Of a DNA stretch of 61,064 nucleotides, positions 1-61,064 are shown in pieces (within the stretch, counting starts at the first letter, position 1; every line of letters begins with the position of its first letter). The notes below the pieces were generated by a model. That model made no database searches. It had not been told where the DNA came from and worked only from the letters and a program-made list of their open reading frames with translations. The DNA is from Bacillota bacterium (GTDB lineage: Bacteria > Macinerneyibacteriota > Macinerneyibacteria > Macinerneyibacteriales > DSCS01): contig DSCS01000015.1 of assembly GCA_011048995.1 (NCBI GenBank), positions 1 through 61,064 on the forward strand, read 5' to 3'. The translations under genes and the position numbers were made by a program.

Positions 1-483
1 AACCCGCACCTCTTCTTTCGTCATCTCTCCCAAAGGGAGTATCATCCGGGACAGAAGCGTATGGGGCAGCCGGGCTAAAAAATAAGATTGATCTTTGTCA
101 TGGGGTGATGCCCAAAGCCCGCCCCGGGCGATAATTGCATAATGGCCGCTGGAAAGAAGACTTCCTTCTTCCCCGGTGATCTCCAGCCCCAAAGTGAATT
201 TCAAGGGGTTACAGAGCGGACAGGGGCTGGGAGTCCTTCCCTGTCGGTACTCCTCCACGAAAGGCGCAATGATCTTTTGACGAAAAACTCTTTCAGCGTC
301 AATGATTTCCAAAGGGATCCCTAATTCTTCCGCAGCCGTTTCCGCATCACTTGTAGAACGCCCCCAAGGGCCGAAGACTAACGTATATCCCATGACATCA
401 TAGCCGGATTCTTTCAGAAGATACGCGGCTATGGTACTGTCTATCCCTCCGCTTAAACCGATTCTGACTTTTTTTTTGCCCAT
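1..483 (-). CDS. mnmA: tRNA-specific 2-thiouridylase MnmA (partial, N-terminal 161 residues)
   Basis: The reading frame runs off the left edge with no stop, so only the N-terminal half is present. The product activates U34 of tRNA with ATP and inserts sulfur to give 2-thiouridine. The PP-loop SGGIDS is at about residues 10-15. Family signatures follow in order: SPCPLCN (equivalent to the NPCxxCN loop with the first catalytic Cys), GHYAII and KDQSYFLARL. The ATG at 483 has an upstream AAGGAGGG, and a promoter lies at 499-527. It is divergent from a cysteine desulfurase and thiI, which fits a shared sulfur-transfer function. The second catalytic Cys would lie outside the window. Confidence 0.93.
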   Translation of the reverse strand, partial: MGKKKVRIGLSGGIDSTIAAYLLKESGYDVMGYTLVFGPWGRSTSDAETAAEELGIPLEIIDAERVFRQKIIAPFVEEYRQGRTPSPCPLCNPLKFTLGLEITGEEGSLLSSGHYAIIARGGLWASPHDKDQSYFLARLPHTLLSRMILPLGEMTKEEVRV

Positions 484-498
484 ATGCCCTCCTTTTGA

Positions 499-527
499 AT
501 AGTAAAGTTCGCTCCATAGCTTGTAAA
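499..527 (-). promoter_or_regulatory. sigma70-type promoter for mnmA
   Basis: On the minus strand TTTACA (527-522) and TACTAT (504-499) are separated by 17 bp. The predicted start is about 10 nt before the Shine-Dalgarno of mnmA. Confidence 0.6.
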
Positions 528-547
528 GAGTAAAGCTGTGAAAGACC

Positions 548-576
548 TTGAAAGAGATACGGAACTTCCGTATAGT
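548..576 (+). promoter_or_regulatory. sigma70-type promoter for the desulfurase-thiI operon
   Basis: TTGAAA (548-553), 17 bp, TATAGT (571-576). The predicted transcript starts near 583, just before GGGAGG and the ATG at 592. This rules out the longer in-frame start at 538, which lies upstream of the promoter. Confidence 0.65.
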
Positions 577-591
577 GTCAGGGGAGGATTT

Positions 592-1755
592 ATGATCTAT
601 TTGGATAATGCTGCAGCGGCGCCGCCGCTTAAAGAGGCTCTGGAGTCTTTCCAGGAAACTCTTTTTTCTTGTTATGCCAATCCCTCTTCAGCTCATGCAG
701 CAGGTTTCCGCATCTCTGCACTTATGGAAGAAATGCGCAGTCGGGTTGCCGATACACTGGGACTGACTCCCTCAGAGATTATTTTCACATCCGGAGCTAC
801 AGAGGCCAATAATACTGTTTTACAAAGCTTCACATCCCGTTTTAAACGGGGAGAAGCTCTGGCTCTGTCACCCATCGAGCATGCTTCGATAGAAAACACC
901 GCTCGAAGCCTGGAACAGACCGGCACCCGTATTCATTATCTGCCCCTGACTCCCGAAGGAGAAACAGACATCCCCCGCCTTCAAAAAGTATTGCCTCCTT
1001 CCTGCGCCCTTCTTTCCATTATCGCAGTGAACAATGAAACAGGGATTGTTCAGCCCCTAAAAGCTTTAATAGCGGAAGTCCGGCGCATTCGTCCCGAAAC
1101 CCTTATTCATGTCGATGCCGTTCAGAGTTTTTGGTCTTCACTTTGGGAAGAACTGCCCTTATTAGACTGGGATTTTTTGACCCTCAGCGCTCATAAGCTT
1201 CATGCCCTTAAGGGAACAGGAATCCTGGCTGCCCGCAAGGGGCGCCTGCTTCACCCTCTTCTCAACGGAGGAGGACAAGAGCGGGGACTTCGGGCAGGAA
1301 CAGAAAATATTCCGGGAATCATTGCTTTCGGCATGGTCCTGCAATTTTTGAATAAAAAACGCAAAACCTACTGCCGGCATATGACTCAATTGGAAGAATA
1401 TGTGCTGTCCGCAGCCGATAAGTTAGCAGAATATCACATCAACCGGCGAACCGGAGCTGTTTATTCCCCCCATATTATTTCTCTTCGGCACGAGTTCATT
1501 CCCGGAGCTGTCCTTCAAAATGCACTGTCTGAACAGGGGATCTACGTTTCCACGGGTTCGGCCTGCAGCGATAAAAACAAAAAAAGCCTCCGTGTTTTGA
1601 AAGCATTGGGATATGATGAAGATCAAGCTCGAAATACCATCCGCGCCAGCTTCTCGCCTTTGTCATCCATGGAAGAGATCCGGGCACTCATCCGGGCACT
1701 CGAAGACCTTGGAGAGAGCCTCGGTGGGCTCTACAGAAAGGCACGGCAGCAATGA
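592..1755 (+). CDS. cysteine desulfurase (NifS/IscS family)
   Basis: A 387-residue PLP enzyme of the aminotransferase class V fold that takes sulfur from cysteine as an enzyme persulfide. It starts MIYLDNAA as the family does, has the cofactor-stacking His in IEHAS, the PLP lysine in the SAHK motif, and the catalytic Cys loop in TGSACSD. ATG 592 is preferred over 538 because it follows a GGGAGG ribosome site and the promoter lies between the two. Its stop overlaps the thiI start by 4 bp, and mnmA is divergent next door. It is therefore most likely the sulfur donor for s4U8 and s2U34 in tRNA. A general IscS role in Fe-S assembly cannot be excluded, as no iscU is visible. Confidence 0.93.
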   Translation: MIYLDNAAAAPPLKEALESFQETLFSCYANPSSAHAAGFRISALMEEMRSRVADTLGLTPSEIIFTSGATEANNTVLQSFTSRFKRGEALALSPIEHASIENTARSLEQTGTRIHYLPLTPEGETDIPRLQKVLPPSCALLSIIAVNNETGIVQPLKALIAEVRRIRPETLIHVDAVQSFWSSLWEELPLLDWDFLTLSAHKLHALKGTGILAARKGRLLHPLLNGGGQERGLRAGTENIPGIIAFGMVLQFLNKKRKTYCRHMTQLEEYVLSAADKLAEYHINRRTGAVYSPHIISLRHEFIPGAVLQNALSEQGIYVSTGSACSDKNKKSLRVLKALGYDEDQARNTIRASFSPLSSMEEIRALIRALEDLGESLGGLYRKARQQ

Positions 1756-2921
1756 CCGATTATCTTGTCAGTTACGGAGAATTAGCTCTTAAGGGGAAAA
1801 ACAGAAGGTTTTTTGAAAAAAAACTGCTGCAGATGATCAAAGAGCGTGTTCAGCGGGACCATTTAAAGATCACGGCTTCTTTTCTTTACGGAAAAATATT
1901 GGTTCACAGTGATGAAAGCCCCGATACGACCCGGAGCCTGCTCAGCCAAATCTTCGGCATTGCGGCTTTCCGTCCGGTTTATACATTCCCGTATGATTAT
2001 GAGCTGTTAAAAGAGAGGCTCCCTGCTCTTTTGGCCGCCTCCATGGAAACACGAAATCCCCATACGTTTCGAATAACAGCCAAAAGAGCTTTTAAACTTT
2101 TTCCCATTGATTCCATGGCGGTAGCCCGCGATCTGGGCAGCCTTGTTCTCAGCCGGTTTCCCGGCCTGAAAGTCGACCTGACCCGCCCTGACATGGAGAT
2201 CACAGTAGATATTCGCAGTGAAGGTTTTTTTGTCTCCCTTGATAAGATCAAAGGAGCAGGGGGATTTCCGGAAGGCTCTCAGGGACGGGCTCTGCTTCTT
2301 CTTTCAGGGGGCATCGACAGTCCGGTGGCCGGGTATCTGGCCATGAAACGGGGCTTAGCCACAGATTTTGTCACTTTTCAGGCCCCTCCGTTTACCGGAG
2401 AAGGCGCATTGAACAAAGTCAGAGAGCTTGCCGGAGTCATCCGGTCAAAGGGAAGCCGCCGAAAAGGCCAGCTTTATATTGTCAATGTTGCCACTCTGCA
2501 AAAAGAGATTATTGCTTCATGCAAACCTGAGTATGCGACACTTCTTCTCCGGGTTGTTATGCTCAAAACAGCTGCGGCCCTGGCTCATGTGAAAGGATAC
2601 GATGCTTTGATTACGGGGGACTCTTTGGGACAAGTCGCCAGTCAGACGATCCGCTCTTTGGCAGCTGTCGATGCTGTAGCCGGGGGTTTTACTTTACGCC
2701 CTCTCATCGGGTATGACAAAAATGATATCATGGCCATCGCCGAATCTTTGGGAACCATGGAAATCTCCAACCGCCCCTTCCAAGACTGCTGTTCTCTCTT
2801 CGTTCCGGAGCATCCGGCCACGAAGCCGGAGGAAGCCCTTCTGCTCAGTGAAAGCGAAAAGCTTCCCCTTCAGTCCTTTTTAGACGGCTTAAGAGATCAT
2901 CTTTCTTCAGAATCCGTTTAA
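1752..2921 (+). CDS. thiI: tRNA 4-thiouridine synthase ThiI (no rhodanese domain)
   Basis: 389 residues. An N-terminal ferredoxin-like and THUMP region (about 1-165) binds tRNA. A PP-loop ATPase domain follows with LLLSGGIDSP at about 180-190 and the family motif GDSLGQVASQT. It adenylates U8 for thiolation. The protein ends soon after the ATPase domain, so the C-terminal rhodanese domain of E. coli ThiI is absent. This is the short form found in many bacteria and archaea, and sulfur must come from another carrier, plausibly the desulfurase it overlaps by ATGA. Its stop overlaps the convergent mrp stop by 4 bp. Confidence 0.94.
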   Translation: MTDYLVSYGELALKGKNRRFFEKKLLQMIKERVQRDHLKITASFLYGKILVHSDESPDTTRSLLSQIFGIAAFRPVYTFPYDYELLKERLPALLAASMETRNPHTFRITAKRAFKLFPIDSMAVARDLGSLVLSRFPGLKVDLTRPDMEITVDIRSEGFFVSLDKIKGAGGFPEGSQGRALLLLSGGIDSPVAGYLAMKRGLATDFVTFQAPPFTGEGALNKVRELAGVIRSKGSRRKGQLYIVNVATLQKEIIASCKPEYATLLLRVVMLKTAAALAHVKGYDALITGDSLGQVASQTIRSLAAVDAVAGGFTLRPLIGYDKNDIMAIAESLGTMEISNRPFQDCCSLFVPEHPATKPEEALLLSESEKLPLQSFLDGLRDHLSSESV

Positions 2922-3742
2922 GCTAATTTTTCTTCGATTTTTTTCACAATCTCCTCATACCGCTGCGCGGCCGGGAGGGTATTATAATCATAAATGAAAG
3001 GCCTTCCCGCATCACCGGCGATGACCACGGCAGGATCCAAAGGGATCTTGCCCAATAAGTCCACATTGAAATCGGCGGCCGCCTTTTCACCCCCACCCTC
3101 TTTAAAAAGGGGAATCAATTTTTGACAATGGGGACAGATAAGCCCGGACATATTTTCCACAATCCCCAAGACAGGGACATTCATCTGTTTGGAAAAATTT
3201 ATGGTCTTACGGGCATCAAGCAATGCAACATCTTGCGGGGTTGTCACGATAATCGATCCGTCCATTCCGCCCATAAGCTGAACAACGGTCAACGGCTCAT
3301 CCCCTGTGCCCGGAGGACAGTCCACCACCAGGTAATCCAGTTCAGGCCATTCGATATCCTGAAGAAATTGTTTTATCGCCCCTGTTTTCAAAGGGCCGCG
3401 CCAAATAACAGGCGTATCAGGTGTCTCAATGAGAGAGGCCATGGTCAGGGCATAGACATTCTCGATGACTTTGACAGGAGTCGGCCGGTGATCGGAAAGA
3501 GGATTCCCCAAAGTCCGCCCTTCGATCCCCATAAGTTTACCCACAGAGGGGCCGTGAACATCAACATCTAATATTCCGACCCTTTTTCCCTGGAGCGCCA
3601 ATCCAAAGACCAGATTCACGGCGACAGTGCTTTTTCCCACTCCGCCCTTTCCGCTCATGACTAAGATCTTCTTACCAATACGCGAGAGATTCTCTTGCTG
3701 ATGAATCTCTCCCATTTCACGATTCATATCGCCTTTATCCAT
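2918..3742 (-). CDS. mrp: Mrp/NBP35-type Fe-S cluster carrier ATPase
   Basis: 274 residues, a deviant Walker A P-loop GTPase (GKGGVGKST at 31-39) with the switch region LDVDVHGPS and DCPPGTGDEP. The C-terminal CPHC at 203-206 is the cluster-binding CxxC of the Mrp/ApbC family. It should hold a 4Fe-4S cluster at the dimer interface and pass it to apo-proteins. There is no N-terminal DUF59 domain, so this is the short form common in anaerobes. ATG 3742 follows AAGGAGGA, with its own promoter at 3779-3806. Confidence 0.92.
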   Translation of the reverse strand: MDKGDMNREMGEIHQQENLSRIGKKILVMSGKGGVGKSTVAVNLVFGLALQGKRVGILDVDVHGPSVGKLMGIEGRTLGNPLSDHRPTPVKVIENVYALTMASLIETPDTPVIWRGPLKTGAIKQFLQDIEWPELDYLVVDCPPGTGDEPLTVVQLMGGMDGSIIVTTPQDVALLDARKTINFSKQMNVPVLGIVENMSGLICPHCQKLIPLFKEGGGEKAAADFNVDLLGKIPLDPAVVIAGDAGRPFIYDYNTLPAAQRYEEIVKKIEEKLA

Positions 3743-3778
3743 ATCTCCTCCTTGAAGATGATAACCACTTACCCCGGA

Positions 3779-3806
3779 ATGATAGCCCCGGCTTATTTTA
3801 TGTCAA
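3779..3806 (-). promoter_or_regulatory. sigma70-type promoter for mrp
   Basis: Minus strand TTGACA (3806-3801), 16 bp, TATCAT (3784-3779). It is divergent from, and adjacent to, the promoter of the DHH gene. Confidence 0.65.
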
Positions 3807-3814
3807 CTCTTTCC

Positions 3815-3843
3815 TTGAAAAAAAGCCGGCATACCTTTACTAT
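3815..3843 (+). promoter_or_regulatory. sigma70-type promoter placing the transcript start at the DHH start codon
   Basis: TTGAAA (3815-3820), 17 bp, TACTAT (3838-3843). Only six bases separate the -10 box from ATG 3850, so the transcript would be leaderless or nearly so. Confidence 0.55.
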
Positions 3844-3849
3844 GGGAGA

Positions 3850-4803
3850 ATGGAATCACTGATCCGGGCTCTTAAAAAAGAAAAACACCCTCTTCTTATT
3901 CAAACTCATGATTTTCCCGACTATGATGCCATTGCTTCCGCTTACGGGCTGCAAATATTTTTAAAAACCCGGGGGATTCAGTCCGATATCTGCTATGCGG
4001 GGAAAATCCCCCTTTTTGTCCGGGAAGTCTTTCTCAAATCGCTGAAGATCGCCCTCTACCCTGTCAATGCCGTTTTGGATAAACAGCGCCCGGCCCTCGT
4101 TGTGGACTCAAATCCTTATTCCGGAAATCTGACCCCTCTACAGAACCCATACTGGGGTTTTATTGATCATCATACGTCAAATTACGACTCCTCCCGCTCT
4201 TATCCCTTTATCGACGTCCGTAAAATCGGCTCGACATCATCTGTTATCAGCTCCTATTTTCAACAGGGGAGAATCGCCCCTTCCGTCTCTGTGGCCACAG
4301 CCCTGGCTGTCGGCCTTTTTACGGACACCTTTAATTTAATAAGAGGAGTCTGCCCTGAAGATTTAGAAGCTTATGCCTTTCTCTTCCCTCATGTGGATAC
4401 CGATATCATGAAGATGTCCGTGATCAACAAATTGACCCTCGGGGACCTGGATTATTATAAAAAGGCTATCGACTCCCTGAAGATCTATAACGCCATGGCC
4501 GTTATCACCATCACCGGTGTCAACGACCGTAATCTTTTAGGTATTATGGCTGATTTTTTTCTTTCCCTGATGGAGGTCTCCTCCAATCTTATGGTCAACA
4601 CGACAGAAGAGGGGACACATCTCTCCTGCCGCAGCCTGGACCCCTCTCTCAATGCCGCCCGCATAGTCAAACTTATTGTCCGGGGAAGAGGATCGGGAGG
4701 AGGCCACAGTTACATGGCAGGCGGATTTATACCCGGACAGGTGGATATTCATGAAATTCACGCTATAATAGAAGAGATTGTAAATGAGAATAAAGGAGGA
4801 TAA
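3850..4803 (+). CDS. DHH-family phosphoesterase (NrnA/Orn-like or related)
   Basis: 317 residues. Motif I is degenerate (DFPDYDAIAS, where DHNPDGDAIGS is usual), motif II is VDSNP, motif III is the diagnostic DHH in FIDHHTSN, and motif IV is TDTFN. The DHHA1 domain ends in GGGHSYMAGG. Such Mn-dependent enzymes degrade nanoRNA, pAp or cyclic dinucleotides. No CBS, GGDEF or membrane segment is present, so it resembles NrnA more than GdpP. The Asn/Asp to Tyr change in motif I (PDY) is unusual. The ATG is seven bases after a -10 box; its GGGAGA would fall upstream of the transcript start. Confidence 0.85.
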   Translation: MESLIRALKKEKHPLLIQTHDFPDYDAIASAYGLQIFLKTRGIQSDICYAGKIPLFVREVFLKSLKIALYPVNAVLDKQRPALVVDSNPYSGNLTPLQNPYWGFIDHHTSNYDSSRSYPFIDVRKIGSTSSVISSYFQQGRIAPSVSVATALAVGLFTDTFNLIRGVCPEDLEAYAFLFPHVDTDIMKMSVINKLTLGDLDYYKKAIDSLKIYNAMAVITITGVNDRNLLGIMADFFLSLMEVSSNLMVNTTEEGTHLSCRSLDPSLNAARIVKLIVRGRGSGGGHSYMAGGFIPGQVDIHEIHAIIEEIVNENKGG

Positions 4804-4804
4804 A

Positions 4805-5278
4805 ATGAGAAAACTTGCTTTTGTCTTGTTTTTAACCGCCCTGGTCGGCTTTTCATGCGCTGATTACAGGCTGCTGAAGGATTATTACGGAACACCTGAT
4901 GCTCCCAAAGAGGTTATTGTCATTCCGACCTTCCCTTCCAAACTGGAAGAGGGAGCTGTTCCCAAGATCCTTACATTGAAAGTGGAGATCCGAAACCAAA
5001 GCAACGAAGCGATTTCACTGGATCCGTCTAAGATCTACATCTCTGTCGGGACAGCCATGCATGCCCCCCTTTCTCCGGAACTTGTGGCCGGAGAAAATAA
5101 AAAAGTCGATATTAATGCTTTGGCTTTGAAACGTCAGACCCTGAAACCGGGACAATCTGCCCGGGGAACGCTTTATTTTACAAAAGCGGTCGCAGATGTC
5201 ATTGAGCAGCAAAAGTTTTTTAATCTGAACATCGATGCCGGTTTGGGCAAAAAAATCATTGTGACTTACAAGAAATAA
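4805..5278 (+). CDS. putative exported lipoprotein of unknown function
   Basis: 157 residues, family not recognised. The N-terminus is a short positively charged segment and hydrophobic core ending in GFSC at about residue 16, a non-canonical lipobox. The rest looks like one all-beta domain: a conserved-looking stretch of alternating hydrophobics with RNQSNEAISL, then a C-terminal YFTKA strand. This is reminiscent of immunoglobulin-like LEA or DUF-type lipoproteins, but that is only an impression. ATG 4805 is chosen over 4784 because AAGGAGG, which overlaps the DHH stop, precedes it by the right distance. It is co-transcribed with the DHH gene. Confidence 0.7.
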   Translation: MRKLAFVLFLTALVGFSCADYRLLKDYYGTPDAPKEVIVIPTFPSKLEEGAVPKILTLKVEIRNQSNEAISLDPSKIYISVGTAMHAPLSPELVAGENKKVDINALALKRQTLKPGQSARGTLYFTKAVADVIEQQKFFNLNIDAGLGKKIIVTYKK

Positions 5279-5294
5279 TCTCATGCGGGGGGGC

Positions 5295-5849
5295 TCAGCC
5301 TTCCCCGTCTCTCTTTTTATAGACGGCAACAGAGCAAAATGTGCGGGGGATCACTTCTCCGGCCGTAAAGACAAATCCCTTTCTTTGATAATCATTCGGG
5401 ACAAAGCCCGCAGGCTTCCACAGCCAGGCTTTTCCCCCCGGTTTCAAAAAGGCCGCAGCGAAGTCTAAAACAAACGCGGTTTCTCCCATCCCCCGGGAGA
5501 TGACATAATCAAAAAACCCCTCATATTGTGGAAGAAACCGGGAGGCTTCCCCTGTAAGCAAAAGGGGATACGAAATATCCAGCTTTTGAATGATCAACGA
5601 CAGAACATTCATCTTTTTGCGGGATTTGTCCAGGAAGGCCATCTCCAGAACAGGATTGCGGAGATAGAGAGGAAGCCCGGGAAGGCCGCCGCCTGTTCCC
5701 AGATCCAGAATACGTCCCGAAAGAGGAAAAGGAATCAGAGAGTCCTCAACAAGAGAACGGATCTCCTCCCGGCTCCGGGCCCCTGTCACATTAATAATTT
5801 TACGATAACGGTAAAGGAGTCCGGCATATTCCTCCAGAATCGGTGTCAT
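5295..5849 (-). CDS. rsmG: 16S rRNA m7G527 methyltransferase RsmG
   Basis: 184 residues, slightly short for the family (200-240). A Rossmann methyltransferase with motif I in ILDLGTGGGLPGLPL at about 47-61 and the RsmG-specific SRGM (usual SRA) in the catalytic region. It methylates the 530 loop of 16S rRNA with SAM. Its ATG overlaps the mnmG stop by 4 bp, so it ends the rpmH-rnpA-yidDC-jag-mnmEG-rsmG operon. Confidence 0.93.
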   Translation of the reverse strand: MTPILEEYAGLLYRYRKIINVTGARSREEIRSLVEDSLIPFPLSGRILDLGTGGGLPGLPLYLRNPVLEMAFLDKSRKKMNVLSLIIQKLDISYPLLLTGEASRFLPQYEGFFDYVISRGMGETAFVLDFAAAFLKPGGKAWLWKPAGFVPNDYQRKGFVFTAGEVIPRTFCSVAVYKKRDGEG

Positions 5850-7684
5850 AGCCCCTCTTTACGGGTAAAGCGTATAATGAGAACAGAAATATCGGCCGGA
5901 GAGATCCCGGAAATCCGGGATGCCATCCCTATTGAAGAGGGCAGATATTTGTTCAGTTTCTCCGCAGCCTCCGAAGTGAGTCCTTTAACGGATGTATAAT
6001 CGAACGCTTGTGGAAGCGGCATCTCCTCCATTTTTTTAAACCTTTTGATATCAGCTAATGCCCGGGCAATATACCCGTCATACTTGGCTTCAATGGCGAC
6101 ACTTTCCAGAACATCTCTCTTTCGGGGGGCGTTCAGCCCGGCCAATTCCAAGAGAGAGTCCATGTCCATATCCTTCATTTTCAAAAGCTCAAAAAGCTTT
6201 TTCCCGTTAAAACGGCTCCACTGCGGGTCATCCGTGCGCAGAGCTTCTTGTCTGAGCGTAGCTTCCAATTCAGAGCTGCAACGGTACTTTTCTTCGACCC
6301 GGTTCAAAAAAGTGCGGTCGACCAGCCCTATGGCAGCCGCTTTAGGAACCAGGCGTCGGTCAGCATTATCCGCTCGGAGAAGAAGCCGGTATTCGGCCCG
6401 CGAAGTAAACATCCGATAAGGCTCGTCCGCCCCTTTAGTAATCAGATCATCGATTAAGACCCCTATATAGGCTTCATCCCGTTTAAGCACAAACGGCTCC
6501 CGGCCCAGAACCTGCAAGGCAGCATTGATTCCGGCCATAAGTCCCTGGGCAGCGGCCTCTTCATACCCCGATGTCCCGTTGACCTGTCCTGCTAAATAAA
6601 GACCGGGGATATCGCGGACTTCCAGGGTCTCTCTTAAAATATAGGGAAAAACATAATCATATTCCACAGCATAGGCATAACGCACGATCCGCGCCTGCTC
6701 CAGCCCTTGGACTGTATGAAGAAATTCTTCCTGCACTTCCGCGGGAAGGCTGCTGGAAACCCCGTTTAAATACATCTCTGATGTATAGCGCCCTTCCGGC
6801 TCGACAAAAATCAGATGAGATTCCCGCTCAGGGAATTTTTTTACTTTATCTTCTATGGACGGGCAATAACGAGGGCCGATTCCTGTAATATTCCCTGAAA
6901 AAAGGGCGGAGCGTTCCATATTATTTCGGATGACCTCATGTGTTTTTTCATTGGTATGAGTCTTATAACAGGCAACCTGATCGATTGTCAATGCCTTTGT
7001 CCTAAATGAAAAGGGCCTCGGCGGGTCATCACCTTCCTGTTTTTCCATGCGGCTGATGTCAATAGTCCTGCGGTCCACGCGGGCAGGAGTGCCTGTCTTT
7101 AGCCGCCCCATCGGGAGTCCCAACTCAAAAAGGGCTTTGCCCAGCCCGTCAGCAGGATGCTCACTCAAGCGCCCGCCGGGGAAAACACGGTCCCCGATAT
7201 GAAGACGCCCCTTTAAGAATGTCCCCGGGGTCAAAATCACCGTATGTCCCCAATAGGCTTCTTCATAACTGCCCTGAACACCGCAAACTTTGCCGTTTTT
7301 GATAATCAGCCCTTTGACGGTATCCATGGCTAAAGTGATCCCGGCGTCATTTTCAATAACAGAGCGGATACGTCCGGCATAGGCCATTTTATCGGCTTGA
7401 GCCCGGGGAGACTGGACCGCCGGGCCTTTAGCGGTGTTCAACATGCGGAACTGAATCCCTGTTGCATCAATATTCAAAGCCATGGCGCCGCCTAAACAGT
7501 CGATCTCCCTGACGATCTGCCCTTTTGCCAAGCCGCCTATGGCGGGGTTACAAGACATCATTCCCAATGTATCCGGATTCATTGTGAGAAAAAGCACTGA
7601 AACGCCCAAGCGTGATGCGGCCAAAGCCGCTTCGATCCCGGCATGCCCACCACCGACCACAATAACATCATAGGACTTCGCCAT
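5846..7684 (-). CDS. mnmG: tRNA U34 carboxymethylaminomethyl synthase subunit MnmG (GidA)
   Basis: 612 residues, family-typical length. The FAD-binding GGGHAGIEAA is at about 11-20. Family signatures include SCNPAIGG with the catalytic Cys, GTFLKG, GLPMGRLKTGTP and the second Cys in RYCPSIEDK. With MnmE it builds cmnm5U34 using methylene-THF, FADH2 and GTP. Start ATG 7684 follows GGGAGA. It sits directly downstream of its partner mnmE. Confidence 0.97.
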   Translation of the reverse strand: MAKSYDVIVVGGGHAGIEAALAASRLGVSVLFLTMNPDTLGMMSCNPAIGGLAKGQIVREIDCLGGAMALNIDATGIQFRMLNTAKGPAVQSPRAQADKMAYAGRIRSVIENDAGITLAMDTVKGLIIKNGKVCGVQGSYEEAYWGHTVILTPGTFLKGRLHIGDRVFPGGRLSEHPADGLGKALFELGLPMGRLKTGTPARVDRRTIDISRMEKQEGDDPPRPFSFRTKALTIDQVACYKTHTNEKTHEVIRNNMERSALFSGNITGIGPRYCPSIEDKVKKFPERESHLIFVEPEGRYTSEMYLNGVSSSLPAEVQEEFLHTVQGLEQARIVRYAYAVEYDYVFPYILRETLEVRDIPGLYLAGQVNGTSGYEEAAAQGLMAGINAALQVLGREPFVLKRDEAYIGVLIDDLITKGADEPYRMFTSRAEYRLLLRADNADRRLVPKAAAIGLVDRTFLNRVEEKYRCSSELEATLRQEALRTDDPQWSRFNGKKLFELLKMKDMDMDSLLELAGLNAPRKRDVLESVAIEAKYDGYIARALADIKRFKKMEEMPLPQAFDYTSVKGLTSEAAEKLNKYLPSSIGMASRISGISPADISVLIIRFTRKEGL

Positions 7685-7692
7685 ATCTCTCC

Positions 7693-9051
7693 CTATTTAC
7701 CGATACAGAAGCGGCTGAAAATATGATTCAGCATCTCTTCCACCACACGATTACCGGTAATCATTTCCAGCTCCTCCGCTCCGCTTCGTATAAAATCGGA
7801 GACGATCTCTTCGAAAGCGCCTTCACGGGCCGCTTCAACAGCCTGCTTCAGCAAAGAACGGGCCCGGATCAAATGGTCCAGTTGACGGCGGTTCAAAAGC
7901 ACAGCTCCGCTCCCCCCTCCGGAAGTCAGACGGGAGGCTTCCAGAGCCAGCCGGGTTTTCAGCTCTTCCATATTTTTCTCTGTGTGGACCGACAATGGGA
8001 TCCAGGGAGAAGGAACAACCTTCTCTTCATTTATGCCGTCACATTTATTGACAACGAAGATCAACGGGACTTCGGCTTCCCGGACAAATGACGGAACGTC
8101 GATAAGCGGAGTGTCCGGTGTCAGCATATAAATAATGAGGTCGGCTTTGCCTGACAATGCGCGGGCTTTCTCAATACCCTTACGCTCGATCTCCATGGCT
8201 CCCGCATCCCGAAGCCCCGCCGTGTCAATGAGAGTCAAATAGTGCCCCTCAAGGAGAAAGGGTTCTGTCACATAATCCCGAGTCGTTCCGGGAGTCTCGG
8301 AAACCAAAACCCGCTCATGGCCTAAAAGGGCATTCATAAGACTGGATTTCCCGGCATTGGGAGGGCCTAAAATAAGAAGATGAAGGCCGTTTTTTTCTCT
8401 GATTGCTTTTTGTGAATCAGCGATCTCCTGCTCGATATCTGTGAGAAGGTCTTTGATTTCTTTCTCAATATCCGCCCAATGGGTATCCGCGATATATTCT
8501 TCATCAAAATCAATGGAGAGGTTCAGCCTTCCCAGGATATGAGTCAGCCGCCGGGTCAACCCATGAAGCTTCTTATCCAATTCTCCTTTGAGCACAGCCG
8601 CAGCTTTGCTGAGAAGGGCCGGTGTTTTGGCGCTGATAAGATCTGCCACCGCTTCCGCTTCCAGAAGAGTCAGCTTCCCGTTTACAAAAGCCCGGCGGGT
8701 AAACTCCCCGGGATCCGCCATGCGGACTCCTTTTTCCTGAAGTCGGTTCATAATGATATCTGTCAAAAGAGGGCTTCCGTGAAGACTCAATTCAACGACA
8801 TCTTCACCGGTATAACTGGAAGGGGCCTTAAAGACCGTAGCCAAAGCCCGGTCCAGGCAATGCCCCTGTGAGTCGACAATGTCGCCGAAAAGAACATGAT
8901 GCGAAGGAGCCGAATCAAGGGGCGTCCTGCACCGGAAAAGTTCTGAGGCGGAGGAGATTGCATCTTCACCTGAAATCCGGATAAGTGAAACAGCAGCCTC
9001 CCCTCTGAGTGTGAGGGGGGCTGCAATGGTGTCATATTCCCTGTTCATCAT
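7693..9051 (-). CDS. mnmE: tRNA modification GTPase MnmE (TrmE)
   Basis: 452 residues. An N-terminal formyl-THF-binding domain (DTIAAPLT start) precedes a helical domain and an inserted G domain with GPPNAGKSS at about 229-237, DTAG, and NKCD. It ends in the C-terminal FCIGK, which carries the catalytic Cys of the family. It works with MnmG on U34 of tRNA. Two adjacent ATG codons (9051, 9048) are possible starts; both overlap the end of jag. Confidence 0.97.
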   Translation of the reverse strand: MMNREYDTIAAPLTLRGEAAVSLIRISGEDAISSASELFRCRTPLDSAPSHHVLFGDIVDSQGHCLDRALATVFKAPSSYTGEDVVELSLHGSPLLTDIIMNRLQEKGVRMADPGEFTRRAFVNGKLTLLEAEAVADLISAKTPALLSKAAAVLKGELDKKLHGLTRRLTHILGRLNLSIDFDEEYIADTHWADIEKEIKDLLTDIEQEIADSQKAIREKNGLHLLILGPPNAGKSSLMNALLGHERVLVSETPGTTRDYVTEPFLLEGHYLTLIDTAGLRDAGAMEIERKGIEKARALSGKADLIIYMLTPDTPLIDVPSFVREAEVPLIFVVNKCDGINEEKVVPSPWIPLSVHTEKNMEELKTRLALEASRLTSGGGSGAVLLNRRQLDHLIRARSLLKQAVEAAREGAFEEIVSDFIRSGAEELEMITGNRVVEEMLNHIFSRFCIGK

Positions 9052-9532
9052 GAGCGTATGAAACGAGGATTTTTTTCAGCTCTCCCTTTCCCAGGCTCTT
9101 TGTTCTGACATATTTGATCTTTTTCAATGTCGTATGGACGATTTTACGCTCATAAGGGTTCAAGGGCTTTAAAATGACATCTTTTCGCGTTTTCAGTACT
9201 TCTTCTCCGGCTTTCAAAGCAATATCTTTTAAAAAGACATCTTTGTTTTTTCGGTATTGGTTGACGTCAAGCATCAAATGGCTTTCCAGTGAGTAACGGT
9301 TTTTGAGCATAATATTAATCAGGAATTCCAAAGCCATGATGTTTTTGCCGTTTTTCCCCACAAGAACATTGACATCGTCTTTCTCATAGGACAAATTCAG
9401 TCTTTTGCGGTTATGGTATTCATCAAACCCTTCATATTTGACATCAAAACCGATTTGTTTAAACACGCTTTTCACTGTTTTTTTAATTTTGGAATCTTCA
9501 TCTGTTCCCATCAGTTTCTGTAACAGGCTCAT
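9032..9532 (-). CDS. jag: Jag/KhpB RNA-binding protein (KH-R3H)
   Basis: 166 residues. It lacks the N-terminal Jag_N domain of the longer Firmicute form. A KH domain holds GKNGKNIMALEFL and a C-terminal R3H domain holds LNPYERKIVHTTL. It is predicted to bind single-stranded RNA, often with KhpA, and is linked to cell-size control in other bacteria. Position after yidC is the standard synteny. ATG 9532 starts two bases past the yidC stop. Confidence 0.93.
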   Translation of the reverse strand: MSLLQKLMGTDEDSKIKKTVKSVFKQIGFDVKYEGFDEYHNRKRLNLSYEKDDVNVLVGKNGKNIMALEFLINIMLKNRYSLESHLMLDVNQYRKNKDVFLKDIALKAGEEVLKTRKDVILKPLNPYERKIVHTTLKKIKYVRTKSLGKGELKKILVSYAHDEQGI

Positions 9533-9533
9533 A

Positions 9534-11075
9534 TCAGCCCTCCTGTGCTTTTAAATGCTTTCTTGTATATTGCTGCTGCCCTATGGAAATAGCATTACTT
9601 AAAAGAAAATAGAGTACCAGTCCTGAAGGCATACTGTAAAAGATAATCAACATAAAAACAGGCATAAAGACTTGCATCATAAATTTATTGGCTCCCTGTA
9701 CATTCCCCTGGGCAGGCGTGAGTTTTTGCATCCATATCATAGAGGCAAACATCAAAATGGGGAGGACATTGAAATTCTCTCCTAAAAACGGCAGGCCGAA
9801 AGGGAGCTTAAAAAGAGTATCCGGAATCGAGAGGTCTCTGATCCAGAGCACAAACGGTTCTCCCTTCAATTCAATGGCATTGCTAAAAACCCGGAAGAGG
9901 GCCCACAAAACCGGAAATTGCAGAAGAAGCGGAAGGCACCCCCCCATGGGGTTGACTTTGTTTTTCTGATAGACTTCCATCACCCGCTTATTCATTTCCT
10001 GGGGATTGTCTTTATACTTTTTTTGAATTTTTTGGACTTCAGGCTGTATCTTCTGCATCTTAGCCATGGAGATATAGCTTTTATGGGTCAGGGGAAAGAA
10101 AAGAAGCTTGACAATGATCGTCAGGACAATAATGGCCAGTCCGTAATTTCCCAGCCATCCGTAAAGCCCTTTCAAAGCCCAAAGGAAGACCATAGAAATC
10201 GGCCGGATTATTCCTCCGAATTGAATCGACTTTTCCAGTTCGGGATCAATACGGGATAGAAGATCCGATTCTTTGGGGCCGTAAAAAAACTGAAGAGGGC
10301 TTCTTCCGTCCCAGCCCAGTGCCATTGCAATACCGCTTTGAGCATCTTTTTGAGAAAAAACAAGAGAAAGGGGCCTCTCATCAGCAAGAAAAATGCCCAA
10401 AAAATATTTGGTGTTAAAACCGCCCCAACGATTTGTAAGGGCCGTTTCGGGAGCTCCTTCCTTCACTTTGACATACCGGAGCTTATCCCCGTAATAGAGG
10501 GGGCGCCCATAGGCTTTTTCCGCGACGTCATCGTCAAGTTCTTTCTGGACATGGACAGTGTCAAAATAAATATTCCCTTCCCATTGGAAATGAAGAAGAT
10601 ACGGATTTTCATTATCAAAAAGGAATGTCTTTTTTGATTTCCATTGCCCGTCATCATAAACAAAGGCAAAACCGTTATCCAGAGGCTCATAAGTATAGGG
10701 AATACGGCTGTCGCTTTTCCCCTCCGAAGACAGGGCAAAGCTGCCCGGAGCAATGATCGAGACATCATAGGCATCAAAGACCCATCGCTCGACAGTTCCT
10801 CCCTGCGGAGAAAGAGTCAGAGCAAAGATATCGTTGTCATATGTTACCGGTTCTGAAACGCTTTGCGGAAACTCTTTCCCGAGGAAGTCTCCTCCTTCCT
10901 TACGGGATTCTTTTTCTGCAGCCTGCCGGGGTTCCGGCTCACGGACAGGAAGAGTTTCCTCTGTTGAGGGCTCCTGAGGGGCCTCTTCCTGTACTTGACG
11001 CGGGGTATACAAATATTGAAATAAAACCAATAAAATCAACGTCACAAACAAAACTAACATTGTTCTCTTTTCCAT
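9534..11075 (-). CDS. yidC: membrane protein insertase YidC
   Basis: 513 residues, the long diderm type. One N-terminal membrane segment (about 6-22) is followed by an acidic linker, then a large periplasmic beta domain and the conserved insertase core from about 300 on with five membrane segments. The core contains KMQKIQPEVQKIQKKYK in the cytoplasmic coiled coil, NPMGGCLPLLLQ and the polar PSGLVLYF segment. It integrates and folds inner-membrane proteins with or without Sec. ATG 11075 follows GAGGAGAG. Confidence 0.97.
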   Translation of the reverse strand: MEKRTMLVLFVTLILLVLFQYLYTPRQVQEEAPQEPSTEETLPVREPEPRQAAEKESRKEGGDFLGKEFPQSVSEPVTYDNDIFALTLSPQGGTVERWVFDAYDVSIIAPGSFALSSEGKSDSRIPYTYEPLDNGFAFVYDDGQWKSKKTFLFDNENPYLLHFQWEGNIYFDTVHVQKELDDDVAEKAYGRPLYYGDKLRYVKVKEGAPETALTNRWGGFNTKYFLGIFLADERPLSLVFSQKDAQSGIAMALGWDGRSPLQFFYGPKESDLLSRIDPELEKSIQFGGIIRPISMVFLWALKGLYGWLGNYGLAIIVLTIIVKLLFFPLTHKSYISMAKMQKIQPEVQKIQKKYKDNPQEMNKRVMEVYQKNKVNPMGGCLPLLLQFPVLWALFRVFSNAIELKGEPFVLWIRDLSIPDTLFKLPFGLPFLGENFNVLPILMFASMIWMQKLTPAQGNVQGANKFMMQVFMPVFMLIIFYSMPSGLVLYFLLSNAISIGQQQYTRKHLKAQEG

Positions 11076-11093
11076 GGTCTCTCCTCTCTTTGA

Positions 11094-11306
11094 TTAATCC
11101 AGAGGATCCCAGCCGCCCTTATGAAAGGGATGGCAACGCAACAAGCGCTTAATGCCTTTGAGGGTTCCTCTGAAAGGGCCGTATTTGGAAACGGCCTGAT
11201 ACATATATGTGGAACAAGACGGAGTATAAATACAGGTATGCGGCGTATAAGGGGATATATACAAACGATAAAAATTGATAATGCGTAAAAATACAGTTTT
11301 CAGCAT
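11094..11306 (-). CDS. yidD: YidD-type membrane protein insertion efficiency factor
   Basis: 70 residues. It carries the YidD signature: a short amphipathic N-terminus with FYRLYISP, then PSCSTYM and a C-terminal LLRCHPFHKGGWDPL. A longer in-frame start at 11417 would overlap most of rnpA, so ATG 11306 is used; it overlaps the end of rnpA by 7 bp and has only a weak ribosome site, suggesting coupling. It lies between rnpA and yidC as in most bacteria. Confidence 0.93.
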   Translation of the reverse strand: MLKTVFLRIINFYRLYISPYTPHTCIYTPSCSTYMYQAVSKYGPFRGTLKGIKRLLRCHPFHKGGWDPLD

Positions 11307-11650
11307 AGAGAATTCAGCTTTGCCGCCGCTTTGAGCCACTCTTCTTTTAATACGGTAAAAGAGGCGGAGCGCCAGTCCTTTTTTGCCGTGGGAAGGATAA
11401 TCATCCGGCCCCGGCATGACAATGCTTCTTTGTTCGTCCTATAGAGTTCCCGCACAAGCCTTTTAACTCTGTTGCGGCAGACTGCATTGCCGTGTTTCTT
11501 TGTTACAATGATGCCAACCTGTCTCTGTTCTGCCTGAAGGAAAAAGATAGTAAAATATTCCGTCCTTATCCGTGCACCATGCTCAAAAACATTTTTAAAT
11601 TGACTTTTTTTTTTTAGATGCTCTGCACGGGGAAAACGCTCATCCGCCAT
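11300..11650 (-). CDS. rnpA: ribonuclease P protein component RnpA
   Basis: 116 residues, basic. The RNR motif AVCRNRVKRLVRELYR at about 65-80 is diagnostic. It is the protein cofactor of the RNase P ribozyme that matures tRNA 5' ends. Its ATG shares one base with the rpmH stop (TAATG at 11652-11648), so translation is probably coupled to ribosomal protein L34. Confidence 0.95.
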   Translation of the reverse strand: MADERFPRAEHLKKKSQFKNVFEHGARIRTEYFTIFFLQAEQRQVGIIVTKKHGNAVCRNRVKRLVRELYRTNKEALSCRGRMIILPTAKKDWRSASFTVLKEEWLKAAAKLNSLC

Positions 11651-11784
11651 TAAACGGCCAGTCTCTTTCTGCCCTTTTTCCTTCTGTTTTTTAAAACCAT
11701 CCGTCCGTTCTTTGTGGACATGCGTTTGCGGAATCCGTGATCTCTTTTCATCTTGATATTACTTGGCTGAAATGTCCTTTTCAT
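11650..11784 (-). CDS. rpmH: 50S ribosomal protein L34
   Basis: 44 residues, very basic: begins MKRTFQPSN, contains [13 protein letters not shown] and ends KGRKRLAV, the universal L34 pattern. AGGGAGGA lies 8 bases before ATG 11784. It heads the rpmH-rnpA-yidD-yidC-jag-mnmE-mnmG-rsmG operon and has its own promoter upstream. The usual neighbour dnaA is not present on the other side. Confidence 0.97.
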
Positions 11785-11819
11785 CTGTTATGTCCTCCCT
11801 TCTTGTTTCTGTGAGGTAA

Positions 11820-11848
11820 AACCTAATATAGAATAACCCTTACGTCAA
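11820..11848 (-). promoter_or_regulatory. probable promoter for the rpmH operon
   Basis: Minus strand TTGACG (11848-11843), 17 bp, TAGGTT (11825-11820). The -10 box is poor, but the phosphoglycerate dehydrogenase promoter has the same TAGGTT. Confidence 0.45.
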
Positions 11849-11856
11849 GAAAAAAC

Positions 11857-12822
11857 TTATGGTTTCCTCTGAAGATGGGGCCACAGCTCTTCACGGAAGT
11901 CTCCCGGCACATTTCCTTCCCGAGCGATTTCTCCTAGTCGATGACAGGGGAAAGAAGCCTTGTGGAGTTTTCTTTCGACCTTTTCAATTTTGCCCGCCGG
12001 CACAAGGGCCAGCAAAGCGCCGGAGGAGATCAAATGGCCGGGGTCTATGGAAAGGGCTTCGCAGATCTTTTTTACCGGTGTCCGCAGCTCCGGGCCGCCG
12101 TTCCACAACACCGCCCCGTCATTGAGCAGGGCATCAAATTCTGCCAATCCACCCATGATCCCCCCCTCAGTGGGATCATGCATAAACAGCACATCATCCC
12201 GAATCAGTTTGGAATAAGGATAGACAGAAAGCCGCTCTTTGTAACTCAGCACCTCGGCCTCTTCTTCCGGAGTCAAAAGCCCCTGCAATTCATCTTTTCG
12301 GGACATGTAGATCAAATAGGCCCCTTCAATAGCGGCTTCTCCGGCTAAAAGAATAATATCTCCCGTGCGTGCCTTTTGCATAGTGAAAAGGCGGCGGGAT
12401 TTTCCGATAATCGTTCCTGAGATCAGCGGTTTGTCTATTTCCCCCGACAACTCCGTATGGCCTCCGATAACAGCGATTCCATAACATCTGCAGGCCTTAT
12501 GGATTTCTTTCATGCAACGGCTGATATACGCGACACCCAACCGTTGAGGGACAAGTAGAGTCACCAGAAGATACAGAGGGTCTCCCCCTTTGGCGGCAAT
12601 GTCGTTGACATTGACCTCAACTAAAAAACGACCGGCATCTTCTTCTCCGGCCCCCACAATAGGATCTGTAGAAGCCAGCAAATAGCGTCTTCGCCCCAGC
12701 CTGATCACTGCGGCATCCTCTCCTATTCCTGGTCCGGTCACGACTTCGCTTCGTCGTGCTCCCCGAAAATTGAAGACATGTCTTTTCAACAGTTCCGGCG
12801 GAAGTTTTCCTGTACAATCCAT
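11857..12822 (-). CDS. AIR synthase-related (PurM/HypE-like) protein
   Basis: 321 residues with the PurM/HypE/ThiL fold. ATP-binding features are GPGIGEDAAVI at about 30-40, VNVNDIAAKGGDP at about 70-82 and GGHTE at about 119. A later HDPTEGGIMGGL matches the HypE-like C-terminal half. HypE ends in a Cys (PRIC) that carries the cyano group; this protein ends in QRKP with no Cys, and no other hyp gene is near. It is therefore an orphan AIR-synthase family member whose substrate is unknown. It shares an operon with lptD (9 bp gap) and starts at ATG 12822 after AAAGGAG. Confidence 0.82.
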   Translation of the reverse strand: MDCTGKLPPELLKRHVFNFRGARRSEVVTGPGIGEDAAVIRLGRRRYLLASTDPIVGAGEEDAGRFLVEVNVNDIAAKGGDPLYLLVTLLVPQRLGVAYISRCMKEIHKACRCYGIAVIGGHTELSGEIDKPLISGTIIGKSRRLFTMQKARTGDIILLAGEAAIEGAYLIYMSRKDELQGLLTPEEEAEVLSYKERLSVYPYSKLIRDDVLFMHDPTEGGIMGGLAEFDALLNDGAVLWNGGPELRTPVKKICEALSIDPGHLISSGALLALVPAGKIEKVERKLHKASFPCHRLGEIAREGNVPGDFREELWPHLQRKP

Positions 12823-12831
12823 TTTTCTCCT

Positions 12832-14868
12832 TTACAGTTCTTCTTCCAATTTTCTCTTATAATCCCATTTAAAATCTCCATAGGCGTTCAGGCGAATATA
12901 GAACTTATAATCGATGACGCCTGTTTCCCGCTCCTGCCAGGAGATCCCCATGTTCCAGCAATGAAGGTCCCGCAATAATTCAAAATTCTGTTCCCGGATC
13001 TTATTTAAATTAAAATCGTACAGGATACTGGTTTTAAATCTCCATTTACGAGTCAACTGCAAGTCCCCCTCAACACGGGCTGTTACGACATCATCTTCAC
13101 CATGAAAGCCTTTTTTGTAAAAAACCGAAAGGTTCAGGCGGCTTTCGTCCCAATGAAGCGTCCCCGCTCCATAAGCAGAAAGAGCCTTGTCTTGGCGCTC
13201 ATAAAGATCATACTCATGCCGCACAGTCAAACGTGTTGAGATGATTTCCGCCCAATAAGGGCTGAAGACAGCAGAATTGACCAGAGATGAAAATTCACGG
13301 CCCTGAGTTTCCAGATTTTGTGAAAGCTCCGAAACAGTTGTAAGAAAGAGATGCTTTTGATTACTTCCCACCTTCGTCAGAAAAGTATTATCCAGCCGGT
13401 AAGCCAGCTCTTTTTTCAGACTGACAACACTTTCCCCTTGTTGAGCGAACCGCTCCTGGCTGACTTCAGGAGTCCAATTGAAGATGACTTTGGGGGTTAC
13501 CGTATGCTTTATCATGTTAGTGCTTCCAATATTCAAAACATTAAAATAACCGTAAAGGTTAAAATAAAGATCCGTAGAAAGAGTGGGAACCCACCGTTCG
13601 ATCACCCCTTTTTCATAACGGATATAATCCATGCGATTTGTTATCTTTTCACCCATATGTAAATAAGAGAACAGGTTATGCCGGTAGGAAAGAGTCAGGT
13701 TTCCTGTTGAATCCCATTTTTTAAAGTTCCCGTTTTCATAAAGATGATTGCTGTTTCCCGAAAAAGAAAGATGCATACGGGGCAAAAGCCTGAGATTGTA
13801 CATATTCACAGAAAATCCCGGGAAAAAGGATTTGGTGTATTCATCGGTGGACCCGTCTCCTAAATCCTGCCACTTTTTATCTTGAGACAGAAGCAAGCGG
13901 GCATTTAAGACAGAGCCAAAACGCCTTTCAAAAGCTGCATAGGAAGAAAGGCTGTTCCTGGTCCGCTCGTCAATACTGGAACTGAAATCATCATAATAAG
14001 AAGTATCGCTGAGCATATCAGCGCTAAGAGTCATCTTAATTCCCGCTTTTTTAAAATCCTGAAGCGCATAGCCTTTTATGTACCACCGTTTCAACTGCGC
14101 AATCGTGTCATGAGTGTAGGCGCCTCTGATTTCTCCCCTACCTGTAGAGGTCTTCACTCGAACCTCCCCTTCATGGGAAAGCCCCCGCTCTGTCATGATT
14201 TTCAACGTATACGTCAAATCAGAGTATCTGTTCAAGACCAGAAAAAAAGGAATTTGAAATGTCAGGCCGTCAGCGCTGTTATTGGAGACTGAAGGGATCA
14301 GGAATCCGGTCTTCCGCCCCTCGGGAATAGGAAAAAAGAGAGAAGGAAACCAGAACACAGGAACACGGTAGACATAAAACACGACAGGAGAGACCAAGAC
14401 CTTGTCATTTTTGATAATCTTCATCCGTTTGCTTCGAATGGAAAAGTGAGGATTAATATTTGCACACGTGGTAAAAGAGGTCTGTTTTCCGTAAACCAAT
14501 CCGTCGCCGACAGTATTGATCACCTCTCCCGACACATACCCCTTTTCTACAGGGGCTCTCCCATTATCCAGAAAGGCTCGTTTAAGAACCAGGTCATACT
14601 CCAGCATTTTCCCGGAAAAACGCTGTCCACCCCGTGAAAACTCAATGTTTCCAATGGCCAGCAGTCTTTTTTCCTGAATGAAATAATAGACATTATCAGC
14701 CTTCATCACGGCCCCGTCATAGGAAAGGCGGCAATTTCCTTCTAAGACAATACGCTGTTCTCCCGGGAAAGCTCTGATTATATCCGCTGTGTATTCTAAA
14801 GTCTCTCCGTGTATGGAAGAAAGCAGCCCTGTAAGCATGATAAGGGAAAAAAGAAAAACGGGGCGCAT
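12832..14868 (-). CDS. lptD: LPS-assembly protein LptD (OstA)
   Basis: 678 residues. A signal peptide (hydrophobic 3-17, cleavage near IHG-E) precedes an OstA-type beta-jellyroll (about 22-130, with ADNVYYF and GNIEF), then the LptD barrel with RVPVFWFP, FFPIPEGRKTGFLIP and a series of amphipathic strands. It accepts LPS from the periplasmic Lpt bridge and inserts it into the outer leaflet, so the organism should have an LPS-bearing outer membrane. Few cysteines are visible, so the E. coli disulfide-switch pattern may not apply. Its ATG shares a base with the upstream aminotransferase stop (TGATG). Confidence 0.92.
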   Translation of the reverse strand: MRPVFLFSLIMLTGLLSSIHGETLEYTADIIRAFPGEQRIVLEGNCRLSYDGAVMKADNVYYFIQEKRLLAIGNIEFSRGGQRFSGKMLEYDLVLKRAFLDNGRAPVEKGYVSGEVINTVGDGLVYGKQTSFTTCANINPHFSIRSKRMKIIKNDKVLVSPVVFYVYRVPVFWFPSLFFPIPEGRKTGFLIPSVSNNSADGLTFQIPFFLVLNRYSDLTYTLKIMTERGLSHEGEVRVKTSTGRGEIRGAYTHDTIAQLKRWYIKGYALQDFKKAGIKMTLSADMLSDTSYYDDFSSSIDERTRNSLSSYAAFERRFGSVLNARLLLSQDKKWQDLGDGSTDEYTKSFFPGFSVNMYNLRLLPRMHLSFSGNSNHLYENGNFKKWDSTGNLTLSYRHNLFSYLHMGEKITNRMDYIRYEKGVIERWVPTLSTDLYFNLYGYFNVLNIGSTNMIKHTVTPKVIFNWTPEVSQERFAQQGESVVSLKKELAYRLDNTFLTKVGSNQKHLFLTTVSELSQNLETQGREFSSLVNSAVFSPYWAEIISTRLTVRHEYDLYERQDKALSAYGAGTLHWDESRLNLSVFYKKGFHGEDDVVTARVEGDLQLTRKWRFKTSILYDFNLNKIREQNFELLRDLHCWNMGISWQERETGVIDYKFYIRLNAYGDFKWDYKRKLEEEL

Positions 14869-15947
14869 CAGGAGAAAAAACTCCTTATGGAGTCTCCGAT
14901 ATTCCGGATCTCTTTCACCGTCATCTCTTCATAAAAGGGAAGTGAAAGCGCTTTCTGATGATATGCCATCGCCCGGGGACAGGAGAGACCATTCTCTTTA
15001 AAAAAGGGAAGCCCCGGAATATATTGCGCGGGCTCCGTTGACGTAATCCCGCTCCGGGCCAGAAATTCGGCTAAGGCCGTTTTTCGGGATGTCAATATAA
15101 TCATCTGATGCCAGGCCGGTTTTATCTTTTGAGGGAAAACAGGCAAAATGATATCATCGATACCGCTCAACTCCCGGAAATATGCCTGCGCCAAAATATC
15201 CCGCCTTTTTAAGCGGCGGGGGAGGGATTTCAACTGACTCCGTCCTAATGCCGCATGAAGATCACTTAAACGCAGGTTCAACCCCGGCTCTTCAAAATCC
15301 TTTTTTTTTCCGTGATTCTTTAACGATCGAAAGACGAGGGGATTTCCTTTTCCCCAAAGGGCTCCGCCTTCAAAAGCAGAAAGCACTTTTTTAAAGTGAA
15401 AACTGGTAAAGGCATAATCTCCCAAAGCCGCCAGGGGCTTTTGAGAGATTTCGCTCCCGAATGAAGCCGCCGCATCATGAATAAGAGGGACGTTCTTTCC
15501 CCGGCAAAAAGACAAGACCTCTTCCAGCCCTTCAGCATGACCGAAGGATGAGACATAAAGAACAGCTTTAACGGAAGAATCCCATTTCTTCTCCATATCC
15601 TTCGGGTCAAGGCAGGGGACAGACGGGATAATATCGGCAAAAAGGGGTTCGGCCCCTAAAAAGGCCGGAATATTCGCGGCAGAGACAAACGTATACGCCG
15701 GGACGATGACCCGGTCTCCGGGGCCTATCCCCAACCCTTTGAGAATCAAAAAATAAGCCATTGTCGCATTGACAACGGTTTCCACCCAGGGAACGTTTAA
15801 AGTACGGGCCAGTTCTTCTTCAAAGCAAGCGACCTCTTGCCCGAAAGGATCCTTACCCTGTAACAGGTGCCGAACGGCAAAGCGGTCTTTTCGGCTGAAG
15901 GAAGGGCGGGTCACCATGCCCCGCCCTAAAGTCTTTCTTTTCGTCAT
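14868..15947 (-). CDS. DegT/DnrJ/EryC1/StrS family aminotransferase
   Basis: 359 residues, PLP-dependent. Family marks are the PxYTFVSAAN segment (about 82-91), HDAAASFGS with the PLP-contact Asp (about 158), and SFHFKK with the Schiff-base lysine at about 185, followed by GGAL. The family transaminates nucleotide-linked keto-sugars for LPS, capsule or antibiotics. Being translationally coupled to lptD suggests a role in outer-surface polysaccharide, which is inference. The alternative start at M11 (15917) is possible, as neither has a clear ribosome site. Confidence 0.85.
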   Translation of the reverse strand: MTKRKTLGRGMVTRPSFSRKDRFAVRHLLQGKDPFGQEVACFEEELARTLNVPWVETVVNATMAYFLILKGLGIGPGDRVIVPAYTFVSAANIPAFLGAEPLFADIIPSVPCLDPKDMEKKWDSSVKAVLYVSSFGHAEGLEEVLSFCRGKNVPLIHDAAASFGSEISQKPLAALGDYAFTSFHFKKVLSAFEGGALWGKGNPLVFRSLKNHGKKKDFEEPGLNLRLSDLHAALGRSQLKSLPRRLKRRDILAQAYFRELSGIDDIILPVFPQKIKPAWHQMIILTSRKTALAEFLARSGITSTEPAQYIPGLPFFKENGLSCPRAMAYHQKALSLPFYEEMTVKEIRNIGDSIRSFFS

Positions 15948-15967
15948 GTCTCTTGCCAGCCTTCTTT

Positions 15968-16894
15968 CTATTTATTGACCTGGTAAGTCGTATCCCCTTT
16001 TTCAAAAAAGGCTACGATCTGATTCGCCGCGGCAACACCGGCATTGACATTGGCTTCATTCGTCTGAGCCCCCATTTTTTTGGGTGTGAAATAGATGCGG
16101 CCGGGACAGGCGGCGGACAGGGCCTCGGCACAATCCGGAGCGATATCAGAGAGATAGGATAAATCTGTCCTTTGGGCTAATACTTTTTGTAACGCGTCTT
16201 CATCCACGACTTCTTTCCGGGCTGTATTCACCAATGCGGCTCCCCTTTTCATTTTCTTGAGCAGCGCTTCATTCACAAATCCCAATGTCTCCTTCATTTT
16301 CGGCAGATGAAGGGAGACATAGTCCGCCTTTTCATACAGCTCTTCTACAGAAGCCACAGGAGTTACCCCGTTTTTTTCCATAAGCTCTCTCTTGACAAAA
16401 GGGTCAAAGGCCAGGATCTTCATGCCGAAACCTTTGGCGATCTGAGCCACATAATGGCCCACATTTCCGTAAGCATGGATTCCGATTGTCTTTCCGCGCA
16501 ATTCCGTTCCGGCTTTAGGTGTAAAAAAATTACGGGCTCTGTAAAGCATCATGGCAAAAACAAGCTCCGCAACAGCATTGGAATTCTGCCCGGGGGTATT
16601 CATGGCCACAATGCCTTTTTCTTTGGCTTTGGCACAATCGATATTGTCATACCCTGCACCGGCACGAACGACAATTTTTAATTGCCCTGACGCATCCAAA
16701 ACTTCCGCATCCGCTTTATCGCTGCGGATGATCAGCGCATCTGCATCAGCAACAGCCTTCAACAAAGCGCTTTTTTCTGTGTACTTTTCCAACAGTTCCA
16801 GCCGATATCCGGCCTTTTCGACGATCTCCCTGATCTTGGTGACAGCTTCAGGGGCAAAGGGCTTTTCTGTGGCAACTAATACTTTTTTACTCAT
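15968..16894 (-). CDS. serA: D-3-phosphoglycerate dehydrogenase, short Lys-type (type IIIK-like)
   Basis: 308 residues, a D-2-hydroxyacid dehydrogenase without regulatory ACT domains. It oxidises 3-phosphoglycerate with NAD as the first step of serine synthesis. The N-terminal domain has RAGAGYDNID, the NAD site is HAYGNVG, and the catalytic Arg is in VNTARKE. The catalytic His of the TPHxGA motif is replaced by Lys at about residue 272 (TPKKMGAQT). This is the hallmark of the Lys-containing PGDH group reported from Entamoeba and Bacteroidetes. ATG 16894 follows AAGGAGGTCTTG and has a promoter upstream. It leads a run with the aminotransferase and lptD. Confidence 0.88.
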   Translation of the reverse strand: MSKKVLVATEKPFAPEAVTKIREIVEKAGYRLELLEKYTEKSALLKAVADADALIIRSDKADAEVLDASGQLKIVVRAGAGYDNIDCAKAKEKGIVAMNTPGQNSNAVAELVFAMMLYRARNFFTPKAGTELRGKTIGIHAYGNVGHYVAQIAKGFGMKILAFDPFVKRELMEKNGVTPVASVEELYEKADYVSLHLPKMKETLGFVNEALLKKMKRGAALVNTARKEVVDEDALQKVLAQRTDLSYLSDIAPDCAEALSAACPGRIYFTPKKMGAQTNEANVNAGVAAANQIVAFFEKGDTTYQVNK

Positions 16895-16936
16895 CAAGAC
16901 CTCCTTTTATAAAAAGTTCGATTTCTTCTCTGATTA

Positions 16937-16964
16937 AACCTAACCTTTTCCTTGATTTTGTCAA
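16937..16964 (-). promoter_or_regulatory. probable promoter for serA
   Basis: Minus strand TTGACA (16964-16959), 16 bp, TAGGTT (16942-16937). Perfect -35 box and a weak -10 box like that before rpmH. Confidence 0.5.
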
Positions 16965-16969
16965 TACTA

Positions 16970-18154
16970 TTAGACTCCATCGTCTTCCTTCCTGGTTATT
17001 AAGCCTCCCCGGGTGATGACCTTTCCGTGCTTTCGGGAGACTTCGTCCATTATTGTGTCGACTTTTCTTTTGGGCGTGGGATCTTCATCAAAAAGGCTTG
17101 GCTGAAGCAAAACCGCCCCTTCCTCAATATTTGTGACACCTACCCCGATAAGCCGTATTCTCTTTTCGCCTTTCAATCCTTCAAAAAGCGCTTTAACGAC
17201 TTGATGAAGAGTCTCTGTATCATCAAAATAACAAGACAATGTCCGGCTGCGGGTCAATGTAGAAAAATCAGAGTAACGGACTTTTAAATGAGCCGTCCGG
17301 GCTTTTTGGCCTGCAACCCTTAATTGGGCGGTCACATTTTGGGAAAGAGCCAAGAACAACTGTTCTATTCTGCCTTTATCGCGGGTATCTCTTCGGAATG
17401 TCCTCTCTTCGCTGATAGATTTTTGCCCTCTCTCTTTTTCCAGGGAGCGGGGGTCAATACCTAATGCCATGCGGTGCAGATGTTCCCCCCAGCGGCCGAA
17501 ATGCCTGGACAATGTCTCTTCGGGGAAAGCGGCCAATTCTCCTATGGTCTCTATCCCCAGCCGTCTCAAAGCAGCCACGGTCTTGGGCCCTGCCCCCCAC
17601 AGACGCTTTACCGACAGAGGCGCAAGAAAAACAGCCTCTTCTCCGGACGGGCATATCACAAGCCCTCCGGGCTTTTGAAGATCCGATGCGATTTTCGCCA
17701 CTGATTTGTTGGAGGCAATCCCCACACTGGCGCTCAGCCCCCTCTCCTTATAGATCTTTTGCTTTATGGCCTTTCCCAAATCGCAGCTCCCTCCAAAAAG
17801 GGCCTCGGTTCCGGTGCAATCTAAAAAAGCTTCATCAATACTGATCTGTTCGATAACAGGGGAAAAGGTCTCTAACAGAGACATGATCTTTTTTGACTCC
17901 TGGGCATATTTACGGATATCCGGGTGAAGATAAACTCCTTGAGGGCACAGCCGCCAGGCCCGGCTCACCGGCATCGCCGAATGGACTCCGTATTTTCTGG
18001 CTTCGTAACTGCATGTCGATACAACACCCCGTCCCTGTCCTTTTTCCGGAGACGCCCCGATAATCACAGGCCGGCCTTTTAACGCAGAGTCATCCCTCTG
18101 CTCAACGGCAGCAAAGAAGGCATCCATATCTACATGAACGATCCGCCTCTCCAT
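16970..18154 (-). CDS. dinB: DNA polymerase IV (DinB, Y family)
   Basis: 394 residues. Palm motifs are HVDMDAFFAAVEQ at the N-terminus with the first metal-binding Asp residues, and SIDEAFLD at about 103-110 with the second. ATSNKSVAKIASDLQKP-type thumb residues, helix-hairpin-helix and little-finger domains follow. It carries out error-prone translesion synthesis. No LexA box is visible in the short 31 bp gap to the ABC exporter upstream, so regulation may come with that gene. Confidence 0.95.
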   Translation of the reverse strand: MERRIVHVDMDAFFAAVEQRDDSALKGRPVIIGASPEKGQGRGVVSTCSYEARKYGVHSAMPVSRAWRLCPQGVYLHPDIRKYAQESKKIMSLLETFSPVIEQISIDEAFLDCTGTEALFGGSCDLGKAIKQKIYKERGLSASVGIASNKSVAKIASDLQKPGGLVICPSGEEAVFLAPLSVKRLWGAGPKTVAALRRLGIETIGELAAFPEETLSRHFGRWGEHLHRMALGIDPRSLEKERGQKSISEERTFRRDTRDKGRIEQLFLALSQNVTAQLRVAGQKARTAHLKVRYSDFSTLTRSRTLSCYFDDTETLHQVVKALFEGLKGEKRIRLIGVGVTNIEEGAVLLQPSLFDEDPTPKRKVDTIMDEVSRKHGKVITRGGLITRKEDDGV

Positions 18155-18185
18155 ACACAGCCTTTCTCTGAGCCTGCCGGCTCAA

Positions 18186-19901
18186 TCAGATCAGGTTCTT
18201 TGTATAGAGTTTATGATAAAACCCTTCTTTTTGCAACAGGATTTCATGTGTCCCCTCTTCGACCAAACATCCCTTGTTCAAAACAATGATTTTATCGACA
18301 TGACGCACTGTTGAAAGCCTGTGCGCGATAATAATCGTTGTGCGGTCCCGGCTCAACTTAAACATGGCGTCCTGGATCAGGCTTTCGGATTCATTATCCA
18401 GCGAAGACGTGGCTTCGTCAAAGATCAGAAGAGGCGGGTTTTTGAGAAAAACACGGGCAATTGAGATCCGCTGTTTCTGGCCGCCGGAGAGTTTGACCCC
18501 GCGCTCTCCCACATAAGTATCAAACCCGTCAGGCAATGTCATAATAAACTCATAAATATTCGCATACCGGGCAGCTTCGATCATCTGTTCTTCAGTTGCA
18601 AGGGGCTTTCCATACATGATGTTTTCACGGATAGTCCCATCAAAAAGGAAGATGTTCTGCTGAACGAGGCCGATATTTTCCCGGAGAAAACGTTGCTTCA
18701 AATCCATGATATCATGGCCGTCTATGGTGATTTTCCCTTTTTGAGGCTCATAAAACCGGGGGATCAAAGAAACGATGGTGCTTTTTCCGGCACCGGATTC
18801 TCCCACAATAGCCACAGACTCACCCTTTTTCACGGTAAAATCGATATCTTTCAGAATCCACTCCGGCGAAGAACTGTATTTGAACCATACCTTTTGTACT
18901 TCGATCCTCCCGGCCACGGAGTGAAAAGTGCGGGCATGGGGCCGGTCCTCGATATCCGGATCGATGTCCATAATCTCCACAAAACGCTCAAAGGAGGCTG
19001 CCCCTTGATGAAATTGCTCGGTAAAATTCATGAGTCTCTGTATGGGGTTCAGAATAATGTTCACATAAAGAATGAAGGCCACAATATCAGACGGCGTTAT
19101 CTGTCCCCGTAGATAAAGCCAGGCTCCTCCGGCAATGACTGTCAGATAATACATATCGGAAAGAAAATGAAACCCGGAATAAAAAATCCCCATGATGGTA
19201 TACATCTTCTCTTTGGCAAATTTAAAGAGGGTATTGACATTTTCAAATTTTTCTATCTCCAGGTCTTCGTTGGCATAAGATTTGACTTCCCGGATACCCT
19301 GGACAGAATTCTCCACAGCGCTGTTAATATCAGCGATTTTTCTACGGACACGCCGAAACCCCTGGCGCATTTTTCCCCCGTAGCGAATACCCCACAGCAT
19401 CATGAAAGGAAGAGGAATAAACGCAATCAAAGCTAAGAGAGGATTAAATTTGATCATAAAATAAAAAGAGCCCACGATGAGAAAGAAAGAAAGAATCAGG
19501 TCTTCAGGGGCATGATGGGCCACCTCGGCAATAGTATTCAGGTCATTAGAGATCCTGGACATGATGTGGCCGGTTTTTGTGTTATCGAAATAGTTAAAGG
19601 AAAGTTTTTGAATATGGCGAAAAATATCTTCCCGCATATCGTATTCCATGCGGACCCCCAGGATATGCCCCCATTTCATACGGATAAATTCAAAGACCAT
19701 CTTGACAAGATAGATCAAAACCATGACCAGAAAAAGGGAAATGATAGCCTGAATATTTTTTTCCGGGATATGTGTATTCAATAATGTCCTGACCATAGAC
19801 GGGATGAGAATGGCCAACACAGAAGAAAGCAAGGCTACACCCATATCAATGAAAAAGAGAACTTTATGGGGTTTGTAATAACTGATAAAGCGTTTGAGCA
19901 T
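18186..19901 (-). CDS. MsbA-like ABC exporter half-transporter
   Basis: 571 residues. Six membrane segments occupy about 15-310. The nucleotide-binding domain follows with Walker A GESGAGKST, Q-loop VQQN, signature LSGGQKQR, Walker B LLIFDEATSSLD and the H-loop AHRLST. The fusion of one membrane domain and one ATPase domain is the type IV exporter pattern that includes lipid A flippase MsbA. LptD and a sugar aminotransferase nearby make lipid or LPS export plausible, but drug or peptide export is possible. ATG 19901 is chosen over 19919 because GGAGG lies just before it and the longer start would be at or before the transcript start. Confidence 0.88.
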   Translation of the reverse strand: MLKRFISYYKPHKVLFFIDMGVALLSSVLAILIPSMVRTLLNTHIPEKNIQAIISLFLVMVLIYLVKMVFEFIRMKWGHILGVRMEYDMREDIFRHIQKLSFNYFDNTKTGHIMSRISNDLNTIAEVAHHAPEDLILSFFLIVGSFYFMIKFNPLLALIAFIPLPFMMLWGIRYGGKMRQGFRRVRRKIADINSAVENSVQGIREVKSYANEDLEIEKFENVNTLFKFAKEKMYTIMGIFYSGFHFLSDMYYLTVIAGGAWLYLRGQITPSDIVAFILYVNIILNPIQRLMNFTEQFHQGAASFERFVEIMDIDPDIEDRPHARTFHSVAGRIEVQKVWFKYSSSPEWILKDIDFTVKKGESVAIVGESGAGKSTIVSLIPRFYEPQKGKITIDGHDIMDLKQRFLRENIGLVQQNIFLFDGTIRENIMYGKPLATEEQMIEAARYANIYEFIMTLPDGFDTYVGERGVKLSGGQKQRISIARVFLKNPPLLIFDEATSSLDNESESLIQDAMFKLSRDRTTIIIAHRLSTVRHVDKIIVLNKGCLVEEGTHEILLQKEGFYHKLYTKNLI

Positions 19902-19917
19902 AGAAACCTCCGGAATC

Positions 19918-19945
19918 ATAATAACTTCGGTTAACGAAATGTCAA
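19918..19945 (-). promoter_or_regulatory. sigma70-type promoter for the ABC exporter
   Basis: Minus strand TTGACA (19945-19940), 16 bp, TATTAT (19923-19918). The -35 box overlaps the 3' end of the upstream pseudouridine synthase. Confidence 0.65.
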
Positions 19946-20808
19946 CGCTTTTTCTCTCCGTCAGAGAAAAGCATCTCTTCTAAACATTTACGGGGAAGCG
20001 TGATACGCATTTTTTCCCCGGTAAGAGGATGAACAAAGGAATAAGAAAAACAGATAAGGCCTAAAGGCCCTTTATAAGGGCTCCCGTAACGGCTGTCCCC
20101 CCAGAGGGGGGCAAGGTAACGTGCAAAATGTTTTCGGATCTGATGGGTCCGCCCTGTACGGGGAAAAACGAAAAACACGTCCTTTTCGCCGCAACGTCCA
20201 TGATAACGCAGCCGGGTCTCTGCCGGCTTCTCTTTACCGTTCCATTCCAGGGTATCCGTAATTCTCAAAGAGAGCGGCGGAACCTCCAGGGCGGGAGTCA
20301 CCGCAAGATAAGCTTTTGAGACCTTCTTTTCCCGAAACAAAGCATGAAGGGATGCTTCCGCCTTTTTTCCCCGCGACAAGAGAAGAAGCCCCCGGGTAGG
20401 CCTGTCCAGCCTGTTGATGACAGAGACGGTTATTGTTTCATTTTTTTCTCTCCGTCTCACATATTCCCGGGCCCCGTAGGCCAGGCATTCAACCTGAGAA
20501 TAAGGAGTAGGGTGGCTGGCCAGGCCGGCTTCCTTATAAACCACCAGGAGAACATCATCTTCATAGATCACAAACTCTTCAGGCAACTCATAGGGATACG
20601 CCGGGTGGAGAGGCTTATTGATTTTCAGGGTCTCTTCCGTAATAAGCAGCGCCGGATCGGTCAGTCTTTTATTCTCTTCGACATTCCAGACACTTCCGCC
20701 CCGGATCAGGGCTTCGGCTTCCTGTTCATCAGTGTTAAGATATTTTTGAATCACTTCGCTCAACATCTCCTGGCTGCCTTTTTTGAGCTTAATGAAATAC
20801 CGTTTCAT
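19942..20808 (-). CDS. RluA-family pseudouridine synthase
   Basis: 288 residues. An S4-like N-terminal region (about 10-60) precedes the catalytic domain with NRLDRPTRGLLLLSR, where the Asp of RLD is the catalytic residue, and the C-terminal GRTHQIRKHF. These are the two RluA-family signatures. It isomerises uridine in rRNA or tRNA, but the target base cannot be assigned. Its start overlaps the upstream methyltransferase stop by 4 bp. Confidence 0.9.
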   Translation of the reverse strand: MKRYFIKLKKGSQEMLSEVIQKYLNTDEQEAEALIRGGSVWNVEENKRLTDPALLITEETLKINKPLHPAYPYELPEEFVIYEDDVLLVVYKEAGLASHPTPYSQVECLAYGAREYVRRREKNETITVSVINRLDRPTRGLLLLSRGKKAEASLHALFREKKVSKAYLAVTPALEVPPLSLRITDTLEWNGKEKPAETRLRYHGRCGEKDVFFVFPRTGRTHQIRKHFARYLAPLWGDSRYGSPYKGPLGLICFSYSFVHPLTGEKMRITLPRKCLEEMLFSDGEKKR

Positions 20809-21464
20809 CTTTTTTTCCTCATCAGGAAACCGTAAAGGCCTTTTTCATAAAAAAGAGCCTCCTCTTCCATTTCATCCGGCAATGATTCCCGTATCAGTGC
20901 AGGAGTCGCAAAAAACCACGCGCCCTTTTGAGTCCTGCCTTTATAATGCTGAAGAAAAGAAAGCTGCCTGCTTCTATTCAATCCGAAAAGAAGAGGATTC
21001 GTAACAGAAAGAAGAAGAACGCCTCCCGGAAAAAGCTTTCGGCTTAACCGTTTCAGGACAAAGGCGACATCCCCGGCATTCCGGCAAAACCCCAAAGAAT
21101 TCCCGAAAAATGTAACAGTATCGAAACAGGGTGTTTCTTCTTTCTCTTTTAACAGATCTTCTGTCTCATAATGACGGCAGCCTCGTTCACGCCCGATGAG
21201 TTTCATTACGAGACTGGCGTCAAGACAGACGACCTTATGATTTTTGCCTTGAAGATAAAGGGCAATGCGTCCCGGCCCGGCGGCGGCATCACAGATCTTC
21301 CCTTGGGCCGCATTTAACAGCGCTTTTTCAACGGGATGAAAGTCTTTGTACCTTTTAAAATAATAAGCAAGGTCTTCAGGATGTCTCTTTTTTCCTATTT
21401 GGATGGAAAACAGGGCAAAAGATCCTTGATGAATATCCAGGAAGGCTTCTTCAATAAGATCCAT
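20805..21464 (-). CDS. class I SAM-dependent methyltransferase
   Basis: 219 residues. Motif I is DAAAGPGRIALYL at about 58-70, with the acidic motif II VVCLDAS and a motif IV-like TFFGNSLGF. Substrate unknown; the fold suggests a small-molecule type. It overlaps hflX upstream by 14 bp and the pseudouridine synthase downstream by 4 bp, so an RNA-related target is possible but only from context. Confidence 0.8.
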   Translation of the reverse strand: MDLIEEAFLDIHQGSFALFSIQIGKKRHPEDLAYYFKRYKDFHPVEKALLNAAQGKICDAAAGPGRIALYLQGKNHKVVCLDASLVMKLIGRERGCRHYETEDLLKEKEETPCFDTVTFFGNSLGFCRNAGDVAFVLKRLSRKLFPGGVLLLSVTNPLLFGLNRSRQLSFLQHYKGRTQKGAWFFATPALIRESLPDEMEEEALFYEKGLYGFLMRKKR

Positions 21465-22540
21465 GGCCCTTATTGCCCGCCCGAAGGGCTATGGACTCTT
21501 TAAGCTCCTCTATGTTCTTCTTTTCCAAGACGGAGATAAAAAGAGCATCTTCCGACTGTTTGAATTGACTTTCCAATGCACTCAATTCCTCATCGGTTAG
21601 CAGGTCACATTTATTAAAGGCGCGCAGACGCGGCTTGTCCCCGGCTCCCAGCTCGCGGAGCACCTGGTCCACGACATCCATTTTTTGCCGATAAACGGGG
21701 GATGAAATATCCACGACTTCTAAAATAAGATCCGAATAAAGAAGCTCTTCCAATGTCGACTTAAAGGACGCTACCAGATGATGGGGAAGGTTTCGTATAA
21801 AACCTACAGTATCAGAGAGAAGGACTTCCCCTGTCCCCGGGAAAAAAACCTTCTTCACGGTCGTGTCCAAGGTCGCAAATAGTTTGTTCTCAACATAAAG
21901 AGGCTTGCCGCAAAGCAGACTTAACAGAGAAGATTTCCCTGCATTGGTATATCCGACAATAGAGACTTTGAAGGCTCTGCTCCGGCCTTTGCGCTGCGTG
22001 CCCCTTATTTTTTCAATATGGAGGAGTTTTTTCTTCAAAGCGGCGATACGCCTGGTAATGGCTCTCCGGTCCGTCTCAAGCTGAGTCTCTCCCGGGCCCC
22101 TGAAATTAAACCCCCCCTGCTGGCCTGTTAAATGAGGCCAAAGATTTCTTAAGCGGGGAAGGAGATACTCTAACTCAGCTAATTCGACCTGAAGCCTGGC
22201 TTCACGGGTCTGCGCATGCCGGGCAAAGATCTCCAGGATCAGCTCTTCTCTGTCCATAACTGTCCGTCCGAAATCTTCCTCTAAATTGCGTTGCTGCACA
22301 GGAGAAAGAAAAGAATCCACGATGATGGTCGTGATCTCCGGGGTCTGCTCCAGAAAAGCCGCGATCTCTTCGATCTTTCCCCGGCCAAAATAATGGCCCG
22401 GGTCAGGATGTTCCCGTTTTTGAGTAAAAACATCAACGACACGCCCTCCCCGAGTCTCGATGAGAGCTGTCATCTCATCAATCCTTTCTTCCGGATCAAC
22501 CTCATCGCGCGGTGTTATCATAGACAGAAGGAGACAGGGC

Positions 22541-22554
<14 letters not shown>
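21451..22554 (-). CDS. hflX: ribosome-associated GTPase HflX
   Basis: 367 residues. The N-terminal HflX domain carries DPGHYFGRGK and a linker with GGFNFRGPGETQLE; the G domain has GYTNAGKSS at about 202-210, DTVGFI and NKCD. In other bacteria HflX splits stalled 70S ribosomes and is involved in stress survival. Its N-terminus overlaps the end of the M1 peptidase gene by 14 bp. Confidence 0.95.
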
Positions 22555-26318
<3,764 letters not shown>

Positions 26319-26330
26319 TTATATGAAAAA

Positions 26331-26403
<73 letters not shown>

Positions 26404-26414
26404 TTATGAGGAAT

Positions 26415-26442
26415 AGTATAGGAAAGAGCGGGTTGTTGTCAA
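26415..26442 (-). promoter_or_regulatory. strong sigma70-type promoter for tRNA-Gly/guaB
   Basis: Minus strand TTGACA (26442-26437), 16 bp, TATACT (26420-26415). The transcript would start about 4 nt before the mature tRNA 5' end. Confidence 0.7.
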
Positions 26443-26485
26443 GATAATTTCAAGGCTTTCGGCCAATCCTCTTCGCGAAAAACCC

Positions 26486-26514
26486 TTTAAACAGGGTAAA
26501 GAATCCCTTATAAT
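26486..26514 (+). promoter_or_regulatory. promoter with consensus -10 box before a small ORF
   Basis: TTTAAA (26486-26491), 17 bp, TATAAT (26509-26514). The predicted start coincides with ATG 26520. Confidence 0.5.
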
Positions 26515-26519
26515 CAAAT

Positions 26520-26825
26520 ATGGACAAAAAACAGAAACTCCCTTCACACGGAGAGACCATTCAGTATTGCCTCAACAGCCTCGCATCCTATCAAGATGGA
26601 AGTGAAGCTTTTACGTTATTAAGGGTATTATACAAAATGGAAGAGGAAATCAACGAAAGAAATTCTGAATTCTTTTCCAAACGTCCTCTTCTCTCGGGAG
26701 AAATCCAGCTTTGCTCTCTTCTCGTCGGCATTGAAAATACGGGGGCTCTCCCCTCGGGGTTCCGGCAATACCTGGACACCCGGCGGCCCTATCTTCCCCG
26801 GCCGCCGGATGAACATTCCCTATAA
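26520..26825 (+). CDS. hypothetical protein, likely leaderless
   Basis: 101 residues, not recognised. Predicted mostly helical in the first half (KMEEEINERNSEF), with a Pro/Arg-rich tail. It is the only plus-strand gene between two minus-strand operons. It has no Shine-Dalgarno, but a consensus TATAAT ends five bases before the ATG. Codon use resembles neighbours. Its 3' end overlaps the convergent TlpA-like gene by 6 bp. A non-coding transcript from the same promoter is the main alternative. Confidence 0.5.
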   Translation: MDKKQKLPSHGETIQYCLNSLASYQDGSEAFTLLRVLYKMEEEINERNSEFFSKRPLLSGEIQLCSLLVGIENTGALPSGFRQYLDTRRPYLPRPPDEHSL

Positions 26826-27329
26826 GTACTGCAAAAGAACCTGTTCAAAGGTCTCTTTGTCGCGAAGGCCGATGAACTTAGCGACGACTTTCCCGTCTCT
26901 TCCGATGATAAAAGAGGTCGGAATCCCCTTAAGCCCTCCGAATAGCTCCACAACACGCATCTCTTTGTCTTTGTAGAGGACGGGGTAGTTGATTTTATTA
27001 GCGCGAGAATACTCCCTGGCGTCACGAAGAGAATCGTCCAAAGAGATCCCGATTATTTCCAGGCCCCTCTCTCCATATTCGTCTTTCAATTCAATAAAAT
27101 CGGGGATCTCTTTTTTACATGGACCACACCAGGTCGCCCAGAAATTCACAATAAGGACTTTTCCTTTATAGTCCAGAAGATCATGCTCTATTCCGTCAAG
27201 GTCTTTAAGCACGATACCGGGGAGTTCCGATAAGCCGAACGACCCTTTTCCGCCGGGAGACGCTGTTTCTTTTTGCCCGCATCCCCACAGCATCGCTGCA
27301 AGGATAAGAATAAGCCATAGTCGTTTCAT
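26820..27329 (-). CDS. TlpA/ResA-like thioredoxin-fold lipoprotein
   Basis: 169 residues. The signal ends in a lipobox-like LWGC at about 14-17, so it is probably lipid-anchored. The thioredoxin fold has FWATWCGPCKKE at about 68-79 (active site WCGPC) and the cis-Pro in GIPTSF. It should reduce periplasmic disulfides, for instance in cytochrome c or penicillin-binding proteins. It ends the PBP1A-rpiB-glyA operon, 9 bp after the unknown gene. Confidence 0.9.
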   Translation of the reverse strand: MKRLWLILILAAMLWGCGQKETASPGGKGSFGLSELPGIVLKDLDGIEHDLLDYKGKVLIVNFWATWCGPCKKEIPDFIELKDEYGERGLEIIGISLDDSLRDAREYSRANKINYPVLYKDKEMRVVELFGGLKGIPTSFIIGRDGKVVAKFIGLRDKETFEQVLLQYL

Positions 27330-27338
27330 ATTCCTCCT

Positions 27339-28679
27339 TTATGTTTCAAATTGCACAAAATAAACCCTGTTCTTTTTGCAATACCGCCACACTTTTTCAT
27401 TCCACAATTCAGGGTCAAAGGCCAGCTCCACAGAAAAGCCCTCAGACGCGACCTCAGTTCCCTTGAAGTTTTCCAATGTCCGGCTTCCGTTAAACAAAAC
27501 GATCCGGATCATATCATTATCCAAAGCGCGGTGAAGATATTCTAAAAGTAAAGGATCATAAGCCGGGTCATCCCTGTCGATATAAAGAGCCATATAGACA
27601 CGGCGTCCCTGAAGAAGCCGGACCAGATAAAAATATTCTGTATATTTACGGTAAAAACGATTGACAGCATCAGCCATACGGTCCAAAATCTCCAGTTTAT
27701 CAGAATAACTCTTTTCATCCAGGCAGGATACAGAGAACTCCGCATTATAACAGGATGGATAAACGGGAAACCCGCTTTCATCTTTGGAAAACAGAGAATA
27801 ATTTTCATGGGAAACAAAAGTGAAGCCTCGAACCCCTTCCTGCCAGGGGATAAATGCTTCTCCGGAAAGAATGCGCCGGACATCCTGATGGCTATTGTCT
27901 GTGCGGTAAAGGACTTTGTTCTCACCGGGAAAGGCGTCATAATGAGCCCGTGTATAAAAAATATTCAACAATGCCAGTTCCCGCAACTCGCGTTCCCCTG
28001 ATGCTCCGGGCTCAAAATGGTCCAAGCGGTCCACACGGAAAAAGGATGGCTTCCGTCTGCGAAGAAGCCCCTCCTCCTCCAAAGAGTGAAGGCCTTTGTC
28101 CATAAAGACATGATTATATAAATAGACATTGACGATTTCATTAAAATAATCTCCCGTTTGGAAAGGGGAGTATCGGGAATAGATGGCCAGGATCTCATCT
28201 AAAGGAAAAGAAAGACGCTCGGAAGAGCTAAAACCCAAACCTATGGCCCGAAGCTGCTCTCTGCAGAGTTGCTCCAGCGTTTCCGGAAGAATCTCCCTTA
28301 AGCCCGCCAAAAAAAGATGCTCCAGAGCCTTGTCCAGGCGATGCGCCAGGCTTTTACTCACAGGCTCAGGCAATCCCGGAAAGCGCCGGGAGACAAAGGC
28401 CTCCAGCCAGATAATATCGACATCCTGGCCTCCCACAAAAAGGCGTTCGCCTTTTATTTCAGGCAGAAGCCGCTCTAAAAGAGTCTCCATATCCTCTTCC
28501 CGGATCAGTCCCTGCTCTTTTCTGCTTTGAATATAATAAGCTAAGACCCGGATCAAATCTTCAAGGTCGTCCGGGCGGATAGTATGATGCTTCTCCCGGA
28601 CTTTTTTTCGCAAAAAGGCCGTTGTCAGTTCTTTGATCTCTCCATCGACAGCCTTATAAAAAATGCTTCCGGCAAGCAT
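27339..28679 (-). CDS. conserved-looking protein of unknown function in the nrdR operon
   Basis: 446 residues, soluble, no signal or membrane segment, no motif I recognise. The first 90 residues are helical and highly charged. The middle has an HxxRxD-like stretch and many aromatic residues. The last 130 residues look like an alpha/beta unit (strands YMALYID, IRIVLFNG, VYFVQFE). ATG 28679 is chosen over 28697 because it lies one base past the nrdR stop with AAGGGA upstream. The tight coupling to nrdR suggests a role with nucleotide metabolism, but this is only context. Confidence 0.75.
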   Translation of the reverse strand: MLAGSIFYKAVDGEIKELTTAFLRKKVREKHHTIRPDDLEDLIRVLAYYIQSRKEQGLIREEDMETLLERLLPEIKGERLFVGGQDVDIIWLEAFVSRRFPGLPEPVSKSLAHRLDKALEHLFLAGLREILPETLEQLCREQLRAIGLGFSSSERLSFPLDEILAIYSRYSPFQTGDYFNEIVNVYLYNHVFMDKGLHSLEEEGLLRRRKPSFFRVDRLDHFEPGASGERELRELALLNIFYTRAHYDAFPGENKVLYRTDNSHQDVRRILSGEAFIPWQEGVRGFTFVSHENYSLFSKDESGFPVYPSCYNAEFSVSCLDEKSYSDKLEILDRMADAVNRFYRKYTEYFYLVRLLQGRRVYMALYIDRDDPAYDPLLLEYLHRALDNDMIRIVLFNGSRTLENFKGTEVASEGFSVELAFDPELWNEKVWRYCKKNRVYFVQFET

Positions 28680-28680
28680 A

Positions 28681-29139
28681 TTATCCCTTGTTCTCAAGAT
28701 ATTCTTTCAACTCTTTGATAAAATCATTCGGATCCTTAAACTCCCGATAAACCGATGCAAAGCGGACATAGGCGACAATATCGAGTTTTCTCAGTTTCTC
28801 CATGACCCTCTCTCCGATAGCCGAAGAGGCGACTTCTCCGGCTTCGCATCGGTAGAGCTCACTTTCAATGGCATCGATCAGGCCCTCGACTTCTGACTCG
28901 GAAATCGGCCTTTTCTCTAAAGCCTTCCGTATCCCCCGCTCCAGTTTTGAACGGTCATAATCCTCGCGCCGCCCGTCTTTTTTCGTAATATGGGGTAATA
29001 TCTCCACGACAGTCTCATACGTTGTAAACCGCTTTCCGCATTGTAGACATTCTCTGCGGCGGCGGATCGCTTTATCGTTCTGAGCAGGCCGTGAATTCAC
29101 CACCCGACTGTCCCCGAAACCGCAATGAGGGCATTTCAT
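28681..29139 (-). CDS. nrdR: transcriptional repressor NrdR
   Basis: 152 residues. An N-terminal zinc ribbon (CPHC at 3-6 and CLQC at about 31-34, with the RRRREC basic patch) binds NrdR boxes. An ATP-cone from about 49 senses ATP and dATP. It represses ribonucleotide reductase genes when dATP is high. It overlaps the dCMP deaminase stop by 4 bp. Confidence 0.96.
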
Positions 29140-29585
29140 TCCGATCCTTTTCTGAGGCGTATACCGGCCTCTTTCAAAAGCGATTTCGCAAGTTCATCGG
29201 GATAATCTTCTAAATAGCATATTTCTTCAATCCCGGCATTGATCAGCAGCTTTGCACAGACAACACAGGGATGATGCGTCACATAAATCATGGACCCGTT
29301 CACAGAGATCCCGAATTTTGCCGCCTGGACAAGGGCGTTCTGTTCGGCATGAATTCCCCGGCATATCTCCTGTCGTTCTCCGGACGGGATTTTTAATTCC
29401 TCGCGCAGGCAACCCACATCCAGGCAATGGGGCAGCCCCGAAGGTGCCCCGTTATATCCTGTTGCCAAAATCCTTTTCTCTTTGACAATGACAGCCCCGA
29501 CATCCCGCCGCAAACATGTGCTCCGCGTCGCGACCAACCGGGTTATCTGAAAGAAATAGTGATCCCAATCCGGACGGGTTTTCAT
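29136..29585 (-). CDS. dCMP deaminase (ComEB-like)
   Basis: 149 residues of the cytidine/deoxycytidylate deaminase family. Zinc site: HAEQNA (His ligand and catalytic Glu) and HHPCVVCAK (two Cys ligands). It converts dCMP to dUMP for thymidylate synthesis. ATG 29585 shares its A with the glyA stop (TGATG) and follows GGAG. The order glyA-comEB-nrdR links one-carbon supply with dTMP synthesis. Confidence 0.92.
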
Positions 29586-30889
29586 CAATTCTCCAACTTA
29601 TACTGGTACAGGGGATACGCATCGCAAAGAATCCTGACATCTCCTTTGACCCGATTCAGGATCCCTTCATCTCCCTCAGAGCGAAGGACTTCATCGATGA
29701 AACGCGCGACATCCCCCATCTGCTCTTCTTTCATTCCCCGTGACGTCAAAGCCGGCGTCCCCAGACGGATGCCGCTGGTTACAAAGGGGCTTTTTTTATC
29801 AAAGGGGATCGTATTCTTATTGACTGTGATTTCCGCTTTTCCCAATAGGTTTTGTGCTTTTTTCCCGCTCATGTCCAATGAGGCCAGAACATCCACAAGC
29901 ATGAGATGATTATCCGTACCCCCGGAGACTAAACGGTATCCTTTCTCCATAAGGGCTTCCGCCAGGGCTTTGGCGTTTTTTACAACCTGTGACTGATATT
30001 CCTTAAAATCATCTTCCAGCGCTTCCTTAAAAGCAACCGCTTTGCCGGCAATCACATGCATCAGAGGGCCCCCCTGAATGCCGGGGAAGACTTTCATGTC
30101 GATTTCTTTAGACCACTCTTTCGTGCAAAGGATCATTCCTCCCCGGGGGCCTCTGAGGGTTTTGTGTGTCGTCGTTGTCACAAAATCCGCGTAAGGAACC
30201 GGGTTCGGATGAAGTCCGGCGGCGACAAGTCCGGCAATATGCGCCATATCCACCATTATTTTAGCGCCGGTTTCCCGGGCTATTTCCTGAAATGCTTTAA
30301 AATCAATGATCCTGGGGTAGGCACTGGCTCCCACAATGATGAGTTTGGGGTTTGCTTTTTTCGCAATCTCTCTGACAGCATCATAATCCAATGTCTCTGT
30401 CTTCTCATCAACACCGTAGGGGACAATATTATAAAACAAACCACTGAAGTTGACCGGGCTGCCGTGGGTCAGGTGGCCACCGTGAGCAAGGTCCATTCCT
30501 AAAACAGTATCTCCGGGTTGAACCACAGAGTAGTAGACGGCCATATTCGCCTGTGAGCCGGAATGAGGTTGAACATTTGCATGATCCGCCCCAAAAAGAG
30601 CGACGGCACGCTCCATGGCGAGTTTTTCCGCCTTGTCCACGATTTCGCACCCTCCGTAATAGCGGCCGTTCCTTGAAAAATCCCTTTCCAGAGGAGCATC
30701 TTTTGAGCGGAAATAGGGATAACCTTCTGCATACTTATTGGTCATCACTGAACCGACAGCCTCCATTACCGCCTCAGAAACAAAATTTTCTGAAGCGATC
30801 AACTCCAATCCGTATGTCTGCCGCCGAGTCTCCTCCTCCATAAGCCGGCTGATCTCGGGATCGACATTGTTCAATTTTCTGTTAAGCAT
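29585..30889 (-). CDS. glyA: serine hydroxymethyltransferase
   Basis: 434 residues. PLP enzyme making glycine and methylene-THF from serine. Signatures: ELIASENF near the N-terminus, YAEGYP, and the PLP lysine in [14 protein letters not shown] at about 220-233. ATG 30889 is chosen over 30916 because GGAGGCGCT directly precedes it. It follows rpiB by 19 bp. Confidence 0.97.
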
Positions 30890-30908
30890 AGCGCCTCCTC
30901 TTTTGTCT

Positions 30909-31355
30909 TTATTCACAACAATTCTCCCATTGACTTATCTTACCGATGCGCCGCTGATGGCGTCCGCCTTCGAAGACGGTTGTAAAGAAATTCTCCAATA
31001 TCTGCGGCAATTCCCTCTCTTCGGTAAAATCTGCAGAAAGGACAAGAACATGCGCATCATTATGAAGCCGTGCCAACAATGCCGCCTTGGCACTGCAGCA
31101 GAGTGCCGCTCGGATCCCGGGATATTTGTTCGCTGCTATTGACATTCCGATTCCCGTACCGCAAATGAGGATTCCTTTTTGTGCTTTTCCTTCTGTGATT
31201 TTACGGCATACTTTCTCTGCAAAATCGGGATAATCAACACTCTCTTCATTAAAGGGCCCTAAATCGCTGATATCCCATCCCTTTTTCTGAAAGATGCAAC
31301 GGATCTTCTCTTTGAGTAAAAGGCCCCGATGATCGCTGGCCATAACAATATCCAT
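30909..31355 (-). CDS. rpiB: ribose-5-phosphate isomerase B (RpiB/LacAB family)
   Basis: 148 residues. SDHRG at about 7-11 with the phosphate-binding His/Arg, [12 protein letters not shown] with the catalytic loop, and a Cys (LICGTG) as general base. It interconverts ribulose-5-P and ribose-5-P for nucleotide synthesis. Neighbour glyA is its usual partner in many genomes. Confidence 0.94.
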
Positions 31356-31367
31356 GTCCGCTCCTCC

Positions 31368-33644
31368 TTACAGATCGCCCAGGTCCACGGGCTCATCTTT
31401 TGTTGTATCGGCCTGATAATCCACAGGTTCTGTTCCTTTATAGAAATACATAGGAACTCCCCCCTCTTCTCCCTCGGGAATTCTCCTTCCCGACCAGGGA
31501 TCAACGCGAAGGGCAACAATACCGGGAGGCATCTCCCAATCCTTTACTTCTGTGTGTTCTTCTAATGCGTTGATGATCTTACAAAAACCTTCCCCATGGG
31601 CCAAGCCGGCAAACTCCTTCATGCCCAGGCTGCCCTTATAATCAAAGCCGATCCAGCTGCCTAAAACATATTCGGGAGTATAGGCCACCAGCCAAAGGTC
31701 TGAAGCATTGTCTGTCGTTCCCGTTTTTCCTGCAACAGTGCCCTTAAGGTTATACGGGGCTTGGCGGAGAAAGGCCGCTGTTCCGCTGTCAAAAGGAGCT
31801 TTCATGATATTATTCATAATGAACGCTGTCTGTTCCGGAAGCACACGACTGAGCTGAGGCTCGTTCTCCTTGATAACACTTCCCCTGGCATCTGTAATAC
31901 GTCGGATAAAGATCGGCTTGACACGCTCCCCCATATTGGCAAAAGTGCAAAAAGTACGGGTCAATTCCAACGGGGATACCTCGGCAATCCCCACGGAAAG
32001 GGCAGGGACCGCGGCAATGGGGCTTTCAATACCCAGACGCTTCATGTACTCCACCGCGGTGGTCGGGCCGATCTCCCGCATCAGCTTCGCACTGACGACA
32101 TTGATAGAGAGGCTGATGGCATTGCGCAGTGTCATGGGGCCTCGGAATTCTTCGCTGTAATTTCTCACTTTCCATTCAGGAGGGTTCTGTTCGGGAAGAT
32201 GCCAGACAAAAGGGGCATCTACAAAGACAGAGGCCATGGTATATTTTTTTGTGTCGATAGCCGCCGTATAAAATAACGGTTTCACTGTCGATCCTATTTG
32301 AAGCCGGGACTGGGTTGCTCTGTTAAACTGGCTTTCACGAAAATCACAACCTCCTATCAGAGCCGTAACATAACCGGTTCGGGGATCCATACCGATGAAA
32401 GCCGCCTGCGGAAAAGGACGCTGCTCCCAAAGAACGCCCATGATCTTTTCGTCATGATTAGCCCAGCGGTATTTGACAAAGATCTCGTCGCCGAGTTTAA
32501 AATAATCTGAAGGCCGGAAATCCCACATCCAGTTTTCCCGGTCGATGGGAATTATTCCCGTATACCCCCGTCCCAGATCCACTTCCATAATAGAGCTTTT
32601 CACCTCTTTGACTCTTCCTTTGAGAATCATGTTAGGATAGAGCTCTTTTTTCATGTCCTGAAACTGTCTCAATTCCATCGCTTTATAGCGGTTTCGCTTT
32701 TCGATCTGTTCCAGGTTCATTGAAACAGCTTTATTGGCCAACTCCTGAAGATGAGGATCCAATGTTGTGTAGACATTAAGCCCTCCGGTCAAGATGACAT
32801 CATCCCCATATTCTTTGACCAGCATCCGACGCACTTCCTCAATATAATAGGGGGCGGATTCATTGATATGGGATTTCCTTGGCTCTATTTCAATGGGCGT
32901 ATCTTTTGCAGCGTCATACTCCTCATCCGTAATGATCTTTTCTTCCCACATGCGGTGAAGAACCAAATTCCTCCTACTCAAAGCCCGCTCCGGATAACCG
33001 TAAGGAGAATACGTCGGGCCTTTGGCCAAAGCCCCCAGAAGAGCGGCTTCCGGAATTGTCAGTTCATCGATTGTCTTATTGAAATAGCTCTGTGCGGCGG
33101 CCCCGGCCCCGTAAGATCCGTTACCCAGGTAGATAATATTCAAATACATGGATAAAATATCCTCTTTTGAAAAGCTGAACTCGATCTTAAAAGCCAAAAC
33201 CATTTCTTTGATCTTACGTGTCAGCGTACGCTCATGGGAAAGGTACATGTTCCGGGCCAGCTGCTGGGTGATAGTGCTCCCCCCCTGAGCGAGATGTCCC
33301 TTAAAGATATTTTGAGAAATTGCCCGGAGAATACCGAAAATATCTATGGCCGAATGCTGATAGAAAGAGGAGTCTTCGATGGAGAGAAATGCCCCTTTAA
33401 CCAGCGGGGGGATCTCTTCGGGAGTGAGGATGACTCGCTTTTCCTTATAGAATTCATGGAATAATTCATCGTTGATATCGTAGAGCTTCGTCCCCACATG
33501 AGGCTCAAAAGCGTAAATAGCCGCTGATGACGGAAGATCAACAGCTAAAACGGCAATGACCCCCAGAATGAGGATCAACGGGAAGACAAATGTCAACATA
33601 AAAAGAAACCACATCTTCTTTTTTGATGTATAGGCATAAATCAT
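31368..33644 (-). CDS. bifunctional penicillin-binding protein 1A
   Basis: 758 residues. One N-terminal membrane anchor (about 10-33) precedes the GT51 transglycosylase domain (EDSSFYQH with the catalytic Glu and GGSTITQQLARN), an OB-like insertion, and the transpeptidase domain with SxxK in GSTVKPLF, SxN in SINVVS and KTGTT. It polymerises and crosslinks peptidoglycan. The OB insertion makes it the PBP1A rather than PBP1B type. It leads an operon reaching the TlpA-like gene and has a near-consensus promoter. Confidence 0.95.
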   Translation of the reverse strand: MIYAYTSKKKMWFLFMLTFVFPLILILGVIAVLAVDLPSSAAIYAFEPHVGTKLYDINDELFHEFYKEKRVILTPEEIPPLVKGAFLSIEDSSFYQHSAIDIFGILRAISQNIFKGHLAQGGSTITQQLARNMYLSHERTLTRKIKEMVLAFKIEFSFSKEDILSMYLNIIYLGNGSYGAGAAAQSYFNKTIDELTIPEAALLGALAKGPTYSPYGYPERALSRRNLVLHRMWEEKIITDEEYDAAKDTPIEIEPRKSHINESAPYYIEEVRRMLVKEYGDDVILTGGLNVYTTLDPHLQELANKAVSMNLEQIEKRNRYKAMELRQFQDMKKELYPNMILKGRVKEVKSSIMEVDLGRGYTGIIPIDRENWMWDFRPSDYFKLGDEIFVKYRWANHDEKIMGVLWEQRPFPQAAFIGMDPRTGYVTALIGGCDFRESQFNRATQSRLQIGSTVKPLFYTAAIDTKKYTMASVFVDAPFVWHLPEQNPPEWKVRNYSEEFRGPMTLRNAISLSINVVSAKLMREIGPTTAVEYMKRLGIESPIAAVPALSVGIAEVSPLELTRTFCTFANMGERVKPIFIRRITDARGSVIKENEPQLSRVLPEQTAFIMNNIMKAPFDSGTAAFLRQAPYNLKGTVAGKTGTTDNASDLWLVAYTPEYVLGSWIGFDYKGSLGMKEFAGLAHGEGFCKIINALEEHTEVKDWEMPPGIVALRVDPWSGRRIPEGEEGGVPMYFYKGTEPVDYQADTTKDEPVDLGDL

Positions 33645-33681
33645 GATAAACGACCCCTTTTTTGTTCAGTTTATGGTCTAC

Positions 33682-33709
33682 ATTATATAACAGCACCTTA
33701 CGCTGTCAA
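33682..33709 (-). promoter_or_regulatory. near-consensus sigma70-type promoter for the PBP1A operon
   Basis: Minus strand TTGACA (33709-33704), 16 bp, TATAAT (33687-33682). Both hexamers match consensus, so basal expression is likely strong. Confidence 0.75.
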
Positions 33710-33761
33710 CTTTTTTAACAGTGCACCCTGTCATTAATCACGTCAGAGTCTTTCCTTATTC

Positions 33762-34415
33762 TTAGGAGAACAACTCTTCTAATTTCTCTTTTAACCCTTT
33801 TTCAGGATATCCCCCAATAATATGAATACTATCATTGATCACTGTTTTCGGGACATTTTCTACTTGATACTTTTTCCCTGTTTCCGGAAATTCAGATACT
33901 TCATAAACCTCTGCGGTTATTTTTTTATTGAGTTTTGCCGCAGCAAAGGCCGTCAGAGCTGCCTGAGGGCAATACGGGCAACGGGGAGTCACAAAGACTT
34001 TGAAATGGACGGGAGAAGAAATCGATTGAAGGTAGTCTTTCATTTCCGGAGTAAAAAAGGACGATTCCCGGCCTGAAAGAGCGCCTAAAGTCTCTAAAAG
34101 AGTTGAAAATTCATATCCCGACGGAACTCCGTAAAAAAGAAGACGCCCCTCTTTCTGCCCGTTGAAAAGAATCGCCGGAAGACAGTCCACTTTGTTTTTT
34201 CGCGCCGCTTCATCTTTCAGTCCCGTATCGTGAACGGTATAGAGAAGACGCTGATCTAACTGATGCAGTTCCTCGAATATCTGCACCAGCGCCTCACAAG
34301 GCGGACACTCTTCTGAATTTTCGTCAATAAACAGATCCACATGGATTTGGCCTTTGACTTTCTCATCAAGTATTTTCTTAATACCCTGCCGGTCTTCCTC
34401 TGTGAATAAAGCCAT
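33762..34415 (-). CDS. two-domain protein disulfide oxidoreductase (PDO/Grx-like)
   Basis: 217 residues built of two thioredoxin folds. The N-terminal one has CPPC at 37-40, the C-terminal one CPYC at 146-149 with its cis-Pro in NVPKTV. This layout matches the PDO family common in thermophiles and some anaerobes, which catalyses disulfide exchange in the cytoplasm; no signal peptide is present. CPPC in the first domain is unusual. ATG 34415 is chosen over the GTG at 34421 from the AAAGGAG spacing. It lies 19 bp after the arsR-like gene and shares its promoter. Confidence 0.85.
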   Translation of the reverse strand: MALFTEEDRQGIKKILDEKVKGQIHVDLFIDENSEECPPCEALVQIFEELHQLDQRLLYTVHDTGLKDEAARKNKVDCLPAILFNGQKEGRLLFYGVPSGYEFSTLLETLGALSGRESSFFTPEMKDYLQSISSPVHFKVFVTPRCPYCPQAALTAFAAAKLNKKITAEVYEVSEFPETGKKYQVENVPKTVINDSIHIIGGYPEKGLKEKLEELFS

Positions 34416-34434
34416 AATCACACTCCTTTTCCAT

Positions 34435-34770
34435 TTAAGGGCAGATGTCTAAATCATCTTTGGCCTTTTGAAGCCGCTCATGAAATTGCTGCCACTCCTT
34501 ATCTTTGTAGACCAGGGGAAGGATCTTCTGGATGACTCCTCTGATTTCTTCTGAAAGAGACGGATTCAGATAATACCCGCTCCACGTTCTGTATCGATGA
34601 CTTTTCAAAAGGCGGCTCTCTTTTAATATTTTGATATGATTAGAGACTGTTGACTGAGACAGACGCAAAGCCCGGACTAATTGACAGGTATAGTACTCAT
34701 CCTGGCTGCATGACGCTAAAATAAAAAGGCGGTTTTTTTCAGAAACCGCCTTAAGGACAGAGACCAGCAT
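34435..34770 (-). CDS. ArsR-family winged-helix regulator
   Basis: 111 residues. A helix-turn-helix with LRLSQSTVSNHIKILKESRLL at about 35-55 is typical ArsR/SmtB. The arsenic site ELCVCDL of classic ArsR aligns with EYYTCQL here, keeping only one Cys (29). Further Cys residues are at 21 and near the C-terminus (110). It may sense a metal(loid) or thiol state. It probably represses its own operon through the palindrome at 34779-34800. AGGAGGG precedes ATG 34770. Confidence 0.88.
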   Translation of the reverse strand: MLVSVLKAVSEKNRLFILASCSQDEYYTCQLVRALRLSQSTVSNHIKILKESRLLKSHRYRTWSGYYLNPSLSEEIRGVIQKILPLVYKDKEWQQFHERLQKAKDDLDICP

Positions 34771-34778
34771 AGCCCTCC

Positions 34779-34800
34779 TATATCGATTCCTGCCGATATA
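34779..34800. promoter_or_regulatory. candidate ArsR operator (7-8-7 inverted repeat)
   Basis: TATATCG (34779-34785) and CGATATA (34794-34800) are perfect inverted arms around an 8-bp spacer. The repeat overlaps the -10 box and transcript start of the arsR-like gene, the usual position for an autorepressor site. Confidence 0.65.
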
Positions 34801-34825
34801 ATACAGGCCTGCAGCTTTTTGTCAA
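34798..34825 (-). promoter_or_regulatory. promoter for the arsR-PDO operon
   Basis: Minus strand TTGACA (34825-34820), 16 bp, TATTAT (34803-34798). The -35 box overlaps the pdxT stop codon. Confidence 0.65.
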
Positions 34826-35388
34826 GAATCGCCATGACTTTGAAGAAAGACCTTCTCATAAAGGCCTGCTCCATCCCTTAACTCCGGATGCCAGGTCGTC
34901 AGCCAAGCCTTTCCGTCCCTTAAAACCACAGGGTCGCCTTCTGACCGGGCTTCAATATGAACGCTTGCTCCCGTTTCTGTGATCCGTGGCGCCCGAATGA
35001 AAATCCCTTCGACAGTTGTTCCGTCATTAAAGGCAATCTTACGAGAATCGCTTTCTCTATGCCGGCCGTAAGCATTCCGCTCAAGCGATACATCGATAAC
35101 ACCGCAGGGATTGATTCTCCCGTCGACTTTTTGCGAAAGGAGAACAGCTCCGGCACATATCCCCCAAAAGGGGTGCCCTTTGTCTCTCCATCGCCGAAAG
35201 GCTTTTTGAAAACCCTCTTCTTCAAAAAAGCGTTTCATCACAGTACTTTCTCCTCCCGGGAAAATGAGTCCTTTTGTTCCTTCCAAATCTTCTCCCTTTA
35301 ATATGCGGCGCACGCTCCACCCTCTTTTAAGAAGAAGGGTTTCATGCTCCCGGCAAGCCCCCTGAAACGCAACAATGCCGATGATCAC
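34822..35388 (-). CDS. pdxT: glutaminase subunit PdxT of pyridoxal 5'-phosphate synthase
   Basis: 188 residues, class I glutamine amidotransferase. FPGGESTV near residue 45, the nucleophile Cys in GICAGA at about 78-83, and the His/Glu pair in TWHPEL near the C-terminus complete the triad. It supplies ammonia to PdxS. It starts with GTG at 35388, overlapping the pdxS stop (GTGA). Confidence 0.95.
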
Positions 35389-36254
35389 GGATTCCCTCTT
35401 GCGCTGATCATTTCTGCGATCGTCCCTATTCCCTTCATAGGGATTCCGAGATTCCGCGAGGCCTTCAACAATTCAGCAGCATCCTGATAGTAGACCACGG
35501 CTTTCACAATGGCTTCAGCTCTTCGGGCCGGCTCTTCTGACTTAAAAATACCTGATCCCACAAATACGCCGTCACATCCCAAAAGCATCATAAGAGCTGC
35601 ATCTGCAGGGGTTGCAATACCGCCGGCTGCAAAATTGACCACCGGAAGGCGTTTTACCTCTGCCGTTTGATCCACAAGTTCTAAAGAAACCCCGTATTCT
35701 CTGGCTTTTTTCAAGCGCTCTCCGGCATCCGCTCCCTGCAAATGCAAGATCTCTGACACCACGGCCCGTGTGTGCCTGACAGCTTCAACGATATTCCCTG
35801 TACCGGCCTCTCCTTTAGTGCGGATCATGGCCGCACCTTCCTGAATACGGCGCAAAGCCTCTCCGAGGTCACGGGCCCCGCAGACAAACGGAACCCGGAA
35901 ATCATTTTTCTGAATATGAAAACAATCGTCGGCCGGAGTCAACACTTCGCTTTCATCAATAAAATCCACTCCTAATTCTTCCAGGATCAATGCTTCTGCA
36001 AAATGGCCTATCCTTACTTTGGCCATGACCGGTATCGTCACGGCTTTCATGATCTCTTCAATCATAAAGGGATCACTCATCCTGGCGACCCCCCCTTCGG
36101 CACGGATCTCTGCAGGAACTCTTTCTAATGCCATAACAGCACAAGCTCCCGCTCCCTCAGCTATACGGGCTTCTTCCGGGTTCGTTACATCCATGATGAC
36201 TCCGCCCTTGAACATTTCTGCAAAATTTCTGTTGATCTCCTCACGTTTTTCCAC
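35385..36254 (-). CDS. pdxS: pyridoxal 5'-phosphate synthase subunit PdxS
   Basis: 289 residues, a (beta/alpha)8 barrel among the most conserved bacterial proteins. Signatures: GGVIMDV, the Schiff-base lysine in [10 protein letters not shown], and [13 protein letters not shown]. It condenses ribose-5-P, glyceraldehyde-3-P and ammonia to PLP. It starts with GTG at 36254 after AAAGGAGG. Divergently transcribed from a MocR regulator. Confidence 0.97.
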
Positions 36255-36283
36255 AAGGCCTCCTTTTCATTTTCCCCATCCAT

Positions 36284-36289
36284 GCTATA
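36284..36289 (-). promoter_or_regulatory. candidate -10 box of pdxST
   Basis: Minus strand TATAGC (36289-36284) without a good -35 box (best TTAAGT at 18 bp). A weak -35 fits an activator-dependent promoter, and the MocR site is centred about 55 bp upstream of the predicted start. Confidence 0.45.
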
Positions 36290-36291
36290 CT

Positions 36292-36320
36292 TTGAGCATT
36301 AACGAGAACTTAATTGTAAT
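36292..36320 (+). promoter_or_regulatory. promoter for the MocR-type regulator
   Basis: TTGAGC (36292-36297), 17 bp, TGTAAT (36315-36320). The predicted start falls inside the regulator's own palindrome. Confidence 0.5.
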
Positions 36321-36343
36321 AGGACAATAAAGACATTGTCCTA
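36314..36343. promoter_or_regulatory. candidate PdxR/MocR operator with direct and inverted repeats
   Basis: TAGGACAAT (36320-36328) and ATTGTCCTA (36335-36343) form a perfect 9-bp inverted repeat with a 6-bp spacer. TTGTAATA (36314-36321) and TTGTCCTA (36336-36343) form a direct repeat 22 bp apart, two helical turns. Two direct plus one inverted element is a pattern described for MocR-type PdxR sites. Confidence 0.65.
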
Positions 36344-36362
36344 CTTTGTCAAGGGAGGATTT

Positions 36363-37619
36363 TTGTTTTCAAAAGAGATATATGCTATCATGACCCAAAG
36401 GATCTGCGACGGCCTTTATCCCCCGGGGCACCGACTGCCCCCTGTCCGCCAGGTAGCACAAGAGTTCGGCTGCAACAAATTAACAGTTCACAAAGCCTAT
36501 GAACAGCTCAAACGCGACGGCCTTTTATACACCATTGTCGGGCGGGGTAGCTTTGTCTCCAAAGAACTTTTCCTCCCTCAAAAAACCCGAGGCTTTTTTC
36601 AGTCAGCCTATCTCCATCATTCTTTTTTTCCTTATGAGCCTTTTTCAGAGATCCTCCAGGGTCTTTTCCGGCAGAGCAGGGCTTTTTCTCTGCAGCAGCC
36701 TCCTTTGCCGGGCGACCCGGCTCTTATCGATGTTTTAAGCAGGCTGTACCGTCTGCCGTCAGAACGCCTTCTCATCGTCTCGGGAGCTCAACAGGGATTG
36801 GATATTACGCGGACTGTCTTAGATATCCGGGCCCCGTCCCGTATTCTGTTCGAAGACCCCAGCTATCCCGGTGCTGCTGCTCTTTTTATGCCGGGATCCT
36901 TTGTGCCCATGGGAGCATCAGGGCCGGATCCCGGACTTGTCAAAGCCCGGGCCGCTCTTCAGGGAGTCCGCCTTTTTTATACGATCCCTGCCGTACATAA
37001 TCCCACAGGATTTTCCTATTCCCTCGAAATTAAACAAAAGATCTGCCGGCTGGCGTCTGATCTCGATTTTTATCTGATCGAAGATGATTCCCTTTCAGAG
37101 TATTTCCCTTCGGAAAGCCCCCGGTTTCTGGACCTGCTGCCGCAAAGGACTTTTTTTATTAAATCTCTGGCAAAATCAACTGTTTCGGGCATACGGCTGG
37201 GGATGCTGGTTCCCCCGGCTCCTTTTTTCAGTTCGATTATCACAGCTAAATATCTTACTGATATCTCCACATCAGGACTTCTCCAGCATGCAATGAGCCG
37301 CTTTTTTCAGGAAGGCTTTTTTGCTCCTTTTAAAGAGCATATTTTAACGATCCACTCGGCCAGGAAAAACACCCTTTTAAATGAAATCTCTTCTCAAACC
37401 GGACTTGCGGTCAGCGGCGGTGATAAAGGATTTTGGCTTTGGGTCAAACGGATTCGCGAGAGTGCAGATGCTCCGTATCTTTGGACCGAGGGGCGCACAT
37501 TCTCTCCGACTCCCGAATATCGCAGTTATTTCAGATTAGCCTATATGGATATGGATGATCAGGCTTTTGCAGAGGGACTCTCGCTCCTTCAAAGCGATTC
37601 TCAATCGCTTTCACGCTGA
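36363..37619 (+). CDS. pdxR: MocR-type regulator of PLP synthesis (PdxR-like)
   Basis: 418 residues. N-terminal GntR winged helix (GHRLPPVRQVAQEFG, then NKLTVHKAYEQLKRDGLL) joined to a type I aminotransferase-like domain with the PLP lysine in FIKSLAKS at about 265. Such regulators bind PLP and control pdxST. The start is TTG at 36363, preceded by GGGAGG; the longer TTG at 36336 lies in the operator. Its 3' end overlaps the convergent amidohydrolase by 19 bp. The target is inferred from the divergent pdxST. Confidence 0.85.
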   Translation: MFSKEIYAIMTQRICDGLYPPGHRLPPVRQVAQEFGCNKLTVHKAYEQLKRDGLLYTIVGRGSFVSKELFLPQKTRGFFQSAYLHHSFFPYEPFSEILQGLFRQSRAFSLQQPPLPGDPALIDVLSRLYRLPSERLLIVSGAQQGLDITRTVLDIRAPSRILFEDPSYPGAAALFMPGSFVPMGASGPDPGLVKARAALQGVRLFYTIPAVHNPTGFSYSLEIKQKICRLASDLDFYLIEDDSLSEYFPSESPRFLDLLPQRTFFIKSLAKSTVSGIRLGMLVPPAPFFSSIITAKYLTDISTSGLLQHAMSRFFQEGFFAPFKEHILTIHSARKNTLLNEISSQTGLAVSGGDKGFWLWVKRIRESADAPYLWTEGRTFSPTPEYRSYFRLAYMDMDDQAFAEGLSLLQSDSQSLSR

Positions 37620-39049
37620 TAAAGACAATAGCCGAAAACATAAGTCTTTTCGATTTCAGCTTTTCCCAGACTTTCATTGTCGAAAATATTCTCACTTAAA
37701 ATAACAAAATCGGCCCTTCGGCCCAAAGCAATGGAGCCGCTCTTTTTTTCGTCATGTCCGATTTGAGCTCCGTAAAGGGTAAACCCCTTCACCGCCTCTT
37801 CGACAGAAAGGCTTTCTTCCGGGACAGGATGGTTTACCGCAGCCCGTATTCCCCCCAACGGGTCCAACGGGGTGACATGGCAATCAGAGCCGAAGGCAAA
37901 GGGAATGCCTAGATCTTTGGCTGTTTTAATCCTGTTAATACGTTTTGTCCTGTCCGGGCCCAAGCGCTGCTCATAAAGCCCTCCGGGATGTCCCCAATAG
38001 GCATGAAACATAGGCTGAAAATTTATCCAAAGGCCTAAATCGGCAATGGCCCGGTACTCTTCATCCCGCACAACGATCCCGTGCTCGATCCGATGCCGCT
38101 TTTCAGCCTCCCTGCCCAACTGGGCATACCCGCGGACAAGCTGTTCCACCGCCCGGTCTCCTATGGCATGAAAACTCATCTGCAAACCGGCATCATGAGC
38201 CTCATCCATGAAACAAAACAGCTCTTCGTCTGTCAGATAAAGCCGTCCCTTTTCCGCAGGAGCATCAGCATAGGGAGCACAAAGAGCCGCTGTGCGCGAT
38301 CCTAAAGACCCGTCGATAAGGATGCATCCGCCGATACGCGAAAGCCCCCGATCCGTCACCCCCTGCACATCCATAATTTGAGGATAAAGGAGAATATTCA
38401 AAAGGCTTTCTTTTTGATGAGACAGCATCGCGTCAACTCCGGAAAAATCCTTCTCCACCCCTTCCATGGTATGAACCCCGGTCACTCCGGCTCTGAAGGC
38501 TGTCTTTTCCATTTCCTTCAACCCTTTTCTTTTGTCTTCAAAAGGGACTTCTTTCGCCAGGCGGGCGACCATGGCATCATAGGCTTTCCCCCGGATAAAC
38601 GGAGAAGAGCTCTCCATATTGTACTTTTTAGCAAAAGCGGAATTGACCATCATGGAATGGAGATCGATCCGGACAATATAAAACGGGGTATTTTTCGTTA
38701 CCCCATCCAACTCTTCAAGAGACGGAAAGCGGTTTTCCTTGAGGCGGGTCTCATCAAAACGGGATGCAAAGGGCTGTGCTAATGCGGTCTTCTCCACAAA
38801 ATCCTTTATCCGGGACAAGACATCATCCAGAGAAAAGGCCCCTGAAAGATCCGCTCCCAGGGCATAAAGGCCGGCAGAGAGAAAGTGCAGATGAGAATCG
38901 ATAAATCCGGGGACAACTGTTTTCCCTTTAAGGTCTATGGTCTTTTCCGGGAGGCCGGGTTTCACGAAATAACCCTCTTTCACATAAAAAGAGTCTGTAA
39001 AAGAATCTCCTGTAAACACATGACCGTTGACAAAGGCTGTTACCCCCAT
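37601..39049 (-). CDS. amidohydrolase family protein (YtcJ-like)
   Basis: 482 residues. Metal-dependent hydrolase fold: VPGFIDSHLHF at about 47-57 (HxH), a His in FHAIGDRA, and the late GSDCHVTPLDP with the metal-binding Asp. The YtcJ group acts on N-acyl or imide-type substrates; the exact substrate cannot be told. ATG 39049 follows GGAGGCG. It stands alone between two terminated units. Confidence 0.87.
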   Translation of the reverse strand: MGVTAFVNGHVFTGDSFTDSFYVKEGYFVKPGLPEKTIDLKGKTVVPGFIDSHLHFLSAGLYALGADLSGAFSLDDVLSRIKDFVEKTALAQPFASRFDETRLKENRFPSLEELDGVTKNTPFYIVRIDLHSMMVNSAFAKKYNMESSSPFIRGKAYDAMVARLAKEVPFEDKRKGLKEMEKTAFRAGVTGVHTMEGVEKDFSGVDAMLSHQKESLLNILLYPQIMDVQGVTDRGLSRIGGCILIDGSLGSRTAALCAPYADAPAEKGRLYLTDEELFCFMDEAHDAGLQMSFHAIGDRAVEQLVRGYAQLGREAEKRHRIEHGIVVRDEEYRAIADLGLWINFQPMFHAYWGHPGGLYEQRLGPDRTKRINRIKTAKDLGIPFAFGSDCHVTPLDPLGGIRAAVNHPVPEESLSVEEAVKGFTLYGAQIGHDEKKSGSIALGRRADFVILSENIFDNESLGKAEIEKTYVFGYCLYQRESD

Positions 39050-39068
39050 GAGCGCCTCCTTTTTACAC

Positions 39069-39097
39069 AGTGTATCGGGAAATGATCGTCAAATCAA
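39069..39097 (-). promoter_or_regulatory. promoter for the amidohydrolase gene
   Basis: Minus strand TTGATT (39097-39092), 17 bp, TACACT (39074-39069). It begins right where the M4 protease terminator ends. Confidence 0.5.
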
Positions 39098-39129
39098 GAA
39101 AAGAGAAGGGAGCGGTGTTCCGCCCCCTT
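39097..39129 (-). terminator. rho-independent terminator of the M4 protease gene
   Basis: On the minus strand a 10-bp stem (39129-39120 with 39115-39106, one G-U pair) and 4-nt loop, then CTCTTTTCTTG. It lies 11 bp after the protease stop. Confidence 0.7.
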
Positions 39130-39139
39130 GATAGCAAGA

Positions 39140-42100
39140 CTACTTCAGCATGATCATTTTACGGAAGCTCTTGAATCCTTCTTCGCCTCTCACCACACAG
39201 TAGTAGATTCCGCTGGGCAGCTCATTACCACGCTCGTCGCGTCCGTCCCAATGACGTTGATGCTGTCCCGCACCCAGGTTTTCATTGACAAGTTCTTTGA
39301 CCATGCGTCCGTTACGGTCAAAGACCTGAACAGTGACTTTCCCTGATGAAGGAACCTGGAAATAAATATCCGTTTCCGGGTTAAAGGGGTTCGGATAATT
39401 TTCCACACCCTTCGCTTTAATAGGAGCACCCGGGACAAAATTGACCGATTCTGCCGCGGTGATCTCTTCCTGAGCCGGAAGGGCCGCCAGGCTGAGCGGG
39501 CCTTCACTGAAGTAGGCCACTTGGTCGATGACATAACCGTATTTGGTGACAGAATAATCTGTCACTGTCTTCACGGTAATCTTATCCCCGTCGACAATAG
39601 CCCAAAAGGCGCTTTTAACTCCGGTATAAACAGCCTTTTGCGTTCCGTTTTTATCCAGGATGTAGACTTTGTCATAATTGGTCTCAAAGTTAAACGTGGA
39701 AAAATGAACAGCGACCTGCTGTGCTCCCGTTTTCTGATAATAGATGGAATTCGTCCAGTTGTTAGGATAATTATGCGGAGTCTCTGCCGGGGTAGAAAGA
39801 GTCTCAACATACCATTGAGCCTCTCCGCCACCGCCGCCGCCGCTTCCGGCAAAGGCAATGGCCAGAGAATACATGGTCGCCGTGCTGTAGGCCCCGTTAT
39901 AACCGTTGACCATGATATAGTAGGTCCCCGCTGATGCCTCATAGGTGATCTTTTCCGGATTATTGGATGTGTAGGCCCGGGCGACTTCTGTCCCCGAAGA
40001 GTTGTAGAGGAACATGTCATAATCTTTAGGAAGATTCCCTAAGGTCAGCGTCAATGTCCCGGCTTCGGAAAGGGCCAGCTTGTAGTAGTCTTTGTCTGAG
40101 GCTGTGTAGATATAAGACTGATAGGTGTTTCCGGCCGTGACACTGTAGGCTTGTGTCATTGTATCATTAGGCTCATAAGGATCTGTGGTTCCCCCGCCGC
40201 CGCCGGATGCCGTAAAGGCTACCGTTAACCGGTAGGCTGATGTGGTGCTGTAGGCTCCATTATATCCGTTGACCAGGATATAATAAGTTCCGGCTGTAAT
40301 GGTTTTGGAAATAGTTTCAGGATTATTGGATGTATAAGCCCGGGCTAATTCCGTTCCTGATGAATTGTAGAGGAACATGTCATAATCTTTGGGAAGATTT
40401 CCTAAAGTCAGATTCAATGTCCCGTCGGATGTGGCTGTGAACTTATAGTAGTCTTTATCTGATGATGTATAGATATAAGAATCATAGCTTCGCCCGGCAC
40501 TCACGGCATAAGCCTGCGCCGTTGTATCATTGGGTTCATAAGTGTCATCGGTTGTCCCGCCGCCGCCGCCGGCTGCTTCGCCGACACCTACAGCCGCCCA
40601 GGCATTCATGACCTGATTGGCCTCGTTACTGCTGCTGCCGTAAAGCTCCTGGGCAGCGGCAATACTATAGGCACGGGCTTGAGCATAGTTGGTCGTGGTG
40701 GTGAACTTTGTCGTCATACAGCGGTACCAGATATTCAATGCCTTTGTGCGCCCGATCCCTGAAACAGAAATGGTTGCACTTCCGTTATACCAGTTTCCCC
40801 CATCCACTAAAAGCTGGAAGAATTTTGATCCGATGGACATATTGATATGAACACCGCCGTTATCATCGCTTCCGGTATACCGTTCTGCATAGTAACGGGG
40901 CAGAGGATAACCGTAACTGTTTTGGGGGTTGGCGATGTCTCGCAGGGGAACGGACCCTATCATCACATCTTCACCCATCTGCCAATCCTGGTCAGGATCG
41001 ATCTGGCTTCCGAAAATATCCGAATTGGCCTCGTTTATGGCTCCTGATTCATAAGAGTATTGCAGGTTAGCCGTTGATGAACAGAAGGCATGAGCAAATT
41101 CATGGGCCACCACATCGATAGCTCCGAGATATCTCATGGTGCTTCCGTCACCGTCGCCGAAGACAAACTGGGCCTGGTAGGGAGACCAGTAGGCATTGGC
41201 ATAATTGCGGCTGTATTCTATCGTCGCCGTTAACGGTGCGTCGGCATTGTCATAGGAGCGATAGTTAAAGTTATTATAAAAGAAAAGGTAGGAACGCTCC
41301 AGTGCATAAAGCATCTGAGCCGCCTTTGAGAGCGTCGTTGTCCCGGAATTCAGTGTCACGTAGGATCCGGGTAGACTGGTTCCGTTGTTGGCTGTCATAA
41401 CCCGGATATAATCGGCCCCGGTCTCGGTGTCATACATGTAGGTCGTTCCGTCTTGTGTCGTTGTATAGACGGTCACATATCCTTCATAGTATGAGTTCAT
41501 GTTGCGGGCTTCATTATGAATATCATTGTAGCTGTGAAGGATCTTCCCCGTATGGGCATCAACGAAAGCCACATAAGCCATATCACGGCCCAGGCTGACA
41601 GTCTTATAGGCTAAGACATACAGCTCCTTTTCCACCGGGTAGACAAGAAGCTCCGGATCCAGAGATTTTTCCACCGGGCCGGGGGCTGTCTTGACCGCTA
41701 CCTGAACGGCAGATGCCTCCGAAAGCGAAGGAACAGTATTGACACGTACTGCAGGAAGAAGGTTTCCCGTAAATCCGGTGACTTCATCACCCTCCACTTG
41801 CAGATAAAATTCGGCTCCGTGTACCGGCAGCCCTTCATAGGTCTGCTGCATACGGATATGCCGAATTCCTGACTCGTCAAGGACAACACGCGTTTCCTGA
41901 GCATTCTCGATAAGGTTTTCTACCCGAAAGACATTATCGAATGAACTCAGAAAAACACGGACAGGGTCCGCTTCTGTCTTTGTGGGACGGGCCAGGACTC
42001 CTCTCATGACGATGGGAGTCATATGCTCGCCAGGTTCAAAATGTTCCACAGAGGAGAGATCCGCTTTATCTAAAGCGTACCCCCCTGTGAATAAGATCAA

Positions 42101-42142
42101 CACAAACGCTGTTACGGCCAAAAGCCGTCTCCAATTTCCCAT
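39140..42142 (-). CDS. secreted M4 (thermolysin-like) metallopeptidase with two PPC domains and a sorting-type C-terminus
   Basis: 1000 residues. A signal peptide (about 6-23) and FTP/PepSY-type propeptide precede the catalytic domain. Zinc site HEFAH at 347-351 and Glu 371 keep the thermolysin spacing (24 residues), and the catalytic His is in GGVHIN. From about 530, glycine-rich linkers separate two near-identical PPC domains (each with YEPNDT and PKDYDMFLYNSSG), then a beta-sandwich (about 775-885). The last 85 residues begin NYPNPFNP and end in FRKMIMLK, a FlgD-like/type IX-type sorting domain. It is thus probably exported to the cell surface or medium. Single-gene unit with its own promoter and terminator. 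Confidence 0.93.
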   Translation of the reverse strand: MGNWRRLLAVTAFVLILFTGGYALDKADLSSVEHFEPGEHMTPIVMRGVLARPTKTEADPVRVFLSSFDNVFRVENLIENAQETRVVLDESGIRHIRMQQTYEGLPVHGAEFYLQVEGDEVTGFTGNLLPAVRVNTVPSLSEASAVQVAVKTAPGPVEKSLDPELLVYPVEKELYVLAYKTVSLGRDMAYVAFVDAHTGKILHSYNDIHNEARNMNSYYEGYVTVYTTTQDGTTYMYDTETGADYIRVMTANNGTSLPGSYVTLNSGTTTLSKAAQMLYALERSYLFFYNNFNYRSYDNADAPLTATIEYSRNYANAYWSPYQAQFVFGDGDGSTMRYLGAIDVVAHEFAHAFCSSTANLQYSYESGAINEANSDIFGSQIDPDQDWQMGEDVMIGSVPLRDIANPQNSYGYPLPRYYAERYTGSDDNGGVHINMSIGSKFFQLLVDGGNWYNGSATISVSGIGRTKALNIWYRCMTTKFTTTTNYAQARAYSIAAAQELYGSSSNEANQVMNAWAAVGVGEAAGGGGGTTDDTYEPNDTTAQAYAVSAGRSYDSYIYTSSDKDYYKFTATSDGTLNLTLGNLPKDYDMFLYNSSGTELARAYTSNNPETISKTITAGTYYILVNGYNGAYSTTSAYRLTVAFTASGGGGGTTDPYEPNDTMTQAYSVTAGNTYQSYIYTASDKDYYKLALSEAGTLTLTLGNLPKDYDMFLYNSSGTEVARAYTSNNPEKITYEASAGTYYIMVNGYNGAYSTATMYSLAIAFAGSGGGGGGEAQWYVETLSTPAETPHNYPNNWTNSIYYQKTGAQQVAVHFSTFNFETNYDKVYILDKNGTQKAVYTGVKSAFWAIVDGDKITVKTVTDYSVTKYGYVIDQVAYFSEGPLSLAALPAQEEITAAESVNFVPGAPIKAKGVENYPNPFNPETDIYFQVPSSGKVTVQVFDRNGRMVKELVNENLGAGQHQRHWDGRDERGNELPSGIYYCVVRGEEGFKSFRKMIMLK

Positions 42143-42167
42143 ACATAACCTCCTTTGTTATCCTAAA

Positions 42168-42195
42168 ATGATAAAGACAAAAAAAAACGTGTCAA
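42168..42195 (-). promoter_or_regulatory. promoter for the M4 protease
   Basis: Minus strand TTGACA (42195-42190), 16 bp, TATCAT (42173-42168), with a T-tract in the spacer. The rest of the 250-bp gap to 42391 is AT-rich and holds only the terminator below. Confidence 0.65.
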
Positions 42196-42347
42196 GAGAA
42201 AAATGAAAAATATTCAAAATTATCATAAAAAAATAACCGTAAACAGAACAAAATTAGGCAAAACTAAGGATTATACTACAAAAGATAAGATTTGAAAAAA
42301 TATGTGAAAACTTGTGGAACTCCGTTTATATATATATACGCCTGAAG

Positions 42348-42385
42348 AGAAAAAATGTTGCAGGAAGGGGGAACCCTTCCTGCAA
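42348..42385 (-). terminator. rho-independent terminator of the prohibitin-like operon
   Basis: A 10-bp perfect stem GCAGGAAGGG/CCCTTCCTGC (42360-42369, 42374-42383), extended by two T-A pairs, with a 4-nt loop. On the minus strand it is followed by ACATTTTTTC. Confidence 0.8.
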
Positions 42386-42391
42386 AAAAAA

Positions 42392-43327
42392 CTATTTCCC
42401 CAGAATAAGAGGCATTCCGGTGGCCGTAGGTGATGTCGGCATAATGACAAAGGTCGTATTTTGTGAATTCGCCAGTTTTTCGTAGGCCATAATCGCTTCA
42501 TGCTGAAGATATTTGTCCGAAAGCGTGCTGTTGATGATCCGTTGGGCATTGGCCAGGCCACGGGCTTCGATCTCCTTGATCTCCGCTTCCCGGCTTGCAA
42601 TATTCTTTTTATACTCCATCGCCTCTTCCTGCTGCTTTGACCTCATTTTTTCTTCGATGGCATTTTCCACCAGTTTAGGAAGAGAGAGATTGCGCACCAG
42701 CACTTTATCCACAACGACACTTTTTTCGGAAAGCAAAGCAACTAATGTTTCTTCAATCTTATTGGTAAACTGCACGCGATCTCCCGTGTAAAGGGAATCC
42801 ATCTTATAGATAGCGGCCGTATCCCGGACAGTCGTCCTGATCGCCGGCCGTATGATCTTCATCTCCAGCTCATAGGTGCTTTTGGCCAGGTTTTCATAGA
42901 CTTTGTTGACTTTTTCGGGATCGATTTTCCACCATACGGTCAGATCCACCCCCACTTCCAGTCCGTCAAAGGTCCGGACCTTCACGCTGTCATCTCCGCG
43001 ACGCCCCCCCTCGTCGATACTGATGCTCATCGTATACTCCTGGATCCGTGTCGGATATTTCACGATATTGACAAAGGGGTTGACCACATTGATCCCGGCT
43101 TTCAGAGTCCTCTGCTGAACCTTTCCGAAAAGAACCTGCACCCCGACTTCTCCGGCATCGATGATGACAAAGAAATGGCTCAACGTTAACATCACAAAAA
43201 CAATAACAGCAATAAGAAGAATATTCTGCATCCCCTTAGCCCGGGGATCGACCGCCCCCTGTTTTTTTCTGGACACATAGACGACAATTAAAATCACAGT
43301 GATGATAAGAGTAAATAAAACTCCCAT
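42392..43327 (-). CDS. prohibitin/SPFH-domain membrane protein (HflC-like)
   Basis: 311 residues. Two hydrophobic N-terminal segments (about 3-18 and 34-52) precede a band-7/SPFH domain starting at VIIDAGEVGVQVLFGK, then a long coiled coil (about 220-275) and a hydrophobic C-terminus. Two N-terminal segments, not one, is atypical. SPFH proteins form ring-like membrane scaffolds, often around FtsH. It is one of a two-gene operon with a small membrane protein. Confidence 0.9.
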   Translation of the reverse strand: MGVLFTLIITVILIVVYVSRKKQGAVDPRAKGMQNILLIAVIVFVMLTLSHFFVIIDAGEVGVQVLFGKVQQRTLKAGINVVNPFVNIVKYPTRIQEYTMSISIDEGGRRGDDSVKVRTFDGLEVGVDLTVWWKIDPEKVNKVYENLAKSTYELEMKIIRPAIRTTVRDTAAIYKMDSLYTGDRVQFTNKIEETLVALLSEKSVVVDKVLVRNLSLPKLVENAIEEKMRSKQQEEAMEYKKNIASREAEIKEIEARGLANAQRIINSTLSDKYLQHEAIMAYEKLANSQNTTFVIMPTSPTATGMPLILGK

Positions 43328-43343
43328 GATGACCTCCTTTTTT

Positions 43344-43583
43344 TTATGACCCTATATTATATATAAACACCCGGACAACCGTAATAAGAATACCGGCAGC
43401 TGCCGCTCCAAACCCCAAAAAATAAGAAAGCGGCCACTTTTTCCCCTTTGACGGCATAAGCCGTGCCCCGTACCAGACACAGGGGACAATAAAGACAATA
43501 GCCAGACTGGGATTCCATAAGGAAAAGAGAAGAGCCCCCGGAGCTGTGACCAGAAACATAAGATTTTCTTTTTTTTCTTTCAT
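43344..43583 (-). CDS. small membrane protein of unknown function
   Basis: 79 residues with two or three hydrophobic segments (about 9-39 and 52-75) and a Lys-rich N-terminus, so probably two membrane helices joined by PSKGKKW. Not recognised as a named family. ATG 43583 follows AAGGAGGC behind a near-consensus promoter. It is 16 bp upstream of the prohibitin-like gene and may be its partner. Confidence 0.7.
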   Translation of the reverse strand: MKEKKENLMFLVTAPGALLFSLWNPSLAIVFIVPCVWYGARLMPSKGKKWPLSYFLGFGAAAAGILITVVRVFIYNIGS

Positions 43584-43606
43584 ACAAGCCTCCTTATCAC
43601 TTTATG

Positions 43607-43634
43607 ATTATAAAACCCTTATTACCTTTGTCAA
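43607..43634 (-). promoter_or_regulatory. consensus promoter for the small membrane protein/prohibitin operon
   Basis: Minus strand TTGACA (43634-43629), 16 bp, TATAAT (43612-43607). Both boxes match consensus; the -35 overlaps the end of the ygiQ-like gene. Confidence 0.75.
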
Positions 43635-45325
43635 TTTTTCTCTTTCTTTTTTCGGAAAACTAAAGCAGCCTTAAAACAGGCCGCCTTTCCGGAGCCCGGA
43701 ACAAAGATCCGGCTACCCAGGGGCCCCCTTTTCGAAACATAAAACGCAGCCGACCGGGTCATGGGAAGCGGGGTAAAGGACTGCACCGCTTCCGCCCTGA
43801 TCTTGTATTTTCTGATAAAAGCCGCAGCCGCCCTGTTGGCTTCAGCGGTTTCCCCGGGATGCCCTGCGATAAAATAGGCCCGCAGCCGGAAGGCCCGGGG
43901 AAACGGGTATTCTTTTTCCAAATGACGCATAAACATGTTCACCGTTTCCGGAGTGTATTTCCCCATGGCATCCAGAACCGAAGGATGACAATGCTCCGGA
44001 GCTATATTCAGATATCCCGACAGATAACGACCGATAATGGCTTTTCTCCATTCAGGGCGCGACAGGGAGAGATCCAACCTCAAACCGCTTCCGATACTGA
44101 CCTTCCTGATTTTCCGGGAAGCTTGCTCCAGCAGACGCAGATAACGCGGGACATCACTTTTAAAAAAAGGGCACGGGCGGGGATAAAGGCAGGACTCCCT
44201 TTGGCATTTTTCAGGTTCAGCCAGGCAAACAGCCCCATACATATCCGCTGAAGGCCCGCCGATATCCGTAATATGCCCGGAAAAATCTTTTCTTTGTTTC
44301 AGGATTTCGATCTCTGCCATAAGAGAGGCTTCTGAACGGGATACAATCGTCCGGCCCTGATGAAGGCTTATCCCGCAAAAGCGACATCCTCCGGCACAGC
44401 CCCGATGAGCCGTTACAGAATCTTTGATCATTTCCCAGGCCGGGATCCTTTCTTCATACATGGGATGAGGCCGGCGGGTAAAGGGAAGGGCATACAGAGA
44501 ATCCAGCTCTTCGGTGGAAAGGGGCCGCGCCGCCGGGTATTGAATAAGATACCAGGCCCCGTCCTGCTCATACAAGACCTCTGCCCGCCTGCTGTGAAGA
44601 AGTTCACTTTGAAGAAAAAGCTTTTCAGGGGCTGAAGACAGATCTCCGTGGGAAGGAAGGCATACAGCCGTTTCATACGGGGAAACGTTTTTCCGGATCA
44701 CTGTTCCCGGAATCCCTTCACAAGACATAGTGTTCTCCATGCGGAATGCAAGCTCTTTGACAGCCCGCTCTCCCATGCCATACACGAGAATGTCGGCTTT
44801 CGTATCCACGAGAAGAGAGCGCCGGACTTTGGATTGGACAAAATCCCAATGGGAAAAACGCCGCATAGAGGCCTCTATCCCTCCCAAGACAATAACAGCC
44901 CCTTTATGAGTCCGCCGTATAGCCCGGCAATAGGCCGACGCCGCCCGGTCGGGACGCGCGGGACGTTTCACGCCGTCTTGGCCGACAATCAATGCCGTCC
45001 CCCCCGGGGTATAGGCATCATCCCTTCGCAGGCGCCCGGACGCTGTATAACGGGCCACCATTGAGTCGACATTTCCCCCTGTGACACCCCAGAATAAACG
45101 GGGATGTCCCAACTCATTTATGGAGCCCGAGCCCGCCCCTTCTGCTTCGGGTTGGGCCAGGATACCTACGCGGTATCCCAAAGATTCCAAAAAACGGCCG
45201 ATCAAAGGAGCTCCGAAAGAGGGATGGTCCACATAGGCATCCCCGGTCACTAAAATCACGTCACATTGTTTCCATCCCCGCTCTTTCATCTCCCCGCGGG
45301 TCGAAGGCAGCGGCGTGATACTCAT
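43631..45325 (-). CDS. YgiQ-family radical SAM protein (UPF0313)
   Basis: 564 residues. It begins with the family's N-terminal domain (VTGDAYVDHPSFG), and the radical SAM cluster motif is CAGGCRFCG at about 310-318 (CxxxCxxC). Cys-rich segments follow further on (CQRESC near 380). It binds 4Fe-4S and cleaves SAM; its substrate is unknown. Its ATG overlaps the ispA stop by 4 bp. Confidence 0.9.
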   Translation of the reverse strand: MSITPLPSTRGEMKERGWKQCDVILVTGDAYVDHPSFGAPLIGRFLESLGYRVGILAQPEAEGAGSGSINELGHPRLFWGVTGGNVDSMVARYTASGRLRRDDAYTPGGTALIVGQDGVKRPARPDRAASAYCRAIRRTHKGAVIVLGGIEASMRRFSHWDFVQSKVRRSLLVDTKADILVYGMGERAVKELAFRMENTMSCEGIPGTVIRKNVSPYETAVCLPSHGDLSSAPEKLFLQSELLHSRRAEVLYEQDGAWYLIQYPAARPLSTEELDSLYALPFTRRPHPMYEERIPAWEMIKDSVTAHRGCAGGCRFCGISLHQGRTIVSRSEASLMAEIEILKQRKDFSGHITDIGGPSADMYGAVCLAEPEKCQRESCLYPRPCPFFKSDVPRYLRLLEQASRKIRKVSIGSGLRLDLSLSRPEWRKAIIGRYLSGYLNIAPEHCHPSVLDAMGKYTPETVNMFMRHLEKEYPFPRAFRLRAYFIAGHPGETAEANRAAAAFIRKYKIRAEAVQSFTPLPMTRSAAFYVSKRGPLGSRIFVPGSGKAACFKAALVFRKKKEKN

Positions 45326-46206
45326 CGGGTCCGCCGACAGAGGTGCTCGGCGATCTCTCTTAAAATACCGGCTTTTTCAACAGGAAGACCTTTTATGGCG
45401 TCAAACGCTTTCTGTGTCGCCGTATCCGCCAAACGGCATGATTCTTCCAAACCGTAAAGAGCCGGGAACGTCGCTTTATGAGCGTCATTATCTTTCCCGA
45501 CGCTTTTCCCCAAGGTATTCGAAGTCCCGGTGCAATCCAAAATGTCATCCCGAATCTGAAAAGCCATTCCCAACCATTTTCCGAAGGCATCCACAGCCTT
45601 TTTCTCAGGCTCCGGCGCACATCCTAAAAGGGCTCCCAACAGACAGGCAGCCCTGATCATTTCCCCTGTTTTTTTCGAATGAATGTATTCCAAAAGGGGT
45701 TGTGAAAGCTCTTTCCCTTCAGAGTCAATATCAACAAACTGTCCTCCGGCCATTCCTTTAAAGCCGGCTGCTCCGGCGACAAGACCAATAGCCCTCAATG
45801 TCACTTCAGGAGGAAAAGAAGAACAGGTAGCCATGAGTTCAAAGGCATAAGTCAAAAGGGAATCGCCGGCCAGGATCGCTTTTGCTTCCCCGAAGACCGT
45901 ATGATTTGTGGGCTTTCCCCGGCGCAAAGAATCATTATCCATACAGGGGAGGTCATCGTGGATCAGAGAGTAGGTGTGAATCATCTCAAGAGCCGCAGCA
46001 AAAGGAAGAGGCCTTTCGCCATCGTCCTGATAAAGGCCATAGACAGTATCCGTCAAAAAGGGACGCAGCCGCTTGCCGCCTACAAAGAGGCTATAGCGTA
46101 TGGCCCGATGAAATTCTCCGGGGAAAAGGTCTTCCGGAGGAAGAACATGGGTAAGATAGGCGTTCAGCCTCTCTGCATACTCCTTCATTTTCTTTTCAAT
46201 ATCCAT
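45322..46206 (-). CDS. ispA: polyprenyl diphosphate synthase (farnesyl/geranylgeranyl type)
   Basis: 294 residues. The first Asp-rich motif is HDDLPCMDND at about 85-94 and the second is DDILD at about 219-223. Short residues before the first motif suggest a short-chain product such as farnesyl diphosphate. ATG 46206 is chosen over 46221 because AAGGAGG precedes it. xseA, xseB and ispA together are the usual bacterial cluster (here interrupted by two genes). Confidence 0.92.
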   Translation of the reverse strand: MDIEKKMKEYAERLNAYLTHVLPPEDLFPGEFHRAIRYSLFVGGKRLRPFLTDTVYGLYQDDGERPLPFAAALEMIHTYSLIHDDLPCMDNDSLRRGKPTNHTVFGEAKAILAGDSLLTYAFELMATCSSFPPEVTLRAIGLVAGAAGFKGMAGGQFVDIDSEGKELSQPLLEYIHSKKTGEMIRAACLLGALLGCAPEPEKKAVDAFGKWLGMAFQIRDDILDCTGTSNTLGKSVGKDNDAHKATFPALYGLEESCRLADTATQKAFDAIKGLPVEKAGILREIAEHLCRRTR

Positions 46207-46214
46207 AATCCTCC

Positions 46215-47141
46215 TTAGCAACCGCCGACTATTTTCAGACCCTTCTGAATAATCCGAATGGCAAAGGGGCCGTATCCTACAGATTCACCGTCACACTCGC
46301 AAAAAAGTCCGGGCGCCTGCCCAAGTTTAGCCGACGCGGCTCTGCGATACTCGATTTTGGGATGCTCTGCCAGTTCCCCGCGGTACAGCCTTTTGATTCC
46401 GGAAATGAGCTGCCAAAAAGACATCTTCTTATAGAGGACGATGTCAAAAAGCCCGTCATCCATAACCGCATCAGGAAGCTGTTTCATCCCTCCGCCGTTA
46501 TATTTCCCGATGCCTATCCCTAAACTGAAAAGATCCACTTTTTGTGTTGCCCCGTCTGTCATTAAAGAAACAGATACGGCCTTATAAGAGGCCAGTCCCG
46601 TCAATAATCCGGATAAATAGGCAAGGCGCCCGCCTTTCCCCCTGTCTTTGGCTCTGTTCGTCTTTTCGGCTACCCAGGCATCGAAACCGAATCCGGCGAT
46701 ATTAACAAAATACCGCTCTTTCTTTTGATGTCCCTCTCCATAAGTGACAACCCCGACATCCTGATAGAATGTTTTCCCTTTCGCAAGACATTCTGCCATC
46801 TTTTCATAGGCTAGAGGGTACTCGGCTGTTCTGGCCCAGTCATTTCCCGTCCCCACCTGGAACAGGCCTATGGTGACATCGGCCGGAGAGACTTCGTTTT
46901 GGCGGAAAAGTCCGTTTACTGTCTCGTTAAGCGTCCCGTCACCCCCGACGGCCAATATCTTCCTCCACCCTTCTTTCACCGCATTTTCACAAAGTTCCGC
47001 CGCATGCATCCGGTATCCCGTAAAAAGAGGAACAGCCTCCACCCCCGCCTCCGTCAAAAGACGCTCAATTCTGTCCCAATGGCGCAAACCCTTCTCGGAG
47101 CCGGCATGGGGGTTAATAAGGGCCAGCCATCGCTTATCCAT
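46215..47141 (-). CDS. diacylglycerol/lipid kinase (YegS/DgkB family)
   Basis: 308 residues. INPHAGSEKG at the N-terminus, the nucleotide-binding GGDGTLNE at about 67-74, and GTGNDWAR at about 101-108. It phosphorylates diacylglycerol or related lipids. It overlaps the THUMP methyltransferase stop by 8 bp, and its stop is followed at once by the ispA ribosome site. Confidence 0.91.
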   Translation of the reverse strand: MDKRWLALINPHAGSEKGLRHWDRIERLLTEAGVEAVPLFTGYRMHAAELCENAVKEGWRKILAVGGDGTLNETVNGLFRQNEVSPADVTIGLFQVGTGNDWARTAEYPLAYEKMAECLAKGKTFYQDVGVVTYGEGHQKKERYFVNIAGFGFDAWVAEKTNRAKDRGKGGRLAYLSGLLTGLASYKAVSVSLMTDGATQKVDLFSLGIGIGKYNGGGMKQLPDAVMDDGLFDIVLYKKMSFWQLISGIKRLYRGELAEHPKIEYRRAASAKLGQAPGLFCECDGESVGYGPFAIRIIQKGLKIVGGC

Positions 47142-48252
47142 TGTCTTCTCCGAAATACTGATAGAGATATGTTTTTAAATTACCATTGTAGAGTTTTCTG
47201 TTCCGGCGGGCCCGGGCACCAAATATTTTTTGAAATCCGGGATAGCCGGTAATAAGGCTGAGATCCCAATGAGAACAAGCCTGATAGGCCCGCCCGAAGT
47301 CCCGATAAAGAGATGCGGCCTCCTTTTGGCTGAGAAGGCGCTCACCATAGGGCGGATTTGTGGCAAGAAGTTCTTTTTTTCCGCTGCTTATAATCTTCCG
47401 GGCATCCCCCTGCTCAAAATGAATATACTCCATGACTCCGGCCCGCCGGGCACATTCCCGTGATAAGGCAACCATGTCGGGGTCAATATCTTTCCCTGTG
47501 ATGAGACAGCCGCTTTTTTTCTCTTCTGCGACAGCATCCCCACGAACCTCATCCCAAAGGGCTTTGGAAAAGGAAGGCCAGTGCTCGGCGTCAAAATGCC
47601 GGTGTCTATTGGGGGCGATGTGATTGACTATCATAGCCGCTTCAATGGGAATGGTGCTGCCGCCGCAAAAAGGATCTGTTATGGCTTCTTTTCCTTTCCA
47701 GGGGCTCAAAAGGATAAGAGCGGCCGCCAAAGTCTCCCGCAACGGAGCCCGGCTTCTTTTCAACGCATATCCTCTTTTGTGCAAACCCTCTCCCGATGTG
47801 TTGAGGAAAAGACGGGCCCGATCCTTTTTAATCTTAATATGAATACGCAAAGAAGAACCCTTTTCAGGCCAGACGTTTACGCCCCGGCGAAGAAGCAGCC
47901 GGTCGATCACGGCCTTCTTCCCCACACTTTGTATCGCCGGTTCTGAAGATAGTTTTGAATTTAAACTTTTAGCACTTACAATGATCTTTGACTCTTTTTC
48001 AACATAGGCATCCCATTCAATACCATACAGCGCTTCATAAATATCGTCAAAGCTTAGAGCCTCAAACTCTTTGAGGACAAGAGAAACACGGTCCGCAGTT
48101 CGAAGCCAGACATTAGCCGCTGCAATATCAGCCTCTTCTCCCCGGATAAAAACCAAGCCGTCTTCCCCCCCTGTTTTTTGAAATCCCAGAAAAGCCGCTT
48201 CTTTGGAGACAGCCCCCTCCAGCCCGAATGTCGCAGACAATGCTATCTTCAC
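47134..48252 (-). CDS. THUMP-domain RNA methyltransferase (RlmL N-terminal type)
   Basis: 372 residues. A THUMP domain (about 40-155) is followed by a Rossmann methyltransferase with DPFCGGSTIPIEAAM at about 190-204 and the N6/N2-guanine motif TNPPYGERL. It corresponds to the m2G2445 half of RlmL or to TrmN-like enzymes, so the exact base is uncertain. The start is GTG 48252, placed 4 bases after GGTGA, rather than ATG 48297, which lies inside xseB. Confidence 0.88.
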   Translation of the reverse strand: MKIALSATFGLEGAVSKEAAFLGFQKTGGEDGLVFIRGEEADIAAANVWLRTADRVSLVLKEFEALSFDDIYEALYGIEWDAYVEKESKIIVSAKSLNSKLSSEPAIQSVGKKAVIDRLLLRRGVNVWPEKGSSLRIHIKIKKDRARLFLNTSGEGLHKRGYALKRSRAPLRETLAAALILLSPWKGKEAITDPFCGGSTIPIEAAMIVNHIAPNRHRHFDAEHWPSFSKALWDEVRGDAVAEEKKSGCLITGKDIDPDMVALSRECARRAGVMEYIHFEQGDARKIISSGKKELLATNPPYGERLLSQKEAASLYRDFGRAYQACSHWDLSLITGYPGFQKIFGARARRNRKLYNGNLKTYLYQYFGEDNG

Positions 48253-48256
48253 ATTA

Positions 48257-48499
48257 TCACCGGATTTCGTCCCCCTCGTCCCCTTTTCCGGTTTCATCCC
48301 AGGGCAGCTCTTTTAGGCGCAGATCTTCCATTAGCATCCGAATTTTCCCCTCGGCTCCTTGTAAAATACCGTCCAGCTCTCTCACCAAAGCGACCCCCTC
48401 TTCAAAAAGAGAGAGCGATTCTCCCAGAGGGATCTCACGCTCTTCCAACCGCTCGACGATCTCTTCCAGCCTTTTCATTTTTGATTCAAACAGGTCCAT
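48257..48499 (-). CDS. xseB: exodeoxyribonuclease VII small subunit
   Basis: 80 residues, one helical unit: FESKMKRLEEIVERLE and the family hallmark LFEEGVALVRE. It partners XseA in single-strand DNA degradation. The ATG pair at 48502/48499 overlaps the xseA stop; the second has better spacing from AAGGAG. An acidic GDEGDE tail is longer than usual. Confidence 0.92.
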   Translation of the reverse strand: MDLFESKMKRLEEIVERLEEREIPLGESLSLFEEGVALVRELDGILQGAEGKIRMLMEDLRLKELPWDETGKGDEGDEIR

Positions 48500-49908
48500 C
48501 ATTCTCCTTTCCGAAAAAAGACATCTGTAATACGGGCTGCAGCTTCTCCGGCCTTCCACTCTAACATGACATCACTGCCGGGGGACAACCGCCCGGGATC
48601 TTCCACCGCTATGCCGTTTTGACGCACGATCACATACCCCCTTTGTAACGGGTCCAGTGGGCTGGCTCCCTGAAGGCGCCCTCTTTTCTCTGTCAAGCGT
48701 CCTTTTTTTTCATTTAAAAGAAAAAGGATCCGCTCCTGAAGCTGCCCGGCCCGCCTCTCGTTTCGGGAAAGCATCCGCTGAACAGCCATAAGAGGGGCGA
48801 CACGTCCCAGATGAGCGTGAAGCGTCTCCTTACGCTGTTGCTGCCGCAGGAAAAGCTGCCCGGCCCGGAGGGTCATCCTTTGTTCAATACTTCGTTTTTT
48901 TTCTTTTTTCTCTTTGAGCGTATGATCAAGCCGCCTGGACAGTCGAAGTGCCAGCTCATCTGTCCGCAATGCAAGATTATTTAAAATAGTTTCCGGGGAA
49001 CGGCGGAAAAGTCGGCCGGAGAGCTCTTCTATTGTCTTGTCTTTGAAGGAGGCCGTGTTCAGGATTGCTCGGGTCAGGGCATAATGCAGTTTCAAAATTT
49101 TTTGGTTTAAATCCTCAAAAGAGGGAACAGCCGCTTCAGCAGCGGCAGAAGGCGTCTCGGCTCTGAGATCTGCAGCCAAATCTGTCAAGGAGATATCGAT
49201 CTCATGTCCTACCGCCGATATGACAGGGCGGGGCGAAGAAACAACGGCTCTGACGACCCGCTCATCATCAAAAGCGGAAAGATCCTCTTTGCTGCCTCCT
49301 CCGCGGCCCACAATGATCACATCGACTTCCGGACGGGTATAAAGCCGCTGAAGAGCCTCTGTAATACGTGCGGGAGCTTCTTCTCCTTGAACAATACAGG
49401 GGGAAAGAAGGAGAGAAACAAAAGGATTGCGTCTTCGGGCGACTTTAAGAATGTCTCTCAACGCCGCTCCTGAAGGAGATGTCACCACTCCGATGGTCCG
49501 CGGGAAAAACGGGAGGGAACGCTTCCGGCCGGAAGAAAACAACCCTTCTTTTTGAAGTTTTTCCTTGAGCTCTTTCAGTTTCAAACCCTTCATTCCCACT
49601 CCGGCGATATCCAACTCGTCGACCACAAGAGAATAGCGCCCCCCTTCACGATATAGATTGAGTCTTCCCCGGACGATGACACCTGTCCCGTCAGCCATGT
49701 GTTCAGGAAGCAAAGCCGCCCGGCTTCTCCACAGGACGCATTGAATCAGGCTTTTATCATCAAAAAGAGTGAAGTAGATATGACCTGCAGCGCTTTTTTT
49801 ATAATCCCCGATCTCCCCTTCGACATAAACCGGCCCGGGGAAAGAATCTTCCAAAAGATTTCCTATGAGGGCGTTGAGTTCAGAAACGGTATAAGTCTTA
49901 CGCTCCAT
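48499..49908 (-). CDS. xseA: exodeoxyribonuclease VII large subunit
   Basis: 469 residues. An N-terminal OB domain (VEGEIGDYKKSAAGHIYFTL) leads into the XseA catalytic region with GVVTSPSGAALRDI and DVIIVGRGGGSKEDLSAFDDE, and coiled-coil helices up to the C-terminal LQRGYVIVR. It cuts single-stranded DNA to oligonucleotides. ATG 49908 is chosen over TTG 49932; it overlaps the folD stop by 11 bp. Confidence 0.95.
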   Translation of the reverse strand: MERKTYTVSELNALIGNLLEDSFPGPVYVEGEIGDYKKSAAGHIYFTLFDDKSLIQCVLWRSRAALLPEHMADGTGVIVRGRLNLYREGGRYSLVVDELDIAGVGMKGLKLKELKEKLQKEGLFSSGRKRSLPFFPRTIGVVTSPSGAALRDILKVARRRNPFVSLLLSPCIVQGEEAPARITEALQRLYTRPEVDVIIVGRGGGSKEDLSAFDDERVVRAVVSSPRPVISAVGHEIDISLTDLAADLRAETPSAAAEAAVPSFEDLNQKILKLHYALTRAILNTASFKDKTIEELSGRLFRRSPETILNNLALRTDELALRLSRRLDHTLKEKKEKKRSIEQRMTLRAGQLFLRQQQRKETLHAHLGRVAPLMAVQRMLSRNERRAGQLQERILFLLNEKKGRLTEKRGRLQGASPLDPLQRGYVIVRQNGIAVEDPGRLSPGSDVMLEWKAGEAAARITDVFFRKGE

Positions 49909-50731
49909 ACTGCAGCCCGTGAGCCTTGACAAGATTTTTGAAGACAGCCGCTGTGGTCACACTCCCGACTCCACCGGGAACCGGTGTGATTGCCGAGGCC
50001 CGGGTTGATGCTCCCTTAAAATCGACATCTCCTGTTGTTTGGCCCTGAACCAGGTTATAGCCGGCATCGAGGATAACAGCGCCCTCTTTGAAATAATCTT
50101 TTTTTAACAGGTTTGCTTTTCCGACAGCCGCTACAACAATATCTCCCCGCCGTACGACTTCAGCTAAATTCTCTGTCCGTGAATGACACACAGTCACGGT
50201 GGCATGACGGTGAAGAAGGAGCAGGGCCGCAGGCTTTCCCACAATATTGCTTCGTCCGACGACAACGGCTTCTTTTCCTTTGGGGTCAATATCATAGTAA
50301 TCCAGCAGACTCATCAAAGCCTCCGCTGTTGCCGGGAAAAGCCCGGGTTTATTAAAATAGAGTCGCGCAGCGTTGGCTGAGGTCACCCCGTCGATATCTT
50401 TTTCGGGGGCAATCAGCTCCATAAGAGCCTGGGCATCATACTCGCCCGGCAAAGGCTGTTCCAAAAGAATACCGATGATCTCCGGGCGTTTATTCAACCG
50501 GTCGATCAACGATTCGATCTCAGCCTGGGGAACATACGAATCAAAAAGGTACTCTTCAAAAATAATACCCAATTTATGGGCTTGTCTGGTTTTAAACTCA
50601 CGGTAGGCAAGTGAAGCCGGATCATTGCCGGCCTGAATGATCGCCAGGGTCAATTGATGATTACGGGCATACTCAGCCGTTTCTTCATTAAGCCTCCGGG
50701 CAAGAACTTTCCCCTCTAACAAAGTAGCCAT
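49898..50731 (-). CDS. folD: methylenetetrahydrofolate dehydrogenase/cyclohydrolase FolD
   Basis: 277 residues. YREFKTRQAH holds the catalytic Tyr/Lys, EQPLPGEYD the folate loop, VGRSNIVGKPAA the NADP site, and TPVPGGVG the C-terminal signature. The usual PCTP loop is PATAEA here. It interconverts methylene-, methenyl- and formyl-THF, complementing glyA in this window. ATG 50731 is chosen over 50911, since the extra 60 residues have no family match. Confidence 0.93.
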   Translation of the reverse strand: MATLLEGKVLARRLNEETAEYARNHQLTLAIIQAGNDPASLAYREFKTRQAHKLGIIFEEYLFDSYVPQAEIESLIDRLNKRPEIIGILLEQPLPGEYDAQALMELIAPEKDIDGVTSANAARLYFNKPGLFPATAEALMSLLDYYDIDPKGKEAVVVGRSNIVGKPAALLLLHRHATVTVCHSRTENLAEVVRRGDIVVAAVGKANLLKKDYFKEGAVILDAGYNLVQGQTTGDVDFKGASTRASAITPVPGGVGSVTTAAVFKNLVKAHGLQYGA

Positions 50732-51530
50732 TCTTTTCCACCCCCCTGTGTTGAATCCGTTGAATAGACAACGCCCGGCCGGTTTCCGGATCTGCCTCAA
50801 CAAGGACTCCGTTGTACCAGACATCTTCGCAGGCTTCTTTAAATCTGTCAGGCAATGCCGTGGTAAACCTGCGCAAAATAACGTCTTTATCCACCCCGAT
50901 GACAGAATCATAACTGCCCGTCATTCCGGCATCCGTCAGATAAGCAGTAAACCCGTTTAAAATCCTCTCGTCAGCTGTAGGGATATGGGTATGCGTCCCG
51001 ATGACAGCCGTTACTCTCCCTGCCAGAAACCAGCCCATCGCCATCTTTTCCGAAGATGCTTCCGCATGAAAATCACAGAAAATCAACGTTGTCTCTTCTG
51101 CCGCCTCTTTCAGGATCATTTCAGCTTTTTGAAAGGGAGAGTCCAGAGGCTCCATAAAGATCCGGCCCAAAAGATTGAAGATCAGGATCTTGTAGCCCCG
51201 TATTGTCAAACACAGATAATCGCGCCCGGGCGCGCCGTCGGGGTAATTGGCCGGACGCAAGACCCGCTTGTCTTCTTCCAGGACTTCATAAGCTTCTTTT
51301 TGACGCCAGACATGATTCCCGGAGGTGATACATCCGGCCCCGGCTCTGAAAAGCTCATCCACAGTCTTCCTGGTCAGCCCGGTCCCCCCCGCCAGATTCT
51401 CTCCATTGACGATGACCAAATCCACTCCGTGCTCTTTGACAAGCAACGGGGTCAGGGCCCGAAAGGCTTCCCTTCCGGGCCCGCCATAGACATCTCCGAC
51501 AAAAAGAACTCTGAACGGTTTACTTGGCAT
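50688..51530 (-). CDS. ymdB: YmdB-family metallophosphoesterase
   Basis: 280 residues. FVGDVYG at the N-terminus, VNGENLAGG, SGNHVW and the metal-binding GTHTHIPTADE. YmdB-like enzymes hydrolyse 2',3'-cyclic nucleotides. It directly follows rny, as in many genomes, overlapping it by 11 bp, and overlaps folD by 44 bp. ATG 51530 suits the family start (RVLFVGD). Confidence 0.92.
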   Translation of the reverse strand: MPSKPFRVLFVGDVYGGPGREAFRALTPLLVKEHGVDLVIVNGENLAGGTGLTRKTVDELFRAGAGCITSGNHVWRQKEAYEVLEEDKRVLRPANYPDGAPGRDYLCLTIRGYKILIFNLLGRIFMEPLDSPFQKAEMILKEAAEETTLIFCDFHAEASSEKMAMGWFLAGRVTAVIGTHTHIPTADERILNGFTAYLTDAGMTGSYDSVIGVDKDVILRRFTTALPDRFKEACEDVWYNGVLVEADPETGRALSIQRIQHRGVEKNGYFVRGESSCPEA

Positions 51531-53073
51531 ATTCAATATACCGTTTTTCCCTGATGACATTGACTTTGATCATTCCGGGATAATCCAATTCTCCTTCGAT
51601 TTTCTGCGCGATCTCAAGGGCCATCTTGGATGCGTTCATGTCATCCACATCATCCGGAGAGATAATAATACGGATCTCTCTTCCCGCCTGAATGGCAAAG
51701 GCCTTTTCGACCCCTTTGAAACTTTGGGCGATTGCCTCGAGATTCTCAAGCCGCTTGATATACGATTCGATGCTTTCTCTCCGGGCTCCGGGACGTGCCG
51801 CCGATATGGCATCGGCTGCCATGAGCAAAACAGCATAGGGAGAATCAGCTTCTATTTCCGCATGATGGGCCGCGATGGCATTCAGGACAATTGGCTTTTC
51901 TCCATATTTCTTTGCCAGATCGCTTCCGATCTGAGCATGAGTTCCTTCCATTTCAAAATCCACCGCTTTCCCGATATCATGTAAAAGCCCTATTCTTTTG
52001 GCAAGTGCAATATTCAGTTCCAGTTCTCCGGCCATTATTCCCATGACAATGGAGACTTCTTTGCTGTGATTAAGAACATTTTGGCCATAGCTGGTCCTAA
52101 ACTGAAGTCGTCCGATCAGTTTTACGATCTCTTTGTGGACATGGGGAATATTCAAATCGATGACAGTCTTCTCCCCTTCTTCACGTATTTTTTTGTCGAT
52201 CTCTTTTCTGACCTTTTGAACGACATCTTCAATGCGTCCGGGATGAATGCGGCCGTCGACCACAAGCTTCTCTAATGATTGGCGGGCTACTTCACGCCGG
52301 ATGGGGTCAAAACAGGAAAGCGTCACCGCTTCCGGCGTATCATCGATAATAATGTCAACGCCGGTGACACGCTGCAATGTTCTAATGTTTCGTCCTTCTC
52401 GTCCGATGATGCGCCCCTTCATCTCATCGCTGGGCAAAGCCACCACAGAGACTGTATGATCACTTACTGTGTCGACCGCCGTCCGTTGAATGGCTTCGAC
52501 AATGATCTTTGTGGCCTCTTCATCGGCCTTTTCCAGGATCTCCTCCCGGACTTTTTTCGCCAGATGTTCAGCCTCTTCGCGGGAATCCACCGAGACCTTT
52601 TCCATGAAGATCTCCCTGGCCTCTTCACGTGTCAGAGAAGCAATGGAGCTTAATTCGTCCATTTCTTTTTTCCACAGCTCTTCCACTTCCGCCATCTTGC
52701 TCTGAAGAATTTTCTCTTTTTGGGAAAGGTTCCTTTCGGTCTCAGCCAGATCGTTTTCTTTCTTTTCTAGGGACAAGATCCGTTTTTCAAGATTCTCTTC
52801 TTTTTGCATCAGCCGCTGCTCGAACTTTTGCAGCGTTTTGGTTTTCTCATCCTTTTCCTGCTCGAATTTATTACGCATCTCGTACAGTTCGCTTTTTGCC
52901 AGAAGCTGGCCTTCACGCTTGATCGATTCCGCTTCCTTTTGAGCATCGCTCAAAATATGGGCGGCTTGCATTTCAGCGCTTTTTTTATTAAGCTTTCCAA
53001 TGAAGATACGCAGAAAAAACCCGAGGAGAATGCCTGCGGCGACGAAGACAATGTAAAGCAGTATCTCTTGCAT
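51520..53073 (-). CDS. rny: ribonuclease Y
   Basis: 517 residues, typical length. A short N-terminal membrane anchor (about 4-22), a coiled coil to about 200, a KH domain (GRIIGREGRNIRTLQ at about 219-233), then an HD domain with NHSKEVS and HDIGKA at about 365. It starts bulk mRNA decay in many non-enterobacterial groups. ATG 53073 follows GGAGGTGA, an excellent site; the longer frame into the 6S region has no support. Confidence 0.96.
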   Translation of the reverse strand: MQEILLYIVFVAAGILLGFFLRIFIGKLNKKSAEMQAAHILSDAQKEAESIKREGQLLAKSELYEMRNKFEQEKDEKTKTLQKFEQRLMQKEENLEKRILSLEKKENDLAETERNLSQKEKILQSKMAEVEELWKKEMDELSSIASLTREEAREIFMEKVSVDSREEAEHLAKKVREEILEKADEEATKIIVEAIQRTAVDTVSDHTVSVVALPSDEMKGRIIGREGRNIRTLQRVTGVDIIIDDTPEAVTLSCFDPIRREVARQSLEKLVVDGRIHPGRIEDVVQKVRKEIDKKIREEGEKTVIDLNIPHVHKEIVKLIGRLQFRTSYGQNVLNHSKEVSIVMGIMAGELELNIALAKRIGLLHDIGKAVDFEMEGTHAQIGSDLAKKYGEKPIVLNAIAAHHAEIEADSPYAVLLMAADAISAARPGARRESIESYIKRLENLEAIAQSFKGVEKAFAIQAGREIRIIISPDDVDDMNASKMALEIAQKIEGELDYPGMIKVNVIREKRYIEYAK

Positions 53074-53125
53074 GTTCACCTCCATCATGTTATTCCATGA
53101 GGAGCAGCGAGAAAAAATGACAGAG

Positions 53126-53280
53126 AAAAAGCCCGCGACAGAGTGGCGTCCCTTTTTAGTTGAGTCCCTTTTTACAAGTGGGCGCCCTGAGAACGGCTTC
53201 CTGTAACCATTCCACCGCCCGAATGGGGCTCCCAAGGGAAAAATGTTGGCTCAACAAAAATAGGCATCCTCTCATGCCGC
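53126..53280 (-). ncRNA. ssrS: candidate 6S RNA (SsrS)
   Basis: About 150 nt with its own promoter. The predicted 5' end (53280) opens a closing stem: GCGGCA (53280-53275) with TGTCGC (53140-53135), then GAG with CTC and GG with CC. Inner pairs join TTTTT (53260-53256) to AAAAA (53157-53153) and GTTGAG (53255-53250) to CTCAAC (53164-53159). A large bubble (53247-53235 opposite 53178-53168) separates this from an apical stem TGGG-A-GCCC (53234-53226) with GGGC-G-CCCA (53187-53179). This is the 6S layout (closing stem, central bubble, terminal stem-loop) that captures RNA polymerase. Location after zapA is the usual ssrS site. A T-tract (53130-53126) follows GGGC. Confidence 0.75.
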
Positions 53281-53285
53281 AGGCA

Positions 53286-53314
53286 ATTATATGATAACAC
53301 TTTGCCGGTGCTAA
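53286..53314 (-). promoter_or_regulatory. promoter of the 6S-like RNA
   Basis: Minus strand TTAGCA (53314-53309), 17 bp, TATAAT (53291-53286). The consensus -10 puts the start at about 53280, precisely the first base of the closing stem. Confidence 0.65.
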
Positions 53315-53325
53315 TGCAATATAAT

Positions 53326-53589
53326 TCATAGATGTCTCTCTATCGTTTTCTCTATCTCGTCAATTTCATCAACGATCTTTCGATGCTCCTCTTTTAACTC
53401 CCAATATTCTTCTATTACCGTCAGCAGCGCCAAAACTAATACGTCTTTGGAAGTGCCGACACCGGGAACAGACCCGGCTGTTTCGATCTTTTCCTCCAAA
53501 TAGCGGATCATCGCCGCAATCTCTGTGCGGTTCTTGTCCGAACTCACTTTATACGTTTTTCCCAAAATATCAAGTTCTAAGGTATTCAT
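53326..53589 (-). CDS. zapA: cell division protein ZapA
   Basis: 87 residues. Family features: N-terminal strand LELDILGKTYKVSSD, helix with RYLEEKIETAG, and a coiled coil ending IDEIEKTIER. ZapA crosslinks FtsZ filaments. ATG 53589 is preferred over TTG 53604. It is followed by the 6S-like RNA and rny. Confidence 0.88.
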   Translation of the reverse strand: MNTLELDILGKTYKVSSDKNRTEIAAMIRYLEEKIETAGSVPGVGTSKDVLVLALLTVIEEYWELKEEHRKIVDEIDEIEKTIERHL

Positions 53590-53593
53590 CGCC

Positions 53594-53794
53594 TCAAACT
53601 CCAAGGTTCTCCAAGGTATCTAAAATCTTTTTCAGGCGCAGTTTGTCTTTTCGCTGTTCTTCTTCTGCCGCCGCCAGGGATCGCCGCGCTTCGGCTAACT
53701 CACTATCCTTTTCCCTGAACTGACGGCGAAGCTCTTCACATCTCTCAATCAGTCGAAAGACTTTTTCTTCAAGAAGAGCCAGGGACGGATCCAT
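53594..53794 (-). CDS. ZapB-like short coiled-coil protein
   Basis: 66 residues, one continuous charged helix (LLEEKVFRLIERCEELRR, then RKDKLRLKKIL). Sequence is too simple to name, but the size, coiled coil and position between pheT and zapA match ZapB-like division proteins. ATG 53794 follows GAGGTAAAG; its stop touches the zapA start region. Confidence 0.7.
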   Translation of the reverse strand: MDPSLALLEEKVFRLIERCEELRRQFREKDSELAEARRSLAAAEEEQRKDKLRLKKILDTLENLGV

Positions 53795-53797
53795 TCT

Positions 53798-56188
53798 TTA
53801 CCTCAATTCCGCTTGAAATTTCTTTTTCGCACGGTTAATAATTCTTTGGATTATAGCATCGATTTCTTTTTCCGTCAAAGTCCTTTCCTGAGAACGGAAT
53901 GTCAGGGCAAAGGCCAGACTCTTCTTCCCCCGGGGAAGGGTTTTCCCTTCATAGAGGTCAAAAAGCCGGCAGTTCTCAAGAAGAGAGCCGCCTTCACTGA
54001 TAATTTCTTCGGCCAACGCCCCGGCAGGAAGAGCCGAATCGGTGACAAACGCCAAATCATAATAGACCGGAGGATAGATGGAAAAGGGGACAAAAGACCT
54101 TCCTGCCCTGACCTGAGAGGCCAATATCCCGACATGCCCGTATCCGCCCCAGACATCATGACGCAGGTCAAAAAAGCCCGTTAACTCATCGCGCAAGCGC
54201 CCTGTCTCAAAGATCTTCTCATTATTTATGAGATAGACAAAGCCTGTTTCCGGGGCCCACAACGAACGCCGGCTTGCTCTTTTTTCAATATTTCCCGGAA
54301 GAAGTTCACCCAGCAGCCCCTCAAAAACAGCCTTCGTATCATAAAAACCAAGCTCATAGCCCTGAGAAAAGACTGTTTTGGGGGCGTCCCCTGTACAGAG
54401 GAACGAAAGGATCTCTTCTTCACAGTCCGGTGAAGGATAGCCCTTCCCCCACTCGTAGAGGCGGATCTCTTTCATCCCTCTCTTCATATTCAATTCCGCC
54501 GCTTTCAAGAGCCCCAATAGAGGCTCAGGAGTCATATATTCCATCTCCCGGTTCAGGGGATTGGTCACTCTGGGCACTTGTCCGGGTTCATAACCACTTT
54601 TTTTCACCAATTCCTCAGAAATCAGAGGATAAAGATAGACTTCATAAAATCCGTTGGAAAGAAGATGTTTTTCAGCCTTCTCCTTAAAGAGGCTTTTTTT
54701 ATCTGATCTCCCTTTTTTCATCGTCATCTGCGGCAAACTTTCCGGAATCTTGTCATATCCGTAAAACCGGGCCACTTCTTCAATGAGATCGATTTCACGG
54801 GAGATATCCCAATAACGATTTGATGGGACCGTCAGGAGAAGAGTCCCCTCCGTCTTTTTCTCAACATGATACTCCAAGCGCGCAAAAATATCCCGAACCT
54901 CTTCTTCGTTCAGAGAAACTCCTAAATGCCGGGAAACCTGCGAAAGCCGCAGCGGGACGATTCGATGCGGCTGAAAAGCCTCATTTCGCCTCTCCGCAAC
55001 TCCCTTGCATACCGACCCGCCGCTCCATTGGGCAATAAGCTCCGCCGCCCTTAAAGAGGAAACGGAGGCCAAATCAAAATCCATGCCCCGTTCAAACCGA
55101 TAAGAAGAATCGGTTTTCTGATTGTGTTTTTTCGCGGTCATCCGTATCGAAACAGGATCGAAAAGGGCGGCTTCCAAAACAACATCCTTTGTCTGCTCTG
55201 AGATCTCGGAATTTCCACCACCGATAACCCCGGCTAAAGCGATTCCCTGCTTTGTATCGGCTATAACCAGGTCATCGGGAGAAAGCTTTAGTTGCTGGCC
55301 GGCTAAGGTCACAAAAGATTCTTCCGAACCGGCTGTCCGCACAATGATCTTTTCTCCGCGTATTTCATTGCGGTCAAAACCATGAAGAGGCAATCCGTAC
55401 TCCCACATCACATAATTCGTAGCATCGACAATATTGTTGATTCCCCTCAGGCCCACAAGGCCCAGACGCGCCCGGATCTTCAAAGGTGAAGGCTTGACAG
55501 TTACGCCTTGGATCACCCGGGCGGTATAGCGGAGGCATTTTTCCTTCTCCCGGAGCTCAACATCAATACAACGTTCCACAGGAATATCACTTTCCCGGAC
55601 TTCGATCAGCGGCTTTATCAAAGACCGCCCGGCAGCCATCGCCACCTCCCGTGCAATACCGTAAACGGAAAGGCAGTCCGCCCTGTTGGATGTGATCTCG
55701 AAATCAATGACTGTGTCATCCAGGGAAAAATAGGGATGAGCCGGATCACCGGCAACAGGCTCCGGGAGATCTGTCATAAGGCATATGCCGTCTGAATGCT
55801 CTGCCAGCCCAAGCTCCTGAAGCGAGCAAAACATTCCTTCCGATACGACGCCCCTTAATTTGGTCCGTTTAATCTTCAACCCGCCCGAAAGCACGGCTCC
55901 GTGAACGGCCACCGGCACATAAACGTCCGCCTGCACATTCAGGGCAGCCGTAACGATCTGCAGAACCCCCCGCTCCCCCATGTTCACCGAACAGACCTTA
56001 AGTCTATCCGCATCGGGATGAGGCTCTATTTTTGTGATATACCCGATATAAACGTCACGGATCTCTTCTCCGGGCCGGAATATCTCTTCTATGTGAAGCC
56101 CCTGGGATGCCAGGCGCCCTTCGAGGCTTTCTATATCCAATCCTTTAAGGTCAACAAATTCATTCAGCCATTTCCAGGTCACTTTCAT
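53798..56188 (-). CDS. pheT: phenylalanyl-tRNA synthetase beta subunit
   Basis: 796 residues. An EMAP/OB-type tRNA-binding domain (about 40-150), the B3/B4 editing domain, B5 (DNA-binding-like fold) and the catalytic-like core, with the C-terminal anticodon-binding FDX-ACB domain ending near AKKKFQAELR. ATG 56188 is preferred over 56209 because GAGGAG precedes it. 17 bp after pheS. Confidence 0.96.
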   Translation of the reverse strand: MKVTWKWLNEFVDLKGLDIESLEGRLASQGLHIEEIFRPGEEIRDVYIGYITKIEPHPDADRLKVCSVNMGERGVLQIVTAALNVQADVYVPVAVHGAVLSGGLKIKRTKLRGVVSEGMFCSLQELGLAEHSDGICLMTDLPEPVAGDPAHPYFSLDDTVIDFEITSNRADCLSVYGIAREVAMAAGRSLIKPLIEVRESDIPVERCIDVELREKEKCLRYTARVIQGVTVKPSPLKIRARLGLVGLRGINNIVDATNYVMWEYGLPLHGFDRNEIRGEKIIVRTAGSEESFVTLAGQQLKLSPDDLVIADTKQGIALAGVIGGGNSEISEQTKDVVLEAALFDPVSIRMTAKKHNQKTDSSYRFERGMDFDLASVSSLRAAELIAQWSGGSVCKGVAERRNEAFQPHRIVPLRLSQVSRHLGVSLNEEEVRDIFARLEYHVEKKTEGTLLLTVPSNRYWDISREIDLIEEVARFYGYDKIPESLPQMTMKKGRSDKKSLFKEKAEKHLLSNGFYEVYLYPLISEELVKKSGYEPGQVPRVTNPLNREMEYMTPEPLLGLLKAAELNMKRGMKEIRLYEWGKGYPSPDCEEEILSFLCTGDAPKTVFSQGYELGFYDTKAVFEGLLGELLPGNIEKRASRRSLWAPETGFVYLINNEKIFETGRLRDELTGFFDLRHDVWGGYGHVGILASQVRAGRSFVPFSIYPPVYYDLAFVTDSALPAGALAEEIISEGGSLLENCRLFDLYEGKTLPRGKKSLAFALTFRSQERTLTEKEIDAIIQRIINRAKKKFQAELR

Positions 56189-56205
56189 GATTCTTTTCTC
56201 CTCAG

Positions 56206-57216
56206 TCAAATAGTCTTCAGCATGCGTAGATCATTCTCATAAAAATAGCGGATGTCAGGAACTCCGTACATAAGCATTGCCATCCGTTCCAGGCCGAACC
56301 CGAAAGCAAACCCCGACCATCGCTCGGGATCGATGTTCACAGCGCGAAAGACTTCAGGGTCGACCATTCCGGCTCCCCCGATTTCCAGCCAACCGCTTCC
56401 CTTGCATACCGAACAGCCTTTCCCGCCGCAAAAACAGCTCATATAGACTTCAGCGGAAGGTTCCGTAAAAGGGAAAAAAGAGTTATCAAAGCGTGTCTTC
56501 ACCTGAGGGCCGAATAATTCCGTCAAAAAGGCATAGATCACGCCTTTCAGGTCTCCAAAGGTTATTTTTTCGTCCACCGCCAACGCTTCTACCTGATGAA
56601 AGACAGGAGAATGGCTGGCGTCAAGAACATCATTCCGATAAACCCGCCCCGGGGCGATCATATAGATAGGTGGCTTCTGTTCCAGCATGGTCCGGATCTG
56701 CACAGGAGAAGTATGGGTCCGGAGAACCATATTCTTCTTATTAAGGTAAAAGGTGTCCTGCTCGTCCCGGGACGGATGGGTCTCCGGGATATTCAGCGCA
56801 TCAAAACAATGCCAGGCTGTCTCCATTTCGGGGCCCTGCTTGATATCGAAACCCATGCGGATAAAAATATCTTCCATCTGGCAACGCACCGTGGTCAGAG
56901 GATGTACTTTGCCCGGAATCTGTCCCCGTCCGGGCAAAGACCAATCGGGCAGTTTTTTTTGCTCATCACGGCCTGCCTCTTTTTTTTTCTCTTCCAGGCA
57001 TCGTTCCATATAAGCCTTGGTGTCATTGATCGCTTTTCCCAAAGCCTTTTTTTCTTCGGGAGAGGCTTCCTTAAGCTGTTTCATCAGGGCTGTCACAGCG
57101 CTCTTTTTACCAAGAAAACGTACCCTGACTTCATTCCACTCTTCGGAAGAAGTTACGGCGGCACATGATCGGTCAAAATCATCGATTATATTTTTTATTA
57201 TCTCTTTTGCTTTCAT
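56206..57216 (-). CDS. pheS: phenylalanyl-tRNA synthetase alpha subunit
   Basis: 336 residues. N-terminal coiled coil, class II motif 2 with FHQVEALAVDEKI, motif 3 with GFGLERMAML, and a HTSPVQIRTM stretch. It charges tRNA-Phe with PheT. Its ATG shares a base with the RHH gene stop (TAATG), so their translation is coupled. Confidence 0.97.
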   Translation of the reverse strand: MKAKEIIKNIIDDFDRSCAAVTSSEEWNEVRVRFLGKKSAVTALMKQLKEASPEEKKALGKAINDTKAYMERCLEEKKKEAGRDEQKKLPDWSLPGRGQIPGKVHPLTTVRCQMEDIFIRMGFDIKQGPEMETAWHCFDALNIPETHPSRDEQDTFYLNKKNMVLRTHTSPVQIRTMLEQKPPIYMIAPGRVYRNDVLDASHSPVFHQVEALAVDEKITFGDLKGVIYAFLTELFGPQVKTRFDNSFFPFTEPSAEVYMSCFCGGKGCSVCKGSGWLEIGGAGMVDPEVFRAVNIDPERWSGFAFGFGLERMAMLMYGVPDIRYFYENDLRMLKTI

Positions 57217-57410
57217 TATCCTTCATTGACTTTCTGTTTACGTTCCCAGGCTTCTTCTGCCAACATCGCCATTTTATAATTTTTAAGATACTCATCCAGT
57301 ATCACGTTTAATGCCTTTGTCCGGTTTTCAAAAAAATGATCCTCTTTGATAATGCGGTCCAATTCTTCGATCAAATAGGTTGAAATAGCCACTGTCGTCA
57401 ATCTGTGCAT
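57216..57410 (-). CDS. small ribbon-helix-helix DNA-binding protein
   Basis: 64 residues. Predicted strand LTTVAIST, helix YLIEELDRIIKE, turn and helix NRTKALNVILDEYLKNY: the CopG/ParD-type RHH pattern, plus a short charged tail. ATG 57410 is 8 bases after GGAGG; the GTG 9 bases upstream overlaps that site. It heads the pheST operon and has no toxin partner, so an autoregulatory role on its own promoter is the likeliest function. Confidence 0.82.
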   Translation of the reverse strand: MHRLTTVAISTYLIEELDRIIKEDHFFENRTKALNVILDEYLKNYKMAMLAEEAWERKQKVNEG

Positions 57411-57460
57411 GGCAATCACCTCCGTTTATTTATGACATCACCGCCCGGTGTGTCTCCTCC

Positions 57461-57489
57461 ATTATACAGGTGGGGGTAAAGAGATTCAA
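57461..57489 (-). promoter_or_regulatory. promoter of the RHH-pheST-zapA operon
   Basis: Minus strand TTGAAT (57489-57484), 17 bp, TATAAT (57466-57461). The leader of about 44 nt carries CACC-GGGC-GGTG (a small hairpin) and a minimal ATG-TCA-TAA reading frame before GGAGG. Confidence 0.65.
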
Positions 57490-57509
57490 GAGCAAATAAA
57501 AGGGCTGAT

Positions 57510-58499
57510 TTACTGTTTTTTTAAAAAAAGGGTAATGATTGCTGCATGATCAAAAGCTAAGGGAGGAAGCGCTGAAAAAGAGAACCAACGGCAATCATCA
57601 GCATCATCACCGGCCCGGCAGGAACCGTCTTCGGTCAGGCGGCAATCGTAGACAAGAGAAACCGTGCCGCGGCCCTTATCACGTTCGGGGCTGTCAAAGA
57701 CGCCCACCAAAGAAAGAGGCTCCACAGACAGCCCGGTTTCTTCCCGGACCTCCCGGACCACAGCCTCCCGGGCCGTCTCCCCCCAATCGATGAAACCGCC
57801 CGGCAAAGCCCAGTCCCCCTTATGAGGATCCCGTCCTCTCCGGATAAGAACGATCTCACCTTTTTGGTTCTTAACGATCCCGTCGACAACAGACGGACGG
57901 TTCCTCCAGCGTCCGCAGTAAGGGCACGCTCCCGGAGGTTCAGGCACATGAAGGCCGGACAACCGATTGAATGTAGCCAGACTCCCGGGGTGAATAAAAG
58001 CTTTTTTTTCCGCCAGCCAGGCGATGACCCTCCCTAAAACCTCATGGAAAACTTCTGACGGGTCATAAAGCGTTTTTTTTCTCAATACATCAGCACCGTT
58101 CCAACCCCTTCCAGGCTCTGCCTTATCGGCCACATAAAGCAAGCGGGACAAAGGAGACATGGGCCACGGGGCGGTGACATGCCGGGACACGGCATCCAGG
58201 ATCTCTTGGTCTCCGCTGATTCTTTCCTGTTCCATGATCAGTGCCCCGACTTTACCGTGAAGAAGAAGAGGCCATTGTTTCTCCCAAGGCTCAAGCGGAA
58301 GAGACGCTTCCCGGCAAAAGCGGAGAAGAGCGTCCGGCTTCATATCCCGCGCAATATCATGATAAAGGCCCGCAAGAAATCCCTTTCGCGAGGAGACTCC
58401 CCATAAAGGTGCCAACTCGGCCATAAAAGCCGCCGTTCTCTGTGCGTGGCGGACCCGTTGAGCCGAAAGGCCGTATTTCTCTATGAACTTCTCTTTCAT
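57510..58499 (-). CDS. YqeK-type HD hydrolase fused to a Nudix hydrolase
   Basis: 329 residues. Residues 1-180 match the YqeK/HD family (H18, HD at 47-48, HGKVGA, SRHVTA, YVADKAEP), which cleaves diadenosine tetraphosphate symmetrically. CPYC at 192-195 starts a second module with a Nudix box at about 235-257 (GxxxxxE, REVREETG). No single-domain version of either is next to it. The fusion suggests a nucleotide-alarmone or NAD-related hydrolase with two active sites. It starts with ATG 58499 six bases after a -10 box, so it may be leaderless. Confidence 0.88.
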   Translation of the reverse strand: MKEKFIEKYGLSAQRVRHAQRTAAFMAELAPLWGVSSRKGFLAGLYHDIARDMKPDALLRFCREASLPLEPWEKQWPLLLHGKVGALIMEQERISGDQEILDAVSRHVTAPWPMSPLSRLLYVADKAEPGRGWNGADVLRKKTLYDPSEVFHEVLGRVIAWLAEKKAFIHPGSLATFNRLSGLHVPEPPGACPYCGRWRNRPSVVDGIVKNQKGEIVLIRRGRDPHKGDWALPGGFIDWGETAREAVVREVREETGLSVEPLSLVGVFDSPERDKGRGTVSLVYDCRLTEDGSCRAGDDADDCRWFSFSALPPLAFDHAAIITLFLKKQ

Positions 58500-58505
58500 A
58501 TCCCT

Positions 58506-58533
58506 ACTTTATCCCGCCGGGAAAAAAAGTCAA
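58506..58533 (-). promoter_or_regulatory. promoter abutting the YqeK-Nudix start codon
   Basis: Minus strand TTGACT (58533-58528), 16 bp, TAAAGT (58511-58506). Six bases remain before ATG 58499. Confidence 0.55.
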
Positions 58534-58549
58534 GGAATGCGCTTCTCTC

Positions 58550-58577
58550 TTTACAATCATTTCGTAAGGCGTAAAAT
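58550..58577 (+). promoter_or_regulatory. promoter of the S9 peptidase gene
   Basis: TTTACA (58550-58555), 16 bp, TAAAAT (58572-58577); followed by AAGGAGG before ATG 58599. Confidence 0.5.
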
Positions 58578-58598
58578 AAAAGAAACAAGGAGGTTTTT

Positions 58599-60590
58599 AT
58601 GACGCAAAAAAAACCTGTTCAGGCGGAGGATCTCTATCGTCTGGAAATCCTTACCGGCCTTTCTCTCTCCCCCGACGGATCTCATGTCGTCTATGCCCGT
58701 CAACGGACAGACAAAGAAACGGAAAAAAAATACTCCGATCTTTTTGTGGCTCCAACCCGTAAAGGAAAACCTCTGCAATATACATTCGCTCAGACAACAG
58801 ATCTCTCTCCTTTATGGTCTCCCGACGGACGTTTTATCGCCTTTCTCTCCAACAGAGAGAATGAAAAGCAATTTCAGATCTATCTTCTTCCGGTCAACGG
58901 AGGGGAAGCCCGACCGCTGACAAAGATGAAAGGGACATTTTCCTCTCTTTCCTGGAGCCCGGATTCCACACATCTGGCCTTCGCGTTCCGTCAAACCGAT
59001 GACGAGGAATCGGCACGGGAAAAAGATGAACAAAAGAAAACCCTTGGGCTGACTCATCGGCATATTACATCACTATTTTACAAACTGGACGGGGCAGGCT
59101 TTCTTCCTCAAAACAAATACCATATCTGGTCGCTTAATGTCTCCACCGGGTCAGCCAGGCAGCTGACTACCGGCCGGTTTCAAGAAGAAGACCCTGTCTG
59201 GATGCCGGACTCGCAATCGCTCCTTTTTTCATCGAACAGAAGTGAAGAGCCTCTTCTCCATCCCTATGACGCACAGATCTTCCGCATCCCCTTTAAAGGC
59301 GGCAAGCCAAAACAGCTTACAGACTTTAAAGGACAAAAATCATGGGCTTCCCCTTCCCCGGACGGAAAACACATCGCTTTTACCGGGTTTACGGGAGAGG
59401 AGCCTTGGTGGAAAAATCAAGGATTATGGCTGATGCCTTCAACAGGAGGAACCCCGATAAACCTCACAGAAAAATATGATCTCACCGTAGCCTCATTGAC
59501 CCTTAATGACACGGGCGGAGCCCCGGCTTTTCGTCCATGTTGGTCCCCGGACGGATCGGCTCTTTATTTTCCTGTTCCTGAAGAGGGCAAAAACAGCGTC
59601 AAAAAAATCGATTTGTCCACAAGACAGATGACCGACTTTTTAGCCCCGAAAGGAGTTGTCGGAGCTCTTTCTTTCGACAAGAGCCACAGCGGCGCCGCTT
59701 ATTTCCTTGGAACAGTCTCCGACCCGAATCAAGTCGCCTTTGCAGATTTGAAAAAAGGGGAGACAAAAATTCTGACATCGTTGAATTCTTTTTTAAAAAA
59801 ACGCTTTTTCAATGAGCCTGAAGAGATCTGGTTTACATCAGGACCGGCGAAAATCCAGGGTTGGGTCTTAAAACCTCCCGGATTCGATTCTAAGAAGAAG
59901 TATCCCTCGATCCTTGAGATACACGGCGGCCCCAGGATGCAATACGGCTTCCATTTTATGCATGAATTTCACTTTTTAGCAGCTTGCGGCTACGTTGTTT
60001 ATTTTTCCAATCCCCGAGGAAGCCGGGGATACAGTGAGTCCCACACAGCGGCCATCTGGAATCAATGGGGAACAGTCGATTATGAAGACCTTATGGCTTT
60101 TGCCGACCTCATGGAGAAAAAGCCCTATATCGATAAAAAACGTATGGGGGTCACCGGAGGCAGTTACGGCGGCTACATGACCAACTGGATCATCGGCCAT
60201 ACAAAGCGCTTCAAAGCGGCCGTCTCCCAACGCAGCGTCAGCAATCTGCTGAGCATGTGGGGATCCAGTGATATGAACTGGTCTTTTCAGACGGAGTTCG
60301 GGGGATCTCCGCCCTGGGATGATTTTGATAATTACTGGAAACAGTCCCCTATGAGCGCTATGGGCAATGCCGCCACCCCGACGCTGGTCATCCACAGTGA
60401 AAACGACCTGCGCTGCGACATCGAACAGGGGGAGCAGGTCTTTACCGCCCTCAAATACAATGGGGTGGATGCAGAAATGATCCGTTTTCCCGAGGAGCCT
60501 CACGGCCTTTCCCGAGGGGGGCGGACAGACAGGCGCATCATCCGTCTGAACCATATTCTGCGGTGGTTTGATATTTATTTGAAAACTTAA
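58599..60590 (+). CDS. S9-family prolyl oligopeptidase/acylaminoacyl peptidase
   Basis: 663 residues. The N-terminal half is a TolB-like beta-propeller with repeated SPDG and SWSPDS blades. The C-terminal alpha/beta-hydrolase has the catalytic Ser in GGSYGGYM at about 529, with Asp in SENDLRCD and His in EEPHGL. No signal peptide, so cytoplasmic. It would cleave short peptides, perhaps N-acylated ones. ATG 58599 follows AAGGAGG. Confidence 0.94.
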   Translation: MTQKKPVQAEDLYRLEILTGLSLSPDGSHVVYARQRTDKETEKKYSDLFVAPTRKGKPLQYTFAQTTDLSPLWSPDGRFIAFLSNRENEKQFQIYLLPVNGGEARPLTKMKGTFSSLSWSPDSTHLAFAFRQTDDEESAREKDEQKKTLGLTHRHITSLFYKLDGAGFLPQNKYHIWSLNVSTGSARQLTTGRFQEEDPVWMPDSQSLLFSSNRSEEPLLHPYDAQIFRIPFKGGKPKQLTDFKGQKSWASPSPDGKHIAFTGFTGEEPWWKNQGLWLMPSTGGTPINLTEKYDLTVASLTLNDTGGAPAFRPCWSPDGSALYFPVPEEGKNSVKKIDLSTRQMTDFLAPKGVVGALSFDKSHSGAAYFLGTVSDPNQVAFADLKKGETKILTSLNSFLKKRFFNEPEEIWFTSGPAKIQGWVLKPPGFDSKKKYPSILEIHGGPRMQYGFHFMHEFHFLAACGYVVYFSNPRGSRGYSESHTAAIWNQWGTVDYEDLMAFADLMEKKPYIDKKRMGVTGGSYGGYMTNWIIGHTKRFKAAVSQRSVSNLLSMWGSSDMNWSFQTEFGGSPPWDDFDNYWKQSPMSAMGNAATPTLVIHSENDLRCDIEQGEQVFTALKYNGVDAEMIRFPEEPHGLSRGGRTDRRIIRLNHILRWFDIYLKT

Positions 60591-60596
60591 GTCCTG

Positions 60597-61064
60597 TCAG
60601 GGAAGACTGTTTTCTTCATCGGCTCCGGCCCATTTTCTGAGAGCAGGGAGCAGCCCTGTATGAAACGGCACATCCGGAATCCTTATGATCAACGATTGCC
60701 CCTTAAGAATCAGCGTGCAAAGCCCGGCCATCCTTTGACCGGGCCCTCTTTTCAACACGACATCTTTGATCACATGACGGGGAACCTCTTTGCTTCTCTT
60801 TTCCCGAACCGCCGTACTAATAACAACGGAATCCTGAAAAAAAAGAGCTTTGCTGGCCTCATACGTTTTTTTTGTCAACACGACCTTGACAGCAGGTAAA
60901 AGAAACAAGGCCCCCATCAAAAAAAAGTAAAGCGGAAGAAAAGCGAAAACATGACGGCTTTTGGCCAGCGAAAAGATCATTCCCGGGTCGCTGATCTCCA
61001 CGGCGGCAATGAACAGACCAAAGGGAACAAGCCCGGCCGGCAGGGCTCTAAGCCAGATCAAATA
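60597..61064 (-). CDS. PH-like/YdbT-type membrane protein (partial at the window edge)
   Basis: 155 residues visible. The frame is open to the window edge with no ATG, so the 5' end is missing. Two hydrophobic segments (about 7-22 and 39-58) are followed by a beta-rich domain with VVLTKKTYEAS and LKRGPGQRMAGLCTLIL, like bacterial PH (YdbS/YdbT) domains. Function unknown. Confidence 0.65.
   Translation of the reverse strand, partial: YLIWLRALPAGLVPFGLFIAAVEISDPGMIFSLAKSRHVFAFLPLYFFLMGALFLLPAVKVVLTKKTYEASKALFFQDSVVISTAVREKRSKEVPRHVIKDVVLKRGPGQRMAGLCTLILKGQSLIIRIPDVPFHTGLLPALRKWAGADEENSLP

Follow-up and report, generated by a model that had tools for sequence, protein, structure and literature searches.

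Gene neighbourhood and family assignment

6S RNA is a bacterial small RNA that restrains the main RNA polymerase. The element described here lies on the minus strand of a 61,064-nt stretch of DNA (termed the window), where a 6S RNA gene (ssrS; 53126 to 53284, approximately 159 nt if the RNA begins at 53284) is preceded by zapA (53326 to 53589; Pfam ZapA, 44.8 bits versus a cut-off of 23.8) and followed by rny, which encodes RNase Y (51520 to 53073; TIGR03319, 705.7 bits versus a cut-off of 454.35). These matches confirm both neighbours named in the original prediction, which had placed a 6S RNA between zapA and rny. The position of zapB is occupied by a gene for a 66-aa coiled-coil protein (53594 to 53794, minus strand), whose Pfam ZapB match of 19.1 bits falls under the cut-off of 31.5; clear ZapB matches reside in the equivalent place in other phyla. 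This coiled-coil gene sits between pheT and zapA, and a relative from the same order carries no such gene and has pheT followed directly by zapA. On the other side of the RNA, the rny reading frame remains open upstream across most of the 6S gene (53074 to 53235, minus strand, with a TTG at 53235), such that automatic gene prediction might wrongly extend the N terminus of RNase Y over the RNA. The likely rny start is the ATG at 53073, behind a GGAGG.

The entire window was scanned with Infernal against all 4227 Rfam families, and two matches were obtained, a tRNA and 6S/SsrS (RF00013). The window's only tRNA is a tRNA-Gly (anticodon CCC) at 26330 to 26404 on the minus strand. The RF00013 match extends from 53288 to 53126 on the minus strand with 55.4 bits (E 2.6e-8), above the curated gathering score of 46.4 bits, and its alignment is complete, covering model positions 1 to 187 of 187. 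The proposal that 53126 to 53314 holds a 6S RNA is therefore borne out by a full-length match, and no RNA family fits better. Other families were dismissed for 53288 to 53126, as the next-best matches in a permissive scan of the neighbourhood were far under their own thresholds.

The score itself is modest and low by the standards of the family. 6S RNAs are found above threshold in each of the three genomes that make up our sample of this phylum, with RF00013 scores of 51.7 to 68.2 bits, versus 80 to 110 for many other 6S RNAs. The gene is present in a single copy, and a search for a second 6S copy across the whole 1.88-Mb genome (99.7% complete) found none.

Secondary structure, covariation and conservation

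Read from 53284 to 53126 on the minus strand, the RNA has the 6S layout of a closing stem, lower arm, central bubble and apical arm, and then TTTTT, in agreement with the closing stem, central bubble and apical arm of the Rfam family. The 5′ strand of the closing stem, GCCUGCGGCA (53275 to 53284), is partnered by the 3′ strand UGUCGCGGGC (53131 to 53140) in all three phylum genomes, among which the stem carries a compensatory change from C-G to U-A; the TTTTT (53130 to 53126) directly follows the 3′ strand. The central bubble is formed by a 5′ strand, AACAUUUUUCCCUU (53234 to 53247, defined by a constrained fold), which holds the predicted template start of a product RNA (pRNA), and by a 3′ strand, ACUUGUAAAAAG (53168 to 53179, defined by the Rfam alignment and the constrained fold). 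Within the 5′ strand, AACAUUU and UCCCU are identical across the three phylum genomes. A small hairpin is predicted in the 3′ strand, resembling the 3′-bubble hairpin reported for Bacillus subtilis 6S-1 RNA (PMC8876501).

The apical arm (53180 to 53233) has a reduced tip relative to the Rfam consensus, with 4 residues in place of 23 consensus positions, and the tip is likewise reduced in the same-order relative (L092; 3 residues versus 26 consensus positions). It is because of this trimming, by approximately 20 nt, that the RNA is about 160 nt long whereas the RF00013 consensus has 187 positions. 6S RNAs of 156 to 158 nt occur in other phyla (L094 and L099), and the length is therefore inside the known range. 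Two copies of AAAAAGGGAC lie 16 nt apart within the RNA's 3′ half (53173 to 53148, minus strand); the duplication has probably arisen by chance, and the second copy is altered in the same-genus relative.

The 189 nt originally proposed fold with −72.1 kcal/mol versus a mean of −56.8 kcal/mol for shuffled sequences (z −3.58), and the 159-nt RNA from 53284 to 53126 gives a z of −4.71; in each case none of 200 shuffles was as stable. The fold is therefore real and no accident of base composition, and the long matched strands with an apical stem that had been seen in the letters correspond to this minus-strand rod. The plus-strand signal (z −1.39) was unremarkable and was dismissed. The bubble, originally drawn with 13 and 11 nt, fares less simply. 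When the 5′ strand is held unpaired, the RNA has a 14-nt 5′ bubble and −65.7 kcal/mol, which is 2.4 kcal/mol above the minimum of −68.1. The open bubble is thus a low-lying fold and not the predicted minimum, in which the central bubble is partly shut through UCCCU:AGGGA pairing. This pairing could serve as an aid to bubble closure after polymerase release. It is identical in the three phylum genomes and is therefore silent as covariation evidence.

Covariation was assessed by taking the structure from the window alone and superimposing it on an alignment of the three genomes that was built from sequence only; structure and alignment were thus derived independently. Across these three sequences, 94.8% of cells were paired and 7 pairs had changed on both sides, a result that none of 500 shuffles equalled. 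Sliding the partner by 1 to 3 columns reduced pairing to 36 to 51%, and an RNAalifold consensus of the three genomes contained 9 pairs changed on both sides. The outcome is clear although three sequences are few, and the stems, whose lack of covariation among relatives the original prediction had named among its possible refutations, passed this test. An alignment from a model built on the three relatives was left out of this analysis; the model caught only some of the distant 6S RNAs and gave scores to certain antisense strands as well, the latter because the rod is nearly self-complementary.

Compared with the same-genus relative, the 6S RNA is 93.3% identical and the spacer between zapA and 6S is 94.6% identical, versus 73.9% for zapA, 77.7% for the first 300 bases of rny and 57.7% for the spacer between 6S and rny. 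That the RNA and the spacer ahead of it exceed the flanking genes in identity indicates that selection acts on both the RNA and its promoter-bearing spacer.

Candidate promoters, predicted termini and a proposed product RNA

Two overlapping candidate promoters precede the RNA on the minus strand. The one originally proposed comprises TTAGCA (53314 to 53309), a 17-nt spacer and TATAAT (53291 to 53286), spanning 53286 to 53314. The motif is indeed present and matches 10 of 12 consensus bases, and sites of this grade were observed twice in the scan versus 0.8 expected by chance. Its TATAAT is altered in both relatives, to TATAAC in the same genus and TATCAA in the same order. Moreover, the start that it implies, at about 53280 to 53279, does not coincide with the first base of the closing stem as had been supposed; position 53280 falls 4 nt inside the stem, whose first base is 53284. 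The second candidate (53291 to 53319) has TTGCAT (53319 to 53314), a 17-nt spacer and TATCAT (53296 to 53291), which places its −10 element 5 nt upstream of TATAAT. It fits the consensus less well (8 of 12 by hand count, versus 10 of 12), and it has counterparts in the same-genus relative (TTGCAT-17-TATTAT) and the same-order relative (TTGAAT-16-TAACAT). On these sequence patterns we prefer TTGCAT/TATCAT, with transcription predicted to begin at 53284, where the closing stem itself begins. At the other terminus, the closing stem and TTTTT (53130 to 53126) are kept in the three phylum genomes, and the run of the stem into this conserved TTTTT suggests that the RNA ends there. A search for a strong intrinsic terminator apart from the closing stem found none, and the 3′ strand of the stem together with the T run probably doubles as the terminator.

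6S RNAs mimic an open promoter and hold the housekeeping holoenzyme, from which they are released when a pRNA is copied from the 5′ bubble strand (PMC8876501). By homology, the pRNA of the window's 6S would start opposite C53245, which is nucleotide 40 of the RNA, and would read 5′-GUUGGCUCAACAAA (53245 to 53258, plus strand), with the predicted opening GUUGGCUC. The pRNA of B. subtilis 6S-1 RNA likewise starts with G at nucleotide 40 (PMC8876501). As judged from its sequence, the predicted pRNA has GG at positions 4/5, as do those of E. coli, A. aeolicus and R. sphaeroides, and differs in this from the lactic acid bacteria group, with GG at 5/6; it also has an adenine beside the start, the base found next to the pRNA start in 6S RNAs generally (PMC8414754). 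6S RNAs from several other phyla also contain the sequence UGAGCCAACA, which lies at the pRNA start region.

The genome encodes a housekeeping sigma factor (RpoD C-terminal model, 373.1 bits versus a cut-off of 354). The genome also has a third match to RpoD-like sigma factors (G000 contig C1:86126-86818, L108), which contains one in-frame TAA. This may reflect a pseudogene, a frame slip or the merging of two frames.

If the RNA behaves as its family does, it would be transcribed from its own promoter in the spacer between zapA and 6S, from about 53284 to the T run. The rod, with its bubble open, would imitate an open promoter, bind the RNA polymerase holoenzyme with the housekeeping sigma factor, blocking it once growth stops. 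When nucleotides return, the polymerase would copy the 6S RNA from opposite C53245 to yield a pRNA beginning GUUGGCUCAACAAA, which would open the lower arm and thereby release the polymerase. Transcription, polymerase binding and pRNA synthesis are in this way ascribed to the RNA from what is known of other 6S RNAs.

Alternative explanations and the link to rny

A 57-aa reading frame (53329 to 53156, minus strand) covers much of the element and starts in overlap with the zapA stop, and a small protein could in principle be the true product, with the RNA fold incidental. The frame is open in both the window and the same-genus relative. Between these two, however, 7 of the 9 changed codons alter the amino acid and changes are spread over first, second and third codon positions; the same-order relative does not keep the frame, and the protein has no Pfam match. 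The compensatory changes in the RNA also speak against coding. On the substitution pattern and the loss of the frame we rejected this explanation, which we regard as extremely improbable. Equally hard to credit is the idea that the element is a decayed 6S relic without function. Its modest RF00013 score and reduced apical tip might be read in this way, but the RNA retains its pairing and is 93.3% identical to its counterpart in the same genus while neighbouring genes are at 74 to 78%, and the genome has no second 6S copy to take over.

Because the element shares the strand of rny and immediately precedes it, with its stem and T run ending 53 nt short of its start codon, and because 6S and rny adjoin in several other lineages, we also considered whether its main role is to control rny in cis, by a structured leader or attenuator, in place of the trans-acting role of a 6S RNA. 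Against this stand the match to the whole 6S model, the poorly conserved 52-nt spacer between 6S and rny (57.7%), and four loci (L004, L029, L055 and L066) in which genes of 200 to 450 codons separate 6S and rny. We therefore hold a primarily cis-acting role to be very improbable, while read-through may influence rny in cis as a side-effect.

The reading that we favour, and of which we are nearly certain, is a single 6S gene on the minus strand with its own promoter in the spacer behind zapA, running from about 53284 to the T run and folding into a rod that would block RNA polymerase. For this gene, the analysis has established its family, its fold, its conservation and its genomic context.

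That context is shared. zapA lies directly before 6S and rny directly after it in all three phylum genomes (including L092 and L098), and outside Firmicutes, 10 of 20 rny loci have a 6S gene ahead of rny in the same orientation. Among these, a ZapB-like gene, ZapA, 6S and rny follow one another in L021, L051, L026 and L076, and in L026, a Thermoanaerobaculia genome, pheT is also ahead of them; this order was found in Acidobacteriota and delta-proteobacteria, among others. The shorter series zapA-6S-rny also appears in five genomes of other phyla (L083, L085, L090, L096 and L102), and among all of these loci a ZapB-like coiled coil comes first in most. Judged by gene order, the window's locus is an ordinary case of a widespread arrangement.

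Known 6S loci offer partial parallels. In β- and γ-Proteobacteria, 6S follows zapB-zapA (PMC7641849), and zapA is upstream in the window as well. The zapB-zapA-ssrS-(ygfA)-EVE array of these bacteria resembles the window in its small coiled-coil gene, zapA and 6S on one strand; it differs in that the window has neither an adjacent ygfA nor an EVE gene, and the downstream position of ygfA (fau) is taken directly by rny. In L066, a ygfA-like gene (named by eye) lies between 6S and rny. The neighbours also differ from those of B. subtilis 6S-1, which adjoins rarA. Literature searches confined to open-access papers found no description of a link between 6S and rny, and no work on 6S in candidate phyla; given that scope, they are only weak evidence that such papers do not exist.

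A functional coupling between 6S and rny, in which RNase Y would be expressed by read-through of the 6S terminator or would mature the 6S RNA, we consider improbable on present evidence. If true, it would account for the retention of the zapB-zapA-6S-rny order in distant lineages.

The gene is an ordinary one, a further member of a known family from a sparsely sampled host phylum, and its mechanism is not expected to be new. What is gained is the confirmation of a 6S RNA in a phylum represented by three genomes in our collection, where standard models do recover 6S, together with a usable predicted start site and a predicted pRNA. The zapB-zapA-6S-rny neighbourhood is, in addition, a useful landmark for divergent 6S genes in poorly studied lineages.
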